Positions 1-64,000 of a stretch of 64,000 nucleotides of DNA are shown piece by piece. Positions within the stretch are counted from its first letter, which is position 1; each line of letters starts with the position of its first letter. Under the pieces are notes generated by a model that was given only the letters and a program-made list of their open reading frames with translations, ran no database searches and had not been told where the DNA came from. Origin of the DNA: Methanococcoides burtonii DSM 6242 (GTDB lineage Archaea > Halobacteriota > Methanosarcinia > Methanosarcinales > Methanosarcinaceae); assembly GCF_000013725.1 (NCBI RefSeq), contig NC_007955.1, forward strand, positions 775,579 through 839,578. The letters run 5' to 3'. Both the position numbers and the translations under genes were made by a program.

Positions 1-255
1 ATCGATATTGCAATAAAACTTGCAAAAAGAGCAAGTAAGAGATTTGGTGAAATGTTCTCATTACACATGAAGATCGGAGACTATTTCCTGCACTTTGATC
101 CAAACATCTCAAAAGGATACTATAACCGTGCAATTTCATCTCTGGAAAAAGTAGAACTGATACCAGATGAGATGAAAAAAGATATAGCTGAATCCATCAA
201 AGAGGACATTAGATTGTGTGATAAGATGTTTTCTGAAGATTATACATTATTCTAA
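1..255 (+). CDS. C-terminal part of an uncharacterised helical protein (truncated by window edge)
   Basis: The frame is open from the first base, so the gene starts outside the window; the visible part is about 84 codons ending in TAA. The peptide is charged and predicted helical, with a KGYYNRAISSLEKV stretch that resembles the second helix of a TPR-like repeat. It lies 18 bp before the next gene on the same strand, so the two are probably co-transcribed. The next gene ends in a similar KYYQKALLCLEDE stretch, which suggests the two may be related helical-repeat proteins; this is inference. I do not recognise a specific family. Confidence 0.5.
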   Translation: MDIAIKLAKRASKRFGEMFSLHMKIGDYFLHFDPNISKGYYNRAISSLEKVELIPDEMKKDIAESIKEDIRLCDKMFSEDYTLF

Positions 256-1114
256 CGATCAACGGTAATTGGTATGAACGATTTTAATGATGATACTAAG
301 ATAAAATTTTCAGATCTGCTTAAAAAAGACGAGACAGATACTCTGAAAATTAAAAGTATTGAAGGTAAGGAAGAAGAATACTCATTATATCTTGGTGCAA
401 TCGAAGATACAATTGCTGAATATTACAATTACCGTAACAAGAATCTGAAGGACAGAGATGTTATTGCCATATTAGTAAATATCTCAAGTGATTATAATAA
501 TACGTTCAAATATAATAATACTGAACTTGGTTTTGAGATCATCAGTAGTTTAGTAGAAGCACTTGAATATAAACCGATCACTGCCCATGAACTTACTATG
601 GTGATCGATTATCTGCTCACATCAATTGAGAACAGGTCATGGATCCCAGATAAGCAGGCATATCTAAAGTGGATTAATTATTTTGTTGGTCTTAATACAG
701 AAGCAGAAGAAGCCAGCTATGTAAAGAAGATTAAACAATATGTGAAGAGGAGGGGAATTCCTGATGGCATAGTTAAAGATCTTTTTGTCAAGATCGATGA
801 TCAGGACATGAACTACCATAAAAACTATCATGAATTTGTACATGATGATGGATGCGAGAGCGATTTTCAGAAAATATACACTCCAGAAGAAGAAGCTCGT
901 ATTGATGAATTTTCATTAAATACTGACGAAGAGAAATTTGACTACCTGATCCAAAACAGTCCTGATAATGCTGATTTTCTCGCAGCATACCTTTTTATTC
1001 TTGAAGAGAACGGAGATTCTGGAACTGCTCAGGAACTGGCGGAACAGTTCTGCAAAAAATGTGCAGACCCATTTGAGATATATGACTCTGTCGGAGACTT
1101 TATTTTAAAAATAT

Positions 1115-2810
1115 GTAACTATTCAGCCACCTTTGCGTGCTAAAATCCCCCCACCTCAATTTATTTCATCTTCTGACATGGATTTTTACGAAAAAAGTAA
1201 GTAGTAGCATTCTATTTAAGTTCACACCCAAAAAATCAATTGGTTTTGCCAAACAGGAGGTGAATGAACACGAAACGCAAAGAAATCCTAGCAGTTTATG
1301 AACAAGGTCCCGAAGCAGTTGTCACTCTTGTCACTACATTGTACGACATCATTGCTGAACAACAAAGGATCATAGAACTACAAGCTGCCAGAATAACCGA
1401 ACTCGAAGAACGAGTTAAAAAATTGGAAGAGCAACTCAAAAAAAACAGCCGAAACAGCAGTAAACCACCTTCAACTGATGTTTTTATTAATGAGAAACCA
1501 AAAACAAAAAGCAGACGAAAAAAGAGTGGAAAGAAACCAGGTGGTCAGAAAGACCATCCTGGAACTACTCTCAGAATGGTAGATGTTCCTGACGAAGTTA
1601 TAATTCACAAAGTACACAAATGTAGCAATTGTGAAAGATCGCTTGAAGATATAGAAGTTAAAGATCATGAAAAAAGGCAAGTATTTGACATACCTCCCAT
1701 TAAACTTCAAGTAACAGAACATCGTGCTGAAATCAAGTCCTGTCCTCACTGCGGTTGCAAGAACAAAGCTACTTTTTCAGAAAAGGTTAAACAACCCACG
1801 CAATATGGCTTGCGTCTTGCATCATTAGCAGTCTACTTACATGATTATCAATTACTTCCTTATGAACGCAGCTGTGAATTGCTAGCTGATGTTTGTGGAT
1901 GTGAAATAAGTCCCGCTACTTTGGCCAGGGCAGAAAAGACATGTTTTGAAAAACTTGAAGATTTCGAACAGCAGATCAAGAACTTCTTAATAGAATCTCC
2001 TGTGATAAATTGTGATGAAACTGGTATGAGGATAGAAGGAAAACGACAGTGGTTACATGTTGCTTCTACAAACAAAATGACATGTTATTATCCTCATCAA
2101 AAAAGAGGCTCTGACGCAATGAATGCGATGGGAATCTTACCAAATTTCAATGGTACAGTAGTTCATGATTTCTGGAAATCATATTACAAATATGATTGTG
2201 ATCATTCGATCTGTAATGCTCATCTATTGCGAGAATTAACAAGTGTAAGCGAGAACGATAATCAATTGTGGTCAAAAGCTATGAATATTCTACTTATTGA
2301 TGTCAAAAAGTCAGTTGACCAGATCCGAGGAATGTCTGGTTGTATGAAACCAGAGAGAATTAAAGAGTTTGAAGATTGGTACGGCCAGATTATTCATATT
2401 GGGATAGAAGAAAATCCTCAACTTCAAGCCAAATCAAAGAAGCGAGGAAGAACTAAACAAACCACAGCAAAAAATCTGCTGGATCGGTTTATTGGTTATA
2501 AAAATGATATTCTCAGGTTTATGCATGATCTAAAAGTTCCATTTGAGAATAATCTTGCAGAAAGGGATGTGAGAATGATGAAAGTACAGCAGAAGATATC
2601 GGGTACATTCCGAAGTATGCAAGGAGCATTAATTTTCTCGCGGGTAAGAAGTTACATTTCTACTGTTAAGAAGAATCAGATTCCTGTGATGGATGCAATT
2701 CGAAATGCAATTGCTGGAATGCCATTTATTCCAACAATTGTTTGAGCTTCTAATCTTTTTGTGTAAAGGTTGGTCATACAGGATTGATTATAGGTAGGCT
2801 GAATAGTTAC
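1115..2810 (+). mobile_element. IS66-type insertion sequence, complete copy
   Basis: The element is bounded by perfect 14-bp inverted ends, GTAACTATTCAGCC on the left (1115-1128) and GGCTGAATAGTTAC on the right (2797-2810). It is flanked by an 8-bp direct repeat AAAAATAT (1107-1114 and 2811-2818), the duplication length typical of the IS66 family. It is 1,696 bp and carries one transposase gene without the tnpA/tnpB accessory genes of classical IS66. A shortened second copy starts at 33427. Confidence 0.92.
1264..2745 (+). CDS. IS66-family transposase (single-ORF type)
   Basis: 493 residues. An N-terminal leucine-rich coiled coil (about residues 20-60) is followed by a basic SKPPSTD linker, a zinc-binding region with CSNCERSL and CPHCGCKN (about residues 118-165), and a DDE transposase core. 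Candidate catalytic residues are the Asp of NCDETGM (about residue 250), the Asp of VVHDFWKSY and the Glu of NNLAERDVRMMK. AGGAGGTG sits immediately before the ATG (1256-1263), which is very close for a ribosome site but supports this start. The gene is intact and could be active; it may also have supplied the transposase for the truncated copy at 33427. Confidence 0.92.
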   Translation: MNTKRKEILAVYEQGPEAVVTLVTTLYDIIAEQQRIIELQAARITELEERVKKLEEQLKKNSRNSSKPPSTDVFINEKPKTKSRRKKSGKKPGGQKDHPGTTLRMVDVPDEVIIHKVHKCSNCERSLEDIEVKDHEKRQVFDIPPIKLQVTEHRAEIKSCPHCGCKNKATFSEKVKQPTQYGLRLASLAVYLHDYQLLPYERSCELLADVCGCEISPATLARAEKTCFEKLEDFEQQIKNFLIESPVINCDETGMRIEGKRQWLHVASTNKMTCYYPHQKRGSDAMNAMGILPNFNGTVVHDFWKSYYKYDCDHSICNAHLLRELTSVSENDNQLWSKAMNILLIDVKKSVDQIRGMSGCMKPERIKEFEDWYGQIIHIGIEENPQLQAKSKKRGRTKQTTAKNLLDRFIGYKNDILRFMHDLKVPFENNLAERDVRMMKVQQKISGTFRSMQGALIFSRVRSYISTVKKNQIPVMDAIRNAIAGMPFIPTIV

Positions 2811-3024
2811 AAAAATATATCATAACATTGCCAGAAAATATTATCAGAAGGCACTCTTATGCTTAGAGGATGAAAAGGACATCGAAGAATATGCAAAATT
2901 GGTATTATCAGAATAATCAAAAAGCAATCCATCTACACAAGTTCACAGAATAATCGAAACTATTCAGAAATTCAATTCATAAAAACGGACAGTTGATTTC
3001 AATATACCCTCCGGACGCATCAAT

Positions 3025-4048
3025 ATGGTTAACGTAGAGAAAACAAACCAAACGCTTCTCAGGAAATTTGCCGAAAAGCAAGACTATGAAAAACGGAAGA
3101 TAGTCTTTTGGTATGAAAAGGATGAAACGGCAGATGAAGATAGCTTTGCTCAAATAGAAGAGGAGCTTGCAAAGCATGATATCAAAATAAAGGTACTTGC
3201 TGACAACTTTTATGAGGTCAAGAAGTTTCTGGAGGTTGAAGATACTGCTTCGAACTATTTGATCAACTCTCAGGATGAAGAAAGAGGTCCTGAGGACAAC
3301 TGGCTTCTGGATATTCAGATGTATTCCGGATGATTCGAGAACAGCAGGATATCGGATATCAAGAGTGTGCTGGAAATAGATGGGTATGATCTTGACGAAT
3401 TCCTTGAAAAGAGATACAAGTTCTTCGTCAGTAAAAAGAGGACAGACTCATTTTTGCGCTGGTATCAGGTAGACTGGGAGGAAGAAGAATTCTTGCAGGG
3501 CTTCTTGGCTGTATTTTCCAGCTCCCAGTCAGTTGATATTCGTGAGATCCTGAGAAATCTGTTAAAATCATCTCTTCAAGAGGAACATAACAAGATCTGG
3601 GCTGATATCACTAAGTTCGATCTTGAACGTGATTTATGGAATCTGATCAAACGATATTTCGGGTATGGTTCCGAAGTTCTAATACTTAAAAAGCTATTCC
3701 TGAGTTTCATTATCACTCCTAAAGAAAGGGATTACTTCCTGAACGTACAGGATATTTATGGAGTAGGAATGGCAGAAGGAGCAAATCTTGCTGCTTTCGT
3801 TGCTTTATGCTCTGGTGCTCTTGGAAAACCTGTGACAGAGCAGACAGTGATCTTGGGTACAATGACAATTGGAGGGGCAATACAGTCACTGAAAATCGGG
3901 CTGATCTATTGCAGGCGCGAAGAAGGTATTGATTCCCGCAGCAGCTACTGTGAAATTGGGAACAGTGCCACCTGAGCTTTTAAGCAAGTTCCAGCTGGCA
4001 TTTTATGACGAACCTATAGATGCTGTGCATAAGGCGTTGTTTATTTGA
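3025..4048 (+). pseudogene. Collapsed BREX remnant: PglZ N-terminus fused to BrxL C-terminus
   Basis: Residues from 3025 match the start of BREX type-A PglZ proteins, with RKIVFWYEKDE, FYEVKKFLEVED, SNYLI and ENWLLDIQMYSG. An in-frame TGA at 3331-3333 interrupts it, after which the same frame continues through ISDIKSVLEIDGYDLDEFL and a basic EKRYKFF stretch to about 3710. The frame then changes character without a stop into RDYFLNVQDIYGVG and GKPVTEQTVILGTMTIGG, as in the Lon-like C-terminal domain of BrxL. A frame shift near 3900 leads to AGAKKVLIPAAAT and ELLSKFQLAFYDEPIDAVHK in the second frame, ending at TGA 4046-4048. A large internal deletion therefore removed the PglZ phosphatase core and the BrxL AAA+ region. 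Family assignment rests on recalled motifs. Confidence 0.75.
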
Positions 4049-4143
4049 AGATTTCTTTGTTTGATCGATAAGGGTGGTGAAATTAATACAACCATCCGAT
4101 CTTCAATAAAATAAAAGATTCTCTAAACAAAATGAGGTTAATT

Positions 4144-4254
4144 ATGGTAAATTCTCATGAGCTTGAAAGCAAAATAAAAGGTTACTTATGGGGAGCAGCC
4201 TGTGGAGTCACGGACGTTGGTCTGGGCTATGAAGCAGGAAGCCACTCATTTTAA
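4144..4254 (+). other. Truncated gene start joined to an IS605-type right end
   Basis: A 36-codon frame begins MVNSHELESKIKGYLWG, then from about 4197 becomes a sequence nearly identical to that at 46052-46114 (GVTDVGLGYEAGSHSF), which is the tail of a tnpB-like gene. The first 17 residues are therefore the start of a different gene cut by the element. They look somewhat like the N-terminus of type I restriction-modification M subunits (ELES...LWGAA), which would fit its position just after the brxL remnant, but the stretch is too short to be sure. Confidence 0.35.
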
Positions 4255-4263
4255 TGGGTGGTA
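4197..4263 (+). repeat. IS200/IS605-type right-end scar
   Basis: This segment repeats 46052-46123 with few changes. Its end, GAAGCCACTCATTTTAATGG followed by GTGGTAG, forms a short hairpin (CCACTCA/TGGGTGG) like the right ends of IS605/IS1341-type elements, which in intact elements also encode the 3' part of the guide-like RNA of TnpB. No transposase remains here, so it is a solo end or the trace of a deletion. Confidence 0.6.
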
Positions 4264-4265
4264 GT

Positions 4266-4892
4266 TCACATTGAACAATGGGTTTCCTGTATCTCAGATA
4301 TATCATTGATCTTCTTCAATGCATTTTTAGATCGCAGGAAAATGGACAGCATCTCAAGTTCATCGTAAGGTATCTGCATTTCTTGCAGGGACTCTCTGGA
4401 ATAGAAATCCGAAGCCTCCATTGCATAAGACTCAAGGCTTATCTCCCATTGCAGCAGTTTTTCAACTTTTTCAGCAGCAGGAATATCTGCTATCGAGATT
4501 GTGTCCATTGCCCAGGATGATATGTCTTTAATTATCAGAAAACCTAATGGACATGGCTGTAATCCCAATGATATTCCTGAATCGTTCACTTTGAATGGGT
4601 ACATACCACAAACAGTTAATCTTTTTTCATAGATCTCACATCTGTTAGTCGGGTTCAGAAAAGAACATGGGCTGGTCATAACATAAAGGGACGGAACAAG
4701 AATATCGCTTTTAATATCCTTCGCTTTTTCAGGATGATTTTCTTTTAAAAAGTTGAACTCATCTTCGAATATATGGACTCGACCATTTCTACAACATTCT
4801 GCTTTACATGTATCGGGACATTCATAGTATTGCAGAATATTCTGTATTGCATTGTAGTGAATAGCTTTTTTTACCATCATAACAGAGTTCAA
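4266..4892 (-). CDS. YkgJ-type cysteine-cluster protein
   Basis: 208 residues from the first ATG; a second Met at residue 5 is equally possible. The cysteine pattern CPDTCKAECCRNG, then SPCSFL, NRCEIYEKR and VCGMYPF is that of the YkgJ/UPF0153 family, thought to bind a metal or Fe-S cluster; the exact function of the family is not settled. A further Cys lies in LQPCPLGF. The C-terminal third is helical without motifs. It is a single gene between the IS605 scar and an AT-rich gap. Nothing in the sequence tells the substrate. Confidence 0.75.
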   Translation of the reverse strand: MNSVMMVKKAIHYNAIQNILQYYECPDTCKAECCRNGRVHIFEDEFNFLKENHPEKAKDIKSDILVPSLYVMTSPCSFLNPTNRCEIYEKRLTVCGMYPFKVNDSGISLGLQPCPLGFLIIKDISSWAMDTISIADIPAAEKVEKLLQWEISLESYAMEASDFYSRESLQEMQIPYDELEMLSIFLRSKNALKKINDISEIQETHCSM

Positions 4893-5504
4893 AATCGTTA
4901 ATCTCCATTTTTAGAAATTATTTTGTAAATTAAAAACTAGAAGTATCTTCAATAAGGATGTAGCACATATATAGAGACTTTGCTTTATTAAAAACAGATA
5001 AAATACGTTTTTTTCGTTTATAATTATTAATAATAGCTCTATTTTTTAAAAAACAGAATAAGAAAATAAAAATAAGATTTTAAAGTCCAAATTTTACTTT
5101 TTGAAGATATAAATAGATAATTAATCAAAATAATCGATTTTAAAATATTAATTATAATTCGATATCAATTCAGAGCCATTAAGAGCTTTATTTTGTTTAT
5201 TAATAAATTAAAGATTAAATTTTTAGAAAATAAAGCTTTAATGAATCTGGATATTCTTGAAAATGAAATGAAAATAGCTATATGAATATTCGGACTTTTT
5301 CGGGTCTTAAATTGTCCTTCTTTAGTTCTTTGTCTGTTATGAACCATGGAACAAATTAGTTGGACCAATACAAGTAAGCTAATTTCATAGTTTCATTATC
5401 CATCCAATTTCCCCTTCCCCAGAGGTATGTGAGGTCCCGACAAATAAAAAAATAAAAGAAAAAAATGATGTCGATAAGGCTCATTGAACCTTATGTACAT
5501 TTTT
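4893..5504. other. AT-rich gap without a recognisable gene
   Basis: About 610 bp, very AT-rich between 4900 and 5270. A minus-strand frame at 5165-5368 is low-complexity and I do not call it a gene. The half nearest 4893 probably holds the promoter of the YkgJ-type gene. A weak inverted repeat, AAGGCTCATTGAACCTT followed by a T run (about 5476-5507), lies at the 3' end of phoU and could act in termination. Confidence 0.4.
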
Positions 5505-6155
5505 TTAATTCAGGTTGACCCTCTGGTTAGTTGCAATATAAACAACTCCCTCACAGATATTGCATGCATGGTCAGCAATGCGTTCCAGATATCTGAGAAC
5601 AAAGATAAGATCGACAGCATTCGGGATCAGGGCCGCATCCTCTATCATCAGGTTCACCAGTTTTTGCCAGGTGGAATAGAACAATCTGTCAACTTGACTA
5701 TCTTCTTCAGCAGTAGCCCTTGCAAGCTCAGCATCATTTTCAGCATAGGCTTTCATTGAATTTTCCATCATCATTTGTGTGATAGATGCAATCGTGTTAA
5801 TCTCTGCCAATGGTATGACATGTTCGCCTTCGATCTTACTGACGAGTTCTGCTATATTCACTGCAAAATCGCTCATTCTTTCAAGGTCGATGGCTATCTT
5901 GTAGGAAGCGGTTATCAAACGAAGGTCCTTTGCCATTGGTTGCTGTAAGGCCAGCAAGTGCACGGTAGCTTTCTCGACATCATATTCAAGATCATCAACA
6001 ATGGAATCCATCTCAATGACATTCTTTGCAAGTTCAAGGTCAAGATATTCCAATGCCTGTATAGAATTCACCAGCATTTTTTGGGATATATCTCCCATCT
6101 CCTGAATTTCCGACCTGAGATCCTCAAGTCGCTGACTAAATTTTACTCTGACCAT
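5505..6155 (-). CDS. phoU: Phosphate-uptake regulator PhoU
   Basis: 216 residues, the usual length for PhoU. Two three-helix repeats each carry the acidic metal-binding signature, seen as IDLERMSDFAVNI in the first half and RYLERIADHACNI in the second. PhoU restrains Pst transport and phosphate signalling in bacteria; in methanogens its partner is less clear, and no PhoR-like kinase is visible here. It is the last gene of the pst operon, four bases after pstB, so translation is probably linked. Strong call on family and position. Confidence 0.95.
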   Translation of the reverse strand: MVRVKFSQRLEDLRSEIQEMGDISQKMLVNSIQALEYLDLELAKNVIEMDSIVDDLEYDVEKATVHLLALQQPMAKDLRLITASYKIAIDLERMSDFAVNIAELVSKIEGEHVIPLAEINTIASITQMMMENSMKAYAENDAELARATAEEDSQVDRLFYSTWQKLVNLMIEDAALIPNAVDLIFVLRYLERIADHACNICEGVVYIATNQRVNLN

Positions 6156-6159
6156 GGTA

Positions 6160-6927
6160 TCAACCGAATCTTCCTGTTATGTAATCCTCGGTGCTCTTCA
6201 TCTGCGGATCTTCAAATATGTGCTTTGTCTTTCCAAACTCGATAATTTCTCCATGCAGGAAGAACGCTGTATGGTCGGAAATACGTGCTGCTTGTTGCAT
6301 ATTGTGTGTCACAATGACAATGGTGTAATCCTTTTTAAGTTCAAGAATAAGATCCTCTATCTTGGATGTGGATATGGGATCAAGAGCACTGCATGGTTCG
6401 TCGAACAGTAATATTTCAGGCTTGACTGCAAGTGTTCTTGCAATGCACAACCTTTGCTGTTGTCCGCCACTAAGCGAAAATGCCTGATCTCCAAGCCTGT
6501 CCTGTACCTCTCCCATAAGGGCAGCATCATCGAGTGCTTTGTGTACCCTTTCTTCGGTCTCTGACTTAGAACAACCATGTATCTTCGGACCATAGGCGAT
6601 ATTATCATAGATGGACATTGGGAAAGGGTTTGGTTTCTGGAAGACCATCCCGACATTTTTCCTCAGGTCAACGACATCCACATCCTTATCATAGATGTTC
6701 TCACCATCAACAAGTACTTCTCCTTCTATGCTGCATGATTTTACCAGATCGTTCATACGGTTCAGGCATCTGAGGAAAGTGGATTTTCCACAGCCTGAAG
6801 GACCTATCAAAGCAGTAACGCTTTTTTCCGGTATGTCAAGTGAAATATCTTTGAGTGCGTGTTTTTCACCATACCAGAGATTGAGATCTTTAATATTGAT
6901 ATTCGTATTAATTTCATTTTTAGACAT
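6160..6927 (-). CDS. pstB: Phosphate ABC transporter ATPase PstB
   Basis: 255 residues. Walker [10 protein letters not shown] lies at residues 42-50, the Q-loop at [11 protein letters not shown], the ABC signature at LSGGQQQRL, Walker B at [12 protein letters not shown], and the switch His in IVTHNM. The [11 protein letters not shown] stretch is typical of PstB rather than other ABC ATPases. It powers PstA/PstC at the cytoplasmic face. The gene follows pstA after 22 bp and precedes phoU. Confidence 0.97.
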
Positions 6928-6949
6928 AAGATAATCCTCGAATTCTCTT

Positions 6950-7810
6950 TTACCTGTTCAATTTGTTCCGGTAATGTCTTCTTATCACAACTGCGATGCT
7001 GTTCATCATAACAACTATCAAGAGCAGTATCAATGCTGTTCCATACTGTATCGGACGTGTTTGCGTGATACTCGTACCTGAGGTTGCCAGCACGAAAAGA
7101 TGGTATGGCAATGCCATGAACTGGGAGAATACTGAATCCGGTATCCTTGGCAGGAAGTATGCTGCTCCTGTAAGCAGTATGGGTGCTGTTTCACCTGCAA
7201 CCCTGCCGACACTCAGGATTATGCCTGTCATCATTCCGGGGATCGCTGCAGGAAGTATGACCTTTCTTGTTGTCTGCCATTTAGTGACGCCAAGGGCCAG
7301 GGAAGCTTCCCTGTATTCCTGTGGTACTGTCATCAATGCTTCCTTGCTTGCACGGATTATCACGGGTACTATTAGCAAAGCCAATGTAAGGGAGGCTGAC
7401 AGGAGCGAAGCTCCAAATCCAAAGTACTTGACGAACAATGCCAGTCCGAAAAGACCGAACACTACGGATGGTGTACCTGCAAGGTTATTGATCGCCATCT
7501 CAATTGCCCAGGAAGCACGTCCCGGAGTTGAATATTCATTAAGGTAAATTGCTGAGAGTATACCAAGGGGGATAGCAAAGGCCATTGAAAGTCCTATAAG
7601 CATCAGACTTCCCATTATAGCCGGATAAATGCCTCCCTGGGTCATTCTTTTCATCGGCATCTGGGTTATGAAATCAAGGCTGAGTGCACTGTATCCGTTG
7701 ACAGTGATGTAGATCACAATGATCGATACGAAAGCGAGTACAAGTGCCATGGAGAGCCTTAGCGTAGCAAATGCCAGCTTCTCGGATGTCTTTGGTCTTA
7801 AGAACATCAT
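6950..7810 (-). CDS. pstA: Phosphate ABC transporter permease PstA
   Basis: 286 residues with about six membrane segments. The EAA-type coupling loop is seen in [18 protein letters not shown], followed by [26 protein letters not shown], as in PstA. The ATG overlaps the stop of pstC by four bases (ATGA), so the two permeases are translationally coupled. Together with PstC it forms the membrane channel for phosphate. Confidence 0.95.
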
Positions 7811-8700
7811 ACTCCCTCCTGAAGTCTGTATTTCTTCTTTACGCTGTCAGCGATAAGATTGATGATGAATGTTATTAGGAAAAGTACTGCGCCTACTGCG
7901 AACAGGGCATGGAAATGTTCACTTCCCTGTGGAACTTCTCCCATTTCAAGGGCAATGGTCGCGGTCATGGTCCTTACCGGATCAAAAAGACCTTCGGGAA
8001 TTCCGGGTATGATCGCAGTATTTCCTGTGACCATCATGACGGTCATGGTCTCACCGATAGCTCTTCCGATACCAAGCATAACGGCTGCAGATATTCCTGA
8101 TAGTGCTGCCGGTAATACTACCCTGTATATGGTCTGCCATTTGGTACTTCCAAGGGCAAGGGAACCTTCCTTGAGTGCAGTGGGAACTGAATTAATGGCA
8201 TCCTCTGACACTGATATAATTGTAGGCAATGCCATCATTCCAAGCATGATAGAACCTGCCAGTGCGGTCTGTCCCGTGGGAAGATCTAACAGGTCCTGTA
8301 ATAATGGAACTACTACGATAAGTCCGAAAAAACCATAAACAACAGAAGGTATGCCTGCGAGGATCTCAACAAATGGTTTGATCAATTGTGCTATTTTGGG
8401 GTCTGCAAGTTCTGATATATAGATAGCAGAAGCAATTCCAAGAGGCACTGAAAGGACAATGGCGCCAGCTGTTACGATCAATGATCCTGTCAACAGAGGC
8501 AACAATCCGAATTTTGCCGGTGATGATGATGGATACCAGGAAGTTTCGGTTAAGAACGAAATGATGGAATAATCACCGAACAAAAGATATCCTTCTCTAA
8601 AAAGGAAAAAACAAAGAAGGAATAGGGCTACAACTGTAATTCCACTTACCATTAAGAGCGTGGATTCAATTGCTTTTTCCTTCTTTTTTCTATGCATCAT
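7807..8700 (-). CDS. pstC: Phosphate ABC transporter permease PstC
   Basis: 297 residues with an N-terminal membrane helix and about six in total. The coupling loop NSVPTALKEGSLALGSTKWQ and the downstream GIGRAIGETMTVMMVTGN are characteristic of PstC. It lies 35 bp after pstS and overlaps pstA. Role: one half of the phosphate channel. Confidence 0.95.
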   Translation of the reverse strand: MMHRKKKEKAIESTLLMVSGITVVALFLLCFFLFREGYLLFGDYSIISFLTETSWYPSSSPAKFGLLPLLTGSLIVTAGAIVLSVPLGIASAIYISELADPKIAQLIKPFVEILAGIPSVVYGFFGLIVVVPLLQDLLDLPTGQTALAGSIMLGMMALPTIISVSEDAINSVPTALKEGSLALGSTKWQTIYRVVLPAALSGISAAVMLGIGRAIGETMTVMMVTGNTAIIPGIPEGLFDPVRTMTATIALEMGEVPQGSEHFHALFAVGAVLFLITFIINLIADSVKKKYRLQEGV

Positions 8701-8735
8701 GATCTATCCCTGATCCTTAGAGGGTATTAAAAAAG

Positions 8736-9593
8736 TTAAGCAGGGAAGTACCCTACTTCAAAGATAGTTTCTTCTCCGGTCTCGCTGGAGATGAACTCAA
8801 TGAACTCAAGTGCAAGGCCTGTTGGTTCACCGTTGGTGTAGAAGTAAAGTGGTCTTGCAAGCGGGTACGTACCTGCGAGAATGTTCTCGGAGGTTGGTTC
8901 CTCAGCACCGCTGCCATTGTCCACTGCAAGTGCTTTTGTAGTACCATCAAGGTAAGCAACACCGACATAACCGATAGCGTTCTGGTTCTGTGATACGGTC
9001 TGGATGATCGCTCCGGTTGATGGAGTGATAAGTGCATCAGCCCTGTATTCGTTGCCTTCCAGTACTTCATCTTTGAAGTATTCGTAAGTACCGGAACTGC
9101 TGTCGCGTGAAAGGACTACTATTTCACGGTCTTCGCCACCGACCTCATTCCAGTTGGATACGTCTCCCACATAGATCGCTTTGATCTGCTCGAATGTCAT
9201 TTCAGATACTGGGTTTTCCGGGTTCACTACAACAGAGATACCATCCCATGCAATTGTCTGCTCAACAGGATCGATGCCATTTGCCTGTGCATTCTCGATC
9301 TCTGATCCTTTCATTTCTCTTGATGTCATTGCGATGTCTATCTCGCCATCAATGAGTGCTGCGATTCCTACACCGGACCCTCCTCCGATGATGGATACAC
9401 TCGTGTCAGGGTATTCCATCATGAATACTTCAGCTTCAGCCTGTGCAAGTGGAAGAACTGTATCTGATCCCTTGATCATAATCGACTGCATTTCTGCTTC
9501 ACTACCGTCATTACCAACACAACCTGCTCCGAAAAGAGCAAGTGAAGTGACCAGCAAGAGCGTGATAATATATGAGATTGATTTTTTGGACAT
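8736..9593 (-). CDS. pstS: Phosphate-binding lipoprotein PstS
   Basis: 285 residues. A signal peptide ends in a lipobox, LFGAGC, with Cys25 the expected lipidated residue, so the mature protein is anchored outside the membrane. Phosphate-contact motifs include KGSDTVLPLAQAEAE near the N-terminus and LSRDSSSGTYEYF in the middle. It is the first gene of the operon and would deliver phosphate to PstC/PstA. The 225-bp upstream region contains several TATA-like stretches. Confidence 0.95.
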   Translation of the reverse strand: MSKKSISYIITLLLVTSLALFGAGCVGNDGSEAEMQSIMIKGSDTVLPLAQAEAEVFMMEYPDTSVSIIGGGSGVGIAALIDGEIDIAMTSREMKGSEIENAQANGIDPVEQTIAWDGISVVVNPENPVSEMTFEQIKAIYVGDVSNWNEVGGEDREIVVLSRDSSSGTYEYFKDEVLEGNEYRADALITPSTGAIIQTVSQNQNAIGYVGVAYLDGTTKALAVDNGSGAEEPTSENILAGTYPLARPLYFYTNGEPTGLALEFIEFISSETGEETIFEVGYFPA

Positions 9594-9659
9594 TTTAAAC
9601 CTTCTTGAACCTATCCTTTTTGCCTGGTGGACCAGTCCTATAAAGGTGCAAGTGAGTTG

Positions 9660-9760
9660 AAATGCATATATAGTCTCTCAGTATATTATATAGTGAAGTA
9701 CATATAGCATTATAGAATCAATAGTCCTATATATTCTATATATTTTCACTCATGATGTGT
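9660..9760 (-). promoter_or_regulatory. Probable promoter region of the pst operon
   Basis: This stretch contains a run of TATA-like motifs (TATATAG, TATATAGTG, CATATAG, CTATATATTCTATATAT) between pstS and the divergent small zinc-finger gene. Their repetition at roughly 20-bp spacing is unusual for a single TATA box and could include binding sites for a phosphate-responsive regulator. Which motif is used cannot be told from sequence. Confidence 0.4.
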
Positions 9761-9868
9761 TAATTAAATGACATTGTGAAATAAATAAATGAGAAGAGTT
9801 AAGTATAGAAAGTCATACCAATGTCTGAAGAACAAAAGATGTTCTTTATTTTAGAGGAAGTGAAAATT

Positions 9869-10066
9869 ATGTGCAATGAAAACTGTCCATGTTGGGGGAA
9901 AAACATTACTCATCCGAGAATATGCCCGATCTGCGATTATATTTTTAAGGGAAATGGTTGGGATGGAATCGATGCTCACTATAAAGCGAGACATGAAAAA
10001 GAGACTGGTGAATTATATAAGGATTGGTGGGCACGAATTTGTAGTGACCATAAAGCGAAAAGGTGA
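9869..10066 (+). CDS. Small zinc-finger protein
   Basis: I prefer the ATG at 9869 (65 residues), preceded by a GAGGAAGTG purine stretch; a longer frame from 9821 lacks a ribosome site. The peptide has CNENCPCWG, then CPICDYIFKGNG and HYKARHE, giving a C2H2-like finger (C-x2-C ... H-x4-H). Such single-finger proteins are common in methanogens and may bind DNA, RNA or protein. It is a lone gene between the divergent pst operon and the Gabija locus. Function unknown. Confidence 0.65.
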   Translation: MCNENCPCWGKNITHPRICPICDYIFKGNGWDGIDAHYKARHEKETGELYKDWWARICSDHKAKR

Positions 10067-10155
10067 GCTATAGTCAAAATAATAGAAATGTATATATTAT
10101 TGTGTATAGTAATGTCGCAAGATCTTAGTTTTATTTTAATTAATTCAAACCGAGC

Positions 10156-10172
10156 AAAAAAATATTTATATT
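10156..10172 (+). promoter_or_regulatory. TATA-box-like element upstream of the Gabija operon
   Basis: An AAAAAAATATTTATATT run lies about 105-115 bp before gajA. An archaeal start site about 25 bp downstream would fall near 10188-10195, where a 26-codon frame begins. This places the promoter with reasonable, not firm, confidence. Confidence 0.4.
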
Positions 10173-10187
10173 AATTTCTAGCTTGAG

Positions 10188-10268
10188 ATGAAGTCAATGT
10201 ACACTCTCGTAAAGCTCAAAGATACCTTCGAAATGGTGAAATTTGCATATAATATGACAAGGGAGTAA
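10188..10268 (+). CDS. Possible 26-residue leader ORF of the Gabija operon
   Basis: ATG at 10188 opens a frame of 26 codons (MKSMYTLVKLKDTFEMVKFA...) ending in TAA at 10266-10268, four bases before the gajA start. The gajA ribosome site GGGAG lies inside its last codons, so translation of the short frame would run into gajA. No ribosome site precedes it, but the predicted start of transcription lies close to its ATG, compatible with leaderless translation. It may be chance. Confidence 0.25.
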   Translation: MKSMYTLVKLKDTFEMVKFAYNMTRE

Positions 10269-10272
10269 AAAC

Positions 10273-12057
10273 ATGAGTATTTTAATAAAAACCGTTCGTA
10301 TTGCAGGCTTCAGAGGATTGGAAAATATTGAAGTCGAACTTGAGCAAACCACGATTTTGACAGGCATGAACAATACGGGAAAAACTTCCTTTCTCAAGGC
10401 TTTGCAATTGGCATTGGGCAATCGTCAATTTGTCTCACAGGATGATTTTTTTATTAAGGGTGATTTTGTATCTAAAGAAATAATTGTAGACCTATTGATT
10501 GTTCCAATTAATGGTGATGGTGACGAGCGTGATGACTTTTCCCCAGATTGGGAAACTTTGTTCACGATTGAAAGAGTACGCAATGATGATGCTGGCAGGT
10601 CTTTCGTTCCACTTAGAACAGTCATTACTTTTGATGAGGTAAATAACAATTATAAGACTCAGCAATTTATTCTAAAATTCTGGCCTGAACTGATAAAGAA
10701 ATTTGATGTTCCCGGCAGTGAACAAAAAGATATTAATTGGTATGAGGTTAAAGATATTGGTGATAGCAGTAAGTCTAATTTTCACTTTGATGAAATTCCG
10801 TTTTTTTATATGGATGCACAGAGAGATATTTTAGAGGATATTAAATTAAGATTTTCTAATCTTGGCAAGATGTTATCAAAAATTAAATATTCCGATGATG
10901 ACATTAATGAAATTGAATCCCAAATTAAAACACTGAATGAAAAAGCTGTAAGCAGCAGTCCAATTTTATCCATTCTTAAAACAAATCTAAAAGAACTGGA
11001 TACTGCAATGGATTCTCATGGTGAAGGGATTGAAATTACACCTTTTACTAAAAAGATTAGAGATTTAAATAAAGGTTTAACGATTTATTATAACGATCAA
11101 AACGAATCATTTCCTATGGAAAATCATGGCATGGGAACAAGAAGTTGGTCATCTTTGTTGGCATTGAAGGCATTTGTTTTTCTACTTTCTAACAATGCAA
11201 TGGAAAAGGGAACTAAATTTTTTCCTATTCTTACGATTGAGGAACCTGAAGCACATTTACACCCAAATGCACAAAAAAAACTTTATGAGCAGATTGATTC
11301 CATAGTAGGCCAAAAAATCATTTCAACACATTCGCCTTCTATTACCTCAGCAGCTAGGTTAAGCCAAATCCGTAACTTTTATAAAAATGAAAAAGTGACG
11401 TGTGGCAAGATTGAAACTGATAAACTAGAACCTGAAGATATTAGACAAATAAATCGTCAAGTTACCAATACAAGAGGAGAAATATTTTTCTCAAAGGTAC
11501 TTGTCTTTGTTGAAGGTGAAACTGAAGAACAGGCACTCCCAATTTTTGCAGAAAAATATTTTAAAAAATCCCCTGTTGAAATAGGACTAGATTTTATTGG
11601 TGTAGGTGGCCATCCAAAATATCTACCATTTTTACGTTTTGCAGAGGCATTAAATATTCCTTGGCTTATTTTAAGTGATGCAGAACTTTCTACAAAAGAA
11701 AGTGTTCTTTCACAATTTTCGAAGTGTAGTTCTAAAAAGAGTGATATCAATTGTGTCGTTTTCCTTGATGATGGAAATGATTTTGAAAAACAGCTTATCG
11801 CTGATAATTTTAGTGTTGAGATTAAAAGTGCCATTTCTTCTTCATGTAATTATATGAATGGACAACATAAAAAAGCAAAAGAAAAAGAAATCGAAAAGTA
11901 TGATGACAAAAAGTTGTATACGATCATAATGGGTAGTAAAACACAATATGGTCCTGTTATTGCTGAAAAGATAATACAAACCGATAAAGATTTACCTCCT
12001 AAAGTAATTAATCTATTTAGGAAGATAGATGCTATTTTAAAAAGGAAGGAGATATAA
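10273..12057 (+). CDS. gajA: Gabija protein GajA (OLD-family ATPase with Toprim nuclease domain)
   Basis: 594 residues. The N-terminal ABC-type ATPase has Walker A GMNNTGKTS (residues 31-39) and, near residue 320, LTIEEPEAHLHPNAQ with the Walker B glutamates, then ISTHSP (the H-loop). The C-terminal Toprim domain begins around residue 408 with VLVFVEGETEEQ and continues with LDFIGVGG and LILSDAE, the acidic residues expected for metal-dependent nicking. Together with the next gene this is the arrangement of Gabija, in which GajA cuts DNA when nucleotide levels fall. GGGAG at 10261-10265 is a good ribosome site. The base composition is more AT-rich than the neighbouring pst operon, as expected for acquired defence genes. 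Confidence 0.88.
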   Translation: MSILIKTVRIAGFRGLENIEVELEQTTILTGMNNTGKTSFLKALQLALGNRQFVSQDDFFIKGDFVSKEIIVDLLIVPINGDGDERDDFSPDWETLFTIERVRNDDAGRSFVPLRTVITFDEVNNNYKTQQFILKFWPELIKKFDVPGSEQKDINWYEVKDIGDSSKSNFHFDEIPFFYMDAQRDILEDIKLRFSNLGKMLSKIKYSDDDINEIESQIKTLNEKAVSSSPILSILKTNLKELDTAMDSHGEGIEITPFTKKIRDLNKGLTIYYNDQNESFPMENHGMGTRSWSSLLALKAFVFLLSNNAMEKGTKFFPILTIEEPEAHLHPNAQKKLYEQIDSIVGQKIISTHSPSITSAARLSQIRNFYKNEKVTCGKIETDKLEPEDIRQINRQVTNTRGEIFFSKVLVFVEGETEEQALPIFAEKYFKKSPVEIGLDFIGVGGHPKYLPFLRFAEALNIPWLILSDAELSTKESVLSQFSKCSSKKSDINCVVFLDDGNDFEKQLIADNFSVEIKSAISSSCNYMNGQHKKAKEKEIEKYDDKKLYTIIMGSKTQYGPVIAEKIIQTDKDLPPKVINLFRKIDAILKRKEI

Positions 12058-12059
12058 GC

Positions 12060-13904
12060 ATGACACCCCGAGTTGAATTGTCAAAAAAGCAGGAAGAAAT
12101 TGTCTTTGCTGAAAATGGTGCCATCTACGTTAAAGCTAGTGCTGGGAGTGGAAAAACACGTGTTTTAACTGAAAGGGTACGATATCTATTAGATAAAACC
12201 AATAAAAAAGTACTTGCTCTGACATTTACTAACAAGGCGGGGGAAGAGATTAAGGAACGATTAAGCGACATATCAGAAATAGACAATCGTGTTTTTGTGG
12301 GGACTTTTCATAGTTTTTGTCAATCTATACTGGAAAACCATGGTAATTTGATTGGTCGGGCGCAAATGCCGCATATTTTTGAAGATGAATCAGACAGGTT
12401 AGAATTGGTTGAACAGGCGATTATGCAAACCCCTTCATATGCAGAAATATACAAAAATAAATCTAAACAAAATCAGATTGATTATCGATATAGTGTATTA
12501 AGTTTTATCTCAAAAGTTAAACGAGAATTAATCTCTGACAGTGAACTTGGACAACATACAACTGATGATAATCTAGTTTTGATTTATCATAACTATCGGG
12601 AGATTTTGGATAATCAAAATGCCATCGATTTCGATGATCTTTTGTTTCTTGCGCATAACTTGCTGGTTAATTATCCCAAAACAGCTGCTTTGTACCGCAG
12701 GAGTTTTTTTGCGATTTGCATAGATGAAGCACAGGACTTGAATAATGCCCAATATCAACTTTTACTTGCTTTGGTTAATGGTGAATTTAATAATATCATA
12801 ATGGTAGGCGATTCGAATCAATCAATTTACAACTTTAATGGTTCATCTCCGAAATATATGGATGAACAGTTTGTACATGATTTTGACCCCGTTGCTGTTA
12901 TAAAATTGAATGAAAATTATCGTTCATCAAAAGAAGTATTATTAGCTGCAAAAAAAATAATTCCGGATGAATCTGATATTTCAGAAACAGTTAAGGAAGG
13001 CATTTTTAAAATACATTGTCTGAAAAATGAACACGATGAAGCCCAGTGGGTTGTTGATAAGATAAATGAACTACTTACTGCAAAAACACATGATGATATT
13101 GAAGGTGAAATTACCCTTGAAAAAATAGCAGTTCTTGCAAGAAATAAATATATCTTTAATCAATTAGAAAATCTCTTAACAGAGAACAATCTTCCTTTTT
13201 ACTACAAAATGACTCCAGGAATGATTCGTTTTGAGTCTGATTTAATGAAAATATTTGATCTTTCATTAAGAGTAAGGTTAAACCCATTGGACGATTTACA
13301 TAAGCAAAGGTTGCTAAATTATCTAAATATAAAAAATTCCGAAAATATGAACTTGGAAAGTATGATTCCATTAGTGCCAGATGAGTTGGTTCAAAATCTT
13401 ATCTTACTAGTTACGGAATTACATGATGATGGAAGTAACATAAAGCAGAAATTGGAAAGTTTCAGAGATACGCTGACTGTCAATGATGAAAACGAAAAGA
13501 ATATGATTTTCAATGACATTACAGAAATATTAAACCATTGGCATAATTATGCTAAGAAAACAGATAACAAATCATTGCATCAATTTAAAAATGCTATGGC
13601 TTTAGGAAAAACTCATCCACTAACACAACATAGCGGTATCACACTAAGTACCGTGCATACAATGAAAGGACAGGAGTTTGATATTGTCTTTATTATCGGC
13701 ATGGATGATGAGACATTTCCTGATTATCGTGCTGTTCGAAGCGGGGGTATCGAGCTGATACAAGAAAAAAATAATTTATATGTTGCTTTTACCCGAGCAA
13801 AGCGCTTTTTATATGTAACCTAGCCACAAGAGAGGATGATGCCTTGGGGTAGCTCTAAAACTAGAGTAATCTCTCGTTTTTTAAGTAATTTCTCATTCAG
13901 TTAA
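12060..13904 (+). CDS. gajB: Gabija protein GajB (UvrD-like helicase) with an in-frame UAG
   Basis: GGAAGGAGATAT overlaps the end of gajA and the ATG follows its stop by two bases. Helicase motifs are in order: ASAGSGKTR (Walker A, about residues 26-34), LTFTNKAGEEI, GTFHSF, CIDEAQDLN (Walker B, near residue 222), VGDSNQSIYNFNG, LNENYRSS, STVHTMKGQEFDIVF and YVAFTRAKRFLYVT. The frame then meets TAG at 13821-13823, but stays open for 26 more codons to TAA at 13902-13904. The extension, with RMMPWG and ISRFLSNF, resembles the conserved end of UvrD/PcrA-type helicases (an ...SRFL... stretch). Either UAG is read through, for example as pyrrolysine, or the protein ends 26 residues early at 587 residues. 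Confidence 0.85.
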
Positions 13905-14012
13905 GTCCATCTCAAAAGTGACTTTAAAATCCCTTTTCCTTTTTTGTTTGCTTTGTAACTTTGAATTCCATCAAGCAAAACTACCAGATGGTAAAGCAAA
14001 TACAAAATCTTA

Positions 14013-14585
14013 TTATTCACCTATTGGTAAGATCGTTCTACCGAACTTTTCATTTATTATTTCAGCCAGTGCCAGGTATATTGCACTAAGGCCACAAAAG
14101 ATCCCTTCGTAGCCAGCGAATTGCTTCAATGCTGCATTTCCTGTGAGATCGGATATGGCCAGCAATAGGAATAGCAATGTTAATGATCCGAAGACGACTT
14201 GCAAGGCCCTGTTAGCTTTGAAAGTACCTATGAACATCCCGAAGGTGAACAATCCCCACATGAACAGATATGCTGACATTTCGATTGCGCCTGGAGTGTC
14301 TCCCATGCCCAATTTTGGTGCGATTAGTATGAACACTAACGTGAGCCAGAATGCTCCATATGACGTGAATGCTGTTGTCCCAAAAGTATTACCATTTTTC
14401 CATTCCATGAGCCCTGCTATAATTTGAGCAATACCTCCATAAAATAGGCCCATGGCTAAGATCGTTACTCCCAGTCCAAAGAATCCAGCATTATGCAAAT
14501 TAAGTAACACCGTGGTCATTCCAAACCCCATTAATCCCAATGGTGCCGGATTTGCTGTCGTGATCTTGGTCACACTTTCATCCAT
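14013..14585 (-). CDS. Acetate-type uptake transporter (GPR1/FUN34/SatP family)
   Basis: 190 residues with about six membrane segments. The family hallmark [11 protein letters not shown] lies at the N-terminus (residues 12-22), followed by the [10 protein letters not shown] segment and [12 protein letters not shown]. Family members carry acetate or succinate with protons, or ammonium in some cases. In a methylotrophic methanogen acetate uptake for biosynthesis is the likely role; this is inference. It is a lone gene convergent with gajB. Confidence 0.88.
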
Positions 14586-14691
14586 CTCATAATTCCCCCA
14601 TATTAATTATCATGTCACTTACAATAAAGTTTATGGGTAATGTGGATATAATCATTCTCAATAATTAGTGCTTGAATTTTGAATTATTAAT

Positions 14692-15832
14692 GAGAATTCC
14701 GATAAACCTCGGAAACAGACGCAATATTTATAATATATTACAATAATTTTGTATTATGTCCTTAACAAACTTTGCTTTTAAAGAAGAGTACAAACGTCTT
14801 GAAAATCTCGGTGACAAGCTCTCTGAAATTGAATCTCTCATCGATTGGAAACCATTTCGTCCAATTATAGCAGAGATGTATATCAATAAAACAGAGTTCG
14901 GTGGCAGACCAAACGTTGATGAAATCGTCATGCTCAAAATGTTAGTATTGCAACAATGGCATGGACTATCTGACCCTGAACTTGAAAGACAAGCTACTGA
15001 CAGAATTTCCTTTAGGAAATTCTTGGGCTTTCCTGCAAAAATTCCAGATCATACTACTGTTTGGGCATTTAGAGAACGAATTGCTCAATCAGGAAAAGAA
15101 GATGAAATCTGGAATGAAATGCAAAGACAACTTGATAAGAAAGGTTTGAGGATCAAACAAGGTATGATTCAGGATGCAACATTTATACATGCTGATCCAG
15201 GACATGCAAATCTTGATACTCCTCGTGGAAATGAAGCAAAGACCAGAAGATGTAAGGACGGTACATGGACAAAAAAGGCATCTAAGTCACATTTTGGATA
15301 TAAACTACATACCATTGAAGATACCGAATATGATCTGATAAGGAGATATAGGACAACTACTGCCTCAGTTCATGATAGTCAGGTGGATCTTTCTGAAGAA
15401 GGCGAAGTTGTTTACAGAGATAGAGGTTACTTTGGTGCAATTTCAAAAGGATATGATGCAACTATGCAAAGGGGCGTGCGAGGTCATCCTATTGGTATTA
15501 GGGATAAGATGAGAAACAAAAGAATAAGCAGGAAAAGAGCAAAGGGAGAAAGACCTTATGCTGTTATCAAAAATGTGTTTACGTCAGGATTTGTAAGAGT
15601 AACAACGTTGGCAAGAGTAAATGTCAAAATGGCGATTACAGCATTCAGCTATAATCTCTATCAATTGAGGACAATAAGAAGAAAATCATTAGGATGAATA
15701 GCGGTAGCTATTCAAAAAAGTTGGAAAGTATATAAATAGATACTAGCAAACTGCTGGAAATAGAGAGAAAAGCTCAAAATTTTAGCTGGAAAAATTTGCT
15801 TTGAAAAAAATCAGCAGTTAATCGCAATTCTC
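14692..15832 (+). mobile_element. IS5-type element, copy 1
   Basis: 1,141 bp bounded by imperfect inverted ends, GAGAATTCCGATAAAC on the left and the complement of GTTAATCGCAATTCTC on the right. A 4-bp direct repeat TAAT flanks it (14688-14691 and 15833-15836). A nearly identical copy of exactly the same length lies at 44880-46020 and a decayed third copy at 36735-37832. Confidence 0.92.
14756..15697 (+). CDS. IS5-family transposase, copy 1
   Basis: 313 residues. The N-terminal domain has the DWKPFRPIIAEMY and GRPNVDEIVMLKML stretches of IS5-type transposases. The DDE core shows the first Asp in IQDATFIHADPGH, the second in YRDRGYFGA, and the Glu candidate in the KGERPYAVIKNVF region. A basic RNKRISRKRAKGER segment precedes the last helix. 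Intact; differs from copy 2 by a handful of residues (for example IAQSGK against ISQAGK). Confidence 0.93.
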   Translation: MSLTNFAFKEEYKRLENLGDKLSEIESLIDWKPFRPIIAEMYINKTEFGGRPNVDEIVMLKMLVLQQWHGLSDPELERQATDRISFRKFLGFPAKIPDHTTVWAFRERIAQSGKEDEIWNEMQRQLDKKGLRIKQGMIQDATFIHADPGHANLDTPRGNEAKTRRCKDGTWTKKASKSHFGYKLHTIEDTEYDLIRRYRTTTASVHDSQVDLSEEGEVVYRDRGYFGAISKGYDATMQRGVRGHPIGIRDKMRNKRISRKRAKGERPYAVIKNVFTSGFVRVTTLARVNVKMAITAFSYNLYQLRTIRRKSLG

Positions 15833-15955
15833 TAATATGTGATCAATTGGATGCCTTCATCAAAAATGGACAATCTTATAACTCATAAACATCTAAATTC
15901 AGATATCTTTTCACACATCATATATTATCCAAACTAACATCGGAGATCCAAAACC

Positions 15956-17323
15956 ATGACCGATATCCTCATCACAAACACAAAGGTCTTCTACAACAAT
16001 ATTCTGCAGCCCGGTGAAATTCAGATCAATGACGGAAAAATCCAACGGATAGCAAAGAATATCACTTCAGCAGACCCGGACCTTCTTATCGATGCGAAGG
16101 GAGCATTAACTATTCCTGGGGGTATCGATGTACATGTGCATTTCAGGGAGCCTGGAATGATAAAAAAAGAGGACTGGTACACAGGGTCATGTTCAGCGGC
16201 TGCTGGTGGTACTACTACTGTTGTCGAGCATCCGAACACCATTCCACCTACCATTGACAAATCATCCTTCAAAGAAAAACTTAAACTCGCAAACCGCAAA
16301 TCGATAATTGATTTCGGCATCAATGGTGGTGTAACAAAGAACCTTGAGTCACTTTCCCTTCTTTGGGAATTGGGAGTCACATCGTTTGGTGAGATATTCA
16401 TGGCCGAGTCCACAGGCGGGCTGAATATAGATGAGAAGGACTTTTCAGAAGCTCTTGGGATAATCAAGGAACTTGATGCTGTCGCCTGTATCCATGCAGA
16501 GGATGAGAACATCCGCCTTGAGAATGAGAAATTGTTAAAACATGATCTTTCTCCCAATTCACATTCCAGGATACGCTCGAATCTGTGTGAGGGAATTGCT
16601 GTCCAGAATGCGCTTGAGACCATCGCAGAAAAGGGAACAAGGTCACACTTTTGTCACATCAGTACACTTGATGCATTGGGTCTGATACGCAAAGAGGCAT
16701 ATGTGGCTCAAAATGAAGGACGTGAGAGCAAAGTCACCTGTGAGACGGCACCACACCACCTTTTCCTTTCCACAAGGGACTGGGACAGGCTTGGTACTTT
16801 TGGGAAGATGAACCCTCCACTGCGTGATCGCAGGAACGTAAAAGCGCTGATGAATGCCATAAATGATGGAACTGTTAATGCGATAGCTTCCGATCATGCA
16901 CCGCATTCCGAATTTGATAAGGACCTTGACATCAGAAGCGCACCCTCCGGTGTGCCAGGTGTGGAGACACTTATGCCACTTATGCTCATGGCCGTCAAGA
17001 AGAACCTGCTTCCAATTGGCAGGATGATAGAGGTAACAAGCCGAAATCCTGCTCGTATCTTTGGTCTTGATACAAAGCATTCAAAGGGCGTATTTGCTGA
17101 AGGGTATGATGCTGATCTGATCATTGTGGATACACACACAGCTACCCCCATAAAAGCAGACAAGCTTCACAGTAAAGCCGGGTGGACCCCATTTGAGAAC
17201 ATGGATGCTATATTCCCCAAAATGACCATTTCAAAGGGTGAGGTTATCTGGGATGGTGAACTCATTGCCGAAAAGGGACGTGGAAGTTTCCTTGAAGGTT
17301 GTGGATGTCTTGAGGATGAATGA
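15956..17323 (+). CDS. pyrC: Dihydroorotase
   Basis: 455 residues, matching the long (type I) dihydroorotases found in archaea. The metal-binding DVHVHFREPG motif sits near residues 56-65, with later ligands in the CHISTLDAL and ASDHAPH regions, and the RDRRNVKAL loop. It catalyses ring closure of carbamoyl-aspartate in pyrimidine synthesis. It stands alone, 120 bp after an IS5-type copy that may supply or disturb its promoter. Confidence 0.95.
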   Translation: MTDILITNTKVFYNNILQPGEIQINDGKIQRIAKNITSADPDLLIDAKGALTIPGGIDVHVHFREPGMIKKEDWYTGSCSAAAGGTTTVVEHPNTIPPTIDKSSFKEKLKLANRKSIIDFGINGGVTKNLESLSLLWELGVTSFGEIFMAESTGGLNIDEKDFSEALGIIKELDAVACIHAEDENIRLENEKLLKHDLSPNSHSRIRSNLCEGIAVQNALETIAEKGTRSHFCHISTLDALGLIRKEAYVAQNEGRESKVTCETAPHHLFLSTRDWDRLGTFGKMNPPLRDRRNVKALMNAINDGTVNAIASDHAPHSEFDKDLDIRSAPSGVPGVETLMPLMLMAVKKNLLPIGRMIEVTSRNPARIFGLDTKHSKGVFAEGYDADLIIVDTHTATPIKADKLHSKAGWTPFENMDAIFPKMTISKGEVIWDGELIAEKGRGSFLEGCGCLEDE

Positions 17324-17393
17324 TGAACATAAACTTTATATCTATGAACACGAAGAGGTAAATCCTTAAGTAGCTAGTGGACAATTTAATATT

Positions 17394-18299
17394 ATGGCGC
17401 GAAATAAGTTCCCTGTTCACACGACATTAAGTTCTGAAGCTGTTAAGATACTCGAAAGGTATGAAAAGGAACTTGGAGCCAAGAATCTTGTTCTTGAAAA
17501 AGCTTTGTTGTCACTTGATAGTACCAAGTTTAAATCCAAGATCGATATAAATAATATTGATAAAGTAATCAAGAGGGTAAGCACAGGCGTAGCTGGACTC
17601 GATGACATGCTTGAAGGTGGCGTTCCAAAAGGTTCCTCCGTAATCGTCACAGGCCCACCCGGCACAGGCAAAACAACTCTTTGTATGCAATTTTTAATGG
17701 AAGGCGTAAAAGCTGATGAAAAGTGTCTTTTCTTTTCTTTTGAAGAACGCATTCCACAACTTATCCAGCATTTCATGCGATTTGGATGGGACCTTGGAAG
17801 TCATATCGATGATGGTTATCTTGAGATCTTCGGAATGTCCATGCTTACTTTTGAAGAGATCGGCGAGATAATCGAGACCTACAAACCACAAAGGATAGTT
17901 TTCGATTCACTAAATGTTTTTACCGATCCAGAAGAGTTCCGTAAATCCATTTCCTGGCGTTCTTTGCATAAACTTCTCAAAAAGTTGAACATAACCACAT
18001 TCCTTGTTACTGAAAAGGAAAATGGTATGGAAAAAAAGGTATATGACAAATATGATTTTGTAGGCGATGGAATCATTTTCCTGGACAAGATGCAGATAAA
18101 CGAAGTCGAACCAACTTTAACACCTGTTCTTGCAGTCCAGAAAATGAGAGCTACAAAAGTTGATACAACGCCTCAGCCATTCCGATTTACAGATAAAGGG
18201 ATTTCAAAATATAGAACTGTTAACCTCATGGCAAACAAACTTCAGGAAAGAATGGATGTGGCTCGCAGTTCTTCCTCAGAGGAACCACGATACCAGTGA
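17394..18299 (+). CDS. KaiC-like RecA-superfamily ATPase
   Basis: 301 residues. A short N-terminal region rich in charged residues (PVHTTLSSEAVKILERYEKEL) resembles a helical DNA-binding or dimerisation segment. The RecA/KaiC core begins near residue 60 with STGVAGLDDMLEGGVPKGS, Walker A TGPPGTGKTT, and the paired glutamates of FFSFEERIPQL. RIVFDSLNVF is the Walker B region. Single-domain KaiC-like proteins are widespread in archaea, often linked to signalling or motility regulation; no partner is visible here. Its 3' end overlaps the convergent DUF1614 gene by 24 bases. Confidence 0.85.
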   Translation: MARNKFPVHTTLSSEAVKILERYEKELGAKNLVLEKALLSLDSTKFKSKIDINNIDKVIKRVSTGVAGLDDMLEGGVPKGSSVIVTGPPGTGKTTLCMQFLMEGVKADEKCLFFSFEERIPQLIQHFMRFGWDLGSHIDDGYLEIFGMSMLTFEEIGEIIETYKPQRIVFDSLNVFTDPEEFRKSISWRSLHKLLKKLNITTFLVTEKENGMEKKVYDKYDFVGDGIIFLDKMQINEVEPTLTPVLAVQKMRATKVDTTPQPFRFTDKGISKYRTVNLMANKLQERMDVARSSSSEEPRYQ

Positions 18300-18968
18300 A
18301 GCCAGGATCGCTGTAACATATATTGCCTTGAACGTTCCAACTCCGCCAACGTCAATTAAGGCACTTCCCTTTTTTTCTCTGTCAACCATCAAAAGAGTGA
18401 CCATGCTTCCTAAAAGTATCCCGCCAATACCAGAGATGAATATAACGGATGCTAAGTTATCAGGAGAGAATATCAGTGCAAAAGGAATCGCAAGTATGCC
18501 TATAAAATCAGGCACAACAACACCGATACCATTTCTAAAATCAGATAAGAAGATCACTGCGAGCATCATTATCAACATCAATTCAATTCCAACAAAATCA
18601 GCCTGGAATACTATCAGAAATATCAATACAAAGAAAGGTATGATAAATCCGCCTAAGTTCAAGGAGACCACCGTGTTAAAAGCTTGTTTACTGCTGTAGG
18701 AAAGCTCTTTTACAAGTGGGACTGAAAACAACTCTTCCAGGATAAGTGCATCCCTATCAAGCGATTGGACCTTCTTTGTTTTAATGGAGCTTACCGGAAT
18801 GTCTATATTAGCAGTAACAAGCATCATTACCAGAATTAAAAACAATGGTAAAGAGGTTATTATGCTCAAAGATAGTTCCTGTTGATAGCATAGTACCGCC
18901 ATAGGCAAAAGCATAAAGCCAAATAGCAAAAACATGCGTATTTCCGAATTATTTATATGGCCTCTCAT
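18276..18968 (-). CDS. DUF1614-type membrane protein
   Basis: 230 residues with about seven hydrophobic segments. The C-terminal ALIDVGGVGTFKAIYVTAIL stretch and the VVPDFIGILAIPFAL segment fit the DUF1614 family of uncharacterised membrane proteins. Function unknown; it may be a small-molecule transporter, which is inference from topology only. It converges on the KaiC-like gene with a 24-bp overlap, so the transcripts are antisense at their ends. Confidence 0.7.
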   Translation of the reverse strand: MRGHINNSEIRMFLLFGFMLLPMAVLCYQQELSLSIITSLPLFLILVMMLVTANIDIPVSSIKTKKVQSLDRDALILEELFSVPLVKELSYSSKQAFNTVVSLNLGGFIIPFFVLIFLIVFQADFVGIELMLIMMLAVIFLSDFRNGIGVVVPDFIGILAIPFALIFSPDNLASVIFISGIGGILLGSMVTLLMVDREKKGSALIDVGGVGTFKAIYVTAILASLVSWFL

Positions 18969-19091
18969 TTATTCTCTTTTATAATTAGCACTTTTTTAGT
19001 TCTTAAGTATTTCTAAAGAATATTCAATTAAGAGACTGATGGATGTAAGTTCACCTTAAACTTCAATTTACTTAAAGATCAGTTCAATTGT

Positions 19092-19280
19092 TCATAAAAA
19101 ATCAGCACAAATCTCTATTTCTGGATATCTTGATTCTATTTCCATGAGACCTTCATCGATTATTTTGTCCATAATATCATAGTTATTAAACTGATTGATG
19201 TTTGCAATGATCGTATTTCCTCTTACTGATTTAATCCCCTCTAACTGAATCAGAAAAGATCCATAGAGAAAATAAATATT
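19092..19280 (-). pseudogene. Possible C-terminal remnant of an unknown gene
   Basis: On the minus strand a frame without an ATG reads FLYGSFLIQLEGIKSVRG, then NTIIANINQFNNYDIMDK and IESRYPEIEICADFL before a TGA at 19092-19094. It looks protein-like but has no recognisable start and no identified family, so it is probably the tail of a lost gene. Confidence 0.25.
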
Positions 19281-19469
19281 GTATATATTTTACATAGTTA
19301 TATATAAAGTAAGTGCGAATACTATATATTCTGCAACTGTATATTATCAAATGTAACCCAAGAACAGAGCAAAATAAAGTAAAAATTCAAAAAAAGAAAA
19401 GCTGATGAATAATATTCAAATCACAAAAAACAGCATCTTGTGGAAAACGGCTTAGGTAGATAATTATCA

Positions 19470-19556
19470 GTGATCAGAGGACATGTTAGGAACGATCTGA
19501 ATGCTGAAGAGCTTGACATTTATAGGTTCATGCTAGGCGGCCTCCTAGCCAAATAA
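19470..19556 (+). CDS. Possible 28-residue ORF
   Basis: A GTG-started frame (VIRGHVRNDLNAEELDIYRF...) ends in TAA just before the zinc-ribbon ORF. It includes the GCTAGG/CCTAGC inverted repeat at 19532-19549. It reads like real protein but lacks a clear ribosome site, and may be a relic. The surrounding 19281-19616 interval otherwise holds only AT-rich sequence. Confidence 0.2.
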   Translation: MIRGHVRNDLNAEELDIYRFMLGGLLAK

Positions 19557-19616
19557 GTACAGAAATCAGAAAGCAATAAATGTTGGTATGGTGCAAAAAT
19601 TATTGGAGGGGAATAT

Positions 19617-19796
19617 ATGGTAAATGAAGAAAAACTGCGATGTCGAAATTGCAACACGGAGCTTGAGAGACAAATGATAGGATTGAACACATTTTACTGT
19701 TGCAGGGAATGTCTGAGCATGATATCGATCAGGGAAATGTTTAAGGCCAAACTGGGCATGATGAAAGCGATCGATACAATGGAAGCAAGTTCGTGA
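19617..19796 (+). CDS. Small zinc-ribbon protein
   Basis: 59 residues from ATG at 19617, with a strong GGAGGGG site at 19605-19611. Two pairs of cysteines, LRCRNCNTEL near the start and FYCCRECLSM in the middle, form a compact treble-clef or ribbon motif; the rest is helical (REMFKAKLGMMKAIDTM). No family is recognised. It is followed by two more very short frames. Confidence 0.55.
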   Translation: MVNEEKLRCRNCNTELERQMIGLNTFYCCRECLSMISIREMFKAKLGMMKAIDTMEASS

Positions 19797-19801
19797 AGTT
19801 A

Positions 19802-19873
19802 ATGCCAAACTGCTGTCCTTTTTGCATGCATCATAGAAGAGCGTGCAAGAGAGGGGAAGGGGTATTAATATGA
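19802..19873 (+). CDS. Possible 23-residue cysteine-rich ORF
   Basis: ATG at 19802, five bases after the zinc-ribbon gene, opens MPNCCPFCMHHRRACKRGEG and ends in a TGA that overlaps the ATG of a further 13-codon frame (19870-19911). The close packing and Cys/His content suggest a real micro-operon, or the decayed start of a larger zinc protein. Evidence is weak. Confidence 0.25.
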   Translation: MPNCCPFCMHHRRACKRGEGVLI

Positions 19874-19998
19874 ATGATATCTCAGAGCTGCTTGCAAAGA
19901 GTATTATGTAAGGATTTTATCCCTCATTGTTTATTTTGAATTCTGAATATGACAACTCCCTACAACGATCCTGCGTTTGGATAAAGAATGGTGTCACC

Positions 19999-21315
19999 TC
20001 ACATTTCCCTGTTATCAAGAACCCTCTTGCTCTTTTTCTCACTGCGGGGAAGCCCCCCCATCTTGACGCATTCCACATCTACACTGATACCTATAAAGTC
20101 CCTGAAGGCTTTCTTTAATAACCCTGCTCGGTTTCTGTTGTTCCCAAGGTCATCTGCACCATCTATCTCGACCCTGAATAACATTGAATCCCTGCCCTGT
20201 TTTCTTTCAAGAACGATCTGGTACTCACTGCTGACACCTTCAACCTTCTGTATAACATCTTCGATCTGTCCCGGATAGACGTTTACACCTTTGATCTTTA
20301 TCCTGTCATCGGTACGTCCTAACAAACGGTCTATGCGTGGGAAGAGACAGCCACATTTGCAGGGTTCGGGGATGATTCGTGTAAGGTCTCTCGTCCTGTA
20401 GCGTATGAGGGGGGCACCTTCCTTTGTCAGGGTTGTTATGACAAGCTCCCCAAGAGTGCCATCGGGCAATTTCTCTTCTGTGACGGGGTCGATGATCTCA
20501 AATAGCAGATGGTCTGACCAGTAGTGAAGTCCGTCATGAATGTAGCAATCTATGCCAATGCCGGGTCCATATATCTCAGTGAGACCGAATATATCAAAGG
20601 TCTCAATTCCAAGCTCTTGCTCGATACGTTTTCTCATCTTAGGACTCCAGCGTTCGGAACCGATGATACCGATCTTCAGATCGATATTTTTCTTCAACCC
20701 CCTTTTATTGATCTCCTCTGCAAGGAGGAGGGCGTAGGATGATGTGCTGGCAAGGGCTGTGGATCTGAGATCGAGCAGCATCTGTAACTGTTTTTCTGTG
20801 TTTCCTGGTCCTGTCGGAATTGCCATTGCTCCGAGAAGCTCGGCACCTGCCTGAAAACCGATACCTGCGGTCCAAAGTCCATATCCGGGTGTGATCTGTA
20901 TCCTGTCATTTTTGGTAAGACCTGCCATCTGGTAGCAGCGCATCATCATATTTGCCCATATATCAACATCCCTCTGTGTATATGGAATGATGACGGGACT
21001 GCCGGTTGTTCCTGATGATGAATGTATCCTTATAATATCTTCATCGGGAACAGCCTGAAGACCCAGTGGATAGGCATCCCGCAATTCCTCTTTAGTTGTT
21101 AACGGAAGCCTTGAAATATCGTCCAGGGTCTTGATAGCATCGACATCTATTCCAGCTGCTTCGAACTTTCTCTGATAAAAGGAACTTCCCAACACAACTC
21201 TTTTGAGAAGCTGTTTGAGCTTAACAGTTTGCTCTTCTTTATCAAACCTGGAGTATTCATCACCAAAGTCAGAAGCAGTTTTTTTAAGATCATTTTTCGC
21301 ACAAATCTTGCACAT
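19999..21315 (-). CDS. Phenylacetate-CoA ligase-like adenylate-forming enzyme
   Basis: 438 residues, the usual PaaK length. The AMP-binding P-loop IHSSSGTTGSPVIIPYT lies near residue 97, with FGLTEIYGPGIG and the YRTRDLTRI motif further on, and a C-terminal GRTDDRIKIKGVNVYPGQIE hinge. The C-terminus is basic. It would activate an aryl acid to its CoA thioester. It is the last gene of an operon after iorA and iorB, consistent with use of arylacetyl groups made from or converted to aromatic amino acids; many methanogens use this route to make aromatic amino acids from aryl acids. Confidence 0.9.
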   Translation of the reverse strand: MCKICAKNDLKKTASDFGDEYSRFDKEEQTVKLKQLLKRVVLGSSFYQRKFEAAGIDVDAIKTLDDISRLPLTTKEELRDAYPLGLQAVPDEDIIRIHSSSGTTGSPVIIPYTQRDVDIWANMMMRCYQMAGLTKNDRIQITPGYGLWTAGIGFQAGAELLGAMAIPTGPGNTEKQLQMLLDLRSTALASTSSYALLLAEEINKRGLKKNIDLKIGIIGSERWSPKMRKRIEQELGIETFDIFGLTEIYGPGIGIDCYIHDGLHYWSDHLLFEIIDPVTEEKLPDGTLGELVITTLTKEGAPLIRYRTRDLTRIIPEPCKCGCLFPRIDRLLGRTDDRIKIKGVNVYPGQIEDVIQKVEGVSSEYQIVLERKQGRDSMLFRVEIDGADDLGNNRNRAGLLKKAFRDFIGISVDVECVKMGGLPRSEKKSKRVLDNREM

Positions 21316-21349
21316 TTATATCACCTCTGGAATATCAGATATCAATAGT

Positions 21350-21949
21350 CTATTGTTCAGGTTTCTTTATACTGGAGACCCTTTCGAAAGCCATGTCAAA
21401 AGCCCTCCTGTTCACATCCCTGTACTTTTCAGGCACCATCTTCTCAAGTACATTCCATAGATCATCCGGAGTGAATGGAAGTAGGTCCGTACCAGCAACT
21501 GCTGCCAGCATCGCAACATTTGCTGCCCGGTAGGTTCCTGCCTGTTTTGCAAGTTGTGTGAAATCGAAAGATATGATCTCCTGACAGTTAGCTTTCAGAA
21601 ATTCGAGCACCTGTTCAGGATCGTATTTGACAGATCCGTTTACAGATGGCATTACAGCATGCTCATTTACAATAATGCTGCCACCATTGCCCAGAAAATG
21701 GAGGTTCCTTGCAGTTTCCGCAGGCTCAAGTCCGATAATGAGATCAGCATTTCCTGAGGGGATAAGTGAGCCACATACCTCGTCCCCTATTCTTACGTGA
21801 CTGGTAACTGATCCTTCTCTCTGGGCCATGCCTATTGTCTCAGCGGTGGTGACATGAAAGCTAGCATTCATGGCAGCAGTCGCAAGAAGTCGGGAGGCAA
21901 GTACAACGCCCTGTCCGCCTACACCTGCGATGATTATATCGAATTTCAT
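21350..21949 (-). CDS. iorB: Indolepyruvate ferredoxin oxidoreductase, beta subunit
   Basis: 199 residues. The gamma-type oxidoreductase domain starts IIIAGVGGQGVVLASRLLATAA and includes AETIGMAQREGSVTSHVRIG, both typical of IorB. It pairs with IorA to convert aryl pyruvates to aryl-CoA with ferredoxin. It overlaps iorA by four bases. The gene ends in TAG; reading through would add only four residues before a TGA, so this UAG is likely an ordinary stop. Confidence 0.93.
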   Translation of the reverse strand: MKFDIIIAGVGGQGVVLASRLLATAAMNASFHVTTAETIGMAQREGSVTSHVRIGDEVCGSLIPSGNADLIIGLEPAETARNLHFLGNGGSIIVNEHAVMPSVNGSVKYDPEQVLEFLKANCQEIISFDFTQLAKQAGTYRAANVAMLAAVAGTDLLPFTPDDLWNVLEKMVPEKYRDVNRRAFDMAFERVSSIKKPEQ

Positions 21950-23832
21950 TGTAGATCCTCCTTCAGAACAATAGCATCAGATGGACAGATCTGTGCACAC
22001 AAACTGCAACCTGTGCAGTTGTCTTGTATGACCGGAGGTTTGTTGGATGGCGAGAATATGGCAGGACATCCAAGTTGAGTGACACAGACCCTGCAACGTG
22101 TGCATTTATTCTCATCTATCACATATTGCCCGGCTCCTTTTGTGATGCCTACGCATTTTCCTTTGAATACGACAGCAGAAGGGCCTTCAAAATCCATGGC
22201 TCTTTTTGCGGTGTCTATGCATTCACCAAGGTCATTGACATCTATGGTCTCGACAAGGTCAACTCCACAGCTTTTGAGGACCTCGGCAATATCGATGATC
22301 TTTGTGGAAACGCCTGTGGCTGTCAGGCCAATGCCCGGATGAGGTTGATGACCTGTCATAGCAGTGGTCCTATTGTCAAGGACTGCAATGGTGATGTCAG
22401 CATTGTTGTACACTGCACTTATAACGGCAGCTACCCCGGAATGGAAAAACGTGGAGTCACCGATAAATGCCACCTGTTTTGCTTTTTTGTCTTCTTGATA
22501 ATGATGTGTATGGGATAGCCCTGCTGCTATGCTTATCCCTGCTCCCATGCAAAGACATGTATCCACCATGTTGAGAGGTTTGGCATTTCCAAGACTGTAA
22601 CATCCGATGTCTCCTGAAAATATGGTATTGATCTTTTCGGTTTTTAATTTCCCAGCTACTTTTTTGAATGCGTAAAAGACTGTTCTGTGCATGCAACCTG
22701 CACATAATGTCGGTGGTCTTACGGGAAGTGAAGGTATCTTTTCTTTATCGACCACAGGAGATGAGTGGTGAAGGACAGAAATGTCTGTATTGATGGTTTT
22801 AAGTGAGCTGTTGATCCCATCGATCACTACATCAACATTATATTCTCCACTTATTGAGAAATGACCGTTCTTCTTTCCATGTACGTTCGTATCGAGATGA
22901 TGCTTGCCTATCAATTGCAGGAACTGCTCCTCAAGGTATGGGTCAAGCTCTTCGATAACGATGAGGTCTTTGATATGGGTCAGGAAATCAAGGGCTGCTT
23001 TTTCAGGGAAAGGATAAACTGTACCAATCTTGAAAAGAGAGAAGGTTGCAGAGCTATCCTTCGTAGCTTCTTTTGCGTACAGATAGGAAACACCAGAGGC
23101 TACAATACCGATCTTGCTGCTTCCTTTTGATATTAAGTTAAATGAGCTCTCTGTGAAATATTCTGAAAAGCGGTCTGACAGCCTTATCTGAAGTTCTTCG
23201 AGCCAGGGGTGTCTTTGAGCCGTCAGTTCCGGGAATATTATCCAGCGAGGATCCTTTACAAAACCTTCGATGTTACGGGAGACCGGGTCTATATCTTCGA
23301 TCATCACATCAGCACAGCCATGGGATAAACGTGTCGTTGTCCTGAGTATCACAGGTATCTCCATCTCATGTGATAGCTTGAAGGCCAGCTTTGTCATATC
23401 ATAAGCTTCCTGGGGTGTGGACGGGTCCAGGACAGGAATATTTGCAAAGTGTCCAAAGGACCTCGTATCCTGTTCTGTCTGGGAGGAATGGGGTCCGGGA
23501 TCATCGGAGACAAGGATGACAAGTGACCCTTTGATACCTATGTAGGAAAGGCTCATGAGGGGGTCAGATGCTACATTAAGTCCCACCTGTTTCATGGTTA
23601 CCATGGTATTGGCACCTGAATAAGCAGCTCCAACCGCCGTTTCAAGAGCCACTTTTTCGTTGGTAGCCCATTCGGCATATATGCCATATTTTTTTGCATG
23701 GGAGATGATGGTCTCCATCACCTCGGTCGAAGGTGTACCCGGATAACCGCTTGTTATCTGAACACCGGCTTTCATTGCTCCAAAAGCGATCGCTTCGTTG
23801 CCCATTAATATACGTTTACTGGTCAATTTCAT
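21946..23832 (-). CDS. iorA: Indolepyruvate ferredoxin oxidoreductase, alpha subunit
   Basis: 628 residues. The N-terminal pyruvate-type domain starts MGNEAIAFGAMKAGVQ with SGYPGTPSTEVME. The thiamine-diphosphate domain in the second half has FSGDIGCYSLG and AFIGDSTFFHSG. The C-terminal ferredoxin domain has two four-cysteine sets, CTRCRVC...CP and CTGCSLCAQICP, for two 4Fe-4S clusters. It works with IorB on indole-, phenyl- or hydroxyphenylpyruvate. First gene of the iorA-iorB-ligase operon. Confidence 0.95.
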   Translation of the reverse strand: MKLTSKRILMGNEAIAFGAMKAGVQITSGYPGTPSTEVMETIISHAKKYGIYAEWATNEKVALETAVGAAYSGANTMVTMKQVGLNVASDPLMSLSYIGIKGSLVILVSDDPGPHSSQTEQDTRSFGHFANIPVLDPSTPQEAYDMTKLAFKLSHEMEIPVILRTTTRLSHGCADVMIEDIDPVSRNIEGFVKDPRWIIFPELTAQRHPWLEELQIRLSDRFSEYFTESSFNLISKGSSKIGIVASGVSYLYAKEATKDSSATFSLFKIGTVYPFPEKAALDFLTHIKDLIVIEELDPYLEEQFLQLIGKHHLDTNVHGKKNGHFSISGEYNVDVVIDGINSSLKTINTDISVLHHSSPVVDKEKIPSLPVRPPTLCAGCMHRTVFYAFKKVAGKLKTEKINTIFSGDIGCYSLGNAKPLNMVDTCLCMGAGISIAAGLSHTHHYQEDKKAKQVAFIGDSTFFHSGVAAVISAVYNNADITIAVLDNRTTAMTGHQPHPGIGLTATGVSTKIIDIAEVLKSCGVDLVETIDVNDLGECIDTAKRAMDFEGPSAVVFKGKCVGITKGAGQYVIDENKCTRCRVCVTQLGCPAIFSPSNKPPVIQDNCTGCSLCAQICPSDAIVLKEDLQ

Positions 23833-24044
23833 TCCTCTTAAATAGTGATGGGTATGAAAGATAATAATTCAGTAGATCCATAAATTGCACCTGAGACATT
23901 GCATATATTTATACATTGATGCGGTTTGATGAAGCGAATTGATTCGATATAAACGTTTTGTTTTTAAAAATTATTTTCAAGCGCGGGAACAGCATGAAAA
24001 CTGATTTATGACATTGAACTCAATCAAATAAATGGTGTTCAAAA

Positions 24045-24401
24045 TTGAAGAATGTGATTAACAAAAGTTTTGAGATAAATGATTATGCCATAAATGATTC
24101 ACAAATAAATGGATTCTGGATGACATTGTTGGACAAAGAAACATTAACTACCGAAATAATATATAGTCCGGATAAGGATGGGTCATTTAATTCCGCTGAA
24201 ACAAAAAGGATGATACATGAGATCACCAAAAAATGTGACAGTTTCAGGTCATTAATGCCAGAGAACATAAATTGTGAGGTTATCTTCAAAGACCTTGATG
24301 ATCTGACATATGTTGCAGATGAAGGTAACTTTCAAGTAGAATACAATGAAATGGATGAGTTAAGGGTTGTTTACAGGTTCCACATTGAATATTACATTTG
24401 A
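24045..24401 (+). CDS. Uncharacterised small acidic protein
   Basis: 118 residues from a TTG start; no ATG fits upstream. It is acidic, with an alternating strand/helix pattern (TTEIIYSPDKDGSFNSAETKR and ELRVVYRFHIEYYI). No domain recognised. It is a single gene between the iorA promoter region and the IS/intron block, and could be a lineage-specific cytoplasmic protein. Confidence 0.5.
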   Translation: MKNVINKSFEINDYAINDSQINGFWMTLLDKETLTTEIIYSPDKDGSFNSAETKRMIHEITKKCDSFRSLMPENINCEVIFKDLDDLTYVADEGNFQVEYNEMDELRVVYRFHIEYYI

Positions 24402-25127
24402 TCCTATCAAGTTTTATTTTTTGAAAAAACGATAGCTACGATCAAAACACAAGGCCGAAATATGAATCAAATAACTGGAAAATACGGAAAGCTATTGTTG
24501 ATGATGCAAAGGTCTCAAAAGTTGTATGACTCTGGCTTACACAAAGTATTTGGATAGTCTCAAAGGTGATTATTTGCCATCTAGGACATTGATTACGAAG
24601 AGGAAATTTCGGCTCTGTAGAAATCCTCTTTTTTAACTTCAACTAAGCCACTTACTTTTATAATGAGAAGTCCCCTGTGATTGTTCTCCAACAAACTTCA
24701 AAAATTTGTTACTCGTAAGTATTCTGTTGTTTTGGATACCATATTTAAGAAAACACTTGACCGATTATATAAAAATAGAGACTCTATAGACATTACTGCA
24801 ATTGATTCCACTGGGTTCACAAGTGGTTATTGTAGCAATTATTATTCCTGGCGAATTAAAAAGTGGAGGCGAAGTTATGTAAAGACCAGCATTTCGGTTG
24901 ATGTTAGTAAATTTGTGATCACTGGTTACAAGATTTCTGGAAAACCAGTTCACGATGCAAAACATGCAAGTGCGACAAGAAGCTAAAACATGAATTGCGG
25001 CAACGCTATCCCTTCCATTTGGGATAATCCTACTATGATATGCGTCAATGGTAACGTTGGGGTGTAAAGCTCATAGGACAATGTGGAGAAATTCGGAAGT
25101 CTAATCTGAATCATCTGCTAGGATAAG

Positions 25128-25956
25128 GTGCGACAAGAAGTTATAACATGAATTGCGGCAACGCTATCCCTTCCATTTGGGTTAATCCTACTATGACACG
25201 CGCCAATGGTAACGTTGGGGTATGAAGCTCATAGGACAATGTGGAGAATCTCGAAAGTCTAATTCGAAACATCCACTAGGATAAGAACACTAAGAAGAAA
25301 CGAAAGTTGAACCATTGTAAGAATCGTAAAGCAGAACAAGCGAAATTAGATTGATTACGCTTGAACCAAAAGGTACAGAATCCGACCATTATGGCTCTTA
25401 TCACATTATGGGAAATGGACACATGATTTTCGGTTTATAGATGGCTTCTAAGGTCTTCGCAATTATTCATGTTATAGAACTTGGTAAGCCCTATATGTTC
25501 CCTTCGGGGTAGGAATCCTGCAAAGAATGACGATGACATAGAGGGTAGAGGAAAGGAGTAGAAAGCGAATGACAAACTGTAATGGTGTGTATAAGGGTTC
25601 AAAATTTGCCCTAATCCGAAAGGATGCAGACTTACTCTATGGTATCAAAACGTAAGAAGGAAGGTATGACCTATGAATGTAAGCTATTCAAATACATCAA
25701 AAGATGAAGCAAAAACACTGTTTAGTGGACATGCTGAACTTAACGATGAGAAACTTACAGACATGTAACACATGTTAATAGGCTACAAGTCAGGATTACG
25801 AAGGCAGTTATTGAAGAAAATTGGAATTTGCAATTAATTCCAAAAACAATAACTGTTGCCTGAAAAGGTTATGAGATGCTTGAGCTGTATGAAAGAAAAC
25901 TTTCACGTACAGTTCTTAGGCGAGAAAGAGGGAGTAATCCCTCTGACTTAGCCGAC
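25128..25956 (+). mobile_element. Group II intron B (inner), nested within intron A
   Basis: A second GTGCGACAAG 5' end starts at 25128 inside domain I of intron A, after CTAGGATAAG, and its 3' end TTAGCCGAC is at 25956, after which intron A continues with AATACTAAGAAG. The equivalent place in intron B itself reads CTAGGATAAGAACACTAAG, which confirms the junction. Domain V is at 25882-25915 (GAGCTGTATGAAA...TTTCACGTACAGTTC). It is 829 bp because most of its reverse-transcriptase gene is deleted. Confidence 0.9.
25673..25882 (+). pseudogene. Internally deleted reverse-transcriptase remnant of intron B
   Basis: The start MNVSYSNTSKDEAKTL and SGHAELNDEKLTDM match the intron A protein. A short gap follows, then HVNRLQVRITKAVIEENWNL, then a jump to the last residues (PKTITVA). 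Roughly 500 codons are missing, so intron B can only move or splice with protein supplied in trans, for example from intron A. Confidence 0.8.
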
Positions 25957-26342
25957 AATACTAAGAAGAACGTAAAAGTGAACCATTGTAAGAATCGTGA
26001 ATTGCAACAAGCGAAACTAGATTGATACGCTTGAACTAAAAAGGTATAGAATCAGACTATAATGGTTTTGCATACATTATAGGAAATGGACATATGATTC
26101 TCGGTTTATAGATGGCTTCTAAGGTATTCGCAATTATTCATGTTATAGAACTTGGTAAGCCCTATATGTTCCCTTCGGGGTAGGAATTCCGTAAGGAAGG
26201 ACAATGACATAGAGGGTAAAGGAAAGGAGTAGAAAGCGAATGATAATTTGTAATGAATTATATAGGGGTTCAGAATTTGCCCTAATCCGAAAGGATGCAG
26301 ACTTACTCTATGGTATCAAAACGTATGAATGAAGGTATAACT

Positions 26343-28073
26343 ATGAATGTAAGAATTTCAAATACACCAAATAATGAAGCAGAAGCCCTTAGTGGTCATG
26401 CTGAATTAAATGGTGAGAAGCTTACAGATATGCTCAACTGGAATTTCATCAATTGGAGTTCCGTTGAATCACATGTTAATAGAATACAAGTCAGAATTAC
26501 GAAAGCAGTTATTAACAAAAATTGGAATTTAGTAAAAAGACTAAGTTATTTGCTAACCCATTCTCACTATGCTAAACTGTTAGCTGTCAGAAAGGTTATT
26601 CGAAATAAGGGTAGAAGAACAGCAGGAATCGATGGAGAATTCTGGTCAACACCAGTTTCCAAAGTGAATGCGGCTCGAAGTCTATCTGATAAAAGATATA
26701 AGGCAAAACCATTAAAAAGAATCTTTATTGAGAAATATGGTTCTGATAAGAAGCGACCTTTAGGTATCCCGACCATGTACGATAGAGCTATGCAAGCATT
26801 ATATGCATTAGCACTTGACCCCATTGCAGAAGTAACAGCAGATAAACGTTCTTTTGGATTCAGAAAATTCAGAAGTACACATGATGCTTGCAGTCAAATT
26901 TTTGGAACAATAAGCAAAAAGGATTCTGCACAATGTATACTGGAAGGCGATATTAAAGGTTGTTTCGACAACATCAGTCACCAATGGTTAATTGACAATA
27001 TCCCAATGGATAAATCAATTCTTAAACAATTCCTCAAAGCAGGATTTGTTTATGAAAATTCTCTATTTCCAACGAAAGCAGGAACACCACAAGGCGGTAT
27101 TATATCACCAATATTAGCCAACATGACCTTAGATGGAATTGAAGGTGTATTGGCTGACAAATATCATCGAGGTGTAAGCGGTAAAATAACAACTCGTCAA
27201 CGTGCAAAACACAAAGTTAATTTTGTGCGATACGCAGATGATTTTATTGTTACTGCAAAGACTAAAGAAATAGCAGAAGAAGCAAAAGAATTGATTAAGA
27301 ATTTCCTAACGGATAGAGGTTTAGAACTATCTGATGAAAAAACCCTTATTACTCACATCGATGATGGTTTTGACTTTTTAGGTTGGAATGTCAGAAAATA
27401 CAAAGGAAAACTTCTCATAAAACCGTCTAAGAAATCTATCAAGAAAGTAACTGAAAAAATCAGTAATACTATCAAAGATGGAAAAACTTGGACACAAGAA
27501 GATTTAATCTCTAAACTTAACCCTATCATAACTGGATGGTCAAATTATCATCAAGGAGTGGCTTCCAAAGAAACATTCTCCTTAATTGATTTTAAGATAT
27601 GGAATATACTTTGGAAATGGGCTAAGAGAAGACACCCCATGAAATCAAGAACTTGGATTGCACACAAATACTGGCATCCCAAAGGAACGAGGAAATGGGT
27701 ATTTTCAACAATGAAAAACCAACTTAAATTAATGTCAGATAAAATGATAGTTCGAAACCCACAAATAAAACTGGATAAGAACCCTTACACTGACACCGAA
27801 TACTTTGTTGAACGCAAGCTCAATCAAGGTTCTAAAAAGTTATCAGGAAAGTTTAAAACCGTATGGAAGAATCAAAAAGGCAAATGTCCGTTTTGTAATC
27901 TATTGATTGACATTAACAACGGTGGAGAGGAATGCCCTTTACATCATAAAAATGGAAATCATGACGATAATGGAATAACAAACTTAGTTTATGCACATGT
28001 ATATTGTCATAGACAATATCATGCAAATAATCCAAAAATAACTGTTGCCCGACAAGGGTTAAGAGATGCTTGA
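26343..28073 (+). CDS. Group II intron-encoded reverse transcriptase/maturase with HNH domain
   Basis: I place the start at ATG 26343 (576 residues), which matches the start of the deleted homologue in intron B; a longer frame begins at 26295. Reverse-transcriptase motifs include RPLGIPTMYDRAMQALYALAL, FGFRKFRSTHDA, EGDIKGCFDNISH, GTPQGGIISPILANM and the catalytic FVRYADDFIV near residue 295, then GFDFLGWNVR. A maturase (X) domain with WSNYHQGVASK follows. The C-terminal HNH endonuclease has CPFCN, CPLHHKNG and HVYCHRQYH. It would promote splicing and homing of intron A and perhaps intron B. The stop overlaps domain V. Confidence 0.95.
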   Translation: MNVRISNTPNNEAEALSGHAELNGEKLTDMLNWNFINWSSVESHVNRIQVRITKAVINKNWNLVKRLSYLLTHSHYAKLLAVRKVIRNKGRRTAGIDGEFWSTPVSKVNAARSLSDKRYKAKPLKRIFIEKYGSDKKRPLGIPTMYDRAMQALYALALDPIAEVTADKRSFGFRKFRSTHDACSQIFGTISKKDSAQCILEGDIKGCFDNISHQWLIDNIPMDKSILKQFLKAGFVYENSLFPTKAGTPQGGIISPILANMTLDGIEGVLADKYHRGVSGKITTRQRAKHKVNFVRYADDFIVTAKTKEIAEEAKELIKNFLTDRGLELSDEKTLITHIDDGFDFLGWNVRKYKGKLLIKPSKKSIKKVTEKISNTIKDGKTWTQEDLISKLNPIITGWSNYHQGVASKETFSLIDFKIWNILWKWAKRRHPMKSRTWIAHKYWHPKGTRKWVFSTMKNQLKLMSDKMIVRNPQIKLDKNPYTDTEYFVERKLNQGSKKLSGKFKTVWKNQKGKCPFCNLLIDINNGGEECPLHHKNGNHDDNGITNLVYAHVYCHRQYHANNPKITVARQGLRDA

Positions 28074-28582
28074 GCTGTGTGAGGTGAAAGTCTCACGCAC
28101 GGTTCTTAGGCGAGAAAGAGGGAGTAATCTCTCTGACTTAGCCGACAGACATTGCTATCACAATGTCATCACAATAGCAGATCAAGATATTATGTGATGG
28201 ATAAAGCCTATGATTCTGAAAAAATACACGAATTGAAAACTTGGATCAATAGCAATTGTTCCATTGAGACAACGTGAACGAAAGCGAATCAAAGGAAGAT
28301 ATCGTAAGAAAATGTTACAGGAATTCGATAGTAAGATATACTCTATGCGAAATTTGAGTGAAACGATTTTCTCGGTTTTGAAAAAAAAGTATGGAGAAAA
28401 CTTACGTGCAAGAAAGTATAGAAATCAAGTAAAAGAAGTGAAGTTCAAAGTAATATTGCACAATCTTGACAGATTTGTCAAAATTGTGTTTTTAGTTTGG
28501 ATGAGGATTTCTACAGAGCCTATATTTGTTTTGCTTCTAAAAGAGAAGGTTCAATATAATAATTTTCAATTTTTCTCTAACA

Positions 28583-30109
28583 ATGCTTTTATCATTTGGC
28601 ATCGTTCCACTCCACAAGATGCCTGCTAATAAAGTACTCTCTGTCCTAAAATATGTCTCTCGTATGAAAAAGGAGTTCATGCTCTCTGAGCTTAAGAATC
28701 ATGTTGAAGACGAAATGTCTATACAATCCATTTATAATGAGGTTTCATCATCTCTGTTCGACCTTAGGCTCAATGCTGTACCGATGGGAAATGATTTCAG
28801 AATAATAAGAGCTCCTGGGAAAGAAAACCTTGTGCTCAGTCCTGAAGATAAGGAACTGATGAGTTCATTTTTAAAGTTCAGTACGATGCCGAAGAAGCTT
28901 CAAAGGCTCATTGAACAGTATATCGGTGAGAAGACCTCTAAAGATTGGGATGATCCTATAGTCCTGGAGAAAATAAGATGGGCGATACAATCCCAAAAGG
29001 CCGGTTACTGGAAAGAGGGTAAGGCAAGGAAGATAAGTTATGAAAAAGGTTACAGTATCCTTGGTTACCTTGCTTATCAGTTCCCTGTCTATTTCATCCA
29101 GTTCCAGCATATCCTCTACAGCATGGAGCTTGATGGCCTGCTCAAGACGAGAATGAAAATAGTTGACTTCGGTACCGGTCCGGGAACCGTTCCTGCTGCA
29201 ATAGCAGACCATTACATGCGATTGGAAAATGCAGAAGTCGATATCCACAGTGTGGAGCTCTATGATGAGAACATCGAAGCATATAAGCATATTGTCCCTG
29301 AATATGCAAAGGATGATCTGAATGTGAAGATCGAGGAGATCATTAAGGCAAATATTAAAGACCTTACAGCTGACGATCTTCCTGATAAAGTGGATATGAT
29401 GGTTTTCTCGAACGTGCTCAATGAAATAAGTGAGCTATCACTCGATGAAAAGGCAGCTCTTCTTAAGGAATTATCTAAAAAGCTCGTTGATGATGGGAAT
29501 ATCGTTCTGATCGAACCTGCTGACAAAGCGAATTCTACAGAACTAAGAAGGCTGATGTTCGCTCTTAAAGGTTCAGGGCTTAATGTTTACAGTCCCTGCT
29601 CGTTCATTTGGTGTGCCGGATGCAAACCGGATGAATGCTGGAGCTTTGAGCAGAAAAATGATATCAATCCACCAGTTTTGATGAAGAAACTTGCAGATTG
29701 TGATGAGCCGTTCCGTTATTTGAACACTGATATCAAGTATTCCTACGTGATCCTCAGAAAGGACAGGCAGACACGTATCAAGTTCAAGGTGCCTCTAAAA
29801 TCGAAATTTGCAAGGCTTTCAACGATCGATAAATTTGCAGCCAAACGCATAAATATCGTTTGTTCTCTGATGTCAGGTGATCTTGGGGACAATCAGTATA
29901 GTGTTTACAAAGTATGTGACGGCACTTCAAGAAAGCAGGTATATGTAATTTTACCATTCCATAATATGAATGTGGAAAATAATGCTATCAAAGAAGTGGA
30001 GTATGGCGGGATTATAAAGATATATGACGTCCTTGTTAAATATAATGAGGAAAAGGACTCGTATAATTTAATTCTTGGTAAGATGAGTGCTGTTGAAAAA
30101 GTGGAATGA
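28583..30109 (+). CDS. Rsm22-type ribosomal small-subunit methyltransferase-like protein
   Basis: 508 residues; the ATG at 28619 (MPANKVLSV) is a good alternative start because the IS ends only 63 bp upstream. The SAM-binding site [14 protein letters not shown] lies near residue 195, with the acidic loop [11 protein letters not shown] and [14 protein letters not shown] after it. A cysteine cluster [15 protein letters not shown] matches the metal site of the Rsm22 family. A C-terminal beta-rich part (about residues 395-500) resembles an OB-like tail. Mitochondrial Rsm22 is a small-subunit factor; the archaeal role is probably rRNA-related, by inference. Confidence 0.8.
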
Positions 30110-30302
30110 GCTTCGAGCTGAAGCATTCACTTTTTATTTTATTATGGGACTGTGAAATCCGAGCTATTGACCTGAAGCTGTGTATATTGGTATATCAGGA
30201 CTAAATGTTGTTTAGTTTTTAGTTCAATTAAATATATTCGCTCTTTTTTTTATGATGATATCTATTTAAGAATAAACTCCATATAACCAATGGGGTGGTA
30301 TA

Positions 30303-31454
30303 TTGGTCGTATCTTCTTATATTGATGAGATCAAAATTAATGATAGTACAATTGCGAAATGGCAAAGAATTGTAGATTTGATGGCTGAGGTCTTGCATGT
30401 TCCTGCTGGTCTTATTATGAGAGTAAGATATCAACATCTTGAAGTGTTCGTGTCAAGTGAATCAAAAGACAATCCATACCGAATGGGTGAGTCAGTTGAT
30501 TCGGAGTGGCCTCATAATCTTGATGTTGAGTTAGGAATGAAATATTATTCTGGTCTTCCTATCAAATGGCCAAATGGTGAAAGCTTTGGTACTATTTGTG
30601 TTCTGGATAAAATATCCCCTACATCAAAAATTTCTTCTAACAAGTTAATGTTTGAGTTTAAGGAAGTTATTGAAACCGATCTGTTAGTTGCTTTACATGC
30701 ATATGAGAGTGAGATCCTTAAAAGAACACTAATTGAAACAAAAATAGATCTGGATGATGCTTGTCATGTCAAAAGTGATTTCCTTGCGAGTATGAGTTAT
30801 GAGTTACGTACGCCACTTAATTCGATAATCGGTTTCTCTGATGTACTAAGGACTGAAGAGATCGGGCCGCTTAATGAAAAGCAATTAAAATATCTAAAAA
30901 ACGTTTCTACAAGTGGAAAGGAGCTGCTTGAACTCATTAATGGTCTGTTGGAACTTTTAAAAATCGAAAGTGGTAAAGTACAACTTCAGGTCGAAGATGT
31001 TGATGTATCAGAAGTTATTCAAGAGGTAAAGGTTCTGTTGGAACCTCGTACAGTAGAAAAAAACATTAGTCTGGTATGCAATGTAAGGTCTGATGTTGGA
31101 AGTATAAAGGCAGATCGAGCCAAGTTCAAAGATGTCTTGTATGATCTTATTAATAATGCTATTAATTTTGTATCAGATGATGAAACAATAAGATGTTATG
31201 CTACTGTTCATGAAAGTGACTTATACGTTACCATCCATTATACTGGAGTCGGAATTCCAGAAGAAGAGCTGAAAAACGTTTTTCAGCCTTTTATAAATGT
31301 AAGAAATTTCCATGTGCAAAAATATCAGGGAACCGGATTGAGGTTACCAATTGTCAAGAAGATAGTTGAATTGCATGGAGGTGCTATCTGGATCGAATCT
31401 AAACCTGAAAATGGAAGTACTTTCACTTTTACAATTCCTTATAATTTAAATTAA
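30303..31454 (+). CDS. GAF/HisKA/HATPase protein lacking the phospho-acceptor histidine (likely pseudokinase)
   Basis: 383 residues from a TTG start with a GGGGTGG site just upstream. Residues about 1-130 form a GAF-type sensor (IKWPNGESFGTICVLDK). The dimerisation helix reads DFLASMSYELRTPLNSIIGF, where active kinases have MSHELRTPLN, so the acceptor His is Tyr (codon TAT, one base from CAT). The N box is intact (DLINNAINFV), but the G1 box DTGIGI has become YTGVGI and the G2 box GTGLGL is GTGLRL. It has no membrane segment. It therefore probably cannot phosphorylate itself and may act as a sensor or partner protein. Alone, no response regulator nearby. Confidence 0.8.
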   Translation: MVVSSYIDEIKINDSTIAKWQRIVDLMAEVLHVPAGLIMRVRYQHLEVFVSSESKDNPYRMGESVDSEWPHNLDVELGMKYYSGLPIKWPNGESFGTICVLDKISPTSKISSNKLMFEFKEVIETDLLVALHAYESEILKRTLIETKIDLDDACHVKSDFLASMSYELRTPLNSIIGFSDVLRTEEIGPLNEKQLKYLKNVSTSGKELLELINGLLELLKIESGKVQLQVEDVDVSEVIQEVKVLLEPRTVEKNISLVCNVRSDVGSIKADRAKFKDVLYDLINNAINFVSDDETIRCYATVHESDLYVTIHYTGVGIPEEELKNVFQPFINVRNFHVQKYQGTGLRLPIVKKIVELHGGAIWIESKPENGSTFTFTIPYNLN

Positions 31455-31687
31455 TGATCAAGTGTATATTTTGCCCAAGCAAGTATCACTGATTTGATAT
31501 ATTTTTTATAATTTGTTTATAGCTAGATCTATTTTTATCAGGTAATTGCTGCTATCTTTATGTGTACCAATAAGTAGTTCAATAAAACTTAAGTAATATT
31601 GAGTTATAACAAAATACATTGATTTAGTTGATCTTGATCGATCAGTTAACATTAGTGGGGGTTTATTAAATTACAAACAAAGATATT

Positions 31688-32293
31688 ATGAATGAGGTAC
31701 GAACAGAACTTCTATTATCAAAAGGGATTGGTTCAGTTCTGTTCCTTGATGAAACTGACCGAAAGAAGATAATCGAGCTTGAAATGGAGGATGTACAAAA
31801 GGGACTAATTCTGTGTGGCAAAAAAAGCAATGTTGGGATGCATCAAGTCCTTGGCTGTGATATGATGATAGGTTTTTTGACCAACAATGAGTTCCAGTGG
31901 CCTAAACATAATATCAAATTGATGCACGGTGGAAGGCTCATCGGTGAAGATGTGAGCGATCCTGTGGAACTGAAGGGGTATCAGGATGATCCTAAATATT
32001 GTGTTTTAGGTAATATTGTAATACTCTATGAAGAGTTCCTGAAAGTAAAGTCATCAACTGATCCGATAGATATGGTCATCAATGCCCATCCCTTCCCTTC
32101 TATTGAAGTGGTCTATGGAATTTCAGGTGCAGTCATTGCTTCTCCTTCAAGGGCATCAGATGAATACATCAGATCTCTTTCTCAAGATGACTATTCGGTC
32201 CACATTGGTTCTTTCCTTCTGGGCTTCAATTTGAAAACCCTGGAATATACCAGTAGTTTAGTAACTGCTTCTTTAAAGGGCAGTGTTTATTGA
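31688..32293 (+). CDS. Uncharacterised protein
   Basis: 201 residues from ATG 31688; a GGGGGT site lies about 30 bp upstream, so an ATT start near 31670 is also possible. It contains MHQVLGCDMMIGFLTNN and DMVINAHPFPSIEVVYGISGAVIASPS, and looks like a soluble alpha/beta protein. No family recognised. It lies 230 bp after the degenerate kinase; any link is unproven. Confidence 0.5.
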   Translation: MNEVRTELLLSKGIGSVLFLDETDRKKIIELEMEDVQKGLILCGKKSNVGMHQVLGCDMMIGFLTNNEFQWPKHNIKLMHGGRLIGEDVSDPVELKGYQDDPKYCVLGNIVILYEEFLKVKSSTDPIDMVINAHPFPSIEVVYGISGAVIASPSRASDEYIRSLSQDDYSVHIGSFLLGFNLKTLEYTSSLVTASLKGSVY

Positions 32294-32456
32294 TTAGAGA
32301 GTGAAGGAAAGAATGTCAAATTTATTTTCACTTCCTTTCTCCTTAGAAATGCCAAATATTATTTATCTATCTAGTAATTCAGATAATCCTCAATACTATT
32401 TTTATTAATTCTATTAAGACCGTTATTGTTATTAATTTATCAACCAATTGTAATCT

Positions 32457-33005
32457 ATGGCTTTAGCAGTGCCTGAAAGACTTAAAACAGGAAGAACTCT
32501 TTTCCGTCCTTTCAAAGAGGATGACCTTGATGGTCTCTGCAGTTTCATGTCTGATGAAAAAGCTACTAAATACCTTCTGTTCACTGCTGAGCAGAAGACA
32601 TTTGGAGGTACTAAAGAACTGCTGGATCTGATTATTGCAAATTATGATAATGAAGAACCGATATATGCTCTGGTAGTTGAGCACAAAGTCGATGGATATT
32701 TCATTGGTTTTATCGGGCTTGGTCCGGATCTAAAATGTTAGGAATATCAAATGTTCTGGCTGATCCTTCCTGAATATTGGAGAATGGGGTATGCCAGTGA
32801 AGCTATTAAAAAACTTCTGGAATATGCTTTTTTCACTCTTGGATTAGACACGCTGACCGCTTATTCCCATCCTGACAATATAGCATCTGAAAAACTTGCA
32901 TTAAAAATAGGGATGGTCAACAATGGTATTGTTGATATTGAATCTCTCGATGAAGCACACGTGCAGTTCGTAATCAGAAAAGATGATCAGAATAAATTAC
33001 TTTAA
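32457..33005 (+). CDS. GNAT acetyltransferase with an in-frame UAG
   Basis: The reading frame from ATG 32457 encodes a RimJ/RimL-type GNAT start (LKTGRTLFRPFKEDDLDGL, then YFIGFIGLG), meets TAG at 32739-32741, and continues in the same frame with EYQMFWLILPEYWRMGYASEAIKK (the acetyl-CoA pyrophosphate loop R-x-x-G-x-A) to the normal family end at about 182 codons. No other damage is present. In this lineage UAG may be read as pyrrolysine, so the gene could yield one full protein; otherwise it is a recent nonsense pseudogene. The site lies at a loop before a core strand where side chains vary. Confidence 0.75.
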
Positions 33006-33325
33006 AAATCTCTGATGCAATAATCTTTCTTGTGATTAGCATACCCCTTCTGGAAAAGGCACTTCGTGTTATTCCTGTAAGTGCCGGATATGCGGTTCGG
33101 ATGGACATAGGTATCCTCGGTACTACTTTGCTGGGAATCTTCTTTTTCAATGAATCCATGTATGTTGTCTGATTGTTTTGCATATCATTGATAGCGATTG
33201 GGATAATGTGCCTTAAGGTTCTGTTACTCCCCAGTGATATTGCTTCAATTTTAGCTAATGAGCTATCGCAACTGCTTTGCTCTTGTATTTCAGACATGTT
33301 CAGATACAATTTAATGTATGCCTGA
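33005..33325 (+). pseudogene. SMR (EmrE-like) transporter remnant
   Basis: The frame reads IPLLEKALRVIPVSAGYAV and IGILGTTLLGIFFFNESM, then TGA, then LFCISLIAIGIMCLKVLL, which matches the last two thirds of small multidrug resistance proteins (the PVSAGYAV motif is typical). The first membrane helix with its essential Glu is missing and an in-frame TGA interrupts the last helix. Clearly non-functional. Confidence 0.7.
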
Positions 33326-33426
33326 AAGTTTCTATGGACTTAGTTATTCCAATGTTTCTGGTTTGTATTTGCGAGTCAGTAAAGGGGGAGCTAGATCTCA
33401 CTCACTTTATTTATTGAACTAATTTC

Positions 33427-33997
33427 GTAACTATTCAGCCACCTTTGCGTGCTAAAATCCCCCCACCTCAATCTATTTCATCTTCTGACATGGATTTTTA
33501 CGAAAAAAGCAAGTAGTAGCATTCTATATAAGTTCACACCCAAAAAATCAATTGGTTTTGCCAAACAGGAGGTGAATGAACACGAAACGCAAAGAAATCC
33601 TAGCAGTTTATGAACAAGGTCCCGAAGCAGTTGTCACTCTTGTCACTACATTGTACGACATCATTGCTGAACAACAAAAGATCATAGAACTACAAGCTGC
33701 CAGAATAACCGAACTCGAAGAACGAGTTAAAAAGTTGGAAGAGCAACTCAAAAAAAACAGTCGAAACAGCAGTAAACCACCTTCAACTGATATTTTTATT
33801 AATGAAAAACTAAAAACTAAAAGCAGACGAAAAAAGAGTGGAAAGAAACCAGGTGGTCAGAAAGACCATCCTGGAACTACTCTCGGAATGGTAGATGTTC
33901 CTGACGAAGTTATAATTCACAAAGTACACAAATGTAGCAATTGTGAGAGATCGCTTGAAGATATAGAAGTTAAAGATCATGAAAAAAGGCAAGTATT
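33427..33997 (+). mobile_element. IS66-type element, truncated second copy
   Basis: The left end GTAACTATTCAGCC and the first 571 bp match the element at 1115, including its leader and the first part of the transposase (33576 onward, intact through the CSNCERSL zinc motif). Homology ends abruptly at about 33997 and passes directly into a helicase-gene fragment in the opposite orientation. No right end is present. Confidence 0.9.
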
Positions 33998-34025
33998 CTT
34001 TCAGGAGACAGACCTTTTTCAATGA
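33576..34025 (+). pseudogene. Truncated IS66-type transposase
   Basis: About 140 residues almost identical to the N-terminus of the intact transposase at 1264, with the coiled coil and first zinc-binding cysteines, then a few unrelated residues (FQETDLFQ) read from the neighbouring helicase fragment before a stop. The DDE core is absent. Confidence 0.88.
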
Positions 34026-34149
34026 GATCGAACACTTTTTCTGTGATGGTGAAGGTTTTTCCGGAGCCGGGACCTGCGAGGATTAGGAGGGGTCCATCAG
34101 TATAGGTGACAGCTTTGGTTTGTTGTGGATCAAGGTCTGTGTTTGTCAT
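33998..34149 (-). pseudogene. N-terminal fragment of a UvrD/PcrA-type helicase
   Basis: On the minus strand from ATG at 34149 the frame reads MTNTDLDPQQTKAV, then GPLLILAGPGSGKTFTITEKV, the Q motif and Walker A of superfamily 1 helicases, and is cut off after about 50 codons by the IS66 fragment. The remaining helicase gene is not in the window, so a deletion or rearrangement joined these sequences. Confidence 0.75.
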
Positions 34150-34630
34150 TAGTCTGCCTCGTAATAATTAGATTTTTCTCACATAAATTAAATTAATATA
34201 ATAATTATTTGCAAATGTGTTTATATGCTTTAATTGTTTCTATATTTTTATTTAGAACATCTATTTTTTGAGATCGTATTTGATTCTCTTATATAGCTAA
34301 ATAGATTATACTTGCATGGTGTCCTTCCTCCGCCGTTTCCTATGGCCTCTATATCAATGATTATTATATCGGGTTAAAATAAGATTGAGAGGGAAAGCAT
34401 ACCAAAGACTAAACAGGTAACTCTTTTTTAAGGATAAATGATATATCCTTTTGCTTAATACTTGAAAGAACAGTTACAGATTGTCGTATCACAAAATAAA
34501 ATGTGGTACAGCAAAATATATTTACATTAATGCAATTTAGAGTACAAGAATAGCTTGTATACTAACAGGCTTATCAAAAGCGTCATTAAGCGCTATACAT
34601 ATCATTTTGATAACTTTGGAAGGTAAACAT
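34150..34630. other. AT-rich interval before aspS
   Basis: About 480 bp. The helicase fragment's promoter presumably lies next to 34150. On the minus strand near 34250-34380 a short frame reads IIIIDIEAIGNGGGRTPCK and may be another gene remnant; I cannot name it. The last 120 bp before aspS include a TATA-like AAAATATATTTAC near 34511. Confidence 0.3.
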
Positions 34631-35962
34631 ATGTCATTAGAAACCCCCAGAACACATTATACATCCCAGATCGACATTGAGCAGATCGGTGATGACAAAG
34701 TTACCGTCTGCGGATGGGTACACGAGGTAAGAGACCTTGGTGGTATCTGTTTCGTGGTCGTACGTGACCGTGAAGGCAGAGCCCAGATCACACTTGTAAA
34801 GAAGAAGATCGACAAAGAGATCTTCGATGCTGCAAGGAAACTGGTACGTGAGTCCATAGTAGCAGTCACAGGTACAGCAAAAGCGGAAGGTAAAGCACCT
34901 AATGGCTATGAGATCATCCCTGAGTCTATAGTCGTTCTCAATGAAGCTGAATCCCCGTTGCCAATGGATACTACCGGTAAGGTGGATGCTGAACTTGACA
35001 CACGTCTTGACTCAAGGTTCATGGACTTAAGACGTGAGAGGACTACTGCCATCTTTAAGATACGACATGAGGTCCTCAGGGCTGTCAGGGATTTCCTTTC
35101 AAAGGATGGTTACATAGAGACATGCAGTCCAAAGGTAGTTGCAACAGCTACAGAGGGAGGTACGTCTCTTTTCCCGATCACATATTTTGACAGGGAAGCC
35201 TTTCTGAACCAGAGTCCTCAGCTCTTCAAGCAGATACTCATGTCAGGTGGACTTGACAAGGTATTCGAGATCGGTCCAATCTTCAGGGCAGAAGAGCATG
35301 ATACCCGCAGACATCTCAATGAAGCTACATCCATCGATATTGAAGCAAGCTTCCTTGACCATTTCGATGTCATGGAAGTTCTTGAGGACATGGTCGCTTA
35401 TGTTTATGAGCAGGTCATTGAGAACGAAGCAGCTTCCCTTAAGGCACTCGATATCGAACTTAGTGTGCCAAAGACACCATTCATGAAAGTTCCATATAGC
35501 CAGGCTATTGACATCGTCAATGCTGAGAGCGAGGAAACGGTCGAATGGGGCGGAGACCTCGGAACAGTTGCAGAACACACCATCGGTGAGCATGTTTTCA
35601 AAGAGACCGGAGAATCCCACTACTTCATTACTGACTGGCCGACAGAGATCAAGCCATTCTATGCAATGCCTTATGAAGACAACCCACTCATCTCCAAGTC
35701 ATTCGATATGATGCACAGGACAATGGAACTTTCATCTGGTGCTCAACGTATCCACATTCATGATATGCTAAAAGCAAGGATCGAGTCACAGGGACTTGAT
35801 TCCGATGGCTTCGATTTCTACCTGCGTGCATTCAAATATGGTATGCCACCACACTCAGGATGGGGTATTGGCTGCGAACGTCTTGTTATGACAATGCTCA
35901 GTGTAGAGAATATCCGTGACACTGTTCTGTTCCCAAGGGACAGGAAACGATTGTCTCCCTGA
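34631..35962 (+). CDS. aspS: Aspartyl-tRNA synthetase
   Basis: 443 residues from ATG 34631, chosen because GGAAGGT lies eight bases upstream. The N-terminal OB-fold anticodon-binding domain ([13 protein letters not shown]) is followed by class II motif 2 ([19 protein letters not shown]) and motif 3 ([16 protein letters not shown]). The protein is of the short archaeal type without the bacterial insertion domain, so it could be discriminating or non-discriminating; that cannot be settled here. It is followed 30 bp later by rpiA, probably in one transcript. Confidence 0.96.
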
Positions 35963-36007
35963 TGTGGGGACAACTCCCATATTTCATTTTTAATGGAAGG
36001 GATATTC

Positions 36008-36703
36008 ATGAAAGAAAGAAATGCAAATGCATCAAGCTCTGAAAAAGAAGCTGCAGGCAATGCCGCTGCCAGTCTTGTGGAAGATGGTATGATAATCGGT
36101 CTTGGTACCGGTTCAACAACGGCTTTCGCAATTGCAGAAGTTGGCAGACGTGTACGTGAAGAAGGATTGAATGTATTAGCTGTTGTCACCTCATATCAGG
36201 CTGAAATGCTTGCCATTGAAGCTGGAGTGCCACTGACAAGCCTTGCAGAGCATCCGGTTCTTGATCTTGCGATAGATGGTGCTGACCAGGTGGATGCAAA
36301 ACTGAACGTCATCAAAGGCGGAGGAGCTGCACATACACATGAAAAGGTTGTTGCCCATTCAGCAAAACGCTTCATTGTAGTCGTAGATGAATCAAAGATA
36401 AGCGAAGAACTTGATCACTTCGTACCAATTGAAGTGCTTCCATATGCAAGGGAACTTGCAAAGAAACAATTCATCGAACTTGGTGGTAAACCACAGATAC
36501 GCCTGGCTTCCCGCAAGGATGGTCCTGTGATCTCCGATAACGGTAATGTCATCATTGATGTCGAATTCGGTGTGATCGAAGATGCTGCTGAGCTCTCACA
36601 AAAGCTTTCCACTTGCGTGGGTGTTGTAGAACATGGTATCTTCCTGAATACCGACGAGGTCTATGTTGGTATGAAAGACGGTTCAGTTAAGATAATTAAC
36701 TGA
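36008..36703 (+). CDS. rpiA: Ribose-5-phosphate isomerase A
   Basis: 231 residues from ATG 36008, preceded by GGAAGGG; an ATG at 35993 overlaps that site and is less likely. Motifs are [16 protein letters not shown] (phosphate loop), [11 protein letters not shown] and [14 protein letters not shown], with the catalytic Asp and Lys of RpiA. It interconverts ribulose- and ribose-5-phosphate for nucleotide synthesis. An IS5-type relic begins 31 bp downstream. Confidence 0.95.
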
Positions 36704-37161
36704 ACTGAAATAACTGATATTTATTTAAAATAAAGAGAATTGCGATTAACTGCTGATTTTTTCGCATAGTACAAAACTTGTGGTAATTTTTGACCATCTT
36801 TCTATATTTTCTGCAATCAGTTCATTTTTCTTTATATGCAGTTTTCTTTTTTATTTATAGCTATTGCTATTGTCGTTCCTCCTTTGATCTTTTTTTGCTT
36901 ATCTTTTTATTTCTCAACTTGTCCCTAATACCAATTGAATGTCCTCGCACTCCTCTTTGCATAGTTGCATCATAAGTTTTTGAGGTTGCACCAAAATACC
37001 CCCTATCTCTATAAACAATTTCTCCTTTCTCAGAAAGATTAATCTTACTATCGTGAACTGAAGCAGTGGTTGTTTTAAATCTTCTTATTAAATCGTAGTC
37101 AGTATCTACAATTGTGTGCAATTTATATCAAAAATGCGATTTGGATGCATTTTTTATCCAT

Positions 37162-37207
37162 GTTCCAGATGGTACATCTGGAACTCTCGCAGATTTCTGA
37201 TCTGCGA
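37162..37207. repeat. Double-hairpin insertion 1
   Basis: Compared with intact copies, about 49 bp are inserted. They consist of GTTCCAGATG-gta-CATCTGGAAC (10-bp stem, 3-base loop, 37162-37184), two bases, then TCGCAGAT-ttctg-ATCTGCGA (8-bp stem, 37187-37207). Same layout as the insertion at 37449. Confidence 0.85.
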
Positions 37208-37448
37208 TATGTCCCATCTTCAGATCGTCTGGTCTTTGCTTCATTTCCACGAGGAGTGGCAAGACTTGCATGCCCTGGATCTGCATGTATTAATGTTGCA
37301 TCCTGAATCATACCTTGCTTGATCTTCAAACCTTTCTTATCAAATTGTCTTTGCAGTTCATTCCACATCTTATCTTCATTTCCGGATTGAGCAATTCGTT
37401 CCTGAAATGTCCAAACAGTAGTATGGTCTGGAATTTTTGTAGGAAATT

Positions 37449-37495
37449 GTTGCAGATTGATAATCTGCAACTCCTGTTAAATCTCTGATTTAACA
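37449..37495. repeat. Double-hairpin insertion 2
   Basis: About 51 extra bp relative to intact copies: GTTGCAGATT-gat-AATCTGCAAC (10-bp stem, 3-base loop, 37449-37471), a TCC spacer, then TGTTAAATC-tct-GATTTAACA (9-bp stem, 3-base loop, 37475-37495). Stem sequences differ from insertion 1 but size, order and spacing agree. Confidence 0.85.
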
Positions 37496-37832
37496 TGACC
37501 CAAGAATATCCTAAAGGAAATTCGATCAGTAGCTTGCTTTTCAAGTTCAGGATCAGATATATCATGCCATTGTTGTAATACTAACATCTTGAGCATGACG
37601 ATTTCATCAAGGTTTGGCCTGCCGCATAACTCTGTTTTGTTGTTATACATTTCTGCTATGATTGGACGAAATGGTTTCCAATCGATAAGAGATTCTATTT
37701 CGGAAAGTCTGTCACCAAGATTTTCAAGGCGTTTGTACTCTTCTTTAAGTGCAAAGTTGGTTAGGGGCATAATGCAAAATTATTGCAAAAGGATATAATT
37801 ATTACTTCTGTTGGGTGGGTATCAGAATTCTC

Positions 37833-38079
37833 ATAACTATAATGTTTCCTGTTTTTAAAGGGCTGCCAATTTTCTTGGCCATGCCTTTTCCCAGTGCATA
37901 CCTGTTTCCGTTTAGATAAATAATCAAAGAACCACCGCAAACCCTGTTAGCCTTGATAACGGAGTTTTCGGTAAATCCAATTTCAAGCAAGTGTCGCTTT
38001 AGACCGTGACCTGCGTTAATCGAGACACACTGACCACCTTTCCTTCAGACATCATGGCCAGAGGCAATTCTTGTGGCAT
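37833..38079 (-). pseudogene. feoA-type gene, frameshifted and cut by an IS5-type element
   Basis: ATG at 38079 (GGAG 12 bases upstream) opens MPQELPLAMMSEGK; a missing base in the following A run (GGAAAGG) shifts the frame, after which the second frame gives QCVSINAGHGLKRHLLEIGF and LNGNRYALGKGMAKKI, closely matching the second FeoA at 39426. The reading frame runs into the IS end at 37832. It is a former iron-uptake gene of the same kind as those across the dtxR gene, with its own promoter and palindromes upstream. Confidence 0.8.
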
Positions 38080-38130
38080 CGCATTTCACACTCCTGATAA
38101 TAAATTGGACTGGACATTGCTACGAAAGCC

Positions 38131-38158
38131 GTTAGGCATATGAATAATATGCCCTAAC
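38131..38158. promoter_or_regulatory. Palindromic operator candidate upstream of the broken feoA
   Basis: GTTAGGCATAT-gaat-AATATGCCCTAAC is a near-perfect inverted repeat with TTAGG...CCTAA outer half-sites like those bound by DtxR/IdeR-type metal regulators. It lies just downstream of a TATA-like stretch (complement of TTTTAATAAAAATATG, 38170-38185), where a repressor would block transcription of the minus-strand feoA. Confidence 0.5.
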
Positions 38159-38188
38159 AATATTAGGATTTTAATAAAAATATGAAAC

Positions 38189-38213
38189 AGGTTAGATTTT
38201 AGCAGAATAACCT
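38189..38213. promoter_or_regulatory. Second palindrome AGGTTA...TAACCT
   Basis: AGGTTA at 38189-38194 and TAACCT at 38208-38213 face each other across 13 bases, immediately upstream of the TATA-like stretch of the broken feoA. The outer bases resemble the neighbouring palindrome, so it may bind the same regulator. The rest of 38220-38456 shows no gene I can support. Confidence 0.35.
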
Positions 38214-38456
38214 ATTTTTTGATACGACGGCAGGTCCTGTATAGTAATATCCAAAACGCGTACTTCGTACGGAAAGTATGTGCGAAATGTATCACCCCAG
38301 CATATGGAGGCTTGCCGCCATCACCACCATCCCTGAAAGCAGACCAGAAAGCATCAGTGCTCATCCCCATATTTTATGGCAATGGATAATAATTTGCCAA
38401 ACATATGACAATTCCATCCACAGTAGCAAGATTTGTGTCCAGCAGCGCCATCTAGT

Positions 38457-38948
38457 TCATTCGCTGGTCTTCTTTTTCCCATGTACGGGGCAGCTATCCT
38501 GTGTTGCAGGAGTGCATTCAACGTATTCCCCGGTATTATAGAAATATCTGAAATGTTCCAACCACAGCGGTAATCCCTCTTTCTTATTGATGAACTCAAT
38601 GAACTTCGTGAAGACGTCCAGGGTTTCGTGGGTGAGACCGTGCTCTATCCTGCAAGCGTCCTCATCGGCTGTTTTAGTATCCACTCCCAGTATCTGGAGG
38701 AATTCCTGCAGGACATCGTATTTTTCCTCGGTTGCCCTGGCGATCTCCTCTCCTTTGGGGGTCAGGGTGACGGCACCGTATTTTTCGTAATTGATGTAAC
38801 CTTCCCTGTTCAGTTTTTTAAACATCCCTGTGACACTGGAGGGATTCAGTCCCATGATCTCAGAAACGTCCTTCACCCTCGCATACCCTTTCTTCTTTAT
38901 AATTGAATCCAGTATTTTCAAATAATCTTCAGTTCTTTCTGTCGCCAT
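38457..38948 (-). CDS. DtxR/MntR-type metal-dependent repressor
   Basis: 163 residues. An N-terminal winged helix (EDYLKILDSIIKKKGYARVKD, then LNPSSVTGMFKKL as recognition helix) is followed by the metal-binding dimer domain with EDACRIEHGLTHETLD. The last 25 residues carry extra cysteines (VECTPATQDSCPVHG), typical of archaeal relatives that may bind a metal cofactor there. No SH3-like third domain. It is divergent from feoA-feoA-feoB and very likely controls it in response to iron or manganese. A palindrome lies in its own promoter, suggesting autoregulation. Confidence 0.9.
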   Translation of the reverse strand: MATERTEDYLKILDSIIKKKGYARVKDVSEIMGLNPSSVTGMFKKLNREGYINYEKYGAVTLTPKGEEIARATEEKYDVLQEFLQILGVDTKTADEDACRIEHGLTHETLDVFTKFIEFINKKEGLPLWLEHFRYFYNTGEYVECTPATQDSCPVHGKKKTSE

Positions 38949-38962
38949 ACCTTATCAACCTG

Positions 38963-38978
38963 TTTTGGTTTGCCAAAA
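38963..38978. promoter_or_regulatory. Operator candidate in the dtxR promoter
   Basis: TTTTGG-tttg-CCAAAA is a perfect inverted repeat between a TATA-like stretch (complement of AAAATATATTTGG) and the dtxR start, 15 bases from the ATG. A similar TTTGG...CAAA arrangement occurs in the feoA promoter at 39122, suggesting one shared regulator. Confidence 0.5.
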
Positions 38979-39099
38979 TATATTTGGAATACGGTGGTTG
39001 TCATATATAAACATAGCGTTGGTCTGCTGCTGGATGACTAAAATACATATATGTGGTGGATCTACACACATCTCTTCCAGATGTTTAGGTTCCACGAAA

Positions 39100-39134
39100 C
39101 TTTTAAATATGACCATTCCTTTTTGGTATACAAA
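39100..39134 (+). promoter_or_regulatory. Promoter and operator candidate of the feo operon
   Basis: A TATA-like CTTTTAAATATG at 39100-39111 is followed about 20 bases later by TTTGGTATACAAAC (39122-39135), whose TTTG and CAAA half-sites face each other. The position over the expected transcription start fits repression by the divergent DtxR-type protein. Confidence 0.5.
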
Positions 39135-39170
39135 CGTTTTATTGTATTAACAAAAAGGAGTTTGATCGAA

Positions 39171-39419
39171 ATGACTGAAATGAACGAAACTACGCTTAAC
39201 CTGCTCGAACCGGGCAGCAAAGCAAAAGTAATACAGATAACTGGCAGAGGTTCTGCCAGAAGAAGGATCCTTGACATGGGAATGGTGCCTGGAGCCGAGA
39301 TCGAGGTGATAAGGAAAGCCCCTATGGGAGACCCTCTGGAGTTTCTTGTCAAAGGCTACAATTTGTCCCTGAGAAAAGCCGAAGCTGAACTTATCGTGGT
39401 CCAGCCCCTGGGAGCGTGA
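39171..39419 (+). CDS. feoA: Ferrous-iron transport protein FeoA (first)
   Basis: 83 residues from ATG 39171 with AAGGAG upstream; a longer frame runs through the promoter and is rejected. The SH3-like FeoA fold is seen in EPGSKAKVIQITG, RRRILDMGMVPGAEIEVI and LEFLVKGYNLSLRKAEAELI. FeoA is thought to bind FeoB and aid its GTPase or channel function. First gene of the feo operon. Confidence 0.93.
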   Translation: MTEMNETTLNLLEPGSKAKVIQITGRGSARRRILDMGMVPGAEIEVIRKAPMGDPLEFLVKGYNLSLRKAEAELIVVQPLGA

Positions 39420-39425
39420 ACTGCT

Positions 39426-39653
39426 ATGGCCCATGTTCTACCTCTGACAATGATGCCTGAAGGAAAAGAGGGAAAAGTTGTCTCGATCAACGCGGGTCAG
39501 GGCCTGAAACGACGTCTGGTCGAGATGGGGTTTTGCGATGGCAGTCTTGTCACGGTCCACAGGTCTGAGCGGGGTGCCCTGGTTGTCGTTGTGAACGGTA
39601 CCAAATACGCCCTGGGCAAAGGTATGGCTACAAAGATAATGGTGTCAGATTGA
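39426..39653 (+). CDS. feoA: Ferrous-iron transport protein FeoA (second)
   Basis: 75 residues. MPEGKEGKVVSINAGQGLKR, LVEMGFCDGSLVTVH and VNGTKYALGKGMATKI place it in the FeoA family; it is much closer to the broken feoA at 37833 than to the first FeoA. Two different FeoA proteins before FeoB is common in methanogens and they may form one complex. It is six bases from the first feoA and three from feoB. Confidence 0.92.
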   Translation: MAHVLPLTMMPEGKEGKVVSINAGQGLKRRLVEMGFCDGSLVTVHRSERGALVVVVNGTKYALGKGMATKIMVSD

Positions 39654-39656
39654 CAA

Positions 39657-41723
39657 ATGAAATTAAATGAAGTTGGAAATCAGGATTGGATAGATATGGA
39701 AAAGAAAAAAATAACCATCGCCCTGGCAGGTAATCCCAATGTTGGAAAGACCACCTTGTTCAATGCCATTACAGGTGCAAGACAGCATGTGGGGAACTGG
39801 CCAGGGGTGACGGTGGAGAAAAAGACCGGAAAGAGGACGTACAAGGATACGGAGATAGAGGTCGTGGACCTTCCCGGGACGTACAGTCTCACGGCATACT
39901 CCATTGACGAGGTCGTGGCACGGGACTATGTGGTGGAAGAGAAACCGGATGTGGTGGTACAGATCGTGGATGCCACGAACCTTGAGAGGAACCTGTATCT
40001 CACCACACAGTTGATGGAACTTGGTTCCAAGGTGGTCATAGCCCTCAATATGTGGGACCTTGCAGAGTCCAGGGGAGATAAAATAGACACAAGAAAGATG
40101 GAAGATTTCCTGGAGATCCCTGTTGTAAAGACAGTTGCTAAAAGGGCAGAAGGGATCGACGCTTTGCTGGAAGAGGTCGTCAGGGAAGCTAACAAGGGTG
40201 AACACCACGAACACGAGGTAAGCTACGGTAATGATATCGAGAAAAAGATCATCGAGCTGGAAAAAATTGTTAGTAAAGACAGCGCACTGTCAGGCAAGTA
40301 TCCGGTGCGATGGTTGAGCGTGAAGCTGCTGGACGGCGATGAAAACATCCTGAAAAAGATCGAGGGAAGTTCAGTGGCTGCCCAGGTCAACAGTATACTC
40401 AGCGCAATCAAAAAGGAAGATTATGAAGCAGCCATGGCAGAGAAACGATACGAGACCATCAATACGGTGCTTCCACAAGTCTGCGTCAAGTGTGTCAAAG
40501 AGGTGACATTCTCGGATATGATCGACAGGGCGGTCACCAACAAGTATCTTGGAATACCTATATCCTTAGCCATGATGTGGGCAGCGTTCGAGGTGACGTT
40601 CACGGCCGCAACCCCGCTCATGGAATTCGTTGATATGTTCTTTGGCTGGCTGGCTGGAGTGGTTGCAGAGAGCATCACAAATCCTGTGCTTGGCTCCCTG
40701 CTGGGCGATGGTATCGTCGCAGGCGTGGGCGCTGTTATGATATTCCTCCCTAATATCCTGTTACTGTTCCTCATGATCTCGTTGCTGGAAGATTCTGGAT
40801 ATATGGCACGAGCCGCGTTCGTCATGGATAAGCTCATGTACAAGATCGGTCTGAATGGAAGGTCGTTCATTCCACTGTTGATGGGGTTCGGCTGTAATGT
40901 ACCTGCGATCATGGCCACCCGGACTATCGAGGACGAAAAGGACAGACTGGTGACAATTCTTGTGAATCCATTTATTTCCTGCGGTGCACGATTGCCGGTA
41001 TATCTCATGCTGGCAGGTGCGTTCTTTGGAAGACAGGCAGGCTCAGTGATCTTTGGTATATACATATTAGGTATAATTGTTGCCATACTCTCTGCAAAAT
41101 TGATACGTGGAACAGTGTTAAAAGGCAAACCATCTCCCTTTATCATGGAATTGCCGCCATACAGGCTCCCTACGCCCAAAGCAAGCGCGATACACATGTG
41201 GGAAAAAGGTTCCATATACCTGAAAAAGGCAGGTACTATCATCCTGACTGGTGTTGTCTTTGTGTGGTTGCTGTCAGCCATCCCGGCTCCGGGAGTGGAT
41301 GCAGCGTTCGCGTCCGAGGAGATCCTCGGAACAGAAGACTCCCTTGTAGGTGTATTGGGACACATAATTGAGCCTCTTGTCGCACCTCTCGGGTTTGACT
41401 GGAAAGTAGCAGTAGCCCTGGTCTTTGGATTCATTGCCAAGGAGATCGTGATAGGTTCCATGGGGGTGCTGTACGGCACCGGGGAGGACGAAGATGCCCT
41501 TGCTGAAATATTAACAGCAGGAGCTATGAGCCCGCTGACAGCCCTTGGACTGATGGTATTCACACTCCTGTACGTGCCATGCATTGCATGTGTTGGTGTG
41601 GTAAAGAAGGAAACCGGTAGCTGGAAATGGACGCTCTTTATGATGGCCTATGGAACAACACTGGCATGGATAGCTGCGTTCCTCATCTACCGCATAGGTA
41701 CAGCCATAGGATGGGGATTATGA
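39657..41723 (+). CDS. feoB: Ferrous-iron transporter FeoB
   Basis: 688 residues; a Met at residue 14 is an alternative start. The G domain has G1 GNPNVGKTT (residues 25-33), G2 near GVTVEKKT, G3 VDLPGTYSL and G4 NMWD. A helical spacer follows, then the membrane part with two Gate repeats, seen in LMGFGCNVPAIMATRTI (with the Cys typical of FeoB) and FGFIAKEIVIGSMGVLYG, and the LLYVPCIACVGVVKKE segment near the end. It imports Fe2+. Central gene of the operon. Confidence 0.97.
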   Translation: MKLNEVGNQDWIDMEKKKITIALAGNPNVGKTTLFNAITGARQHVGNWPGVTVEKKTGKRTYKDTEIEVVDLPGTYSLTAYSIDEVVARDYVVEEKPDVVVQIVDATNLERNLYLTTQLMELGSKVVIALNMWDLAESRGDKIDTRKMEDFLEIPVVKTVAKRAEGIDALLEEVVREANKGEHHEHEVSYGNDIEKKIIELEKIVSKDSALSGKYPVRWLSVKLLDGDENILKKIEGSSVAAQVNSILSAIKKEDYEAAMAEKRYETINTVLPQVCVKCVKEVTFSDMIDRAVTNKYLGIPISLAMMWAAFEVTFTAATPLMEFVDMFFGWLAGVVAESITNPVLGSLLGDGIVAGVGAVMIFLPNILLLFLMISLLEDSGYMARAAFVMDKLMYKIGLNGRSFIPLLMGFGCNVPAIMATRTIEDEKDRLVTILVNPFISCGARLPVYLMLAGAFFGRQAGSVIFGIYILGIIVAILSAKLIRGTVLKGKPSPFIMELPPYRLPTPKASAIHMWEKGSIYLKKAGTIILTGVVFVWLLSAIPAPGVDAAFASEEILGTEDSLVGVLGHIIEPLVAPLGFDWKVAVALVFGFIAKEIVIGSMGVLYGTGEDEDALAEILTAGAMSPLTALGLMVFTLLYVPCIACVGVVKKETGSWKWTLFMMAYGTTLAWIAAFLIYRIGTAIGWGL

Positions 41724-41744
41724 ACTTGAATTGAGGTGATATTA

Positions 41745-42185
41745 ATGGCAAATACAAATAAAATGATCTTTGCAATGGTGGCAGGAATACTCTATGTAGT
41801 ATTCGGCATCCTGAAGATGCTGGAAGGATTCGGAATTGAGACCGGTCTGGCTGAATCGTTGCTGATCCCAGGGGATTTCTTCGGAGGTTTCTGCTTTGTC
41901 GTGATCGGGGCTGTGTTCCTGTACGCGGTCAAAGAGCTGAGTGCAGGGGTGTACATGGGCGTATCCTACGTCTATGTCGGCATCCTGATGTCACTGGTGT
42001 TCATGGCAGTCTACCTCCTGGTCATGGGGGCAGACCTCCTTATGTTCTACGTAGTAAAGAGCGAGGACTACGAAGGATGGCGCATTATTGACAGCATGAG
42101 ACCTGGCATCTATCTGGGGCTCCTGTCCCTTATCGGGTACTTCTCCTGGAAGGACAAATTCACCACAGAGATGACAAATGTTTGA
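41745..42185 (+). CDS. Four-helix membrane protein of the feo operon
   Basis: 146 residues from ATG 41745, chosen because GAGGTGAT lies five bases upstream. Four hydrophobic segments are predicted (IFAMVAGILYVVFGILKML, FGGFCFVVIGAVFLYAV, MGVSYVYVGILMSLVFM and the last near LGLLSLIGYF). No family recognised. Its place between feoB and the feoC-like genes suggests a role in iron uptake or its control, which is inference. Confidence 0.7.
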   Translation: MANTNKMIFAMVAGILYVVFGILKMLEGFGIETGLAESLLIPGDFFGGFCFVVIGAVFLYAVKELSAGVYMGVSYVYVGILMSLVFMAVYLLVMGADLLMFYVVKSEDYEGWRIIDSMRPGIYLGLLSLIGYFSWKDKFTTEMTNV

Positions 42186-42194
42186 GGTGAGCAG

Positions 42195-42527
42195 ATGATG
42201 ATAGGCTACCGATACATGCTAAAGGAGGTCGCAACGATTCTGTCTCAGGACAACATAACCTTCGGGGAACTTTCCCGAAGGCTTAACCTGGGTCCGAAAG
42301 AGTTGAAGGAGCTTCTTGAGACCATGGAACGTAAAGGTGATATAGAGATCTCCTGCATGAGTCCGCCTCCTGACACAACCAGTTGTGCAGGTTGTGGCAT
42401 GGGGCACGCCTGTCCGGGAACGAATCTTGGAATAGGAAGAACATATCGCCTTACCGAGAATGGGAGAAAGGTATGCTGTGAACAACACAGTTTCGAAAAG
42501 GAAGATCGAAAAGGAGGACGTCCATGA
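42195..42527 (+). CDS. FeoC-like winged-helix protein (first)
   Basis: 110 residues. An N-terminal winged helix (LSQDNITFGELSRRLNLGPKE) is followed by a cysteine loop, EISCMSPPPDTTSCAGCGMG and HACPG, which matches the four-cysteine wing of FeoC-type proteins that bind an Fe-S cluster or metal. FeoC proteins regulate FeoB stability or activity. Overlaps the next gene by four bases (ATGA). Confidence 0.72.
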   Translation: MMIGYRYMLKEVATILSQDNITFGELSRRLNLGPKELKELLETMERKGDIEISCMSPPPDTTSCAGCGMGHACPGTNLGIGRTYRLTENGRKVCCEQHSFEKEDRKGGRP

Positions 42528-42865
42528 TACACGGATTCCCAACCATCTCAAGGAGAATACTGGACCTCGTATCACAGGGGAACACGACCTTTGACCGGAT
42601 AGCCTGTAAACTGGGAATAACCCATAAGGAGCTGGAATTTTTACTGGAGTTGATGGTACACAGAGGTTATATCAGATCCGTTTGTGACCCCAAAAACAGC
42701 TCCTGCTGTTCAATGGTAAGCAAACCATTGGACAGTAATTCGGTCTATTCGTGCGGGGTGACATACCTCCTTACAGAGAAGGGAGTGGAGGTTTGTCGTA
42801 ACATAACGGAACACCATGTGCAAAGAGTGAACCAGGCTATTGGTCATGCTGTCACGGAAAGCTGA
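42524..42865 (+). CDS. FeoC-like winged-helix protein (second)
   Basis: 113 residues. The fold of the first FeoC-like protein is repeated (LVSQGNTTFDRIACKLGITHKEL), with cysteines CDPKNSSCCSM and YSCG in the wing and a YLLTEKGVEVC C-terminus matching the end of the first. The two are probably a tandem duplication and may work as a heterodimer. Translationally coupled to its neighbour. Confidence 0.65.
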   Translation: MIHGFPTISRRILDLVSQGNTTFDRIACKLGITHKELEFLLELMVHRGYIRSVCDPKNSSCCSMVSKPLDSNSVYSCGVTYLLTEKGVEVCRNITEHHVQRVNQAIGHAVTES

Positions 42866-43200
42866 GGATTATCTCGAAGCTATCCTTAATATCACAAATG
42901 ATAAAGGATATGCAAGGATAAAGGACGTGGCTGTTTCACTGGACCTCAGGCCGCCGAATGTTACTGAAATGGTACAGAAACTTGACAGTCTGGGTTATGT
43001 GGTATGCAGGAGATATGAGGGTGTGACACTGACCGGGAAGGGCAGAAGATCGCACCGGTCATAAAAGACCGCCACCATACCTTAAAAGCTTTCCTGGAGA
43101 TCATAAACATACCCGGGAGATCACAGATAAGGATGCATGCACAATGGAGCATGAGCTAAATGATTACGACGTTAGAAAAGGCCTTTCATCTGTATTTTTG
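42846..43200 (+). pseudogene. Second DtxR-type regulator gene, broken by two frame shifts
   Basis: ATG 42846 opens MLSRKAEDYLEAILNITNDK, ARIKDVAVSLDLRPPNVTEM and GVTLTGKG, a DtxR winged helix. After about 43041 the second frame gives QKIAPVIKDRHHTLKAFLEI and after about 43115 the third frame gives EITDKDACTMEHELNDYDV, the metal-binding motif. The three pieces in order form a normal DtxR protein; it is non-functional as written. It overlaps the end of the second feoC-like gene. Confidence 0.8.
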
Positions 43201-43283
43201 TGTATCTTTAACACAAACGATGAAGACTTTTCATTGTTGTTCTTAATCGAGAATTTATTGATGTATAAGGTTGATCAAACCCT

Positions 43284-44546
43284 TTAAATACCCATTTCTT
43301 TCAATGATCCTTCCATCTTGAAGATCTCATCCATATTCTCGGCTAAGAGTATAACAGCAAAATCACCAGACAACGGCAATGTATCGCAGCTAAAAGGAAA
43401 TACGGAATTTGATTTTTTGCCATCATAGAGTAGTGGCCCAATACGTTCAGTGAGCTCAAGAAATGAACATGCAGCTGTCTTGATCTTTATAAATTTCCAG
43501 TATGGAATGGGAGATATCAATTTTTCAATATTATCTACGATCATGCTCACATAGGAGGAACCATTAAAACGAGCGTTATTTTCAACCGGAAATATGCCAT
43601 CATCTGATACAATATAATCGATACCGACTACACCCCTATATCCGAATTTAGCCATATTAGTTACAATTTTTGCAGATGTTTTTGCAATGTAATTTGAAAT
43701 TTCTGGGGAGTGATCATCTCCTTTGAGTGTACCAATGTGTACCATCCCTCTTTCGCATATTTGATCCCGCATACCAAGAGAGTTTATATTACCTTCTCTG
43801 CTGATCACCCACTGATCATTCGGAGAAGATGAGACATTCAGAAAAGGCTCAATGATAACAAATCTTTCACCGCTAACTGCAATTTCATGATATATTTCAG
43901 AAATATCATTGCCTTTAGTTTTGTACAACGACATATCGGCTTCACCCAAAGTTCCGCGAATAATAACAGTTTCGCAGGTTGACAGATATCCGTTAATGAT
44001 GTTTTTCATATCTGTACAATTTTCATTGTCTTCAGGATTCATTTCAAATGAACTGCCTTCAACAACAGCTATGTCCAATTGTTTGCATACGGTCTTAAAA
44101 ACGGACTTATCATTATATTTTAATGTTGCAGTTTCAGTTGCTCCATAAAGATCAGCATCAAGAACTTTTGCAGCTTCAGTTTCCATCCTCCCTGAAAACC
44201 ATGGTACATATACAGGTTTTTTCCCGCTCTGCCTGATATATATTTTAACTGGTTCGGGATCATTAACGATGAGTTCTGAGAGTGACATCTTTTTTGAAGG
44301 AGAATTATATTCAACAATATGATCCGATCCCAGACCATGGGAACGCAGCCATTTATGATACTCTTGATCCAGCTTTCCGCGTAGAACTACCACATCATCA
44401 TGGCGAGCGATTGGAAGCGCTCTATCGCATTTTGAATTAACGGATGCATCACGGCGCGGGAACTGTGAAAAACGATCTGCTCCGTAAATTATTAGCTCAT
44501 TGTCGTTGTTTGAGATACATTTTCTGAGTGATTGATATTCATACAT
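43284..44546 (-). CDS. ATP-grasp domain protein
   Basis: 420 residues. The C-terminal ATP-grasp fold shows FGYRGVVGIDYIVSD and the metal-binding IFPVENNARFNGSSY, and an RFVIIEPFLNVSSSPNDQW stretch typical of the central subdomain. The N-terminal 150 residues form a pre-ATP-grasp-like region (IIYGADRFSQFPRRD, then VPWFSGRMET), as in peptide-ligase-related enzymes of the Pgm1 group. It would join a carboxylate to an amine or similar using ATP. Substrate unknown. It lies two kilobases from a head-group cluster, separated by IS sequences, so a shared pathway is only possible. Confidence 0.7.
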   Translation of the reverse strand: MYEYQSLRKCISNNDNELIIYGADRFSQFPRRDASVNSKCDRALPIARHDDVVVLRGKLDQEYHKWLRSHGLGSDHIVEYNSPSKKMSLSELIVNDPEPVKIYIRQSGKKPVYVPWFSGRMETEAAKVLDADLYGATETATLKYNDKSVFKTVCKQLDIAVVEGSSFEMNPEDNENCTDMKNIINGYLSTCETVIIRGTLGEADMSLYKTKGNDISEIYHEIAVSGERFVIIEPFLNVSSSPNDQWVISREGNINSLGMRDQICERGMVHIGTLKGDDHSPEISNYIAKTSAKIVTNMAKFGYRGVVGIDYIVSDDGIFPVENNARFNGSSYVSMIVDNIEKLISPIPYWKFIKIKTAACSFLELTERIGPLLYDGKKSNSVFPFSCDTLPLSGDFAVILLAENMDEIFKMEGSLKEMGI

Positions 44547-44672
44547 TTAATATTCCATTTTTTAGATAAGTAGTTTTTATAATTCATCAGCAAGAAGACC
44601 ACTATTATTGCGTAAACAATTATTTGTTCCTATTTCTGATATTATTATTAGTATTAAAACGTATGTTGCAAT

Positions 44673-44879
44673 ATGCGGAAATCCTACAAATTCCGTCTGT
44701 ACCCGACCAAAGAACAGGGGGCTAGCAAGTATGTAGAATTGGTTAACCCATACAACACATCACAAAAATGTAGCATCTGTGGGAACATCGTCATGAAAGG
44801 TATATCGTTTTGAGTTCACAAATGTCCCGAGTGTGGAATTGAGCTTGATAGGGAGGACAATGCCGCTATTAATATTCTA
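44673..44879 (+). pseudogene. Miniature tnpB remnant (IS605/IS1341 type), split by IS5-type copy 2
   Basis: MRKSYKFRLYPTKEQG is the start of TnpB proteins; it is joined in frame to the C-terminal zinc finger (NTSQKCSICGN, then HKCPECGIELDREDNAAINI), so the RuvC core is deleted. A TGA at 44811-44813 interrupts it. The IS5-type element enters after CTA at 44879; beyond it the frame continues at 46025 as NICTVG and CEVTDVGLGYKKAGSH to TAA at 46114, followed by the right-end hairpin. Confidence 0.85.
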
Positions 44880-46020
44880 GAGAATTCCGATAAACCCCTC
44901 AAACAGAAGCAATATTTATAACCTATTACAATAATTTTGTATTATGTCCTTAACAAACTTTGCTTTTAAAGAAGAGTACAAACGTCTTGAAAATCTCGGT
45001 GACAAGCTCTCTGAAATTGAATCTCTCATCGATTGGAAACCATTTCGTCCAATTATAGCAGAGATGTATATCAATAAAACAGAGTTCGGTGGCAGACCAA
45101 ACGTTGATGAAATCGTCATGCTCAAAATGTTAGTATTGCAACAATGGCATGGCCTATCTGACCCTGAACTTGAAAGACAAGCTACTGATAGAATTTCCTT
45201 TAGGAAATTCTTGGGCTTTCCTGCAAAAATTCCAGATCATACTACTGTTTGGGCATTTAGAGAACGAATTTCCCAGGCAGGAAAAGAAGATGAAATCTGG
45301 AATGAAATGCAAAGACAACTTAATAAGAAAGGTCTGAAGATCAAGCAAGGTATGATTCAGGATGCAACATTTATACATGCTGATCCAGGACATGCAAATC
45401 TTGATACTCCTCGTGGAAATGAAGCAAAGACCAGAAGATGTAAGGACGGTACATGGACAAAAAAGGCATCTAAGTCACATTTTGGATATAAACTACATAC
45501 CATTGAAGATACCGAATATGATCTGATAAGGAGATATAGGACAACTACTGCCTCAGTTCATGATAGTCAGGTGGATCTTTCTGAAGAAGGCGAAGTTGTT
45601 TACAGAGATAGAGGTTACTTTGGTGCAATTTCAAAAGGATATGATGCAACTATGCAAAGGGGAGTACGAGGGCACCCTATTGGTATTAGGGATAAGATGA
45701 GAAACAAAAGAATAAGCAGGAAAAGAGCAAAGGGAGAAAGACCTTATGCTGTTATCAAAAATGTGTTTACGTCAGGATTTGTAAGAGTAACAACGTTGGC
45801 AAGAGTAAATGTCAAAATGGCGATTACAGCATTCAGCTATAATCTCTATCAATTGAGGACAATAAGAAGAAAATCATTAGGATGAATAGCGGTAGCTATT
45901 CAAAAAAGTTGGAAAGTATATAAATAGATACTAGCAAACTGCTGGAAATAGAGAGAAAAGCTCAAAATTTTAGCTGGAAATATTTGCTTTGAAAAAAATC
46001 AGCAGTTAATCGCAATTCTC
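44880..46020 (+). mobile_element. IS5-type element, copy 2
   Basis: 1,141 bp, the same length as copy 1 and nearly identical. The flanking 4-bp duplication is TCTA (44876-44879 and 46021-46024). It splits a tnpB remnant, giving a clean pre-insertion sequence when removed. Confidence 0.94.
44944..45885 (+). CDS. IS5-family transposase, copy 2
   Basis: 313 residues, intact, with the same motifs as copy 1 (IQDATFIHADPGH, YRDRGYFGA). It differs from copy 1 at a few positions such as ISQAGK for IAQSGK and NKKGLK for DKKGLR. High identity between the two suggests recent transposition. Confidence 0.93.
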   Translation: MSLTNFAFKEEYKRLENLGDKLSEIESLIDWKPFRPIIAEMYINKTEFGGRPNVDEIVMLKMLVLQQWHGLSDPELERQATDRISFRKFLGFPAKIPDHTTVWAFRERISQAGKEDEIWNEMQRQLNKKGLKIKQGMIQDATFIHADPGHANLDTPRGNEAKTRRCKDGTWTKKASKSHFGYKLHTIEDTEYDLIRRYRTTTASVHDSQVDLSEEGEVVYRDRGYFGAISKGYDATMQRGVRGHPIGIRDKMRNKRISRKRAKGERPYAVIKNVFTSGFVRVTTLARVNVKMAITAFSYNLYQLRTIRRKSLG

Positions 46021-46051
46021 TCTAAATATATGCACCGTGGGGACTAAGGAG

Positions 46052-46123
46052 AGAGCCTGTGAAGTCACGGACGTTGGTCTGGGCTATAAAAAAGCAGGAA
46101 GCCACCTATTTTAATGGGTGGTA
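46052..46123 (+). repeat. IS605-type right end, second copy
   Basis: This is the tail of the tnpB remnant and its 3' hairpin (CCACCTA/TGGGTGG). It nearly matches 4197-4263. In intact elements this region forms the 3' end of the TnpB-associated RNA; here the nuclease is lost. Confidence 0.65.
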
Positions 46124-46129
46124 GCACTA

Positions 46130-46780
46130 TTACTTGCTCCACAGCATCCAGCTATAGATGACTGTTAACACCAAAGCATAAACCAAGAGAACAGAAAACC
46201 AACTGCCGGAAAACTTAGGTGTTCGAATTGGTGCTATATTAAAGATAGCCATGATTATAAACAGTGCATACATAACAACTAAAAAAATAGGCTGGCTGAA
46301 AAAACTGTTGAACAGAAAGGCAAAAGCAAAAATCAGGACATTGTTATCAAGTGCCAATCCCATGTATGTCGAATCATCGACCAGGCCGAAAACATTGAAA
46401 TAACTCAACCGTATTGCACTGACGGCGATGATCACGAACGCTCCGGGTAGGAACCAAGGACTGAATTCTCCATAGCTCAAGAGAAATACAGCAGGGCAAA
46501 TGCCAAAACTTACTATGTCTATCAATGAATCAAGCTGTCCCCCGAAAGCTCGATATTCATCAGTTCGCCCCTTCATCCGGCGAGCAATGAGTCCGTCACC
46601 CCAGTCAAAAACAACTGCCCATATCATTCCAATTATAGCAAGCGGAAAATTGCCTAATATACCATAGTATATACTAAGGACTGCACACAACAACCCTGCA
46701 AGTGAACAAATATTTGGAAGATCACGGGCGAAAGTAAGCATTCCTGTCTGAGGTGATCGTTGATTCTCTGGACTGTTCAT
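46130..46780 (-). CDS. CDP-alcohol phosphatidyltransferase
   Basis: 216 residues with about six membrane segments. The catalytic motif is visible as DWGDGLIARRMKG followed by GGQLDSLIDIVSFG, giving the D-x2-DG-x2-AR...G-x3-D-x3-D pattern. It transfers a phospho-alcohol from a CDP-alcohol or forms the phospholipid from CDP-archaeol; which of the two cannot be told. Its ATG overlaps the stop of the upstream PLP enzyme, so they are coupled, and the gene set with the nucleotidyltransferase suggests head-group transfer in polar lipid synthesis. Confidence 0.88.
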   Translation of the reverse strand: MNSPENQRSPQTGMLTFARDLPNICSLAGLLCAVLSIYYGILGNFPLAIIGMIWAVVFDWGDGLIARRMKGRTDEYRAFGGQLDSLIDIVSFGICPAVFLLSYGEFSPWFLPGAFVIIAVSAIRLSYFNVFGLVDDSTYMGLALDNNVLIFAFAFLFNSFFSQPIFLVVMYALFIIMAIFNIAPIRTPKFSGSWFSVLLVYALVLTVIYSWMLWSK

Positions 46781-47895
46781 CAGGATACTTCCACTTTTTT
46801 CAAGTCAATGATATCTACCAATGCTTCAACTAATTTGCAATTTTCGGTTTCAGTACGGCTGGCGATACGGACATAACGGCTAGAGTCAGGTAGAGTCTTG
46901 TCCTGGCAGTGTTTTATGTACATGTTATGCTCAATGAACAATCTACGTGTGAGCTCAGGACCACTCTGTGCGTGATCTGGCAAGCGGCAGAAAATAAAGT
47001 TTGCATCGGGTTTGTAAACCGTCATTCCCGGGATAGCGCACAGTTTTTTATACAGATTGTCTCTGTCGATACGTACCTGCTTGCAGCTTTCGACAAATTC
47101 CTGTCTGTAATCAGGCAATATCCGCAAAAACTCTTCGGCAAATCCGTTGATATTCCATATGTGTACACCTTCCCTTACAGATTCAGCAAATGCTAAATTT
47201 GCAGTCAACATATAACCTATCCTGATACCGCAGATACCATAGGCTTTGCTCATGCTTTTGAGGATCGCTATATTTGGATAACGTTCGAGCTCATTTTCCA
47301 GAGTTGTCTGATCCGGGTCATGTACAAAATCCAGGAAGGATTCATCGATGATCAGCATACAGTCATGTTTTGCAAGTTTTTGTGCAAGAGATATCAGATC
47401 GGACTTGGGAACCAGCATAGATGTTGGATTATTGGGTGTTACCACGACAGCAACATCTGCTTTGATCCTGATCGCTTCAGCAGCAAACTTATCCACATCC
47501 AATTGAAAGGATGGAAACTCAAGAGGAAATTCAAATACTCGGTCTGCAGGTGCTGCATTCGCATATTCATTGAACGAGGGCACTGGAACGATTAGCTTGT
47601 TGGATATGTGGCCGGAGATGATCTTGATAAGTTCGGCAGCACCATTTCCCACAACAATCCTTTCAGCAGGTTGGTGGATCACATCCCCTATAAGACCGGC
47701 AAGTGCATCCTGTGCGATCGGATAGTTAAGGACAATGTCGTGGATTTGATCTTTAAGGGTTGTAAAAACGGCCTCTGGCGGGAAATACAGATTGTAAAGA
47801 TAAGCATGATCAATAAAGTCATGGCGATAGTAACCACCATGCTGTCCAGAAACGAATTCGTATTTTTCAGTTTGAGTTTTGTAATAATTTTGCAT
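46780..47895 (-). CDS. PLP-dependent class I/II aminotransferase or decarboxylase (HisC/CobD-like)
   Basis: 371 residues. Fold-type I motifs include VGNGAAELIKIISG, VVTPNNPTSMLVP, IIDESFLDF and the PLP lysine in LKSMSKAYGICGIRIGYM, with R at YVRIASR for the carboxylate. CobD-type relatives decarboxylate threonine phosphate; HisC types transaminate. Next to a cytidylyltransferase-like gene and a CDP-alcohol transferase, a role in making an amino-alcohol phosphate (for example phosphoethanolamine-like) or aminoethylphosphonate is plausible. The substrate is inference. Confidence 0.82.
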   Translation of the reverse strand: MQNYYKTQTEKYEFVSGQHGGYYRHDFIDHAYLYNLYFPPEAVFTTLKDQIHDIVLNYPIAQDALAGLIGDVIHQPAERIVVGNGAAELIKIISGHISNKLIVPVPSFNEYANAAPADRVFEFPLEFPSFQLDVDKFAAEAIRIKADVAVVVTPNNPTSMLVPKSDLISLAQKLAKHDCMLIIDESFLDFVHDPDQTTLENELERYPNIAILKSMSKAYGICGIRIGYMLTANLAFAESVREGVHIWNINGFAEEFLRILPDYRQEFVESCKQVRIDRDNLYKKLCAIPGMTVYKPDANFIFCRLPDHAQSGPELTRRLFIEHNMYIKHCQDKTLPDSSRYVRIASRTETENCKLVEALVDIIDLKKVEVS

Positions 47896-48127
47896 CAGGA
47901 ATTATTTCCCTTAAATGATTTTGATGTGGCACTTCATTTTTTAAAGCCCTGACATCATGAATTGGCTTTAAATTTAAAGAGTTGGACTGAGGTAATGGCT
48001 TTAAACCGGAAAGTGACCGAACGATCCTCCCTTTCAACCCGCACTTTGATTGTTGGAAAAACTGCCTTGATCTTCCAGAGATATGCGGTTTGGTTTCGTA
48101 AGGAATTATTGTTTCGTATTTGTCCGC
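47896..48127. other. 232-bp interval inside the head-group cluster, unresolved
   Basis: On the minus strand the nucleotidyltransferase frame stays open past its UAG for about 85 codons (ADKYETIIPYETKPHISG...), while another frame reads AYLWKIKAVFPTIKVRVERE before TGA. Neither is convincing enough to call. The PLP-enzyme promoter or a lost domain may lie here. Confidence 0.3.
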
Positions 48128-48877
48128 CTAAAATAGTGTCTCAGCCTTTGCCAGATCTGCAACTGTATCGATCTCATACCATCTTTTGCTGTCAAATGAG
48201 ACTGTTTTAAGATCGAGACTATCATCAGCCACCATTTCTGCAAATACGGTTTCATAATAGTCGTTTACTCTGCCAGCAGAAATGTACTTATCTAGTCTTT
48301 CTGTAATACGATGCCATGAAGAGAGTGAAAAACTGTAAATGTTAACAGTCTTGTATCTGATCTCATCAAGAGCTTCTGCAATCCCGGTATGGAATTTCTT
48401 AACATTTTGGGAGCTATTGACCGTGACAGTGGAACCATTCAGCCACGGTTCCATGCGTGCAACGGCAATTTTATCAGGAGAACGCATTTCATCCAGAAGG
48501 GATTCATCAAAAACAAGATCACTTTCAATAAGTAAGAACGGCTCATTAATAATATCACGTGCCATCCAGAGTGAATAGATGTTATTGGTGGTAGCATAAA
48601 GGGGGCTTATAATAAATTCAATTTCCATGCCGCAAGCCCGCGTTTCTAAAAAGTCACGAATGCATTTTTCCTGGAATCCAGTGACAACAACAAGACGTTT
48701 GAACCCTTGCTTTTTCAAATTGATGACAAGTCGTTCAAGAATAGACGCCTCATGAACCATTGTGAGGCATTTCGGTGAGTTTTGTGTCAGAGGATAAAGA
48801 CGGCTGCCCTTTCCGGCTGCCAATAGTAATGCTGTAGTTATGGCCCCATTACCACTATTACTGTGGTCTGAGTTCAT
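48128..48877 (-). CDS. Sugar/choline-phosphate-type nucleotidyltransferase
   Basis: 249 residues. The nucleotide-binding LLLAAGKGSRLYPLTQNSPKCL lies at about residues 17-38, with VVTGFQEKCIRDFL, SPLYATTNNIYSLWMA and LIESDLVFDESL (metal Asp) following, as in LicC-like cytidylyltransferases that act on phosphocholine or similar amino-alcohol phosphates. It is the first gene of the head-group cluster. It ends in TAG, with the frame open beyond for about 85 codons, so the true C-terminus is uncertain in a possible pyrrolysine user. Confidence 0.82.
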   Translation of the reverse strand: MNSDHSNSGNGAITTALLLAAGKGSRLYPLTQNSPKCLTMVHEASILERLVINLKKQGFKRLVVVTGFQEKCIRDFLETRACGMEIEFIISPLYATTNNIYSLWMARDIINEPFLLIESDLVFDESLLDEMRSPDKIAVARMEPWLNGSTVTVNSSQNVKKFHTGIAEALDEIRYKTVNIYSFSLSSWHRITERLDKYISAGRVNDYYETVFAEMVADDSLDLKTVSFDSKRWYEIDTVADLAKAETLF

Positions 48878-49009
48878 TGTAAATCCGATTGTTTTTCTTC
48901 CATCCTATATAAAGGAGTTGTTACTACTTAAGGGGGGTGGTGTTAACATCGGCCAATTCTGCCTCAGCTGCTATATTAATTTAAAGATGGATATGCTGAG
49001 ATAATCAAA

Positions 49010-49447
49010 TCATTTCAACTTGTTGAACTGATTATAGATGGTCTCCGTTGAAGATATGTTGTATCCTATGATGGATCCTACGGCTTTTAAACCGGTGGAT
49101 TTCAATTCTACCTGACCACTAATCTCGACCGAAGAGTTTGCGTTTATAGTTCTGTCCACAGCTATAGTATTGTTTTCGGTCACTACCATTTTTGAGATAT
49201 GCTCACCGAAAATTGGTTCTACTGAATTTACGTATACATCTTCATCCCCGGAATTATACAAAAGGATATTGTAACTAAGTCTGTGACTGACAGTATTGTT
49301 CTCATCAATGGAGCCAAAGCTGACTGACATTACCGGTACTTTCATACCACCTGGGGACTCTTCGATAGTTGCCATGTCACTGATACTGTACCCAATTGCT
49401 ATTCCTAAAAAAAGTATAAGCAGGCCATATACAATTGCTTTATCCAT
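49010..49447 (-). CDS. Membrane-anchored surface protein, uncharacterised
   Basis: 145 residues. One N-terminal membrane segment (IVYGLLILFLGIAIGYSI) is followed by an extracellular beta-rich domain with several NxS/T sites (ENNTV, ENNTI, NANSSV, YNISST) that could be glycosylated. It resembles archaeal pilin-like or CARDB-like secreted proteins only in outline. Function unknown. A decayed IS lies just beyond its start. Confidence 0.55.
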   Translation of the reverse strand: MDKAIVYGLLILFLGIAIGYSISDMATIEESPGGMKVPVMSVSFGSIDENNTVSHRLSYNILLYNSGDEDVYVNSVEPIFGEHISKMVVTENNTIAVDRTINANSSVEISGQVELKSTGLKAVGSIIGYNISSTETIYNQFNKLK

Positions 49448-49477
49448 TTAGCAAAACCCCCCCACTACTAAAAATCA

Positions 49478-49929
49478 GGCTCTGTGGAAATCCATCTTTT
49501 CTTATCATATTCTCACTTCATTTACAACAGAGGCAAAATCACAAAAGCTTTAAACTGAAATTAAAACAAATATATCTTGCCTTTTTGGTATGTGGTTAGC
49601 TGTTCCTGCCAGACTTCGCAGAGTTCAACTTTATGATAAAAGTACATTTACTATCATAAAGATTATGGTAAATGTTTGTAAAATTTAATATTTGCCTTGA
49701 AAATATTCAAATTTCATTCATTCCAAGTACCGATTAAATCTGGAAAACCAATTCATCTTGCAAAAAATCCAAATACATTGCTATTGCAATCCTGAAAGAA
49801 TGTGTGGGCGAATCTTTGTGCAAGGAAGTACAGAAATCAAGTATAAAAAATAAAATTTACGATATGATACATAACCTTGATAGGGATGTAAAGGTTATGT
49901 ATTCAATTTAGTTGAGAATTCTACAGAGC
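49478..49929 (+). mobile_element. Decayed IS5-like relic with 9-bp target duplication
   Basis: Ends GGCTCTGTGGAAATCC and GAATTCTACAGAGC match the element at 24611. A 9-bp repeat TAAAAATCA flanks it (49469-49477 and 49930-49938). The interior is shortened and very AT-rich, with recognisable transposase pieces (ACATTGCTATTGCAAT, GTACAGAAATCAAGT) but no frame. Confidence 0.75.
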
Positions 49930-49935
49930 TAAAAA

Positions 49936-51141
49936 TCAGCTATCTCCTCTTATCGGACAGGCACACATTTCAAGCAATGCTTCCTCGCTGATATGAGAAC
50001 CACGGCCTATCAGAATATCGCCTTCCTGAACTGTTGTTTTGGCACTTGGGCTATATACCCAACGTTCAGCACGTTTTACTGCCATGATATGGACCCCGGT
50101 CTCAGTGCCCAGCTTCAGTTCGCGGTATGACTTTCCAATGATGGGTGAACAGCCTTCGACCCGAAGCTTTGTTATCACTTCATCTGATTCACGCACAGCG
50201 ATGGTGATGACGGGGTGAAGGTCTATGTCTCGAAGGACCGTATCTGCAATCCCGTAAGCAGCATCGGAAATGGATTCTGATGCATTTGCAAGATGTAGCA
50301 GCCCTCTCAGCTCGTTGACATCGGCAACATGTTTAGCAGTTTCAAGTACCCAATGCTGGAGATCGTATTTCATCTCATCCATTTCTCGTTCAAGGGCTTT
50401 CACTTCCTCAGCAATATCCGTATTATCAAAAAGCAATGCAGAATAAGCAAGTCCTACGGCGAGTTCTGCTGTGTTCTTCATGTCAACAATGATATCGACC
50501 GCTTTATCGAGATCGTTCAATCCCTTCTCATGTTCAACCCTTCGAGGAATGTATTTTTGTGTAGTAGCAAGTTCAACAAGCAGAGGCACACCCTCATCAT
50601 GTCCTCTTGCAAAGATCACATCATCAGCACGGATACGGGTATCGTGGTGTGGGTCATATACCCAGTCGGTGTGTCTTCGAATAGCTATTATCCACATACC
50701 GGTCTCGACCTCAAGCTCGAGATCCCCAAGTGTGGAACCCACCATATCGGAATTTTCATTGATCGTGACACGTATAATGGTCTCTTCGGCTTCCCTGAGA
50801 GCTAATTTAAGCTCAAGTGGAATTCCCATATCCATCTCGATTATTTTAGCAATATCTCCGGCGGCGTTTGCAATATTTTCCGCAGAAGCTGCTACCTGAA
50901 GGACGCCCACCATATCTTCGGCTTCCTCTATCCTGCGTGTACTCAGCATAGCTGCCATTTTCATATGATAGTGGAGTGTATCCATCTTCTCTTCAAGATC
51001 GAGAACTTCCCCTGAAATATCCTCATCGTCATAGACCATTGCGGAATATGCAAGATCTACCATCAGTTCAGATGTATCTTTCATTTCGATAAGGAGATCC
51101 TTAAGGTTCCTTGGGATGTACCTAATTACTTTTGGACTCAT
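49936..51141 (-). CDS. PhoU/TrkA-C tandem-domain regulator of cation transport
   Basis: About 401 residues from the Met at 51141; an earlier ATG at 51168 adds nine residues. Two repeats are visible, each with a PhoU-like helical domain (LIEMKDTSELMVDLAYSA and IIVDMKNTAELAVGLAYSA) followed by a TrkA-C/RCK-C ligand-binding domain (LGDLELEVETGMWIIAIRR and YRELKLGTETGVHIMAVKR, each ending in an RGH or RGS loop). Such proteins commonly sit beside cation channels. It follows the two MgtE-type genes on the same strand and is probably their regulator. The IS relic inserted at its last codons. Confidence 0.85.
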   Translation of the reverse strand: MSPKVIRYIPRNLKDLLIEMKDTSELMVDLAYSAMVYDDEDISGEVLDLEEKMDTLHYHMKMAAMLSTRRIEEAEDMVGVLQVAASAENIANAAGDIAKIIEMDMGIPLELKLALREAEETIIRVTINENSDMVGSTLGDLELEVETGMWIIAIRRHTDWVYDPHHDTRIRADDVIFARGHDEGVPLLVELATTQKYIPRRVEHEKGLNDLDKAVDIIVDMKNTAELAVGLAYSALLFDNTDIAEEVKALEREMDEMKYDLQHWVLETAKHVADVNELRGLLHLANASESISDAAYGIADTVLRDIDLHPVITIAVRESDEVITKLRVEGCSPIIGKSYRELKLGTETGVHIMAVKRAERWVYSPSAKTTVQEGDILIGRGSHISEEALLEMCACPIRGDS

Positions 51142-51280
51142 TTTTTGTGTTCCGCATGTTATCCGCATTTATTAAATATGATTTATTATATATTATAATT
51201 GTTAACGTTTTTAATTATTCGTTTTTAACTATTAGCACATATCTCTTATATATTTTTCATTGTAGCTCTCTTTTAGAATT

Positions 51281-51841
51281 TCAGATTACATTGAACAAAT
51301 ACAATGTTGAAAATATGGCCGTTATTCCTACAAGGTCTCCCAATGTTGCTATCACGGGTATGACCGTGTCATCCGGATCAATTCCGAACCGGTGGGATGC
51401 AAAAGCAATAGCTATAGTGGCAGAGAAGACAGCCAGAAGCTCGAGCGTTCCGGAGATCGTACATATTTTAAAAAGCGTAAAGAATCCCAATGGACTGTCT
51501 CCAAACCCGGACATCATCCATGCAATGACGCTTAATGCCACAGACGCAGTGATCCCGACAATGAATGCTGCTATCACACTGTTTTTTACAACCGGATTCT
51601 TGTGTATGTGGGTCGTTCCGATACCCATATGGAAAGTAGATGAAAGTCTTGCACCGAGTATGCTTCCTGTGTCTCCGCCGATCTTAATGAGCGCAGGTAC
51701 CAGTAGCAATATAGTTGGAACTGATATGAGATTATCAAGTTCCGAGTTAAGTATCTGACCCGTAACAATCCCAAGCACAGATGTGAAAAAAAGGATAGGC
51801 ATCCCTCTTGACAGAATTCCGCGAACGGTATAATAACTCAT
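51281..51841 (-). CDS. MgtE-type divalent cation transporter domain (second of pair)
   Basis: 186 residues with about five membrane segments. The MgtE membrane motif is visible in LLVPALIKIGGDTGSILGARLSS and DPDDTVIPVIATLGDLVGI, the latter shared with MgtE and SLC41. Cytosolic MgtE N and CBS domains are absent, so this is a half-size, membrane-only protein. It overlaps its partner by four bases and likely forms a heterodimeric Mg2+ or Co2+ channel. Confidence 0.85.
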   Translation of the reverse strand: MSYYTVRGILSRGMPILFFTSVLGIVTGQILNSELDNLISVPTILLLVPALIKIGGDTGSILGARLSSTFHMGIGTTHIHKNPVVKNSVIAAFIVGITASVALSVIAWMMSGFGDSPLGFFTLFKICTISGTLELLAVFSATIAIAFASHRFGIDPDDTVIPVIATLGDLVGITAIFSTLYLFNVI

Positions 51842-52458
51842 AACATAAGCACCACCTTTGCAGAAAGGAAAAGCATGAGCATGGATACGATATCACCGAT
51901 AGTAGCTATAGAAGGTGTTACAACATTATCCGGATCAAATCCGAACCTGAACATACCCAGAGCAAGGAGTACTGCTATGACAGATAATATAATGCCTGAT
52001 GAAACGCCAGCAAGAACTGCTATTGAAGTAAGTGCCAGAATACCTGCACTTTCAAATCCAAGCAGAACTGTCATTGTATGTCCGATAATTCCCAGAGCGA
52101 TGGACATTATAAGCCCCAACAGCAATGACCCGTAGATATTGTTTGTAAGTTCCGGATTATTCTCGATCTTTGTTATTAGACCCATGTGAATAGCACTACC
52201 AAGGCGTGAACCAAGGGTGCATGATATATTTCCTCTCATTCCCAATACTGCAGGTGCTATCACGATCAGACCCGGTATCATTTGTAATTCATTGGTCATT
52301 CCCGCAAAAATAAAACCAGCTACTGCTCCACCGATGGTTGCAAGTATCTGGAACGGCAATGCTTCTTTGACTATGGACCGAACACTGGCATAATCTCCCA
52401 GATATTCTTCTTTGATCTCGACATCGTCGTCCTCATCAGCATGGGATCTGTAGGACAT
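51838..52458 (-). CDS. MgtE-type divalent cation transporter domain (first of pair)
   Basis: 206 residues with an acidic N-terminus (HADEDDDVEIKEEYLGDY) and about five membrane segments. Motifs IVIAPAVLGMRGNISCTLGSRL and DPDNVVTPSIATIGDIVSM mirror those of its partner. First gene of a three-gene unit with the second MgtE-type gene and the PhoU/TrkA-C regulator. Confidence 0.85.
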   Translation of the reverse strand: MSYRSHADEDDDVEIKEEYLGDYASVRSIVKEALPFQILATIGGAVAGFIFAGMTNELQMIPGLIVIAPAVLGMRGNISCTLGSRLGSAIHMGLITKIENNPELTNNIYGSLLLGLIMSIALGIIGHTMTVLLGFESAGILALTSIAVLAGVSSGIILSVIAVLLALGMFRFGFDPDNVVTPSIATIGDIVSMLMLFLSAKVVLML

Positions 52459-52713
52459 AGTCTGGTATTTGCACTTTTAGTATTAAACGATTTGCGCGGG
52501 TGGGGGATTATGTTGAGTAATGTGTGGGTTTTGATTAGAAATTTTTGATTATTCATTGAGTTAGAATCTTATCCCTTGCATAGAAAGTTGGGGATATAGG
52601 TAACGTGAAAAAGTGTACGCTTAAAAATCCAAAATCGGAACATATACATAACTTTATAGTGTAGTGACTCTTTTTAATATTAAATATGTAGTAAATATTT
52701 CATAGGTTCATCC

Positions 52714-53799
52714 ATGTCACTTTTTACAAATTTATTAAAATTAAACCCAAATCAAATTCCTTTAGAAGATTTTTTTACTGAAATTTTTACACATTTGCTA
52801 AAATCAGATAGTGATTTATTTTCAAAATTAATTCAGGATTTCAACATATCCAATATTAATTTCAATGACTCTTTTGTAAGTACACAGGAATCATTTGATG
52901 CATTAGATAATCATTTTTCTGGAAGTAGGCCGGATATTTTTATTGAATTGTCAAATGATACTGAAAAGGAACTTATTTTTATAGAATGTAAAATTGGGTC
53001 TGAAGAAGGTCAGGATCAATTACAAAGATACGCAGAACATTTAGACAACATAGAAAATATTAACAAAAAATCTCTTATTTACATTACAAGAGATTTTGAT
53101 GCAAAAAATCAAAAGTATATTTTCATGAATTGTAAAAATAAATCGAGTCTCACATTTAAACAGTTCAGGTGGTATCAAATTTACCAATTCTTATCACTAT
53201 TCAACAAAGACATTAATAATATTCTAATATCTGAGACATTGAACTTTATGGAGGAAAATGGTTTGTCAGGAAGCAATCAGTTTACAAGTATTGATATTTT
53301 AACAATAACAAACTTTCCACGTGTGAGAAAAATGATGGAAGAAACTATGAGTGGAGATGTTTTTAAAAGGTTTGAAAATATAACTGGTGCTAATAATCCA
53401 AGACATTCTACAGCTTTAAATGACTTAAAAGACCATAATCGGTATGTTTATCTTCAGGAACAAAATGATAAATTTCAACTTATATTGGGATATTTCATGA
53501 ACAATTTAACGATTGAATCCTATCCAAAAGTTGGCATATCAATAAACCTTTCTCCAAAAGCTTCTGAAAGAATACAAATAATGGAAGTAATGAAGAAAAT
53601 TGTTTCCAGTTCTGATAAATGGAAAGGTTATGACCTCAACGAGGCAAATAACTGGGCTGTAATTTCTCAAACAAAAAGCCTTGATTATTTTCTTAATCAA
53701 GAAGATCACATTACAGCTCTTCAAAACTATTTCTTGGAACTATTAAATGAGTTGGAAACTATAAAGAAGAATTATAATAATTTACAATGGCTTGTTTAA
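52714..53799 (+). CDS. PD-(D/E)XK nuclease-family protein
   Basis: 361 residues, AT-rich. The nuclease core is seen as SGSRPDIFIELS followed by ELIFIECKIGSEEGQDQL, giving D...E-x-K with a following Q, and a helix DQLQRYAEHLDN. The C-terminal 200 residues are alpha/beta without motifs. PD-(D/E)XK proteins of this layout occur as lone defence or repair nucleases and sometimes as abortive-infection effectors; no partner is visible. It sits beside nested IS elements. A TATA-like TTAATATTAAATATG lies upstream near 52675. Confidence 0.72.
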   Translation: MSLFTNLLKLNPNQIPLEDFFTEIFTHLLKSDSDLFSKLIQDFNISNINFNDSFVSTQESFDALDNHFSGSRPDIFIELSNDTEKELIFIECKIGSEEGQDQLQRYAEHLDNIENINKKSLIYITRDFDAKNQKYIFMNCKNKSSLTFKQFRWYQIYQFLSLFNKDINNILISETLNFMEENGLSGSNQFTSIDILTITNFPRVRKMMEETMSGDVFKRFENITGANNPRHSTALNDLKDHNRYVYLQEQNDKFQLILGYFMNNLTIESYPKVGISINLSPKASERIQIMEVMKKIVSSSDKWKGYDLNEANNWAVISQTKSLDYFLNQEDHITALQNYFLELLNELETIKKNYNNLQWLV

Positions 53800-54464
53800 T
53801 GGCTTTGTAGAAATCCTATTTTCTAACTTCAACTAAACCACTTATTTTTATAATGAGAAGTCCCCTGTGATTGTTCACCAACAAACTTCAACAATTTATT
53901 ACTCGTACATATTCTGTTGTTTTGGACACCATATTTAAGAAAACACTTGACCTATTTTGTAAAAATAGAGACTCAATTAACATTAATGCACTTGATTCTA
54001 CTGGATTCACAAGTGGTTATTGTAGTAACTACTATTCCTGGCGAATTAAAAAATGGAGACGAAGTTATGTAAAGACCAGCATTTCGGTTTATGTCCATAA
54101 TTTTGTGATCACTGGTTACAAGATTTCTGGATAAACAGTTCATGATGCAAAACATGCAAAGACATTGCTATCGCAATGTCATCACAATAGGAGATCAAGA
54201 TATTGTGTGATGGATAAAACTTATGATTCTGAAAAAATACACGAATTGAAAACTTGGATCAATAGCAATTGTTCCATTGAGACAACGTGAACGAAAGCGA
54301 ATCAAAGGAAGATATCGTAAGAAAATGTTACGGGAATTCGATATCAAGATATACTCTATGCAGAATTTGAGTGAAACGATGTTCTCGGTTTTGAAAAGAA
54401 AGTATGGGGAAAACTTACGTGCGAGAAAGTATAGAAATCAAGTAAAAGAAGTAAAGCTCAAAGT

Positions 54465-55711
54465 CAGTACTTCACTAATATTCCCTCCACTAAATAAATC
54501 ATGCAAGGTTACCTATAACATTTCACTACTAACTTTACTTTCAACTTTTTTCTCACCCATTCCTCAATAAAGTGAACAAATAAATCAAATCTGAAAACAT
54601 CTTCTTCTATCGTTTTCGGTCCCCTTTTCACCTTCATAAAATGCATTCTCTGAATCGATAACCATGCATTTTTCAGCATAAATGATATCAACGCATAGAA
54701 ATATCGTAGCATTGGATTTCTTGAAGATGTTTTCGGTTTCACCACATTCCGCATTCGATATGATGATTCAATAGTAAATCGTTTCCTGTAGATCGTGCTA
54801 ATCTTTCCTGGTTCCCAATCAATTCCATAAACAACAAACCCTAAATTCTCACAACCATTCTTCCCCCTCTTTCCTTTCAGATACTTAACATCAATAGCAA
54901 TATCAAGTTCTACATCTCCTTTCTTATTCTTCATGACGTACTTTTCATAACGTTTTTTATTTCCATCAAGAAGATCCTTTATTCTTTTTCCCATCCTTAC
55001 AACAGGAGTAATATGTGGAATCTCATTCTCCTGTAAAAATGCAAAAACATCTCTGGAGTAAAATTCTCGGTCCAAACAAAGAACATTGGTCTTAAGATTG
55101 ATTTTATCAACTAGATCTATGAAATATTTAAGATAATCTGTCTTCGTTCTGCCTTTTTCTACAGGCAACATGGAAATTGTAAATCTGGTGTATTTGTTTA
55201 TGATGCAAAGAGAAATGTAAGAGTAGAATGAGTTTGTTGATTTCTTAGCTTGTCCTCGAATCACATAGTTCTTATTGATAGCATCCACTTCTCCATAGTA
55301 TGGATCATTTGTATAATCAATGGCAAGATCATACTTTTTATTTGAATCAAGGGTTTCGTGGGATGATTGCAAGAGAATCTTTGCATTGTTTTCAATGAGC
55401 TGATCGAAATCAATCTTATGCAAATGATATCTCATTGATGTTTCACATGGAGTCTTATGATATTGTTTACCAATCGAATGAATTGAAAGTTTAGCGGTGG
55501 ACATTCCGAGAATATTAGTGAAGAGGTCTTTAGGAGTAAGTGATCCATTTATTGAAATGGGAATGTTGTCCAGAAGTGGTGGTAGAACCGTTTTGATACA
55601 GTGAGCAGGTGTTAATTCTAGTCGTGATAACATGGAATGGGCATTTTAAAGGTATATAAATGTGCCGAATGGTATTGATTTCGTGAATTATGCCAAAATT
55701 AGAGAACTACT
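54465..55711 (-). mobile_element. ISH3-type insertion sequence
   Basis: 1,247 bp with inverted ends CAGTACTTCACTAATATT and the complement of its partner (AAAATTAGAGAACTACTG). A 5-bp duplication AAAGT flanks it (54460-54464 and 55712-55716). It lies within the IS5-like copy, in the opposite direction. Confidence 0.88.
54509..55633 (-). CDS. ISH3-family transposase
   Basis: 374 residues, intact. DDE residues are in DLAIDYTNDPYYG, CLDREFYSRDVF and RFTIESSYRMRN, with the Y-x2-R spacing typical of this archaeal family. A basic C-terminus (KKLKVKLVVKCYR) completes it. It is likely active or recently so. Confidence 0.9.
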   Translation of the reverse strand: MLSRLELTPAHCIKTVLPPLLDNIPISINGSLTPKDLFTNILGMSTAKLSIHSIGKQYHKTPCETSMRYHLHKIDFDQLIENNAKILLQSSHETLDSNKKYDLAIDYTNDPYYGEVDAINKNYVIRGQAKKSTNSFYSYISLCIINKYTRFTISMLPVEKGRTKTDYLKYFIDLVDKINLKTNVLCLDREFYSRDVFAFLQENEIPHITPVVRMGKRIKDLLDGNKKRYEKYVMKNKKGDVELDIAIDVKYLKGKRGKNGCENLGFVVYGIDWEPGKISTIYRKRFTIESSYRMRNVVKPKTSSRNPMLRYFYALISFMLKNAWLSIQRMHFMKVKRGPKTIEEDVFRFDLFVHFIEEWVRKKLKVKLVVKCYR

Positions 55712-55787
55712 GAAAGTGAGATTACACAATCTTGATAAGTTCATCAAGACTGTGTTTTTAGTTTGGATGAGGATTTCTACAAAGACC

Positions 55788-56100
55788 ATTTTATTGTCTA
55801 AACTTCTGGTGCGTTAAATTCTATTTTATTGCTATTGGCACTTATAATGATACAGCCCTCTCAATTAAATTGCTCTTATATATCATGGAAGACTAAATTG
55901 ATTTGAGTGCGGAGAAACTCCTGCAATTTATATATATTGTCACGATCGGTAAATATAAATAAAAACTGAAGTAAAGTGATAGAGTGTTAACGCCGTTAAC
56001 CGTGCATCAGAGCCGGACAATCTTGCCGGTACATGTATAAAGAGCCAAACGCGATGGGAATTTGCAGTTTTTAAATTTCACATATTCCGAACGAACAGGT
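55788..56100 (+). promoter_or_regulatory. Leader region of the SepCysS operon
   Basis: About 310 bp without a gene. It contains a TATA-like AATTTATATATATTG near 55925, a GTTAAC-gcc-GTTAAC repeat (55985-55999), and a hairpin-forming GCCGG-acaatcttg-CCGGT (about 56013-56031) before the ribosome site. A structured leader is possible but not a recognised class. Confidence 0.35.
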
Positions 56101-56110
56101 GGTAACTGAA

Positions 56111-57490
56111 TTGGATGAACAGATGAACAAAAAATATCTCGCCAACAAATTATTTGAAACCCAATTTGCACTGGAAGATCTCAGGGAGATAGTCAGGCAA
56201 TCTTTACCTACGGGTATGAGCAATGATCAGTCTGAACACTACGATGAGATCGTATCTGGTCTTGGCGGCCTTCTTGAGGATCTTGGTAAAAAAAATGGTC
56301 AAACACAACCTGTAAAGATCGTGGGTGACCTTATGTGCCGGACAAGGGAAGAGGAGTTCATAAATATCCAGCCTATCCAGGCCGGAGGAAGACTTACCCC
56401 TGAAGCACGTAAAGCGGTCATAGCCTATGGGGATGGATACTCTACCTGTGACAACTGCCGAAAACCGTTCAGGCTTGATAAGATCGAAAAACCTTCTATA
56501 TCAACCTTCCACACGGACCTTGCAGAGTTTGTAGGAATGGACCAGGCACGTGTGGTTCCCGGTGCAAGAAGGGGATTTCAGGCTGTTGCTTCATCAATTA
56601 TTGAAAAAGGTGATACTGTGGTCGTATCGACATTTGCTCATTATACTGAGTTCCTTGCCGTAGAAGGTGCCGGAGGTATCGTAAGGGAAGCTCCTGTGAA
56701 CGAGCATAACATTCTCACGGCTGAATCAGTTGCTCACAAGATCGATGAAGTGAAAAGAGAGACCGGAAAACTTCCAGCTCTCATAATGATCGATCACTTC
56801 GACTACCTGTTCTGTAATGAACACGACATCTATGGTATCGGAAAGGTGGCACAGGAATACGGCATCCCATTCCTCTACAATGGTGCATACACTGTGGGCA
56901 TCATGCCGGTAAATGGCCAAAAGATAGGGGCAGATTTCGTGGTAGGTTCAGGTCATAAGAGCATGGCATCAGCAGCTCCTTCAGGAGTGCTGGCGACCAC
57001 TGAAGAATGGGCTGACAAGATATTCAGGACCACACAAATGGTCGGAGATGTCACCGGAAGAAAATTCGGTATAAAAGAGGTCGAGTTCCTTGGATGCACA
57101 CTGATGGGAGCTCCATTGCTGTCAATGATGGCATCGTTCCCGCATGTGAAGGAAAGGACAAAGCACTGGGACGAGGAAGTCAAAAAGTCCAACTATTTCA
57201 TTAACGAGTTCCTGAGGATCGAAGGAAATGAAGTGCTTAGCGAATTCCCGAGAAAGCATGCTCTTTCCAAGGTGGATACCACCGGAAGCTTCGACAAGGT
57301 AGCAAAAACACACAAGCGCAAGGGATACTTCTTCAGTGACGAACTGAAGAAACGCGGAATAGCAGGCGAGTTCCCGGGTGCTACAAGAAGCTGGAAAATG
57401 AGCACATACGGACTTTCGTGGGATCAGATACACTATCTCTCCAATTCTTTCATTGAGATAGCCGATAAATACGATATTAATATTAACTGA
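56111..57490 (+). CDS. pscS: O-phosphoseryl-tRNA:Cys-tRNA synthase (SepCysS)
   Basis: About 459 residues; I favour TTG 56111 because AGGTGGTAAC lies just upstream, although ATG 56123 would also serve. The N-terminal 80 residues form a helical extension. Family motifs include CRTREEEFINIQPIQAGGRL and YSTCDNCRKPF (the persulfide-related cysteines), and the PLP lysine in FVVGSGHKSMASAAPSG. It converts Sep-tRNA(Cys) to Cys-tRNA(Cys), the methanogen route to cysteine. It leads an operon with metY and metX, linking cysteine and homocysteine/methionine sulfur use. Confidence 0.92.
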   Translation: MDEQMNKKYLANKLFETQFALEDLREIVRQSLPTGMSNDQSEHYDEIVSGLGGLLEDLGKKNGQTQPVKIVGDLMCRTREEEFINIQPIQAGGRLTPEARKAVIAYGDGYSTCDNCRKPFRLDKIEKPSISTFHTDLAEFVGMDQARVVPGARRGFQAVASSIIEKGDTVVVSTFAHYTEFLAVEGAGGIVREAPVNEHNILTAESVAHKIDEVKRETGKLPALIMIDHFDYLFCNEHDIYGIGKVAQEYGIPFLYNGAYTVGIMPVNGQKIGADFVVGSGHKSMASAAPSGVLATTEEWADKIFRTTQMVGDVTGRKFGIKEVEFLGCTLMGAPLLSMMASFPHVKERTKHWDEEVKKSNYFINEFLRIEGNEVLSEFPRKHALSKVDTTGSFDKVAKTHKRKGYFFSDELKKRGIAGEFPGATRSWKMSTYGLSWDQIHYLSNSFIEIADKYDININ

Positions 57491-57497
57491 GGTGTAA

Positions 57498-58796
<1,299 letters not shown>

Positions 58797-58798
58797 AT

Positions 58799-60265
58799 AT
58801 GAGTGAAAGGTCTGTAGGCATTGTGGCAACGAACTACCATACCATAGAAGGTGAGTTCCAGTTAGAAGGCGGTCATACCCTGAAGAACATCAGGTTGGCC
58901 TATGAGACCTATGGTAATCTCAATAAGGAGAAAAGTAATGCGATCCTTGTCTGCCATGCTCTAACAGGCGATGCACACGCAGCAGGCAGGCACAGTGACG
59001 ATGACAAAAAACCGGGATGGTGGGATGACATCATCGGTCCCGGGAAAGCCCTTGATACTGACAGGTACTTCGTGCTATGTTCCAATGTTCTGGGAGGGTG
59101 TAAGGGTACTACCGGACCGGCTTCCCTTGATCCTGACACGGGGCGGCAATATGGTATCACTTTTCCGGTCATAACGATTAGAGATATGGTGAATGTCCAG
59201 AAAAGGCTGATAGACCATATGGGAATCACCACTCTCTTTGCAGTAGTTGGTGGTTCCATGGGCGGTATGCAGACGCTTCAATGGTGTGTTGCCTATCCTG
59301 AGCTTGTAAAGAAGGCCGTGGTCATTGCTTCTACGGCAGTCTCATCTCCGCAGCAGATAGCTTTCAATGAGGTTGGCAGGAATGCCATTATCTCTGATCC
59401 TGACTGGAATGGGGGAGACTATTACGAGGGTGAACCCCCGGTTAATGGTCTTTCCACAGCAAGGATGATCGCTCACATCACATATCTAAGCGATGCTTCC
59501 ATGCATGAAAAGTTTGGACGGAGATTGCAACAGGGTGAAAGCTACAAGTTCGATATGTCCAATGATTTTCAGGTGGGGAGCTATCTGAAATATCAGGGAG
59601 ACACATTTACCGGCAGGTTCGATGCCAATTCCTATCTTTATGCTACAAAAGCTGTGGATTATTTCGACCTTTCAATGAACGGTTCTCTGGCAGAAGGCCT
59701 GAAATATGTACAGGCAAAGATGCTGGTGATATCGATAACTTCCGACTGGCTGTATTCGCCATATCATTCAAAAAAGATAGTCGAAGGTCTTACTGTAAAG
59801 GAGCATGATGTAAGTTATCGTGAGATCGAATCCAGTTATGGACACGATGCCTTCCTGCTCGAAAGCGGCCAGATCAATTATGTCATCCACAATTTCCTGA
59901 CTCACACGTCCGTTGCTGATGTAATGACCGAAAAGGTTGCTACCATCAGGGAAGGCGCGAGCATAGATACAGCTGCAAAGGTCATGTTCGAGGAGGCCCT
60001 TACTCATTTGCCTGTCGTTAATGAGAACGGCTGTCTTGTTGGTATCGTCACTTCCTGGGATATCTCAAAAGCGGTTGCATTAAAGTGTAGCAAACTGGAG
60101 AATATAATGACCAGGGATGTTCTGACGGCTTTCCCTGATGAACCTATAGTAGCTGCTGCCAAGAGGATGGAGCGCCACAGCATCTCAGCTTTGCCTGTAG
60201 TCGACGAGAAGAACAGACTTATTGGTATCATCGATAGTGAGGACATCAACCGACTGATAGGTTGA
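58799..60265 (+). CDS. metX: Homoserine O-acetyltransferase with C-terminal CBS pair
   Basis: 488 residues. The alpha/beta-hydrolase part (residues 1-365) has the nucleophile Ser in [14 protein letters not shown], the Asp in ITSDWLYSP and the His in [10 protein letters not shown]. The last 120 residues form two CBS domains, seen in [18 protein letters not shown] and [19 protein letters not shown]. It acetylates homoserine; the CBS pair may sense adenosine nucleotides or SAM, which is inference. Starts two bases after metY. Confidence 0.95.
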
Positions 60266-60360
60266 TCCTTTTGTTTTTATTTTTTAACTATTACAGTTAT
60301 TTAATCTACTGCAGGATGAGTTCTGAAAAAAAAAAGAAGAATGAATGAATAATAATAAAT

Positions 60361-62766
60361 TCATTCCATCTCTTTTTCGGTTTCCAGGACCTTCAATGAT
60401 ATCTTCATCACAGAATCCGGATTGAGCGAGATCGATTCGATACCTTCTCTCACAAGGAACTCTGCAAACTCGGGGAAATCACTGGGTGCCTGACCACAAA
60501 TTCCACTGTGCTTGCCATTCCTTTTTGCTCCCTGAATTGCCATGGAGACCATTTTCTTCACAGCTTCATCCCTTTCATCAAAGGATGAGGCCAGTATCTC
60601 AGAATCCCTGTCCACTCCAAGGGTCAGCTGGGTAAGGTCATTGGAGCCGATGGAAAAACCATCGAAGTATTTGCTGAACTCATCGATCAACAGTACATTG
60701 CTTGGTATCTCACACATGACATATACCTGCAGTCCGTTCTCCCCTCTTTCCAGACCGTTCTTTTTCATTTCAGCGATAACTTTTTCCGCTTCTTCCACAC
60801 GCCTGCAGAAAGGTATCATAAGGATAAGGTTTGTAAGTCCCATCTCATCCCTAACCTTCTTCATGGCCTTGCACTCGAGTGCGAATCCTTCCCTGTAGCG
60901 TTCATCATAATAGCGGGATGCTCCCCTGAAACCTATCATGGGGTTGCTCTCTTCGAACTCGAAATATTTCCCGCCGATCAGGCTTGCATACTCGTTCGAT
61001 TTAAAATCGCTCATACGCACAACTACAGGTTTCGGATAGAATGAGGCCACAATGGTCGCTACACCCTGGGAAAGCTTTTCCACAAAATAGTCTTCCTTGC
61101 TCTTGTACCCGTCTGTGAGTTTCTCAATTTCCTCAAGCACACTTTCATCTTCAACCTTTTCAGGATGGATCAGTGCCATTGGGTGGACCTTGATGTAACT
61201 CGAAATGATGAACTCAAGTCTTGCAAGTCCGATACCATCGTTCGGTATCATGGAAAGGGAAAATGCCTCTTCCGGGTTGCCGAGGTTCATCATCATCTCG
61301 GTCTTTGTTTTTCCCAGGCCCTTGAGGTCAACGGTCTCTATGTGGAAAGGCAGTATGCCTTCATAGACCCTGCCGATATCTCCCTCAGCACAGCTGACTG
61401 TGACATCCATCCCGTTATTTAGTTTTTCAGTAGCATCTTGTGCACCCACTACTGCCGGAACTCCAAGCTCACGGCTGACGATAGCTGCATGGCATGTCCT
61501 CCCCCCTTTATTGGTGATGATGGCAGCCGCACGTTTCATGATAGGTTCCCAGTCAGGAGTGGTCGTATCAGCCACCAGTATCTCCCCATGTTTGAAAGAA
61601 GAAAGCTTGGAAACATCATCGATCACATGCACCGCACCAGTTGCTATCTTGTCACCTACACTTCTGGCAGTGACGAGAACATCCGACCTCTCATCGAGGA
61701 AATATGTTTCAAGGACATCCTTTCTTTTCCTTGACTGCACAGTCTCCGGTCTTGCCTGTACAATGAACAGCTCATCGGTGTTGCCGTCCTTTGCCCATTC
61801 TATGTCCATGGGTACGGCCTGACCTTTCTTTTTAGAATAATGGTCCTCAATGGTGGCAGCATATTTTGCAAGCAGGAGTATCTCATCATCGTTGATGCAG
61901 AACTTTCTCTGGTCTGCAAGTGGAACTTCCACATTACGGGTAAGAATACGGGAATCCCCACGTCCGTATATCATCTTTATCTCTTTACTGCCCATCATTT
62001 TCTTGATTATAGGGATGTAGCCTTCTTTTAAGGTGGGCTTGAAGACGTAGAATTCATCCGGATTGACAAGTCCCTGCACGATGTTTTCCCCAAGGCCGTA
62101 AGCACCGGTTATGAATACAACATCCTCGAATCCGGATTCGGTGTCTATGGTGAATATTACCCCGCTGGATGCAAGGTCTGAGCGTACCATCTTCATGACG
62201 CCTATTGACAGGCCGACCTTGAAGTGATCGAACTTATGGTGCACACGGTAGGATATCGCCCTGTCTGTGAAAAGAGAAGCCAGGCAACGATTACATGCAT
62301 CTTTCAGGGAGTGGTAGCCGTGTACATTGAGGTAGGTTTCCTGCTGCCCTGCAAATGAAGCATGAGGAAGGTCCTCTGCTGTTGCAGAACTGCGAACTGC
62401 CACATCGGTCTCAGATCCGTACTCTTCGCTCAGTTTGTCGTAAGCTTCTTTGATCTCTTCCCAGAGATCATCCGGTATCCCTGCATCGAGTACTATGCTC
62501 CTTGCTTTTTTCCCTCTTTCAGCAAGGTCAGTGACATCGTTTGTATCAAGTCCTTCCAGACTGTCCTTGAGTTTTTGTAACACACCTGCAGATTCCAGCA
62601 CATGCCAGTAAGCATCCGCTGTGACCGCAAAACCGTTTGGTATCTTAATATCCTTCCCTGTCAGTTCCCTATACATCTCACCCAGTGAGGCATTTTTACC
62701 TCCTACAGAAGGTATATCCTCTATACGTATCTCTTCGAACCATCGAATGTATTTACTATTTCTCAT
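60361..62766 (-). CDS. ppsA: Phosphoenolpyruvate synthase
   Basis: 801 residues. The N-terminal ATP-binding domain starts FEEIRIEDIPSVGGKNASLGEM, the phospho-His domain has NKGGRTCHAAIVSRELGVPAVVG, and the C-terminal barrel has IGFRGASRYYDERYR, FSIGSNDLTQLTLGVDRDSE and GICGQAPSDFPEF with the catalytic Cys. It makes PEP from pyruvate for gluconeogenesis, central in methanogens. Convergent with metX; its promoter region lies beyond 62767. Confidence 0.96.
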   Translation of the reverse strand: MRNSKYIRWFEEIRIEDIPSVGGKNASLGEMYRELTGKDIKIPNGFAVTADAYWHVLESAGVLQKLKDSLEGLDTNDVTDLAERGKKARSIVLDAGIPDDLWEEIKEAYDKLSEEYGSETDVAVRSSATAEDLPHASFAGQQETYLNVHGYHSLKDACNRCLASLFTDRAISYRVHHKFDHFKVGLSIGVMKMVRSDLASSGVIFTIDTESGFEDVVFITGAYGLGENIVQGLVNPDEFYVFKPTLKEGYIPIIKKMMGSKEIKMIYGRGDSRILTRNVEVPLADQRKFCINDDEILLLAKYAATIEDHYSKKKGQAVPMDIEWAKDGNTDELFIVQARPETVQSRKRKDVLETYFLDERSDVLVTARSVGDKIATGAVHVIDDVSKLSSFKHGEILVADTTTPDWEPIMKRAAAIITNKGGRTCHAAIVSRELGVPAVVGAQDATEKLNNGMDVTVSCAEGDIGRVYEGILPFHIETVDLKGLGKTKTEMMMNLGNPEEAFSLSMIPNDGIGLARLEFIISSYIKVHPMALIHPEKVEDESVLEEIEKLTDGYKSKEDYFVEKLSQGVATIVASFYPKPVVVRMSDFKSNEYASLIGGKYFEFEESNPMIGFRGASRYYDERYREGFALECKAMKKVRDEMGLTNLILMIPFCRRVEEAEKVIAEMKKNGLERGENGLQVYVMCEIPSNVLLIDEFSKYFDGFSIGSNDLTQLTLGVDRDSEILASSFDERDEAVKKMVSMAIQGAKRNGKHSGICGQAPSDFPEFAEFLVREGIESISLNPDSVMKISLKVLETEKEME

Positions 62767-62940
62767 TAATTAACCCCCAGCTATCAGAATGAATTTTCCT
62801 TTTAACTGTTAATAAGATTAATTTTTAAAGGTATTAGAGTTTTTGGAGAAATGGAGGTAGTTGATAGATTTTATCCTGAAAGAAGAGGCATGGAGTAAAA
62901 GCTGATCACTTTTAATATCCATGTAATTGCTATTCTAATT

Positions 62941-63079
62941 TCACTCTGATAGAACCACGATCTTCAAGGTTCCGTTTTGTGGCAGTAAACTTGCTGTTAC
63001 CATTGGTCCATCAAATTCCCTCCGGGAACTCCTTGCGTAAGCTGGGAGGGGATGGAGTGGTTATCTTATTTTTGTTCAT
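62941..63079 (-). pseudogene. Possible small ORF, frameshifted
   Basis: ATG at 63079, with an AGTGAT-like site upstream, opens MNKNKITTPSPPSLRKEFPE and stops at TGA 63011-63013; another frame continues with FDGPMVTASLLPQNGTLKIV to TGA at 62941-62943. Joined by a shift they form a plausible 45-residue protein, divergent from the tnpB gene. I recognise no family. Confidence 0.3.
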
Positions 63080-63136
63080 GTTATCACTTCTTGTATATTC
63101 AAATTAACTATCCTTTTAACCTATCCGTGCGTATAT

Positions 63137-64000
63137 ATGTACATGGATAGAACCATTAAACTTAAGCTAGAGATGCCGGATGAAGGCAAAGAAAATCTCA
63201 GGCAGACAGTTGTACTTTTCAACCAAGTTTTCAACGAGGTTGCTAAGTATGGTTTTGAGAATCATACTTATTCCAAAGTTTCTATCCACCATGCTACTTA
63301 TTATGACATTCGTGAACGGCACCCCGAACTTAATTCCTCTCATGTTCAGGGTGCTCGTGATGTTGCATGTGAAGCTCTTAAGGGTGTCAAACTTAAGAGA
63401 CTTCCACAGAGTATCCCTTTCTCTGCAATCAGATACAACAAGAATACAATCCGTATTGTTTTCGAACATGGATATGCTTCTGTTTCGTCAGTTAATGGCA
63501 GAGTCAAGGTTTGCTTTACAATTCCCAAATACTATGAACAGTATCTTGGATGGGAGGTTCGAAGTTCTACTCTGAATTATGACAGCAGAAATGATTTGTT
63601 CTATCTGCATGTTACACTTCGAACAGAATCTCCTAAACCATCCGGTAATACTGTTCTTGGTATTGACCGAGGGATTGTCAATGTCGCAGTTTGTTCTAAT
63701 AATGTCTTTTTCAATGACAGCAAGGTCAAGAATGCAAGAGCTAAATATGCATATCTGAGGAAGGAACTCCAATCCAAAGGCACCAAGTCTGCTAAACGTC
63801 TTCTTAAGAAGATGAGCAGAAAGGAAAGACGGTTTGTGACGGATGTTAACCATTGTATTGCCAAAGATATTGTCAATATGCCCTTCGATGTGATCGCTCT
63901 TGAAGATCTTACAAGTATCAGAGTCCAGAAACGTAAAGGCAAGAACTTCAATCGGAAACTCAATAATTGGAGTTTCTACCAACTTGAACAGTTTATCCGC
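63137..64000 (+). CDS. TnpB-type protein of an IS200/IS605 element (runs off the window)
   Basis: The frame opens at ATG 63137 (or 63143) and stays open for at least 288 codons to the window edge. The N-terminal wedge and recognition part (MYMDRTIKLKLEMPDEGKE, FNQVFNEVAKYG) is followed by the RuvC-like nuclease: first Asp in VLGIDRGIVNVAV near residue 177, and the Glu in VIALEDLTSI. The zinc finger and last Asp lie outside. TnpB is an RNA-guided nuclease whose guide comes from the element's right end, also outside. No tnpA precedes it, so it is of the IS1341 (tnpB-only) kind as far as visible. Confidence 0.88.
   Translation, partial: MYMDRTIKLKLEMPDEGKENLRQTVVLFNQVFNEVAKYGFENHTYSKVSIHHATYYDIRERHPELNSSHVQGARDVACEALKGVKLKRLPQSIPFSAIRYNKNTIRIVFEHGYASVSSVNGRVKVCFTIPKYYEQYLGWEVRSSTLNYDSRNDLFYLHVTLRTESPKPSGNTVLGIDRGIVNVAVCSNNVFFNDSKVKNARAKYAYLRKELQSKGTKSAKRLLKKMSRKERRFVTDVNHCIAKDIVNMPFDVIALEDLTSIRVQKRKGKNFNRKLNNWSFYQLEQFIR

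Follow-up and report, generated by a model that had tools for sequence, protein, structure and literature searches.

An in-frame amber codon before the conserved C-terminus of GajB in the Gabija system of Methanococcoides burtonii is a likely site of pyrrolysine insertion

The window analysed here is a stretch of 64,000 nucleotides from the genome of Methanococcoides burtonii DSM 6242, and its forward strand carries two adjoining genes of a Gabija system. The first of these, gajA (10273..12057, +), encodes an uninterrupted protein of 594 amino acids, an OLD-family ATPase with a TOPRIM domain, which scored 716.4 bits over residues 1-590 against the PADLOC model PDLC00067 and matched the Pfam family OLD-like_TOPRIM. 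Immediately behind the gajA stop codon (12055-12057), gajB starts with ATG (12060). Up to an amber codon gajB (12060..13820, +) specifies 587 amino acids of a UvrD-like SF1A helicase, including motif VI (VAFTRAK), with 749.1 bits against PDLC00132 and Pfam matches to UvrD-helicase and UvrD_C. By the PADLOC and Pfam assignments the locus contains both a GajA (OLD-family ATPase plus TOPRIM) and an adjacent GajB (UvrD-like SF1A), and in most homologous loci a gajA homologue likewise adjoins gajB. Judged by these matches, the gene starting at 12060 encodes the GajB helicase, and together with gajA it makes up a two-gene Gabija system whose defence activity is predicted. Gene order, the OLD/TOPRIM character of GajA and the UvrD-like SF1A character of GajB are the same as in Gabija as represented by PDLC00067/PDLC00132 and by the system of Bacillus cereus VD045, whereas GajB has 614 amino acids in M. 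burtonii and 494 in Bacillus, and the M. burtonii tail is set off by the amber codon. Just upstream of gajA there is an ORF of 81 amino acids (9821-10066) with several Cys and His residues (possible zinc finger); a PADLOC search with this ORF gave no match.

The amber codon (TAG, 13821..13823, +) is codon 588 of gajB and is in the same frame as the ATG at 12060, so that under translation table 11 the gene (12060-13823) comprises 587 codons and ends there. Past the TAG the frame remains open for 26 codons (PQERMMPWGSSKTRVISRFLSNFSFS, 13824..13901, +) and, by reading of the frame, is closed by TAA (13902..13904, +). A previous sequence-only reading of the window had described this extension together with the motifs RMMPWG and SRFL; both are present, as residues 592-597 and 605-608, respectively, of a predicted read-through product of 614 residues that would have pyrrolysine at position 588. 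It had also likened the residues after the UAG to the normal end of UvrD-type helicases, and in this respect profile search, homologues and the UvrD/PcrA alignment agree with it. With TAG taken as a stop, the alignment to PDLC00132 reached model position 599 of 625; when TAG was read, the score rose by 41 bits to 789.8 bits and the alignment extended to position 623.

Alignment of GajB homologues, which had been proposed as a check, was done with 34 related loci, mostly bacterial, of which 32 cover the TAG region. All 32 run past the site and none stops there; a GajB family ending at the UAG position was therefore rejected. The position of the TAG is a conserved aromatic one (Trp in 20 homologues, Tyr in 11 and Phe in one), and the 32 sequences share, with minor variation, the tail [W/Y/F]PxxRxMPWGxxxxRxxSRFLxxF. 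TGG is found at the site in every one of the nearest homologues (75-76% identity), TAC or TAT in others. Nine tail positions are invariant in 25 aligned homologues, and M. burtonii GajB has kept every one of them. UvrD and PcrA, both as sequences and as structures, align through the region of GajB that follows the TAG. The gain in profile score and the continuation of all 32 homologues show, at the level of sequence comparison, that the 26 codons after the TAG are the real C-terminus of GajB and not a chance extension. Thus, what comes after the UAG is homologous to the remainder of GajB, as expected of a pyrrolysine-containing protein, and the standard code probably shortens GajB of M. burtonii by 27 residues.

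In an AlphaFold model of GajB (mean pLDDT 84; 67-77 for the tail blocks) residue 588 is located within a strand formed by residues 580-593, so in the model termination at the UAG would cut this strand. The model could be aligned to UvrD, PcrA and Bacillus GajB (8sm3_B) through its last residue, and in the case of 8sm3_B the alignment includes both C-termini.

Some archaea are said, in a report of 2025, to read all TAG codons as pyrrolysine. For M. burtonii the capacity to decode UAG can be seen in the genome: PylB (591 bits), the N-terminal domain of PylS (137 bits), tRNA-Pyl(CUA) and PylC- and PylD-like genes were found in one cluster, PylC and PylD being assigned by cluster position and translation, without a family search. 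The genome thus has a complete pylTSBCD set, and the absence of these genes, which would have spoken against decoding, is refuted. Since no homologue ends at the site and the pyl genes are clustered in the same genome, decoding of the gajB UAG as pyrrolysine appears likely. In archaea possessing pyl genes UAG serves both as a sense and as a stop codon; when an arbitrary UAG was placed in a reporter, M. acetivorans read it with a frequency of about 20-30% without special context, and a downstream element of the PYLIS type was not required for read-through (PMC2933860). Folding of 106 nt of RNA around the gajB UAG was not clearly better than that of shuffled sequences (z = -1.14), and a PYLIS-like element at this codon was rejected, there being no downstream structure above background. 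The pylB gene itself (L070) ends in TAG, which is already in the literature (PMC2933860); 42 further open codons overlap pylC.

The use of TAG was surveyed in a sample of 464 kb (18% of the M. burtonii genome) consisting of the window and 20 further stretches. TAG ends only 15 of the 321 long ORFs in this sample, and the median in-frame extension is 26 codons after TAG vs 10 and 12 after TAA and TGA. An expected case among the sampled TAG ORFs is MttB, which has an internal TAG (L109:13078-14598). In a histidine kinase of M. burtonii the HATPase_c domain (116 bits) scored only when TAG was read. The TAG in this gene (G000:C1:2425302-2426927, corresponding to L109:302-1927) and in L111-L126 lies inside HATPase_c, in the context SNSLKFTPENGCI[TAG]INA. 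The 20 closest matches among histidine-kinase domains, spread over all 11 Methanococcoides genomes, contain one internal TAG each, and in 14 of the 16 TAG-bearing HATPase_c domains that were read it falls on exactly the same residue; other relatives have ordinary residues there (e.g. Ser, Lys or Trp). By this comparison a signalling protein appears to have a conserved pyrrolysine codon, which is more striking than the one in gajB.

Among the HATPase_c matches listed for the 11 Methanococcoides genomes, 24 of approximately 150, counted by eye, had a TAG inside. Five matches were flagged with TAA or TGA; four of these were read, and in all four the codon was the final codon of the gene. In ten genomes of the order that lacked a match to the PylS N-terminal domain, about 105 HATPase_c matches contained 3 TAG, 3 TGA and 1 TAA, these stops being mostly in weak or fragmentary matches and their positions unchecked. 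As far as can be seen from these sequences, TAG interrupts coding genes in Methanococcoides, TAA and TGA rarely if at all.

Within the family gajB carries TAG in M. burtonii alone among 186 genomes of the order. No close relative of GajB was found in these genomes; the only relative, in another genus (G145, 900 bits, 38% identical), has Tyr at this position and is uninterrupted. M. burtonii GajB falls in a clade of 15 rows made up mostly of bacterial sequences (support 100/99). A search of viral contigs revealed no relative, and plasmid records yielded relatives at about 40% identity only. The GC content of gajAB is 0.33 vs 0.42 ± 0.05. The bacterial-dominated clade, the lack of a close relative in the order and the low GC content are best explained by horizontal acquisition of a bacterial-type gajAB.

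The sequence of the tail speaks to its history after the appearance of the TAG. Identity to close homologues is 0.68 in the tail vs 0.75 gene-wide, and among windows of the same size the tail is at the 15th percentile. Its pN is about 0.2 and its pS 0.5-0.8 in comparison with close homologues, only a little more than in the remainder of the gene. Three of 23 tail residues are unique to M. burtonii, a number reached by about 10% of windows; this slight excess over the average leaves room for some relaxation. Nevertheless the tail is undecayed as a sequence. In a simulation of neutral decay all nine invariant residues were kept in fewer than 5% of runs once 0.15 substitutions per site had been exceeded, and pS of approximately 0.55 to the nearest relatives implies that these are separated by about one synonymous substitution per site. 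The preservation of the tail against this expectation suggests that it is still translated or, alternatively, that the mutation is young. Elsewhere in GajB there is no deviation at 113 invariant columns, except for one column with an alignment gap.

The explanation that we consider probable is that gajB was transferred, that its Trp or Tyr codon became amber by near-neutral drift, and that the UAG is at least partly read as pyrrolysine. The Gabija genes would have entered a Methanococcoides-type methanogen, where one substitution at codon 588 would be sufficient to create TAG because the homologues carry Trp or Tyr at the site: G to A in TGG, or a change of the third base in TAC or TAT. With the expanded code (tRNA-Pyl(CUA), PylS and PylBCD) the amber codon could be tolerated as a neutral or mildly deleterious change. 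Ribosomes arriving at codon 588 would either terminate or insert pyrrolysine, giving rise to two products: a protein of 587 residues, from which the end of the strand and the domain 2A tail would be missing, and the full-length GajB of 614 residues with pyrrolysine at 588. Full-length GajB could probably be produced only with pyrrolysine. We infer that the UAG is translated as pyrrolysine, and likewise the ratio of the two products and the retention of function. In Bacillus, the contact with GajA is made by residues 1-223 in the N-terminal part of GajB (PMC10822852); by analogy GajB truncated at the UAG could be incorporated into the complex as well. What counts against tolerated drift with read-through is that UAG also terminates in M. 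burtonii (e.g. in pylB, see above).

The preserved tail is also compatible with a recent true nonsense mutation, in which case UAG would mainly terminate, GajB would lack 27 residues, Gabija would be impaired or decaying and the tail would be intact through recency. We consider this unlikely, even if in the one case that has been measured UAG terminates mostly (PMC2933860), the tail has acquired a few unique residues and within the order the system stands alone in a single species. GajA is intact and so is the rest of GajB at its invariant columns, TAG is the only type of stop that the host is equipped to read, and internal TAGs recur in the genus, where, of the five TAA/TGA flags of the histidine-kinase survey, the four that were read are terminal stops.

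A stronger role of pyrrolysine was suggested by the sequence-only reading, according to which GajB would contain or depend on pyrrolysine and Gabija would be sensitive to its supply. Its first part is borne out as likely by the homology of the tail and the presence of the pyl genes; dependence is not, relatives having an aromatic residue at the site. For a functional pyrrolysine an amber codon conserved across species would be expected, but every one of the 32 homologues has Trp, Tyr or Phe. Sensitivity to supply is not upheld either: the codon is present in one genome and at an aromatic site, the downstream RNA shows no particular structure and drift suffices. Since an arbitrary UAG is read at only 20-30% in M. 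acetivorans (PMC2933860), such sensitivity is possible only as a side effect. That complete GajB is made only with pyrrolysine and that Gabija tracks pyrrolysine supply (e.g. on methylamine vs methanol), truncated GajB being a poisoning or tuning subunit, is a quite improbable combination. Selection of the UAG in order that defence follow pyrrolysine supply, or that mixed octamers of truncated and full-length GajB tune activity, seems very unlikely. Truncated GajB could join the complex, given the GajA-binding region in Bacillus (PMC10822852), and the conserved amber of the Methanococcoides histidine-kinase clade demonstrates that such codons can be kept, but the gajB codon occupies an ordinary aromatic site in a single genome and the structure of the downstream RNA does not exceed background. 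It is conceivable that one base of a TGG or Tyr codon was misread in sequencing or assembly, as a change of one base brings back the residue typical of the family and the gene with TAG is present in one genome only, but such an error is extremely improbable in a single closed contig of 2,575,032 bases that is 99.9% complete, and the recurrence of other TAGs of the genus at one site across independent genomes indicates that amber codons within genes are a biological trait.

Tolerated read-through has a parallel in Thg1 of Methanosarcina acetivorans, likewise a non-methyltransferase gene of a methanogen possessing pyl genes, with an in-frame UAG and, as summarised in PMC2933860, with pyrrolysine non-essential for activity. 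In Thg1, according to the same summary, pyrrolysine was physically observed, whereas in GajB, the product of a transferred defence gene, it is deduced from sequence. MtmB, MtbB and MttB also have an in-frame UAG read as pyrrolysine; in these methyltransferases, however, pyrrolysine has a presumed catalytic role and different species share the codon, in contrast to the plain aromatic site in the relatives of GajB. An antiviral gene would join the few genes outside the methyltransferases for which a pyrrolysine codon is probable. The case would illustrate how, under an expanded code, genes acquired by transfer can come by drift to depend on a rare amino acid, and such drift would restrict the return of these genes to hosts without pyl genes.

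Further TAG codons were noticed in other ORFs. In the window a nucleotidyltransferase ORF (47867-48877, -) ends in TAG and is followed by 86 more open codons; the extension had no Pfam match, and this TAG is probably a true stop. The frame runs through TAG in a VWA/CBM96 surface-type protein of about 2164 amino acids (L102:12373-18867, -) and in an ORF of about 408 amino acids without a Pfam match (L104:1668-2894, -). A RecB-like helicase of a congener (L089 / L045, G006:C14:2166-4181) has a TAG in the middle of the gene where all close congeners have CAG or CAA (Gln), the gene being about 95% identical around the site.
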